DNA of 21,542 nt from a virus: IMG/VR virus record IMGVR_UViG_3300025439_000041, positions 1 to 21,542 of that record. One strand, 5' to 3'. How positions within the stretch are numbered: position 1 is the stretch's first letter; each line of letters begins with the position of its first letter. This document shows, in pieces, positions 1-21,542 of the stretch. Under the pieces are notes generated by a model that worked only from the letters and a program-made list of their open reading frames with translations, was not told the DNA's origin and searched no databases. The translations under genes were made by a program, and so were the position numbers.

Positions 1-2
1 AA

Positions 3-3000
3 TACGGCGGCAAAAAAGGCAAGGCTCTATCAAAAGCCCTCATAAAAGACGGGTACGATGGAATTATCACGCTCGATGCTAAAGGGAATACCAGCGAGAT
101 TGTTGACCTTGTGCCGGATAAGCCCGCATCAAAGGAAGTCGCAAAAGCGGAAGAGCCCGGCAAAGAAGCCGCCCTCGTCGAGGATATCCGCTCTCTCGAA
201 AAGAAGCTGCAAAACCTTCGGGACAAACACGCCAGAGATGGCCGCAAATCAATGATCCCCCCGGCAATCCGCGCCGAGCAAATGAAGAACATCGAGAAGT
301 TGGCCGATCAGTTAGGGAAGAAGCAGGATGAACTTGAAGCGATGCACGAAGCTGAGAGGGCGACGGAAGCGGCCAAAGTAGAAGAAGCGGACGGTTGGAT
401 TGCTGATTACATAAAGGGCGACACCTACAAATGGCGCGGGATGGACGATCTGGATCGTGCATGGCAAAAATACGAGGAGATGCACCGATACCCAGATGTT
501 GATAAAGACCAGTTCGCCAAACTATTCAAAAACAGGATTACGGAATTGCCCGCCCGCGCCGACTACGAAGCCGCCAGGGTGGAGGATAAACCCGCCGAGG
601 TCGTTGACGAGGCTGTGCAGACGGCGAAGAAGGAAGGAACTCCGCTTAAGGAACAGAAAAAGTACCTGATTGCGAATATTGATGAGGCGATAAAGGAAGC
701 GCCGGAGTTTCACGAGGACATGGAGGGATTTAATAATCTCACCGATCACCGAGCGGCGAAACGGCAGGCTCACGATGATGCTCTTTCTGAAAAAGAAAAA
801 GCTCAAGGGGAAATTGAACTTAGCCAAAGGTGGATTGATGAGGGGGGAGTCGGCGAATACAAGTTTACCGACGTGGAAATAGCCAGAGAGAAACAAAAAC
901 TGGCAGATGCCAAGGCCCGGTATGAGAAGTCTCTCCCCGAGATTGAGCGCACGAAGAAAGAACTTGCGCCCGTAAACAAGGAAGTAACTGACCGGTTCAT
1001 GGTCACTATTGACGTTCCTGGCGACGGCACGTTCCAAGTGTATAACACGAAATATGCCCTCCAGGAGTTCAAAAAGCTCGTTGAAAAGTTATTCCCTGGT
1101 TCTGATAAGCTCCCCACCGTGGCGAAGGGGCTAGGACCTCTGCCGAAGGCAACGGGAGTAAAAGCCGAAGGCATTGAGAATGGGGTCACAGGGAAAGATG
1201 CTGATAATAATGTCTGGCATACCAACGGCGTACTGATTGTTAAAGGCAAGCCGACAGTCCCTTTCAAATCGGAGATGCCCCCTGATAAGGCGAAAGACCT
1301 GGACGAGCGCACCGCGCAAGTTGTCAAAATGTATACTTCCAACCCGAAGGAAGGGACTCCCGTAGCCAGTGCAAAGTTCTTAGCTATGGACAAAAACGGG
1401 AACATGGTGGCGCAAAGATCAGGGGATGATGTGTCCTTTCAAGGGATTTCGGACGAACCTATAAAAACAGGAAAAGACGAGGTTGCTTTTGTCCGGCTGA
1501 CTGGTGAAAACGGCGCAACTACGGATATGTCACAGAAATTTTATGTTTATGTCCGCCACCATTACCCTGATGCTGAAATCAGGTTCAAGGATGATAAGAA
1601 CCCGATTAACTTCGTGGAAGATGGCAAAATCGTTGCAGTGGTAATGCCTGTAAAATCCGAGGGCAAAGTCAATGAGGCGTTTGAATCGTTTGGGGTGAAG
1701 TCTGGCAAGGTCAAGGAAATCCCCCATGACGATCAGGTGAAATTCACCGGGGCGCTTGGTGCAGCAGCGGACACCCCGCAGCAACTCAGACCACCCGACG
1801 TTGACAGGGTGATGGCCTTCGCCCACGATAACGGTTATAACGTAGATGACCTTGCCGACTGGTTAATAAGCCACCAATTCACCCCTGATGATACTGGCCA
1901 TTCCATGTCGTCAAGAACTATCCAGATGATTAAGGATTGGCGACCGGACAATAGCGTTACCCTCGACTTCATGGGCCTACAACAAGCCTACGAATCATTA
2001 TCCAAAATCCCCCGAGCGGTAAAATCGGCCATCCCGCACCTTGAAACCCTCGGCAAGCAGGTATTCACCGAAGGGCGCACGAAGTACCAGGATTTCGTCA
2101 AGGGGATGAAAGAGAAACTCGGCGACCTCTGGCAGCGGTTTAAATCGCTGATGGAGGATGTTTGGGATAAGGTCAGGAGGACTATAAAAAATGGAAAAGA
2201 TCGACAAGGAACTGGCGAAGCACGGTTTTCAGTTGGAGAAGGGGGAGATAGTGGCAATGGCGAGTTACCCGTACATAGAGGGGACGTGCTTCACGATCTG
2301 GCTGGGGAGAGAGGACAGGATGAGGCACTTATTCAGGACCTCAACAGGTCACTACCCCCCGACCAGCAAAAAAGAATTACTTTCATTCTTGCAGATGAAA
2401 AGTCAAGAGACAATGGAGTTGCTCAAATTGGGGCGGCATTTGGCAAAAGGGTAATATTCTATAAGCAATCACCTGATGATACTTTCAACATCAATGGTAT
2501 CATATACGATAATAAAACCATTTTTATCCGAACCGATGCGGACCGTCCGCAACTTGTTGTATTAGGGCATGAATTGCTACATAGCATAGTGAAGGATGAC
2601 GCCATCAATGGGACAAACTTTTACAATGACTTCACTAAGGCATTAGACCCGTACACGGGATGGTTCGAACGGTCGCAATATGCCGGTAGAGTAGCACAAG
2701 CGTATATTGACCAAGGGATGAAAGCCCCAGTAAGAGAAACTCTTTTCGAGGAATTCTATGCTGACACAATCGGAGACAGATTTGCCGATAAGGGGTTCTG
2801 GAAAGAATTAGGACGCAAATCCCCATCAATCGTTCGAAGGGTCATGGAATACGTCAAAGGGTTGCTCGTTAAACTGAAAGGGTATTTTAAAACAACTGAC
2901 CATGCTTTTGACGACATATCAAAAGTCAACGATATCACATCTGATTTTCTGTCACGTTATGCTGAATATCAAGGGGTGAGGACCGGTCCAAAAAGCACTG

Positions 3001-6000
3001 ACGAAGTGCCGCTGCCTAAGTTTTTGATCGCCTTCCCCGCCCTGAAGGCCGAATTTCTCCGTAAGTATAACGGGGCATTGGACAAGGCAGAAGAGGCAGT
3101 CAAGAACCGGGACGAGGCCGGGGCGCGGAAGTGGCTGGCAGAGGCGGACGCGCTTGAGAGGTTATGGGAGGGGAAGGATGCTAAACCAGGAGGGGATGAG
3201 AAAGTGGATATGGAGGGTGGGCTGGCTCATAAGGACGAGGCGGAGATGGCAGGTGTTCTTCAACAAGGCGACACTATCAGCGCTGATGCTTCTCCCCGCA
3301 CCACCTCCATCAAAAACGCCGTTACCGAAGGAGAGCGGGCAGCCCGCGGACTCGGGCCGATAGAGGTAGAGTGGCGCCGGTCATTCCCTCACTCGTTCGA
3401 GGCGGCGAAACGGCGCGTTGACTCCGGCGAATTCGACCCGCGACTTGAAGCGAAGAAGTACGCCGAGAAGCCCCGCGCCCTCTCCACCGAAGAGGAAGCT
3501 GCTTTTGAATACGACCGGATGAGGCTTTACAATGACCACCACACCGTCATGGGGCTTATCGACAAGGCGGTGCAGTCCGGAGACCAGGCGGCTATTCTCG
3601 AAGGGCGTCAACGTCTGGCTGTGATCGAGGACGACATTTCCGATAACGATTACGTTGCTCGTCGGTCAGGGTACGAGGCCGGGCACTCCCTCAGTTTCCG
3701 CCGTATGCTGGTTAAACAGGATTACACCCTCGCTCGGTCCCTGCAACGAGCCCGAGCAGCCACCGGTGAGAAAGAAATCCCCGAGGATCTCCGCAAGCAG
3801 ATCGAAACGCTCACTCAGGAGTTGGAAGCGGCGGTTAAGAAATCTCAGGAGTACGAAGAGAAGCTCGCCAACATCGAGGCGCAGCGGGTAGTCAGCAAAC
3901 AAGAGCCGTCACCGGCCGCCAAGCGCAGGGAGAAGAGGGCAGTCACCCGGGAAGAGCTCGACTCGCAATTTAAATCCCTGGCGGGCAAGCTCCGGGCGTC
4001 GCTTTCCACGTTAAGCATGAACTTCAACCCCGAGCAGGCGGCTATTCTCGGCGAGATGATGAAAATCCGCGTTCAAGAGGGCATTACCAAGGTCGGGGAT
4101 ATCGTCGATGATATCTACGCCGAATTCGAGGGGATCCCCGACGTGTCAAAGCGGGACATCAGAGACGCTATTTCCAACTACGGCAAGTCCTACCAGATGA
4201 GCCAGGAGGAAATTCAGGTCGAGATGCGGGAAATCCGCCGGCAGATGCGGCTTGTGTCCGGGCTCGAAGATGCACAGGCCGGCCAAGCTCCTCTTCATTC
4301 CGGATTACAGCGTGACCCGGTATCCGACGAAGTGCGCGACCTGCAGAAGCAGATACACGAGGAGATGAAGAATCAGGGCATCAACCAGAAATCCTCAGAA
4401 GAGAGATGGAAAACTGCGCTCGATTCTGTCAAGACCCGACTCAAAAACGAGATTCACGACCTCGACGAGCAGATAGCGGCCGGCAAACGGAAGTATAAGG
4501 ATAAGACGACCCTTGAGTACGACGAGGAAGCGAAGCGCCTGAAATCGGTCAGGGACGAGAAAAAAGCCCTGCTTGACCAGATCGACGCGAAGCCGCCGAA
4601 AACCGAGCAGGAATTGAACGATATCGGCAACCGGATGGCCAAGGCCCGTTACCAGACCCGGCTGAAAGAACTGCAGCGGATGCTCGATACCGGCAATTAC
4701 GAGAAGCGGGCGCGGCGGGTCCTGAAACTGGACCCAGAGGCGCAACGACTCAAGGCAGAAGTGGAGAAAAAGAAAGAGGCGGTTGACACGGCAATCCGGC
4801 GGCAGGCACACGCAAACAGGACCCCCGTAGAGAAAGGGCTCGACTGGGCGGTTAAGTGGCGCCGGGCGGTTATTCTCTCCAGTATCCAGACGGTCGGCAA
4901 GCTCACGGCAGCGGCCACCATGCGGCAGATCACCACGCCGATTGAGGACTTGATAGAAGGCGGGTTGTCACTGTTCCCTGGCCTGTCCAGGATATCGGCC
5001 AAGGCCCCGCGGGAGGGTGGCGGGCTGAACGTCCGGGCGGAAGCGGCCGCTTTCTCTCAGTGGTTTAAGAAACAGACCTGGCAGGATATCAAGGACGTGG
5101 CCATAACCGGCCGCGGGGAATTGGACCGGCTGTACGGCAGCAAGAAAGACATGCTCCCCACGTCGGCACTTGATTTTTTCGGGCGGGTCCATGGGGCGTT
5201 GAAAGTCACGCCGAAGCGGGCGGAATTCTATCGTTCTCTCCAGAAGCGAACGGAATGGGCCATGCGGAACGGCTACGACATGAGCGACCCGGTGACCGTG
5301 GCAACGATCACAGCGGATGCCTATATTGACGCGAACCGCGCTATTTTCATGCAGGATAATTTTGTCATTAAGGGTTATCGAATATGGCTGAATTATCTCA
5401 AGACCAGGGGAGACTTGGGGAAAGCTACCGCAGCCGGGATGCAGATGATGACGCCGATTGTGAAGATCCCGACGAACTTCGTGGCGGAACTCACGTCTTA
5501 CGCTTTCGGCGCGGCGAAGGGCTCAGCCAGGGTGGCGTTCTCTAAGGGGATAGAAAACCTCACTCCCGAAGAGGCAGATTATGTCATGAGGGCGTTCAAG
5601 AAACAAGGGCTCGGCCTCGCCATGCTCGCCATAGGGTACTTCGCTTATGAAGCCATAGGTGGATATTACCAGCGGGGAGAGAAGCGCAAGGCGGGAGAGG
5701 TGAAGGAAGGGGAATTGCGCCTCGGCAAGTTCGACGTGCCGAAATTCGCACTCCATACCCCGGCGCTCGAGATTCTCCAACTTGGGGCAACTATCCACAG
5801 GGTTCAGGACCAGTATGCCGCCTCGGATGAGAAAAACGAGAAGAAGATCGACGAGGGCAAGAAGGAAGCCAAGGGCAGCGGGACCGGAGCCGGGATATTC
5901 GCCGGGGCGAAAGGGATAGCGGAACAGGTCCCGTTTTTCGAGCAGCCGGTAAGAATGGCCGAATCTACCCGGTCGGAAGCAAGCGCCCGGACCTGGGCGA

Positions 6001-6326
6001 ACCAGTTTGCTGAATCACTGCTGATGCCTCCAGACATTCGCCGGATATCGAAGTACATGGACCGTGCAGGTGACCAGCAGATACCGAGAGAGCAAAAAGA
6101 ATTCTGGTCTCAGGTCATGAGGGGAGATATCCCGGGCCAGCGCAAGAATCTCCCAGTGGACATTGCGAAAGTGAAGAAAATGCAGCTTGACCAGCTCGCC
6201 GAAATCATGGAGAATGCGCCGGGGGATGTGGTCGACCAGATTCAGCCGGTTTTCCGCACAAAGTTCAGGCGGGCTCACGGGCTTTCGGATGAGGAACGAG
6301 ACAGGTATCTGGAGTTAATAAAATGA
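3..6326 (+). CDS. Giant phage polyvalent protein (5'-truncated), with zincin-like metallopeptidase domain
   Basis: The frame is open from the window's left edge, so the GTG at 111 is not a convincing start and the gene is cut; about 2107 residues are visible. The first residues (KDGYDGIITLD type) resemble the end of the ADP-ribosyltransferase-like domains common in such proteins (inference). Counting from the GTG at 111, a helical segment lies near residues 640-700, and a zincin-like domain follows with HELLH at 820-824 and a likely third ligand in EEFYAD at 880-885. Long charged coiled coils follow at about 1200-1270 and 1380-1590. The C-terminal third is an alpha-helical region typical of large phage polyvalent proteins, with a hydrophobic stretch near 1834-1850 (GLAMLAIGYFAYEA). 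Proteins of this kind are thought to be virion-packaged and injected. The protease role is inferred from HExxH only. The gene is coupled to the next one by ATGA. Confidence 0.85.
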   Translation, partial: YGGKKGKALSKALIKDGYDGIITLDAKGNTSEIVDLVPDKPASKEVAKAEEPGKEAALVEDIRSLEKKLQNLRDKHARDGRKSMIPPAIRAEQMKNIEKLADQLGKKQDELEAMHEAERATEAAKVEEADGWIADYIKGDTYKWRGMDDLDRAWQKYEEMHRYPDVDKDQFAKLFKNRITELPARADYEAARVEDKPAEVVDEAVQTAKKEGTPLKEQKKYLIANIDEAIKEAPEFHEDMEGFNNLTDHRAAKRQAHDDALSEKEKAQGEIELSQRWIDEGGVGEYKFTDVEIAREKQKLADAKARYEKSLPEIERTKKELAPVNKEVTDRFMVTIDVPGDGTFQVYNTKYALQEFKKLVEKLFPGSDKLPTVAKGLGPLPKATGVKAEGIENGVTGKDADNNVWHTNGVLIVKGKPTVPFKSEMPPDKAKDLDERTAQVVKMYTSNPKEGTPVASAKFLAMDKNGNMVAQRSGDDVSFQGISDEPIKTGKDEVAFVRLTGENGATTDMSQKFYVYVRHHYPDAEIRFKDDKNPINFVEDGKIVAVVMPVKSEGKVNEAFESFGVKSGKVKEIPHDDQVKFTGALGAAADTPQQLRPPDVDRVMAFAHDNGYNVDDLADWLISHQFTPDDTGHSMSSRTIQMIKDWRPDNSVTLDFMGLQQAYESLSKIPRAVKSAIPHLETLGKQVFTEGRTKYQDFVKGMKEKLGDLWQRFKSLMEDVWDKVRRTIKNGKDRQGTGEARFSVGEGGDSGNGELPVHRGDVLHDLAGERGQDEALIQDLNRSLPPDQQKRITFILADEKSRDNGVAQIGAAFGKRVIFYKQSPDDTFNINGIIYDNKTIFIRTDADRPQLVVLGHELLHSIVKDDAINGTNFYNDFTKALDPYTGWFERSQYAGRVAQAYIDQGMKAPVRETLFEEFYADTIGDRFADKGFWKELGRKSPSIVRRVMEYVKGLLVKLKGYFKTTDHAFDDISKVNDITSDFLSRYAEYQGVRTGPKSTDEVPLPKFLIAFPALKAEFLRKYNGALDKAEEAVKNRDEAGARKWLAEADALERLWEGKDAKPGGDEKVDMEGGLAHKDEAEMAGVLQQGDTISADASPRTTSIKNAVTEGERAARGLGPIEVEWRRSFPHSFEAAKRRVDSGEFDPRLEAKKYAEKPRALSTEEEAAFEYDRMRLYNDHHTVMGLIDKAVQSGDQAAILEGRQRLAVIEDDISDNDYVARRSGYEAGHSLSFRRMLVKQDYTLARSLQRARAATGEKEIPEDLRKQIETLTQELEAAVKKSQEYEEKLANIEAQRVVSKQEPSPAAKRREKRAVTREELDSQFKSLAGKLRASLSTLSMNFNPEQAAILGEMMKIRVQEGITKVGDIVDDIYAEFEGIPDVSKRDIRDAISNYGKSYQMSQEEIQVEMREIRRQMRLVSGLEDAQAGQAPLHSGLQRDPVSDEVRDLQKQIHEEMKNQGINQKSSEERWKTALDSVKTRLKNEIHDLDEQIAAGKRKYKDKTTLEYDEEAKRLKSVRDEKKALLDQIDAKPPKTEQELNDIGNRMAKARYQTRLKELQRMLDTGNYEKRARRVLKLDPEAQRLKAEVEKKKEAVDTAIRRQAHANRTPVEKGLDWAVKWRRAVILSSIQTVGKLTAAATMRQITTPIEDLIEGGLSLFPGLSRISAKAPREGGGLNVRAEAAAFSQWFKKQTWQDIKDVAITGRGELDRLYGSKKDMLPTSALDFFGRVHGALKVTPKRAEFYRSLQKRTEWAMRNGYDMSDPVTVATITADAYIDANRAIFMQDNFVIKGYRIWLNYLKTRGDLGKATAAGMQMMTPIVKIPTNFVAELTSYAFGAAKGSARVAFSKGIENLTPEEADYVMRAFKKQGLGLAMLAIGYFAYEAIGGYYQRGEKRKAGEVKEGELRLGKFDVPKFALHTPALEILQLGATIHRVQDQYAASDEKNEKKIDEGKKEAKGSGTGAGIFAGAKGIAEQVPFFEQPVRMAESTRSEASARTWANQFAESLLMPPDIRRISKYMDRAGDQQIPREQKEFWSQVMRGDIPGQRKNLPVDIAKVKKMQLDQLAEIMENAPGDVVDQIQPVFRTKFRRAHGLSDEERDRYLELIK
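2191..2454 (+). CDS. Possible overlapping small gene inside the giant gene (+1 frame)
   Basis: This is an 87-codon ORF lying wholly inside the giant polyvalent gene in another frame. It has an exact AGGAGG 10 nt before its ATG. By hand count, about 46 of its first 59 codons end in G or C (78%). The main frame over the same stretch has about 25 of 58 (43%) and encodes a G/E/R-rich linker. The product would be a soluble, charged 87-aa protein that I do not recognise. The main frame is clearly coding both upstream and downstream, so this could also be a fossil of an inserted gene or chance. It is kept at low confidence for that reason. Confidence 0.3.
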   Translation: MEKIDKELAKHGFQLEKGEIVAMASYPYIEGTCFTIWLGREDRMRHLFRTSTGHYPPTSKKELLSFLQMKSQETMELLKLGRHLAKG

Positions 6327-7609
6327 TCGAAAAACCATTCAGCAAGCAGCGGTGGAGGATATTTGATGTAGGCGGACTGTTTATCCACGTCGCGCAGCGG
6401 ATCGCGCAAGATGTGAAGATAATGGAATACTTCTCTCCGTGGGAGCGAGGTTTCCCGAAGCCTCACGACTGTGCTATGGGTGAAGGGGTGCCGGGGATTG
6501 TGCGGTGGGATTACTTTTTTGAGGACATTGAGAATGTCGATTGTGTGTGGTTCCCTGATGTCGGCTACGGGGATCTTATAGACGATCTCCGCAAGCGAGG
6601 TATCAGGACGGGAGGATGTGGGCAGGGAGCGCAAGAATGGGAAGGGGACCGGTTTAAGTTTCGAGAGATGCTAAAAGCGCGGGGGCTGCCGGTAATGCAA
6701 TACAAGCCGGTTGAAGGGATTGAAGAACTTGTCGAATATCTCAAAAAACATCCTGACACATGGGTGAAATTGAATAACGATGCGCGAGGAGTTGAAGAGA
6801 CTTTCCACGTCGAGACTTATAAAAAGTCGGCTACAAAAATATATAAAATAGCTGCGAAACTCGACTGTTTCGCCGAAGATCAAATAATTATGGTTGAAAA
6901 ACCTCGACCTGATGGCGGGGAAGAGGTCGGCGACGAGCAATTTTTCGGCAACGACTATCTGGATAATGCACTCCTTGGGGTCGAATTGAAGGGCTGTAAT
7001 TACGCTGGCCACTTCATGCCGTATGACGACCTCCCCCCGGTTGTCAAGCATATCGATGATGTGATTCGACCAGGGCTTAAAAAAGGCGGATTGCAGGGGG
7101 TCAGGTCCACGGAAATCGGGGCGGTGAAGGTGGACGGCAAGACGGTTGGCTATTATTCGGATGCTTGCCAGCGGTTCGGCCGGCCGAGCGGGGGGGCGTT
7201 GACCCGCGGGACTAAAAACTTGACCGAAGTAATGTATCGCGTTGCTGGTGGGGAAGATGTGAAACTTGAATATGTTGCGCCATACGCTGCCGAGATAGTC
7301 ACATGGTCGAATTCCGCCAACGATACGGCGATCCCTATCAAGCTCAAAGAGAAAGATATGGACAGGGTGCTGCTCGGGCAGTTCTATAAGAATAAAAAAG
7401 ACGGCATGTTTTATCGTATCCCTATGGGAGACGGCGGATTGATTGCGGAGTGTGTAGGTTTTGGCAAAACGCTGGAAGAAGCCCAGCAACAGGCGACTGA
7501 ATCACTCGCGCTAGTGGATTTCGAGGGCAAAGAGTACGAAAAAGACGGGTGGGAGCAGATGGACGAAAAACTTGATAAGGCTCGGAAGCTCGGCGTCTGG
7601 CCGAAGTGA
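6323..7609 (+). CDS. ATP-grasp ligase-like protein (PurD/carbamoyl-phosphate-synthase fold)
   Basis: This is a 428-aa protein. The N-terminal ~100 residues look like a pre-ATP-grasp Rossmann-type domain. They are followed by ATP-grasp features: a FKFREMLKARGLPV helix (111-124), WVKLNN with a candidate ATP-binding Lys149, the hinge-like IIMVEKP (188-194), and STEIGAV (262-268) plus D280/R284 as candidate metal and nucleotide ligands. The end, with GKTLEEAQQQA, resembles the C-terminal domain of PurD-like ligases. ATP-grasp enzymes form C-N or C-S bonds through acyl phosphates. The substrate is unknown, and purine synthesis seems unlikely for a lone copy in a structural operon. The ATG overlaps the upstream TGA by 4 nt, so it is translationally coupled to the giant gene. 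It is the last gene before the terminator. Confidence 0.6.
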   Translation: MIEKPFSKQRWRIFDVGGLFIHVAQRIAQDVKIMEYFSPWERGFPKPHDCAMGEGVPGIVRWDYFFEDIENVDCVWFPDVGYGDLIDDLRKRGIRTGGCGQGAQEWEGDRFKFREMLKARGLPVMQYKPVEGIEELVEYLKKHPDTWVKLNNDARGVEETFHVETYKKSATKIYKIAAKLDCFAEDQIIMVEKPRPDGGEEVGDEQFFGNDYLDNALLGVELKGCNYAGHFMPYDDLPPVVKHIDDVIRPGLKKGGLQGVRSTEIGAVKVDGKTVGYYSDACQRFGRPSGGALTRGTKNLTEVMYRVAGGEDVKLEYVAPYAAEIVTWSNSANDTAIPIKLKEKDMDRVLLGQFYKNKKDGMFYRIPMGDGGLIAECVGFGKTLEEAQQQATESLALVDFEGKEYEKDGWEQMDEKLDKARKLGVWPK

Positions 7610-7614
7610 AGCAA

Positions 7615-7644
7615 AAAGCCCCGGTCTTAATTGGCCGGGGCTTT
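7615..7644. terminator. Bidirectional intrinsic terminator between convergent operons
   Basis: A perfect 10-bp inverted repeat (AAAGCCCCGG, 10-nt loop, CCGGGGCTTT) is preceded by an A tract and followed by a T-rich stretch, so it can work on both strands. It lies 5 nt after the ATP-grasp stop and 29 nt beyond the stop of the convergent - strand gene, exactly where the two operons meet. Confidence 0.9.
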
Positions 7645-7673
7645 CCTTTCTCTACGATACCTATTCACATAAA

Positions 7674-7967
7674 TTAAGAGGGGGACCCGCCTTCAGTCGG
7701 GGTGGGCCCCGGTGTCGCCGGGGTATCCGCTGTCACTCTCGCAGTGAGCGCGTCGGCCATGGCCTGCGCCCTGATCTTCAGAGGGTCCAGGTCAGCGGCG
7801 ACGATCTGGTTGCCGGATGCGAGCTTGGTCTGAAGGACGGATATTTCTTCCTGCTGCGCCTGATTCTGCTGCGCCAGTGAATCAAGGAGCGTTTCCGCTG
7901 CCGCTGCCGCTGTTTCGGCGTTTGTGATTGCGTCGCCGAGGGCCTGTACTTCGGGGTCCGTTGCCAT
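7674..7967 (-). CDS. Small coiled-coil phage protein with Pro/Thr-rich tail
   Basis: This 97-aa protein is mostly Ala/Gln/Glu-rich helix (residues 5-75, coiled-coil-like). It ends in a low-complexity tail rich in T, P and G. The ATG at 7967 is chosen because AGGAGG lies 6 nt upstream. The frame stays open farther back to an ATG at 8012 without a ribosome site, and to an ATT at 8060 that does have one. Small helical proteins of this composition occur near tail genes in many phages, but I cannot assign a function. It is the last gene of the - strand operon. Confidence 0.75.
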   Translation of the reverse strand: MATDPEVQALGDAITNAETAAAAAETLLDSLAQQNQAQQEEISVLQTKLASGNQIVAADLDPLKIRAQAMADALTARVTADTPATPGPTPTEGGSPS

Positions 7968-8056
7968 GTGATGCCTCCTAAGAAATTGCGCTGCTTGGGT
8001 TAAATATCTCATTGCGTGAACAAGGTTCCTGATTACCTCATGTGTCGATAACGGTT

Positions 8057-8075
8057 CAATGTCGCACCTCCTTTT
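8057..8075 (-). promoter_or_regulatory. Orphan strong Shine-Dalgarno site in leader of the coiled-coil gene
   Basis: On the - strand, AAAAGGAGG (8067-8075) is followed 6 nt later by ATT (8060) and 7 nt later by TTG (8059). The TTG opens an 8-codon ORF (MNRYRHMR, stop). The ATT is in frame with the downstream gene and would add 31 residues to it. It may be a leader peptide, a rare ATT start, or the relic of a frameshifted longer N-terminus. Confidence 0.35.
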
Positions 8076-8146
8076 GTTCTCAGTGGTTGACGGTCGTTTT
8101 CCCTTCTCCTTTCGCGGGTTAGTTACTTGTTACCATCCGACGGCAA

Positions 8147-8452
8147 TTATTCATAAGGGTCTTTGTACTGATTAAGTTGCTTAGCTTTTTTCTCTGCAAG
8201 GCATCCGGTAAAATTAGGCAACTTCCACGAAGCTGCATGGGCCTTGCGATATTTTTTGCTGGGGGATATTTGCTCCAGTAGATGTATTGCCTCGCCATAG
8301 CAGTCTACAGCATCTTGCATCCCTTGAGTGTAAACCTCATCTATTGTCAGATTTGCTTTGAGATATTTGATATCGTAATTCACACTCTCTGTTTCCCCTC
8401 CCCACGCCGCCCCCGCCATCAGAAGAAATGATATGATGATAAAGGTTTTCAT
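8147..8452 (-). CDS. Small exported protein with cleavable signal peptide
   Basis: This 101-aa protein has N-terminal MKTFIIISFLLMAGAAWG, a Sec-type signal with a likely cleavage near AWG/GETES. The mature part is helical and carries two Cys (in DCYG and TGCLA) that could form a disulfide in the periplasm. The ATG at 8452 is supported by a 4-nt ATGA overlap with the upstream lipoprotein gene and an AGGAGG 11 nt before it. The farther GTG at 8464 overlaps the ribosome site. No family is recognised. It is the last of five consecutive exported proteins. Confidence 0.75.
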   Translation of the reverse strand: MKTFIIISFLLMAGAAWGGETESVNYDIKYLKANLTIDEVYTQGMQDAVDCYGEAIHLLEQISPSKKYRKAHAASWKLPNFTGCLAEKKAKQLNQYKDPYE

Positions 8453-8709
8453 TCTCTGGTCCACCTCCTATCGCATTCGGCAGCGAAATAAAAGTATAGG
8501 TCTGTCCAGACTTGCGACTCCCCATACCACCGCCCTGCCTCCCGTTCAGATTCCAATGTAGCGTTACGATTCCTTTCCGCTACCGCCTTGTGAAATTGGT
8601 CATTGGTATAGTTCATGTTACTGTAAACACGGTGACAAAAGTAGTCTGGTATGCCGCTACACCCCGCCATCAGCAAAAGGATGAGTGATGCGAAGATGAG
8701 TTTAGTCAT
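8449..8709 (-). CDS. Putative lipoprotein
   Basis: This 86-aa protein begins MTKLIFASLILLLMAGC, a short basic n-region and hydrophobic core ending in a lipobox-like MAGC, so Cys17 is probably lipidated. The mature part is aromatic and charged, with two further Cys. It starts directly after the upstream stop (TAAATG) with a GGAGA ribosome site, and its TGA overlaps the next ATG. It is not proline-rich like Rz1 spanins. A role in lysis or superinfection exclusion is possible but unproven. Confidence 0.75.
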   Translation of the reverse strand: MTKLIFASLILLLMAGCSGIPDYFCHRVYSNMNYTNDQFHKAVAERNRNATLESEREAGRWYGESQVWTDLYFYFAAECDRRWTRE

Positions 8710-9021
8710 TTATTTTTGGATCTCCTTTCTCTCGGTATAGTTTCTAATACCATCGTCTTTAGCGGCAGATAACATCCAATAAGTATATTGGCGGTGATCC
8801 GGGTCTACCAAAGTATAGGGTGCGCTGTCCTTATCGTGGTTGAGGACTATAACATAACCTGTCCAATACATTCCAATGAGTAGCTGCAATTCCTCTTCCC
8901 CTCTGACCCATGTAGGGGAATATTCTGCTTTCACGCCGTGGGTCCATGTGTCAGAATCTTCTGCTGCAACAGCCAATGTGGCGAATAAAACGATTGCCAA
9001 CGTTAAGATGAGTTTATTCAT
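8710..9021 (-). CDS. Small exported protein with signal peptide
   Basis: This 103-aa protein has a clear Sec signal (MNKLILTLAIVLFATLAVAA, cleavage before EDSD) and a mature region rich in W and Y without Cys. The start at 9021 has AAAGGGG 5 nt upstream and overlaps the end of the preceding gene by 8 nt. It is probably periplasmic. No family is recognised. Confidence 0.75.
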   Translation of the reverse strand: MNKLILTLAIVLFATLAVAAEDSDTWTHGVKAEYSPTWVRGEEELQLLIGMYWTGYVIVLNHDKDSAPYTLVDPDHRQYTYWMLSAAKDDGIRNYTERKEIQK

Positions 9022-9472
9022 CGTTGCCCCTTTCCATTTTTATATCTTCGGCTGTCCACGTCCCCACCGTCAACTCTGCCCCGCAGTGATCACCGGATTC
9101 AGGGATGTACTGCCCCGGCACGCAAGTTGTACTGACCTCTGTAATGTCTCCCTCTTCTCCATCAGACCATAAAACATACGTTCTGCCAGGGACAATCTTA
9201 TGCCATTTTATTTTTCCTCGCCGCTTAGTGAGAGGGGCTTTGGCGCGGAGAATCTTTGGGTGTGTGGGGATATTCGATTGCCAACACCTCAATTGTTTTT
9301 CTGTGCGGACGCACGTCATTTGCTTTTGGATGGGCGGGATGTACCCGCTTGTTTCCCACGTTTCAGGAGGCGCGGTTTCCTTGCTGCTGCATGAGTGGAG
9401 AAAGTAAATGATAATGAGGGTGGCCAACGTGAGTACCACAATGACGCTCCATTTGATGTCGAGTTTCTTCAT
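9014..9472 (-). CDS. Signal-anchored or exported Cys-rich protein
   Basis: This 152-aa protein has a basic N-terminus and one hydrophobic segment (residues 9-25) ending in HSCSSK. The Cys is not in a canonical lipobox, so an N-terminal membrane anchor is the safer reading. The exported part has five further Cys and a compact beta-like region (GRTYVLWSDGEEGDITEV). A GGAG 7 nt before the ATG and a 4-nt gap from the upstream stop support the start. The function is unknown. Confidence 0.7.
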   Translation of the reverse strand: MKKLDIKWSVIVVLTLATLIIIYFLHSCSSKETAPPETWETSGYIPPIQKQMTCVRTEKQLRCWQSNIPTHPKILRAKAPLTKRRGKIKWHKIVPGRTYVLWSDGEEGDITEVSTTCVPGQYIPESGDHCGAELTVGTWTAEDIKMERGNDE

Positions 9473-9476
9473 GGCG

Positions 9477-9866
9477 TCACTCCGTTTTGTTGAATACGAG
9501 ACTGCCTTGTTGGTTGACTACAAACGCCCCTCCTGACACTGATGGCAATACGCTCAAATCCGCTGTTGACTGGCTGGACTGGGGCATACAGGTCATGTAT
9601 TGAAGATTGCGAATTGTGTATTTCTCAGCATGTGGAGGACCAGAAAGAGATACCGGGTTGACCAGTGTTGCAAATGTCACCATGGCAGCGCCACATGACC
9701 GCAGATCTGGGTAGAGCTCTCCGTACCGCACATTGAATCCAGGCAGGTATGACCAGAAGTACCAGCCGGTTGCTTGTTGCGGTTGTGGCCTGCAATTCTC
9801 ATCCGTTGCAGCTGCCATCGTTGCGCCGAGTAACGTGATTGCCAATGCTACGATAATCTGTTTCAT
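9477..9866 (-). CDS. Small exported protein with signal peptide
   Basis: This 129-aa protein has N-terminal MKQIIVALAITLLGATMAAA, a Sec signal with cleavage before TDENC. The ATG at 9866 is preferred over the in-frame start at 9902, because AGGAGG lies 7 nt before it and it begins the signal peptide exactly. The mature part has three Cys and aromatic stretches (GWYFWSYLPGF). It is first in transcription order of the five exported proteins. No family is recognised. Confidence 0.75.
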   Translation of the reverse strand: MKQIIVALAITLLGATMAAATDENCRPQPQQATGWYFWSYLPGFNVRYGELYPDLRSCGAAMVTFATLVNPVSLSGPPHAEKYTIRNLQYMTCMPQSSQSTADLSVLPSVSGGAFVVNQQGSLVFNKTE

Positions 9867-9898
9867 AGTGTTCCCTCCTGTTAGTTGTATTATGGACT

Positions 9899-10192
9899 TC
9901 ATACCTCAAGCCGTTGTAGGATATCCGATAAGAAGCCGATTGTTCTGGCTTGCTGCCGTGCCAGTCGGTCAAGCCGCTCGGCCATCGGCGGCATTGCGGT
10001 GGCTATTGAGTCGCATTTGGCATTTTCGGGCTGTGGGTGGTCTGGCATCAGCACATGGTTGTTAAGGCGTTCGAAAAGATTCTCCACACGGCTTTGAATC
10101 TCCCCTTGGTTTTCTTCGATGGCTGCGATTTTGGTATGGATTACCCCTTCTCTCGGAACCGCTGCACAGTTTAAACCTTGACCTCCATTCAT
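9899..10192 (-). CDS. Hypothetical coiled-coil protein
   Basis: This 97-aa protein is soluble, with two predicted helical heptad regions (EENQGEIQSRVENLFERL and AERLDRLARQQ) flanking a loop. The ATG at 10192 has GGAG 7 nt upstream. The frame runs back to a GTG at 10222 inside the preceding gene, which is less likely. The function is unknown. Confidence 0.65.
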   Translation of the reverse strand: MNGGQGLNCAAVPREGVIHTKIAAIEENQGEIQSRVENLFERLNNHVLMPDHPQPENAKCDSIATAMPPMAERLDRLARQQARTIGFLSDILQRLEV

Positions 10193-10206
10193 TTCGTTTC
10201 TCCTTT

Positions 10207-10665
10207 TTAGTTTAGTACCCACTGCCCGTCCTGAAGTTCTAACCAGATGAATTGGAACTGTGGGAATTCCAAGGCCGCCTGACGGAATGCCAGACGCGAC
10301 CGCCCGTAAGAGGCGTGTTTGTATGCAGCGTTCTTAATCTCAACGCAGATCATACTGCCATCCGGCAAAGTTATCAAATAATCAGGGGTGTATGCGGCCG
10401 GAATCGATTTAACCTCGAGAGTATCTTCTTCATACCGTTCCAGGTGGAAGGTGATCGCCTCGTACCGTATTCTTGCGCCACGATAACATTGCGTCAGATA
10501 GTGGAAAGCGGCCATTTCCGTTTTATTTGCCCCTTTCTTCCCTTTCTTGACACTCTCCCCTACCTTGACGGGCAAAGTCGGGCTGGCGGGCTGGATGGCT
10601 ACATTCCCCGCCTGTTTCTGGCGCGCAAGCAAAGCATCATACTCGGCCTCGGTCATTCGCATCAT
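10207..10665 (-). CDS. PD-(D/E)XK nuclease-like protein (DUF1064/VRR-NUC type)
   Basis: This 152-aa protein has a basic N-terminus (KKGKKGANK) followed by a helix with Glu50. It then shows the core of a PD-(D/E)XK nuclease: TPDYLITL with Asp95, and CVEIK with Glu109 and Lys111. The following region (YGRSRLAFRQAALEFP) fits the helix after the core. Small phage proteins of this type are thought to be DNA endonucleases acting in recombination or Holliday-junction processing. The start overlaps the upstream TGA by 4 nt; ATGs at 10662 and 10656 are alternatives. The catalytic residues are seen, but the exact subfamily is inferred. Confidence 0.7.
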   Translation of the reverse strand: MMRMTEAEYDALLARQKQAGNVAIQPASPTLPVKVGESVKKGKKGANKTEMAAFHYLTQCYRGARIRYEAITFHLERYEEDTLEVKSIPAAYTPDYLITLPDGSMICVEIKNAAYKHASYGRSRLAFRQAALEFPQFQFIWLELQDGQWVLN

Positions 10666-11024
10666 TTCACCCCGTACTTGGCAACAAGGTCTATCGCTTC
10701 CCGAACATCCCCAAACGATTCTTCAAAGTCGGATACCTTCTCTCCCCGGATAACGCGCATAACAGCTTCGTGAACCATGCCATTCAGGTCATTGCATCGG
10801 TGCATGGTGTTGACCTCTTGGAGATATTCCCCTGTTTCCTTCTTGGCAAGGGCAAGCTCTTTTTCACAAGCAACAAGTTGGCTTTCTGCCGATATAATAA
10901 GGCGGTTTGATTTGGCAAGCTCGGCGAGAAGTTGGCGGATAATTTGGGTGGATACTCGGCATGACATTCTATCGTAGGTATCAATCCACGTCTCAATCTG
11001 TTCAACTGTCCATTTCTCGCTCAT
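10662..11024 (-). CDS. Hypothetical coiled-coil protein
   Basis: This 120-aa protein is soluble and highly helical, with heptad-like repeats at residues 30-72. It has no signal peptide, and its two Cys are not arranged as a zinc site. GGAG precedes the ATG, which overlaps the upstream stop as ATGA; its own TGA overlaps the start of the nuclease gene. I recognise no family. The tight coupling to the nuclease suggests they are made together. Confidence 0.65.
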   Translation of the reverse strand: MSEKWTVEQIETWIDTYDRMSCRVSTQIIRQLLAELAKSNRLIISAESQLVACEKELALAKKETGEYLQEVNTMHRCNDLNGMVHEAVMRVIRGEKVSDFEESFGDVREAIDLVAKYGVK

Positions 11025-11251
11025 CGTCTCGCTCTCCGTTTCCAGCTTGCGCCCATCACCTTATGCCGCCACGCCTGATCCTGTCTCGCCCGGATCACGA
11101 CTGAGCAGGTAACGGGACATTGCAGTCCATATACGCACCATGTTTCCTGGCAATCAGGGCGGTCTACAAAGCCATTCGCCTCGGCGGCACGACTCGATAG
11201 TTCGGACCGATTCAATCTTGCTTCTTGGCTGAAATAATTAAGTTTTGGCAT
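11021..11251 (-). CDS. Hypothetical small Cys-containing basic protein
   Basis: This 76-aa protein has four clustered Cys (CQETWCVYGLQCPVTC) that might bind metal, and a basic C-terminus (WKRRARR). The start has AGGA at a loose 10-nt spacing. The 3' end overlaps the next ATG by ATGA, the main evidence that it is real. The function is unknown. Confidence 0.55.
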   Translation of the reverse strand: MPKLNYFSQEARLNRSELSSRAAEANGFVDRPDCQETWCVYGLQCPVTCSVVIRARQDQAWRHKVMGASWKRRARR

Positions 11252-11308
11252 AGTAGAAAATTCCTGTTTTTGGATTACGCCTTGTTATAATCCGAATCGC
11301 GCAAAACC

Positions 11309-11509
11309 TCAGATTACCATCAGTTCACAAAATATTCCGCAATCGCCAGCTATCGGCGGTTCGTGTCGCCCCGCTTCCGGGTCCAGTTCATCCAAGTAAA
11401 TTCCTTTAAGACAGGTGTGTCGGGCTTTTCGTTCCATTTCCGCTCTGGCCTTAAATACGGCGGGAAAATCTCGCCGTATCTTGTTCCAGTATCCCATTCC
11501 GCCCTTCAC
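11309..11509 (-). CDS. C-terminal part of PAPS-reductase-like protein, after an in-frame TGA
   Basis: This stretch begins at the GTG directly after the TGA that ends the upstream ORF, in the same frame. It encodes KGGMGYWNKIRRDFP, then LDELDPEAGRHEPP, and ends with DCGIFCEL. These are the expected C-terminal motifs of phage PAPS-reductase-like proteins of about 240 aa, as I remember the family. The region therefore belongs to the upstream gene. It could be made by readthrough of the TGA, or separately from the ATG at 11497, which has AAGGG 4 nt upstream. DCGIFC supplies two more Cys that may act with the C-x-x-[TGA] motif. Confidence 0.7.
   Translation of the reverse strand: MKGGMGYWNKIRRDFPAVFKARAEMERKARHTCLKGIYLDELDPEAGRHEPPIAGDCGIFCELMVI
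11455..11479 (-). promoter_or_regulatory. Stable stem-loop downstream of the in-frame TGA
   Basis: On the - strand a perfect 8-bp stem (ATACGGCG/CGCCGTAT) closes a 9-nt loop (AGATTTTCC). It begins 31 nt after the TGA, and the apical loop starts 39 nt after it. This is slightly beyond the usual bacterial SECIS distance as I recall it (roughly 16-37 nt). The loop's second base is G, but a GGU loop motif is absent. It is a readthrough or SECIS candidate only. Confidence 0.35.
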
Positions 11510-12040
11510 TCACCCAACACAGTTATTGTTGCTGTACCCACGGTCATACATTGCAGGCCGCTTGATGCCACTGGCTTTTAAAACTTCATGGGCCATTTCC
11601 TTTGTCATGCGGCGTTCTATCAGTGGGCAAAGGTGTTCTTGTTCGGGCATACTTTCGGGCAACCTGTCCGCCCTGTGTTTCTCTTCGTAATCCATGCCCC
11701 ACACGTACCGCAGTTTCACATCCAACGGCTGCTCGTACTCCCATTGCTTCCGCACCGCTTTTTTCAACCGCCTTGTGCATTCGGCCCCACGTGGCCCGTT
11801 CACGTACATACCAGACGGGTGCATTTTATCGGCCATGATCGCGCCTTCAACGCTCTTGTACGGACTTTGCAGTATTTCCACCGGCTTCCCGAACCACCTT
11901 TCACAGTCCGCCACAAATCGGAGCGTGTCCTCTTCCTGGTCGTCAATGTGCGTGTAAATCACCCGATCAATCTGGGCTATCGCTAGTTTTGTCGCCACCG
12001 CCGATGAAACACCAGCGCTGAACCACGATACTGTCAACAT
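11510..12040 (-). CDS. PAPS-reductase-like (PP-loop) protein, interrupted by in-frame TGA
   Basis: The 176 codons up to the TGA contain a PP-loop-type nucleotide-binding motif (SWFSAGVSSAVATKLA, residues 5-20), YTHIDDQ, ECTRRLKK and IKRPAMYDRGYSNNNCVG. These match phage proteins annotated as phosphoadenosine phosphosulfate reductase-like. In my memory the family continues with CVKGGMGYWNK. Here TGA stands at that Cys, and the frame continues for 66 more codons, giving 243 residues in total. The start at 12040 follows a G-rich ribosome site and abuts the upstream stop (TAAATG). The family adenylates or reduces sulfur compounds; the phage role is unknown. Confidence 0.8.
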   Translation of the reverse strand: MLTVSWFSAGVSSAVATKLAIAQIDRVIYTHIDDQEEDTLRFVADCERWFGKPVEILQSPYKSVEGAIMADKMHPSGMYVNGPRGAECTRRLKKAVRKQWEYEQPLDVKLRYVWGMDYEEKHRADRLPESMPEQEHLCPLIERRMTKEMAHEVLKASGIKRPAMYDRGYSNNNCVG

Positions 12041-12145
12041 TTATGCCCCCCAAATTAGCAATATCCCGGCACAGATAATGAAACTGCCGATATAAAAAAC
12101 TTTTACAGCAAAAGGCAAAGGTTCTTCTGGCAATTCATGGCTCAT
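12041..12145 (-). CDS. 34-aa single-pass membrane protein
   Basis: The product is a short acidic N-terminus (MSHELPEEPLPF) followed by one hydrophobic helix (FYIGSFIICAGILLIWGA) reaching the C-terminus. AGGGGG lies 5 nt before the ATG, and its TAA is immediately followed by the ATG of the PAPS-reductase-like gene. It fills the gap between neighbours exactly, which argues that it is real. The function is unknown. Confidence 0.65.
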   Translation of the reverse strand: MSHELPEEPLPFAVKVFYIGSFIICAGILLIWGA

Positions 12146-12154
12146 ATAAACCCC

Positions 12155-12337
12155 CTATTTCTTTTTTATTTCATCACTTCCGCAGCTGGGGCAAGTTGCG
12201 ACTCCGCCATGGTGGCCCTGATAAAAATGCTGGCCGCATGTGAGGCAGAAATAATTTGTTTTTTCGCAATGATGCCCCGAAAAGGGGGGATTGCCGCAAA
12301 TAAAGCAGGGTTCTATAAAGTCTAATTCAATTGTCAT
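12155..12337 (-). CDS. Small zinc-ribbon protein
   Basis: This 60-aa protein has three knuckles: CFICG, CLTCG and CPSCG, with extra His/Cys between them (HHC, HHGG). It probably folds around one or two zinc ions. GGAGG lies 5 nt before the ATG, which overlaps the upstream TGA by 4 nt. It is likely a nucleic-acid or protein adaptor. The specific role is unknown. Confidence 0.7.
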   Translation of the reverse strand: MTIELDFIEPCFICGNPPFSGHHCEKTNYFCLTCGQHFYQGHHGGVATCPSCGSDEIKKK

Positions 12338-12498
12338 CTCCGCCTCCAAAAAAAGTCGTCAAACATCCCGGACTCTTCAATTTCCCGTTGCATCGCCGCG
12401 TAATTCCGCTGGTAAGCTCGACACTTAGGGCAACTGCACAGTTTTTGACCGGTTTCTTCATCCTGATCTAGGTTCCATGGTGCGCCGCAATCATCCAT
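12334..12498 (-). CDS. Small protein with CxCxxC motif
   Basis: This 54-aa product contains LCSCPKC (possible half zinc site), a helical middle and the tail FDDFFWRRR. The start at 12498 is chosen because GGAGG lies 8 nt upstream. An ATG at 12513 is also in frame, and the frame is open to 12723, but that part overlaps the next gene in an unlikely composition. Its TGA overlaps the downstream start (ATGA). Confidence 0.55.
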   Translation of the reverse strand: MDDCGAPWNLDQDEETGQKLCSCPKCRAYQRNYAAMQREIEESGMFDDFFWRRR

Positions 12499-12589
12499 AA
12501 TCATAACCTCCATGCGCTCCGCGCAGCGCGATTCAGATTCTAACCAAACGTAGCAGCGGGCGAAAAGCCCCGCCGCTGTACTCAAGCCG

Positions 12590-12877
12590 TTACTCCCCCA
12601 TAGCCTTAATCCGCTCGTTGGCTGCACGCAAGGCGTCGCGGGTGGTGCGCTTGCCGTTTGACCTTGCCGCTGCCACAATGCGCTCCCGGGACTCAGGAGA
12701 GGCGAACGTGTACCCTGCATCATGCGCGGGAAAATCGGGGCGGACGGTTACGCACCTGTACTGCATCCAGCCGCAAATCGGGCAATGCACCGCTTCAAGC
12801 GGATGAAAGAATAAAAACTCTCTGGCATGATATATCCGAGACTGACCGCAATGTGGACAAACTACCGCGTTACCCAT
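12590..12877 (-). CDS. Zinc-ribbon protein
   Basis: This 95-aa protein begins with CPHCGQ (7-12) and CPICGW (32-37), a four-Cys zinc ribbon, followed by a basic helical tail (RERIVAAARSNGKRTTRD). The ribosome site GAGGGAGG precedes the ATG, and the gene starts 11 nt after the RHH gene stop. It is likely a DNA- or RNA-binding accessory protein. The target is unknown. Confidence 0.7.
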   Translation of the reverse strand: MGNAVVCPHCGQSRIYHAREFLFFHPLEAVHCPICGWMQYRCVTVRPDFPAHDAGYTFASPESRERIVAAARSNGKRTTRDALRAANERIKAMGE

Positions 12878-12887
12878 GTTCCCTCCC

Positions 12888-13043
12888 TCACTTCCCGGAC
12901 GCCGGGGCGACCTTGGCTAAGTAATCGTCAATCGCTTCACGCAGGACTTCGGAAACGGTCATGTTTCGTTTCTTCGCTGACCTCTTAATCGCAGCCCGTT
13001 GTTTGTCTGGTAAGCAAAACGTCATAGTAAAAACTCTTCGCAT
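12888..13043 (-). CDS. Ribbon-helix-helix (CopG/Arc-like) regulator
   Basis: This is a 51-aa protein: a beta-strand (RRVFTMTFCLPD), helix 1 (KQRAAIKRSAKKR), then NMTVSEVLREAIDDYLAK. The T-x-S-E-x-[LV]-R-x-A-[IL] signature is typical of helix 2 of RHH repressors. AAGGAGG lies 8 nt before the ATG. It is the first gene behind a promoter that sits inside an inverted repeat, so autoregulation is likely. RHH proteins bind such sites as dimers through the strand. Confidence 0.8.
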   Translation of the reverse strand: MRRVFTMTFCLPDKQRAAIKRSAKKRNMTVSEVLREAIDDYLAKVAPASGK

Positions 13044-13060
13044 ATCTTGCCCCTCCTTGA

Positions 13061-13098
13061 TATTGACACTTTATCGAATTAGTAAGCGAATGTCAATA
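13061..13098. repeat. Inverted repeat, candidate RHH operator
   Basis: Perfect 8-bp arms TATTGACA (13061-13068) and TGTCAATA (13091-13098) are separated by 22 bp. One arm covers the -35 element, and the other starts at the -10 element and extends over the start region. A dimer bound at each arm would shut the promoter, as expected for an autorepressor. Confidence 0.6.
13068..13096 (-). promoter_or_regulatory. Sigma70-type promoter for the RHH/zinc-ribbon operon
   Basis: On the - strand TTGACA (13096-13091, exact consensus) is followed by a 17-nt spacer and TAAAGT (13073-13068). The expected transcript start is about 25 nt before the RHH start codon. It lies within the inverted repeat. Confidence 0.7.
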
Positions 13099-13126
13099 AC
13101 TATTTTCATCCCTTCCTCATGGGGGG

Positions 13127-14116
13127 TCAGATGGCCTCTTCAACTTCGTCGGGTTCGGTATCAAAATTGAAGCAATCCTGATCTTTCTGAATCTTACCGG
13201 CGGCGTCCACATTCTTAACTGATTGCCGGTAATAGGACGGCTTAAGTTCCGCGCCTATTCCTTTTCTCCCTAGCGACACCGCACCGAATACTTCCGAACC
13301 GACTCCCATGAATGGGGTCAACACCACTTCACCGGGATTTGTCCGTAACACTATCGCCCGTTCGATCACATCCAACTGGAGGGGATGCACATGCTTTTCA
13401 TCTTCCGAATCCCGAGCCGCTTCGAATGGTAACACCCGGTTAATCCGTATGTCATCCCAGAACGAAGAGGCATATTGTCTCCATATCCAATGGGAGAATC
13501 GATTCTCTGTTTGCTTTCCTTCCCATCCCCTGTATCCAAGGACATCTGAAGGGATTTGACGCTCTCCGGCATAGTTCAACATTCCGATAGGGTGGACAAC
13601 TGGTACTGGGTTTTCTCCCTTGTTGCGGAATATCAAAAGCTGATCCATCGAGGCAACTCCGCATAAGGTAGAATCCTGGACGAGCGTCATGTGAGCCAAG
13701 TTCTTTTGCATGGTACGGTTACGAACCGCAAGGGGCTCTTTCCATATTCCATGGCGGCAAATAAAATCCCATCCGTGCTTTTCATGGAGTCGGATAATAT
13801 CGCCAGGGAAGTCTGTCAGTCCGTCCCTTCCGCTGTTGCTCTTTGGGGTGTCCATGCAATGAACCGCCGTCATCCTGCCGGGCAACGTCAACCGGGTTAT
13901 TTCGCTCACCACAAATTCGTAATGTTCAAAGAATTGATCGTAACTATCGCAGTTGGACAGGTCGCGCTCATGGCTGGAATACTGGTATAAGCCGCAAAAG
14001 GGCGGGGAGTATAGGGAAAAATGGATTGATTTGTCTGGTATCCCGGCCATAACGGTTATACAATCGCCACAATACAATGCATATTTGTCGGTTATTTTTT
14101 GTTCCATGATTTCCAT
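13127..14116 (-). CDS. DNA methyltransferase, beta-class N4-cytosine/N6-adenine type
   Basis: This 329-aa protein has catalytic motif IV SPPF at residues 37-40 near the N-terminus. The AdoMet motif I FMGVGSE lies at 269-275 near the C-terminus, followed by GRKGIGAELKPSYY. This IV-then-I order defines beta-class amino-methyltransferases; SPP[YF] favours N4-cytosine, though N6-adenine is possible. No cognate restriction gene is adjacent, so it probably protects phage DNA from host restriction. The start has AGGAG 5 nt upstream. Confidence 0.85.
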   Translation of the reverse strand: MEIMEQKITDKYALYCGDCITVMAGIPDKSIHFSLYSPPFCGLYQYSSHERDLSNCDSYDQFFEHYEFVVSEITRLTLPGRMTAVHCMDTPKSNSGRDGLTDFPGDIIRLHEKHGWDFICRHGIWKEPLAVRNRTMQKNLAHMTLVQDSTLCGVASMDQLLIFRNKGENPVPVVHPIGMLNYAGERQIPSDVLGYRGWEGKQTENRFSHWIWRQYASSFWDDIRINRVLPFEAARDSEDEKHVHPLQLDVIERAIVLRTNPGEVVLTPFMGVGSEVFGAVSLGRKGIGAELKPSYYRQSVKNVDAAGKIQKDQDCFNFDTEPDEVEEAI

Positions 14117-14124
14117 GTTGGCTC

Positions 14125-14634
14125 CTAATTTATAAGATATATATCTTTCCCTTTTGGCTCTTTATCGTGGCATTTTTTACATAAGGTCATCCCGTTGTCT
14201 ACATTGAACCTGACTTCGGGAAATGTTGCGAACGGTTTTATATGGTGGGCTTCTATTCTTAAGTAGTTATTTGATTTACTTCGATTACCGCAAGAACGGC
14301 AAGTATAATCATCTCGTTCAAAAACCTCTTTGCGCCATACCGACATAGCCTTGCTTCCTCGGATAGATTTATGGATGGAGGTCTTCCCCCCCCCCCAATT
14401 TGGGTTTTCTGACCCATTATATACTCTTCGGTTACTTAAATCTTTTGTCTTCCCTCTTTGATAATCGTAATAGCAAGGTTTAGAACAGAATCGGTTGTTC
14501 CCTTGTTTGATTTCGTAAGGTTTCCTCCAAAATTGGGTTGCGCATATTTCACATTTAAAATATTCACCCCTTCTTTTGGACTGGCTTCTTTTATGTATAT
14601 GTTCTGCTGTTTGTTTTCTCATAAGGGATATCAT
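14125..14634 (-). CDS. HNH endonuclease with zinc ribbon (free-standing homing type)
   Basis: This 169-aa protein has an N-terminal zinc ribbon (CEIC...NRFCSKPCYYDY), then NPNWGGG. The HNH domain follows: VFERDDYTCRSCG, EAHHIKPF, and DNGMTLCKKCH with the catalytic HH and metal Cys pairs. It likely nicks or cuts DNA as a mobile homing endonuclease. No strong ribosome site precedes either the ATG at 14634 or the one at 14622. A G11 tract interrupts the coding sequence at the NWGGG position. Confidence 0.8.
   Translation of the reverse strand: MISLMRKQTAEHIHKRSQSKRRGEYFKCEICATQFWRKPYEIKQGNNRFCSKPCYYDYQRGKTKDLSNRRVYNGSENPNWGGGKTSIHKSIRGSKAMSVWRKEVFERDDYTCRSCGNRSKSNNYLRIEAHHIKPFATFPEVRFNVDNGMTLCKKCHDKEPKGKDIYLIN
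14386..14396. repeat. Homopolymer C11 (G11 on coding strand) in HNH gene
   Basis: Eleven consecutive C on the + strand encode the GGG of NWGGGK on the - strand. Changing its length by one base would frameshift the HNH gene. It could be a slippage or phase-variation site, or an assembly-error hotspot. Confidence 0.8.
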
Positions 14635-14671
14635 AAACTATTATAAAGGTGATTGCAACAACAATATCCAT
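14591..14671 (-). CDS. Possible 26-aa peptide coupled to the helicase stop
   Basis: The ATG overlaps the helicase stop (TAATG) and opens MDIVVAITFIIVYDIPYEK, a short hydrophobic peptide. It overlaps the first 44 nt of the HNH gene in another frame. It may be a leader that feeds ribosomes to the HNH gene, or the start of an older gene broken by HNH insertion. There is little support beyond the coupling. Confidence 0.25.
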   Translation of the reverse strand: MDIVVAITFIIVYDIPYEKTNSRTYT

Positions 14672-16089
14672 TATAGCCATTTTGGAACCTCCATTTCTTT
14701 ATCGAATTTAATCCGGTTCTCAACTGATATTGCATTGTTCATTTGTGCTACAAGCGAAGTAAACATCTTGTCGGCCTGGGCTGCCTTGCGCTGGAGGTTC
14801 TTCATTATCCCTTGGCCCCCTTCTGTGGTCACAATATCCACCGTGACGGGGCGTTTCTGGCCGAACCTCCAACACCTTCTAACTCCCTGATAGACTTGTT
14901 CAAATGAATGGGTAGGGAAGAAAATAACGTGATTGCAGTGTTGGAAGTTCAATCCCCATGCGCCGATTTTAGGCTTCGTGACTAATACCCGGATTTCACC
15001 TTTAACAAACGCCATAAACTTCTCTTCTTTGGCTTCGTCTGAATCTCTGCCGCTGATTTGCCTTGCATCAGGGATGATCTTTTCCAACAAATCTCCTTCG
15101 TCGTTCAGGTGGCACCACACCAAGGCCGGTTGACCTGTTTCAACAAGTTCCGCAACCTTGCCGCAACGGGATTCAATAGACCGGCGGCTTTCCTCTCTCT
15201 GTTCCCGCAATCCGAAAGCTGGCATTTCAAACAACATACCTTCTGCCAGTTTGTTGGCCCTAACAAGGTGCTCTTGCTGGTTTAAAGGCGGTAATGTGAA
15301 CTCGTCATCGTTGAACCCAAAATCAGATGGCTTTCTCATTGCGCGTGACCAGGAAGCAACCCACCGCCAGAAAGGTATTTCCGCATGGCCTTTAAGCCGC
15401 CATTTTGCCCCGTCCTCATGATTCATAAAGTTCTGACCTTTGTTCCGGTAAGTCATCGGCTTTATAACATTTTGGTCATTCTTAAAAAACTTCATCAGCA
15501 TGTCGGTATACCCTAGTCCACCAAGGGCTTCGCTGCTTGTACCTAGCTCTGTGAAGTCGTTAGGGGCAGCGGTGGCCGTAGCAAGCAACCGATACGGTAA
15601 TTTCCTCATGAACTGGGTTATCTCATCCTTCCGCTTGCCGTCAAAGTTTTTGAGGATGGAACTTTCGTCACAGACGCACCCGCCATAATCCCGCCAGTCG
15701 AACCGGTGGAGTTGTTCGTAATTGGTCACCGTGATATTCCTGCACGGCTTGCCGTCATGCGACCGTTGCGCGTCTATATCAAACTTCGCAGCTTCCTGTA
15801 CGGTCTGAAATGACACGGCAAGGGGGGTCAATATCAATACCGGCTTGTTGGTATGTCTCACTACGTTCTCGGCCCAAACAAGCTGCATGGGGGTTTTGCC
15901 AAGGCCACAATCGCAGTAAAGTCCTCCCCTCCCGGTGCGAACAGCCCAATCAACAAGATATGATTGAAAATCGTAAAGGAAATCTGGCATAAATGTTGGG
16001 GTGAACCCATAATTCCAAGATATTTGAGACTTAGCCTCTATAAAAGATTCGTAGCTATTGTATAAGTGAGAATGTTTTAAGTTCGTCAT
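14671..16089 (-). CDS. SNF2-type superfamily 2 DNA helicase
   Basis: This 472-aa protein has Walker A CGLGKT (61-66), Walker B as DESS (141-144) instead of DEAH, and motif III TATAAPND (171-178). Near the C-terminus it has AWGLNFQHC and motif VI RRCWRFGQKRPV. The R-x-x-R-x-G-Q form is typical of SNF2-family phage helicases, ATP-driven DNA translocases used in replication, recombination or repair. The start overlaps the end of the upstream HNH gene by 35 nt. The last codons overlap the next ATG. Confidence 0.85.
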   Translation of the reverse strand: MTNLKHSHLYNSYESFIEAKSQISWNYGFTPTFMPDFLYDFQSYLVDWAVRTGRGGLYCDCGLGKTPMQLVWAENVVRHTNKPVLILTPLAVSFQTVQEAAKFDIDAQRSHDGKPCRNITVTNYEQLHRFDWRDYGGCVCDESSILKNFDGKRKDEITQFMRKLPYRLLATATAAPNDFTELGTSSEALGGLGYTDMLMKFFKNDQNVIKPMTYRNKGQNFMNHEDGAKWRLKGHAEIPFWRWVASWSRAMRKPSDFGFNDDEFTLPPLNQQEHLVRANKLAEGMLFEMPAFGLREQREESRRSIESRCGKVAELVETGQPALVWCHLNDEGDLLEKIIPDARQISGRDSDEAKEEKFMAFVKGEIRVLVTKPKIGAWGLNFQHCNHVIFFPTHSFEQVYQGVRRCWRFGQKRPVTVDIVTTEGGQGIMKNLQRKAAQADKMFTSLVAQMNNAISVENRIKFDKEMEVPKWL

Positions 16090-16549
16090 CGGTCATTTCT
16101 CCAAAATGGCAACGTGCGTGGAAGGACTGGTTCGGGAAAACCGCTAAATTGCAGGGGTCGTTATTCTTTTTATTGAGGTCTTTATGGTGGACTATCTCAT
16201 CTGGTGACAATTCACGCTTTAAATATTCTTCTGCAATCATTCTGTGGATATGCCGACCTTTGAACTTCAAATAGGTCGAATCTTTCATGTCTTTTTGCCG
16301 CCAATCATAATAACAATCACGGGAGCAAAATTGATTTTTTGCAACCCCTACGTCTTGTTCTCCAAAGCGGCGGTAAAATGGTGAATCGCATAAATCACAG
16401 TACAATATTGAACCATGTCTCTTTGATTTGCCGAGACACTCTTTTGAACAATATTTTCCTCTCCCGTTTTTGGCTTCGCTTTCCAATACTCCAAACGCTT
16501 TACCACATATAGCGCATATTGAGTTTATCCTATCTTTCCTAGGGGGCAT
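16055..16549 (-). CDS. HNH endonuclease with two zinc ribbons
   Basis: This 164-aa protein has ribbon 1 CAICGKAF...KYCSKEC, ribbon 2 CDLCDSPF...NQFCSRDCYYDW, then the HNH domain EIVHHKDLNKKNNDPCNLAV with a trailing FHARCH. Ribbon 2 closely resembles the ribbon of the other HNH protein at 14125-14634. GAGG precedes the ATG by 8 nt. It is the first gene after the promoter at 16584-16611. It is probably a mobile endonuclease that invaded next to the helicase gene. Confidence 0.8.
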   Translation of the reverse strand: MPPRKDRINSICAICGKAFGVLESEAKNGRGKYCSKECLGKSKRHGSILYCDLCDSPFYRRFGEQDVGVAKNQFCSRDCYYDWRQKDMKDSTYLKFKGRHIHRMIAEEYLKRELSPDEIVHHKDLNKKNNDPCNLAVFPNQSFHARCHFGEMTDDELKTFSLIQ

Positions 16550-16583
16550 TGTGTTTACCTCGCTTTAATGAATTGCTAAATAC

Positions 16584-16611
16584 ACAATACCACAGTCAAG
16601 CTATATGTCAA
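16584..16611 (-). promoter_or_regulatory. Sigma70-type promoter upstream of HNH/helicase/methyltransferase genes
   Basis: On the - strand TTGACA (16611-16606) is followed by a 16-nt spacer and TATTGT (16589-16584). CTTGAC occurs twice, 12 bp apart, a possible operator. It lies in the only sizeable gap of this part of the operon. Confidence 0.5.
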
Positions 16612-16622
16612 GATTTTATTTC

Positions 16623-16829
16623 TCAGTGGGTAGTCCACCATCGCCTGATTAAATAACTTCTCACTATGCTAATCGCTGTAAAGTACAGCCCGATCATGAT
16701 GTTATCGCGAAACCGCACATGAATATTGAAAAGAGGAAAGACGACAATCTGACTGACAAGGGCCACGCCGTATCCCGCAGCCACATTCACGCATGATTCG
16801 TAAAAGCTATGTCTCTTCTTCTGAAGCAT
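16623..16829 (-). CDS. Small two-helix membrane protein (DUF7220-like)
   Basis: This 68-aa protein has two hydrophobic helices (VNVAAGYGVALVSQIVVFPLF and MIGLYFTAISIVRSYLI) around the loop NIHVRFRDN. The pattern E-x-x-x-N-[IV]-x-x-G-Y-G, then VFPLFNIH, then SIVRSYLIRR, is one I remember from a widespread family of small phage membrane proteins. It is likely in the inner membrane; its function is unknown. GGAGG lies just before the ATG. Confidence 0.75.
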   Translation of the reverse strand: MLQKKRHSFYESCVNVAAGYGVALVSQIVVFPLFNIHVRFRDNIMIGLYFTAISIVRSYLIRRWWTTH

Positions 16830-16859
16830 CTCCCCTCCCCTTGGCGCGTTGGTTGAAGG

Positions 16860-17174
16860 TTAGCCAATTAATCTGCCCGTATTGGTTTCAACTTGGCGGC
16901 ATCGGTCATCATAAAGCATCGTCATGCCAAAGTCTTTGCAACAGGTTATATCGAGCATCTCTAAACCATATTTTGCCAGCCATTCACGGACATAAGGAAT
17001 TTGACTTGGTTCGTAAGCTCGGGCCGTGAATATTTTCACTTCATACCCGTTGGAGATTAAAGCCCTTACAAATTTGAGCATTTTGGGGATAGCCTCCCCA
17101 ATTTGGTCCGCGCCTTTCCATCCTTCATAATGAGCAAGGGTGCCGTCAAGATCAACCCCTATCCATTTTTTCAT
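16860..17174 (-). CDS. HAD-superfamily phosphatase-like protein
   Basis: This 104-aa protein has the HAD motifs in order: DLDGTLA (8-14) with both Asp, FTAR (49-52), a Lys in CCKD, and YDDR near residue 89. It is small and capless, like phage nucleotide or polynucleotide phosphatases. The ATG overlaps the stop of the kinase gene (ATGA) and has AGGAG 8 nt upstream. The pair matches the kinase and phosphatase halves of T4 polynucleotide kinase; the 3'-phosphatase role is inferred from context. Confidence 0.75.
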   Translation of the reverse strand: MKKWIGVDLDGTLAHYEGWKGADQIGEAIPKMLKFVRALISNGYEVKIFTARAYEPSQIPYVREWLAKYGLEMLDITCCKDFGMTMLYDDRCRQVETNTGRLIG

Positions 17175-17620
17175 AATTCTTGCTCCTTTGAATCGCAGTA
17201 GGGCTCTTCTTCCCAGACTCGCACCTCTTCATCCATAGTATGCTCAAACTGGGAATCCATCTTCTCAATTATAGGGAGGATATAATCATCGTTTGTAGCT
17301 ATTGCCCGCTCTTTACAAACATCAACGGAGGTCAAAACCGGATAGAAAGTTCGTATCCATCGCTTATCCACCCACTCTTCCCGGCGTTTACCTGTGGTAT
17401 TGGTTGCATCGAGTATGACAAAATTGTGTCCGGCTTCGAAAAGTGCAGCGACCATATACTTTGCAATAGCCCACACCATCGGTTCAGCTACCCCGCAAAA
17501 CCTTTGCCCGTGGAGAACAAGACGGATTGAATCAGGGTTGACTATCGGATGCCCCAATGTTTTAGCAATGGTGCTTTTCCCAGAGCGCGGCAGACCTACC
17601 ATCATAATTAAATTCTTCAT
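17171..17620 (-). CDS. Polynucleotide kinase-like P-loop kinase
   Basis: This 149-aa protein has Walker A GLPRSGKST (9-17). NPDSIRLVLHG follows, typical of T4-Pnk/zeta-toxin-like kinases, then VILDATNTTGKRREEW with the catalytic-type D-A-T-N-T and lid residues. It likely phosphorylates a 5'-OH end of DNA or RNA, or a nucleotide. It is coupled by ATGA to the HAD phosphatase gene. The start has AAGGAG nearby upstream. Confidence 0.75.
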   Translation of the reverse strand: MKNLIMMVGLPRSGKSTIAKTLGHPIVNPDSIRLVLHGQRFCGVAEPMVWAIAKYMVAALFEAGHNFVILDATNTTGKRREEWVDKRWIRTFYPVLTSVDVCKERAIATNDDYILPIIEKMDSQFEHTMDEEVRVWEEEPYCDSKEQEL

Positions 17621-17640
17621 TCCATTCTCCTTTCAGTTTA

Positions 17641-17663
17641 CTCCCCTCACCGCATCAGGGGAG
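17641..17663. other. Intercistronic hairpin
   Basis: A 7-bp perfect inverted repeat (CTCCCCT/AGGGGAG, 9-nt loop) lies in the gap between the small zinc protein gene and the kinase gene. No T tract follows on the - strand, so it is more likely an mRNA-processing or stability element than a terminator. Confidence 0.4.
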
Positions 17664-17667
17664 GCGT

Positions 17668-17859
17668 TTAAAAAAGTTCTGGCTGTGATTCTTTGTTTTT
17701 CTGATCTTCCTGGCGCTTCATTTGCGCTTTGCTCATCCCGCTGGATTCATGTTCCATACAATCGCTTACCCGCCGATTTGTAACCTTGTGCTGAGTTAAT
17801 TTGTTGCAGGTCGGGCAAAATACAGAGACAGAAACTACATTTTTCTCATAATGCTGCAT
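17668..17859 (-). CDS. Small zinc protein with C-terminal QPELF clamp-binding-like motif
   Basis: This 63-aa protein has CPTCNKLTQH followed by SDCMEH, a possible four-ligand zinc site (C15, C18, H24, and C/H near 34-37). A charged helix (MSKAQMKRQEDQK) follows. It ends exactly with QPELF, which fits the Q-x-x-L-F beta-clamp binding consensus. AGAGGA lies 5 nt before the ATG. Similar short phage proteins with this tail are familiar to me, without known function. It overlaps the upstream HNH gene by 25 nt. Confidence 0.7.
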   Translation of the reverse strand: MQHYEKNVVSVSVFCPTCNKLTQHKVTNRRVSDCMEHESSGMSKAQMKRQEDQKNKESQPELF

Positions 17860-18146
17860 TCCGATCCTCTCGCATATTCCCCATTGAAAGTTTCAATCAA
17901 CTTTGCCGGATTCCACAGGGGAAATCTAACGTGGAAAGATTCTCGCCCAATCCGGTGGTACATTCGATGATGGTGATAACACAGGGGCAGGCATTGAAGG
18001 TCGCTTACTTTTGTGGCCATTCCTCCCTGGCCGGGGAATTGGTAATGGTGAGGGTTTGATTGACGGCGATCTCCGCACACCGAGCAGGGTTTGTGGCTGA
18101 TGTATCTCCTATACTCCGGATCTCGTACTGGTTTGTTAAATCCCAT
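17835..18146 (-). CDS. HNH nuclease of the phage Ref/DUF968-like kind
   Basis: This 103-aa protein has KPCSVCG (20-24), NPHHYQFPGQGGMATKVSD, and CLPLCYHHHRMYH. The metal Cys pairs plus HH and a G-G-M-x-x-K-x-x-D stretch fit the small phage HNH nucleases found near replication genes. It is likely a recombination or DNA-processing endonuclease. The start overlaps the end of the CHC2 gene by 11 nt. Confidence 0.7.
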   Translation of the reverse strand: MGFNKPVRDPEYRRYISHKPCSVCGDRRQSNPHHYQFPGQGGMATKVSDLQCLPLCYHHHRMYHRIGRESFHVRFPLWNPAKLIETFNGEYARGSECSIMRKM

Positions 18147-18660
18147 TGGTTAATTTCCTCACTGCGTCTGGGAAGGACATGCCGTCTCTTTTTGTCAGGA
18201 CGTGCAGGGGGTTGAATGTTTTCTGGCAGCTTCCAAAGCATCTCGCGGTGTTCTGCTTTTTGTTCAGGTGTAAGCTCCCCGTCTTTTCCTCATGGTTGAA
18301 GCATAACGCCATCCCCCTGGCGTCAAATTCGATAAGCTCATGGATAGGGAACTGTGCGGCCCGTTCTATCATCTCGGGGGTAATTTGCCCCTTTGGTGGA
18401 TGCTCTCTAAAAAGCAGGTCTTTTTTCAACTGGTTCAATTCCTTTTCTATCATCCTCTGCATCGGCCAGCAGATTATGGCTCTTGTCAGGTGATCTACGG
18501 GGGCGTGCTTGAATAGGGCCAATTCCTTATGTAGAAAGTTTCTCCTTGCCCCAACTGCCTGGCTGATCTTCACATCCATCTCAAGGGCCTTTTTCTCAAT
18601 GTCCCTCAATCTCTGGGGGAGGTAGTTTATCCGCCTTATCCATAGGTCGAGGATGGTCAT
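18136..18660 (-). CDS. CHC2-type primase zinc-finger protein without TOPRIM domain
   Basis: This 174-aa protein has a helical N-terminal half with no recognised domain. The C-terminal ~85 residues match the DnaG zinc-binding domain: ITPEMIERAAQFPI, C120-x2-H123 in ALCFNH, C141-x3-C145 in CFGSC, then GMSFPDAVRKL. The last Cys pair is spaced by three residues, not two, as in some phage primases. No TOPRIM follows, so it may act with a catalytic primase encoded elsewhere. The start is coupled to the upstream stop (TGATG); the ribosome site is weak. Confidence 0.75.
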   Translation of the reverse strand: MTILDLWIRRINYLPQRLRDIEKKALEMDVKISQAVGARRNFLHKELALFKHAPVDHLTRAIICWPMQRMIEKELNQLKKDLLFREHPPKGQITPEMIERAAQFPIHELIEFDARGMALCFNHEEKTGSLHLNKKQNTARCFGSCQKTFNPLHVLTKRDGMSFPDAVRKLTNGI

Positions 18661-18872
18661 CAATGTTTCTCTTTTGATTCGTGGTAAGCTATCGACTTTC
18701 TAGCAAATTCTTTGGCGTATCCTTCCCTTACCTTTGCCAAGTCTAACACTAATTTCCCCCTATCAATCTGCCAATCACTTGATTTAAAAGGCACATCTCC
18801 CCACCGATCAATAAAGTCGTGATGGAATGGGATGGTAAGCGCAAGTGCTCGGATGGTCGTTATCTTTACCAT
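18660..18872 (-). CDS. Hypothetical protein
   Basis: This 70-aa protein is soluble and mixed alpha/beta in appearance, with a helical, charged C-terminus. No motif is recognised. The ATG follows the upstream TAA directly, and the 3' end overlaps the CHC2 start by one base. It therefore sits exactly in register in the replication operon. Confidence 0.6.
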   Translation of the reverse strand: MVKITTIRALALTIPFHHDFIDRWGDVPFKSSDWQIDRGKLVLDLAKVREGYAKEFARKSIAYHESKEKH

Positions 18873-19253
18873 TTAATCATCCCATCCAGGGACTTCAAGT
18901 CGTTTTATCGCCGCAGGGTAGCATTTGTCACAGGATTTGTTAGCAAAGCATACCCTCTGCATGTGGCCTGTATCGGTGCCGCAGAAATGGCACTCGCGTG
19001 CCCTTTGTTTGATGGCTTCCCAGTCGTATTCTTTCGGATAATTTTTTAGAGCCAATCCGTCAGGTCCCCATATATAGATTTCTGCCCCGGACAAAAACCA
19101 GTCGTCGCTTTCTTCTGCATGGATATCCATAAGATACCCTTCTTTAAATAATTGGCCGTGTGGCCGGTTCTCCCATCCATCAGCTATTGCAGCACTTCGG
19201 AAAGCAATCAATCTTTCATATTCCGTTTTATCCTTTGTTAATCTGTCGGACAT
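18873..19253 (-). CDS. Hypothetical protein with C-terminal zinc-binding motif
   Basis: This 126-aa protein has a helical N-terminus (residues 8-28), an acidic and aromatic centre (SDDWFLSGAEIYIWG), and a C-terminal Cys cluster (CHFCGTDTG, then CFANKSCDKC). These five Cys could hold one or two zinc ions. The ribosome site AAAGGAGG is optimal. It lies between the helicase and CHC2 genes, so a replication role is possible. No family is recognised. Confidence 0.65.
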   Translation of the reverse strand: MSDRLTKDKTEYERLIAFRSAAIADGWENRPHGQLFKEGYLMDIHAEESDDWFLSGAEIYIWGPDGLALKNYPKEYDWEAIKQRARECHFCGTDTGHMQRVCFANKSCDKCYPAAIKRLEVPGWDD

Positions 19254-19269
19254 AATGCCTCCTTTCCTA

Positions 19270-20250
19270 TTATATAGAGTCTATGAACCTTCCACTTTTC
19301 CAGTCATATTCAAAGTGAGCCTTGCCAATCTTTCCCAAATGCTTAAATTTTACTTTTTGAACATACACATCTACTTCATCGACCGTTAGGTTTTCACGGT
19401 GGACACATATACAAAAATCCGCCTTGTTGCGCCAGTGGGCCGATCCTGAAATATCGTAAGGAGTGGGAACGTCATACTTGCCATCCTTGTTTTTAATCAT
19501 CTTTTGGGGGTGAGCAACCAGCCAAGTTTTGATATTGTGCTCGCGGGTGAATCTCCGTAATTTTGTTAAACATTCGCTTATGTAATCGGTTTCAGACTTC
19601 CCGTTCCGGTCATGTTCTAATTCGTTCCAAGGATCAATTATCAAACCATCTATCCCGTATTGTTCCAATATTATCGAAGTCTTGGCTAAAATGAGGTCAA
19701 GGTTAATCTTTTCAGTGTAATCCGGGTACATCCATGTGAAATGATTTCCGACAAAATTGATAGCAGTTTCAGTCTGCATAAGGTTCATGGCGAGGGTAGG
19801 GAAAAGCCTGTTCATGAATTGTTTGCCTATATGTTTCTCAGCTAATTTAATAACATGCAAAGAAATAGGATAGTTTTCAGGAGAAAATACGGCGAACTTC
19901 CATCCTTGCAGTTCGGCCAAATTTACAAGAAGGGCGTCTAAAAACTCGCTTTTCCCTGATTGTGGTATCCCTGTTATTATCGTCATCATTCCCTTTTTCA
20001 CCTTGTAAAGATCATCCAGGTTATTCCACCCCGTAGCAACGCCGGTGTCCAGCCCCTGCAATCTTATCTGATGTAACTCTTCTTGAATATCCGAAACACG
20101 GTAAATACCGTTTATAGTGCTGCCTGCACTTGCTGATCGTACTTCTCCTTTTCCGTCAGAATTCTTGGCCCTGACGGTTTGTCCTCCCATCTTCTCTGGT
20201 TGAGATATGTTGCTGCGTGAGGAATAAACTGCCCGTTCTCTTTGGTCCAT
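19270..20250 (-). CDS. Replicative helicase, Twinkle/DnaB-like RecA-fold domain
   Basis: This is a protein of up to 326 aa. The conserved domain starts with GLDTGVATGWNNLDDLY (66-82), then Walker A GIPQSGKSE (94-102), FSPEN (122-126), Walker B IIDPWNE (204-210), VAHPQK (245-250) and DISGSAHWRNKAD (266-278). This order is that of the Twinkle/T7-gp4 helicase domain, a hexameric 5'-3' fork helicase. The usual N-terminal primase part is missing. The start is uncertain: the ATG at 20250 has AAGGTGAG upstream but overlaps the initiator gene by 139 nt; the ATG at 20190 would overlap by 79 nt. Confidence 0.85.
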   Translation of the reverse strand: MDQRERAVYSSRSNISQPEKMGGQTVRAKNSDGKGEVRSASAGSTINGIYRVSDIQEELHQIRLQGLDTGVATGWNNLDDLYKVKKGMMTIITGIPQSGKSEFLDALLVNLAELQGWKFAVFSPENYPISLHVIKLAEKHIGKQFMNRLFPTLAMNLMQTETAINFVGNHFTWMYPDYTEKINLDLILAKTSIILEQYGIDGLIIDPWNELEHDRNGKSETDYISECLTKLRRFTREHNIKTWLVAHPQKMIKNKDGKYDVPTPYDISGSAHWRNKADFCICVHRENLTVDEVDVYVQKVKFKHLGKIGKAHFEYDWKSGRFIDSI

Positions 20251-20792
20251 TGGTCACTCACCTTTTGCCAAGTCAATGCTGATAGTACGGCTACAACTGG
20301 CGGCTTGATCTTTTGCCATGACTCCCATGCTTTCCCTTTACCGTCGCCTCTTGGGTATTCTTGCCAAAAAGTTTCAAAATCGGCAGAATAAATTGAAGGT
20401 TTAGGTTTTATATTCTTATTAGGATTTATAGTAGTGGGGGAGATTGTGGGGAGATTGTGGGGAGATTGTGGGGAGATTGTGTCCTTCTGCGCTCCTAAGT
20501 TATTGAAAATAAACCTGATGTCATGGGGAATAAGTGCCCCTTTACCGGGGCCTTTAGTGTCCTTTAAGTGTCCCAGTCTCACAGCCTTCCCTGACATCAT
20601 TCCATCCACGAAAGTCCTCACCTTTTTCCTGTCCCATCCCCAGAGTTGGGCATATCCGTTTATTGTGTAATTCTTGCCTTCTTCCACATCATACCTAAGA
20701 GAAAAGTATGCTTCTAAAACCGTATAAGATCGGTCTTTTGGGAGATACTTGATTAGCATCTTATCCAAAGGAATCCAGTTGCCATCTTTCAT
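20112..20792 (-). CDS. Phage replication initiator-like protein (lambda-O-like position)
   Basis: This 226-aa protein has an N-terminal ~90 residues that look like a winged-helix DNA-binding domain (TINGYAQLWGWDRKKVRTF). A low-complexity linker follows (108-131), encoded by four 11-bp repeats and an AT-rich stretch. The C-terminal domain has FETFWQEYPRGDGKGKAWESW and FIPHAATYLNQRRWED, conserved in phage replication proteins. Such proteins bind iterons in their own gene and load the helicase. The helicase is the next gene. GGAG lies 7 nt before the ATG. Confidence 0.75.
   Translation of the reverse strand: MKDGNWIPLDKMLIKYLPKDRSYTVLEAYFSLRYDVEEGKNYTINGYAQLWGWDRKKVRTFVDGMMSGKAVRLGHLKDTKGPGKGALIPHDIRFIFNNLGAQKDTISPQSPHNLPTISPTTINPNKNIKPKPSIYSADFETFWQEYPRGDGKGKAWESWQKIKPPVVAVLSALTWQKVSDQWTKENGQFIPHAATYLNQRRWEDKPSGPRILTEKEKYDQQVQAAL
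20386..20480. other. Candidate phage replication origin
   Basis: The iterons lie next to a 50-bp AT-rich stretch (20386-20435, about 78% A+T by hand count) inside the initiator-like gene and upstream of the helicase gene. This is the arrangement of the lambda origin in gene O: iterons for the initiator plus an adjacent unwinding element. Function is inferred from layout. Confidence 0.6.
20437..20480. repeat. Four tandem 11-bp iterons
   Basis: Four exact head-to-tail copies of GGGGAGATTGT occupy 44 bp. Since 11 is not a multiple of three, the copies are read in different frames (TISP, QSPH, NLPT, ISP). Selection is therefore on the DNA repeat, not on a peptide repeat. Confidence 0.95.
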
Positions 20793-20794
20793 TA

Positions 20795-20968
20795 TCAGGC
20801 TCCTTGTTGTGCTGGAGCCTCTTTTAATTTTTCATGGATGAACTTACGGATCACATAGCGAGCAAGTTGTCCCGGAGTGCAATCGGCTTGGATGGAAAAC
20901 ATAGTGAGGTAGTCAGAATCTTCTTGGGTGAGCTTGATAAGGATTGGAGCGGTGAGATTGCCTTGCAT
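20795..20968 (-). CDS. Small ribbon-helix-helix-like protein
   Basis: This 57-aa protein has a strand (APILIKLTQED), helix 1 (SDYLTMFSIQAD) and helix 2 after TPGQLARYVIRKFIHEKL, a layout like CopG/Arc proteins. AGGGGG lies 4 nt before the ATG. It is the first gene downstream of the leader with the terminator-like hairpin. It may regulate the early operon. The RHH call rests on pattern only. Confidence 0.6.
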   Translation of the reverse strand: MQGNLTAPILIKLTQEDSDYLTMFSIQADCTPGQLARYVIRKFIHEKLKEAPAQQGA

Positions 20969-20979
20969 GTTGCCCCCTA

Positions 20980-21022
20980 GGAAAACAAAAGGTCAATGGG
21001 GAGGGGGCGCTCCCGCATTGAC
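20980..21022 (-). terminator. Terminator-like hairpin in leader (attenuator candidate)
   Basis: On the - strand GTCAATG, a bulged C and GGGAG pair with CTCCC and CATTGAC (12 bp in all, 6-nt loop). CTTTTGTTTT follows directly. It stands between the promoter at 21085-21113 and the first ATG at 20968. It would end transcripts unless overcome, and would also stop transcripts from the gene at 21123. Confidence 0.65.
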
Positions 21023-21084
21023 TCAGTGAAAAGGTAAATTCTTAATGTCCGCCCCGACACATCGAATCGTATTCAGTTTTAAGA

Positions 21085-21113
21085 AAAATATCACCGTTCT
21101 TTGACGATGTCAA
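21085..21113 (-). promoter_or_regulatory. Sigma70-type promoter of the replication operon
   Basis: On the - strand TTGACA (21113-21108) is followed by a 17-nt spacer and TATTTT (21090-21085). The -35 is embedded in a perfect palindrome TTGAC-GAT-GTCAA (21101-21113), a likely operator. The expected start is near 21078, leaving a ~110-nt leader. Confidence 0.65.
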
Positions 21114-21122
21114 GCGAAGATT

Positions 21123-21542
21123 TCAAGATGGATTATCTTTTATCCTCACTTCCAAAAGGGTTGCAAACACCTCAAGATTCTTATCTTCCATGTCTCGCCA
21201 TTCTTTTTTCCCGGTCATACCTTCTACCGTAGCCAATTTAGCGGCCTCATCGTCTCCGTGCATGGTAGTGAGGGCGGCGTCTATCCGGGCGATTAAAGGG
21301 TTAGGAGCGGCGCCGGATTCTGCCTTGACCTTAGCGCGGAGCTTCCCGAGAGCTACCCCGAAAGCCTTGGCCCATGATTCTGTGTTGTACTGGGGATTTC
21401 TTACCTGGTCCAGTCTCAGAAATACCCATGTGCCGTTCTTGTCCACCTTGGTCAAGTCTTTGAGAAGCATGTCCATCTCTGATTCGTCACCCTTGCAGTA
21501 TTCCCCCAGCTCTCTCAAGATGGAAGTTTGGACTGCGGTAAG
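21123..21542 (-). CDS. Hypothetical protein, C-terminal part (cut by window edge)
   Basis: The frame is open to the right edge, so the TTG at 21518 is probably not the start; 139 residues are visible. The visible part is helical and charged (ILRELGEYCKGDESEMDML, then WAKAFGVALGKLRAKVKAE). It has no metal or nucleotide motif that I can name. Its position before the replication promoter suggests a recombination or replication accessory role, which is a guess. Confidence 0.65.
   Translation of the reverse strand, partial: LTAVQTSILRELGEYCKGDESEMDMLLKDLTKVDKNGTWVFLRLDQVRNPQYNTESWAKAFGVALGKLRAKVKAESGAAPNPLIARIDAALTTMHGDDEAAKLATVEGMTGKKEWRDMEDKNLEVFATLLEVRIKDNPS

Follow-up and report, generated by a model that had tools for sequence, protein, structure and literature searches.

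The interrupted gene and its family

The window, by which we mean the whole stretch of DNA analysed here, makes up the entire IMG/VR virus record: a single contig, 21,542 bases long. On its minus strand, an ATG at 12040 opens an ORF that is closed after 176 aa by a TGA at 11512-11510, and the same frame runs past this codon to a second TGA at 11311-11309, giving 243 codons in total (Table 1). The read-through protein matched the phrog_424 profile over its full length (E 3e-43, residues 2-244) and Pfam PF01507 just above the cut-off, and its confidently predicted structure (mean pLDDT 92.8) was closest to PAPS/APS reductases, with Z up to 12.7 in a structure comparison against the PDB (Foldseek, VIA-align). 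These results agree with a preliminary description of the locus, which had reported a phage PAPS-reductase-like protein of 243 residues whose ORF stops at the TGA and continues in frame. The ATG at 11497 that it proposed as the start of the downstream piece is possible, and so is the GTG right after the TGA (66 aa).

Table 1. Positions of the features discussed in the text (coordinates of the window).
Feature	Position	Strand	Remarks
PAPS-reductase-like cargo gene (phrog_424)	11309..12040	-	243 codons if the codon-177 TGA is read through
Upstream ORF	11510..12040	-	176 aa, expected product under normal termination
In-frame TGA	11510..11512	-	column is Cys in 229/229 relatives
Downstream continuation	11309..11509	-	66 codons, possible GTG start directly after the TGA
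8-bp hairpin	11455..11479	-	9-nt loop that starts 38 nt from the TGA, beyond the bSECIS range
Variable cargo slot content	11175..12579		missing and replaced in five spanning siblings
attC-like site, slot edge	12538..12595	+	R'' TTCTAAC, L'' with one extra-helical base, L', R' GTTACTC

The TGA falls at codon 177, on the second Cys of the motif N-N-N-C-x-x-C-V-K-G-G-M-G-Y-W. Cys occupies this column in all of the best 80 viral relatives (TGT in 42, TGC in 38) and at all 229 loci aligned (190 distinct proteins; TGT in 117, TGC in 112), of which 119 were obtained by a motif scan demanding TGY, the unbiased share being the 110 loci from the protein search. The preliminary description had expected a Cys here, and the alignment with homologues shows that it was right. 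It had also suggested looking for other copies with a conserved TGA, and these were not found: a degenerate motif with TGA at the column gave 0 matches in viral_contigs (2.9 million) and genome_contigs (84,980 prokaryote species), records very near the window possibly lying outside the scope of the scan. The same motif with TGY, used as a control, matched at least 120 viral stretches, and the motif with TGA does recover the window's own site. The motif scan returned neither TAA nor TAG at the codon 177 column in viral records, nor TGA at the partner Cys 174, and no split at the position of the TGA occurs in the relatives examined.

The window gene resembles the phage PAPS-reductase-like proteins of phrog_424 and PF01507 in its full-length read-through match and in all invariant motifs save the TGA column, whereas all relatives examined have a Cys there. 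C88, C174, and C234, which are invariant in phrog_424, are present in the window gene, and C177 is the TGA; by analogy with APS reductases, these four residues may form a metal or Fe-S site. The part 3' of the TGA retains 25 of 26 highly conserved columns. The ratio of conservation before versus after the TGA (1.13 in the window, third lowest of 65, with a mean of 1.24) is too weak to use.

The nearest solved protein by sequence is PptA (PDB 21fy chain C; E 1e-44), which has CVGCVKGGMGYWNKIR in common with the window protein but a Cys at the TGA column. It was not among the matches listed in the Foldseek/VIA-align comparison, possibly because it is newer than the structure library, and a literature search returned nothing relevant on its function. 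The sulfur enzymes of SspD/DndC-type DNA phosphorothioation share the PAPS-reductase-like fold, and there was a weak match to the SspD profile (E 9e-9); however, we recognised no partner genes of the ssp, dnd, or BREX type among those of the window, and we do not claim membership of these systems.

The sequence downstream of the TGA

Selenocysteine was the headline option of the preliminary description. Host Sec machinery would read the UGA through an atypical SECIS whose loop starts 38 nt downstream, and the CxxC motif would become CxxU. The position of the TGA, exactly on an invariant Cys, and the presence of a hairpin downstream are indeed features of bacterial selenoproteins that have Cys homologues. 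The perfect 8-bp stem that had been reported at 11455-11479 was found again, at nt 34-58 from the U of UGA, and its energy was the strongest among 81 family members at the same place. The segment comprising nt 21-70 folds at -20.6 kcal/mol, which ranks it in the top 0.5% by strength among in-frame positions of window genes. For the initial 40 nt, counted from the TGA, the folding energy is -0.6 kcal/mol, and 97% of in-frame positions fold more strongly than this.

In the bSECIS model, the apical loop has 3-9 nt, one of its first two nucleotides is a G, in most cases with a G or U next to it on the 3' side, the UGA-loop distance is 16-37 nt, and the MFE is <= -7.5 kcal/mol (PMC13188914); these limits fit most, not all, bSECIS elements. 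Applied mechanically after the TGA, as a bacterial SECIS search of the kind suggested earlier, the rules yielded no hairpin inside the published limits, the nearest loop lying at 38 nt, and the earlier remark that the hairpin is slightly too distant was correct. The accompanying remark that the loop lacks GGU stands insofar as neither GG nor GU begins the loop, and has to be amended insofar as one reading of the loop, AGAUUUUCC, has a G in the second position, followed by A and not by G or U. Spacing and loop sequence therefore place the hairpin outside the model that describes known bacterial selenoproteins, and both count against selenocysteine. When the spacing was relaxed to 40 nt, the hairpin, with the same reading of its loop, passed the remaining rules, a point in favour of selenocysteine.

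Because many in-frame codons and Cys relatives satisfy the bSECIS rules, namely 181 of 695 in-frame window codons (26%) and 9 of 66 Cys relatives at the same codon under the strict form, agreement with these rules is weak evidence. Part of the hairpin also occurs in Cys relatives such as L005, and coding constraint therefore accounts for some of it; the remainder of its strength is unexplained and is the one unexplained point favouring selenocysteine. An Rfam scan at the site found no SECIS and no credible RNA of any kind.

Half of the listed ORFs, 17 of 34 with both pieces of the interrupted gene included, end in TGA, and the second TGA terminates the interrupted gene's own frame. Reassignment of TGA, which had been judged unlikely before, is rejected, since TGA is a regular stop in the window. 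No tRNA of any kind was detected in the window or in a 53.9-kb sibling phage, and no tRNA-Sec in four records (the window record and three siblings), a negative answer, for these phage records, to the tRNA-Sec part of the selA/selB/selC check that had been proposed. No phage selenoprotein turned up in a search of the literature.

The cargo slot and its attC-like edge

Sibling phages were found via other window genes (L112, L113/L122, L121, L123-L128) and are mostly 97-99% identical to the window over shared stretches; no isolated phage matched the whole window. The accession numbers of their metagenomes suggest that the siblings are of peat origin. The PAPS-reductase-like gene is missing from all five siblings that span the slot (L122, L124, L125, L126, and L127). 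In L122 and L126, ~245 bp stand in place of the window's segment 11175-12579, and in L124, L125, and L127 the place is taken by short cargo of other kinds. Because sibling phages exist without the gene, it is dispensable.

The right edge of the slot carries the only match of an attC-structure scan in the 21.5 kb, comparable matches being obtained in 8 of 200 shuffles; the scan also detects the attC of aadA7, a site that is confirmed in plasmids. R'' and R' cores, paired L'' and L', and an extra-helical base, by which the attC of an integron cassette is recognised, are all found at 12538-12595. At this edge, the sequence common to the window and its siblings starts at CGTTA(C/T), and to the left of CGTTA there are four different attC-like sequences, one in the window, one in L122/L126, one in L124/L125/L128/L121, and one in L127, with differing cargo. 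We read these sibling junctions as cargo exchange at an integron-type site.

Functional attC sites are known in phages (PMC9892861), and the attC sites and cassettes described there are resembled by the site that borders the slot and by the differing attC-like sequences at the sibling junction. Unlike those, the window has a single site, the scan having found no second (left-hand) attC in it, and its genes are opposed to the orientation that the extra-helical base implies for the site; nor was an integron integrase recognised in the general annotation of the window. It is likely that the slot is an integron cassette, and this interpretation is incomplete because there is no left-hand attC in the window and the site is oriented against the genes. 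AttC-like sites also occur beside relatives of the gene: in L012, sites at 468-521 and 5187-5234 (minus strand) flank a PAPS-like relative, and in L020 a site at 1646-1749 lies near a PAPS-like gene, in both cases running opposite to the gene, like the site in the window.

The window differs from its siblings at other places too. An HNH-endonuclease-like ORF (14125-14634), probably a mobile endonuclease gene, lies between helicase and methylase genes in a segment (14111-14669) that is cleanly missing from L124 and L126. A two-gene module at 16863-17667, absent or replaced in siblings, consists of a kinase-like (17171-17620) and a phosphatase-like gene (16860-17174), both of which match polynucleotide kinase profiles. 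At 111-3045, the 5' half of a 2071-aa ORF is ~78% identical to the sibling protein and the remainder 99.9%, and this step in identity suggests a recombination boundary inside a virion-type gene.

Explanations for the in-frame TGA

Judging from the family alignment and the sibling phages, the TGA is probably a recent nonsense allele in a dispensable PAPS-reductase-like cargo gene; the weights that we attach to this and the following explanations are judgements, not computed probabilities. The invariant Cys codon would have become TGA by a recent nonsense mutation, in a gene sitting in a hypervariable cargo slot, and translation would end at codon 177 as at the other TGA stops of the genome. The product would be a 176-aa protein without the second Cys of CxxC and without the C-terminal Cys cluster, and because of these losses it would most likely be inactive. 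The frame past the TGA would still look intact because the event is recent. The preliminary description had listed a nonsense change as an alternative; a nonsense change or an artefact is now favoured, as no relative with TGA was found in the collections searched, the gene is absent in siblings, and other in-frame stops occur in the family.

The window gene is the sole TGA-bearing member in the collections searched (0 matches vs at least 120 TGY stretches), which supports a nonsense mutation, as do the absence of the gene from siblings, the normal use of TGA as a stop, the unstructured 40 nt after it, and the stops in relatives. Among the latter, L109 (in-frame TAG at residue 147) and L251 (in-frame TAA at residue 233) are clear cases, the frame of L237 is broken, and none of the three is hit at a Cys; the alignment of L111 begins only at residue 142, and its stop possibly falls outside the gene. 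Broken copies make up roughly 1-2% of the relatives read. Against a nonsense mutation, the 3' part is without decay (25/26 columns), the downstream hairpin is the strongest in the family, and random nonsense strikes a conserved Cys only about once in 20. The coincidence of the TGA with a Cys is nevertheless modest, because, of the 104 single-base changes able to create a stop in this gene, 5 (about 5%) strike one of its five conserved Cys codons.

It is also conceivable, although unlikely, that the virus has a Cys codon and that a single wrong base in the consensus or assembly gave rise to the TGA. This codon differs from TGT or TGC by one base, no second copy of the allele was found, and the 3' part is fully family-like, as that of an intact gene would be. 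The contig is otherwise clean, however: sibling proteins align to nearly all of the window with no stop and no broken frame, and the 9,532 coding bases for which two or more siblings are available contain 66 differences unique to the window, which look like real variation because 45 of them are synonymous. Most of the non-synonymous ones cluster at 9773-9902. For these reasons, we rank a one-base error as less likely than a recent nonsense allele, and take the TGA base to be presumably real. One of the window-unique differences, at 8148, is a nonsense change (TAA) that cuts a small ORF of 113 residues back to 105.

We regard it as improbable that some active protein is made, either from a functional two-piece gene with a restart at the GTG or by low-level read-through with a near-cognate tRNA. 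The GTG directly after the TGA gives a geometry that can permit reinitiation, and the 66-codon 3' part is well conserved; both routes would nonetheless lose a Cys that is invariant in relatives, no relative examined is split at this point, and no clear Shine-Dalgarno sequence precedes the GTG. Least probable of all is selenocysteine, for which the exact position of the TGA and the very strong hairpin (-20.6 kcal/mol) speak, and which is opposed by the loop outside the published limits (PMC13188914), the permissiveness of the bSECIS rules, and the lack of a second Sec member among 2.9 million contigs of viruses and 84,980 species of prokaryotes, of a tRNA-Sec on the record or three siblings, of an Rfam SECIS at the site, and of any phage selenoprotein in the literature search.

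A phage-borne selenoprotein, if true, would be a surprise, and a TGA at a Cys column is the type of signal that suggests one. In the present case, selenocysteine and a nonsense allele are told apart by a family-wide search for a second TGA, by the score of the hairpin compared with random codons and Cys homologues, and by whether sibling phages retain the gene. The locus is, in addition, a natural case of a cargo slot in a phage, bordered by attC-like sites, whose contents differ among nearly identical phages.
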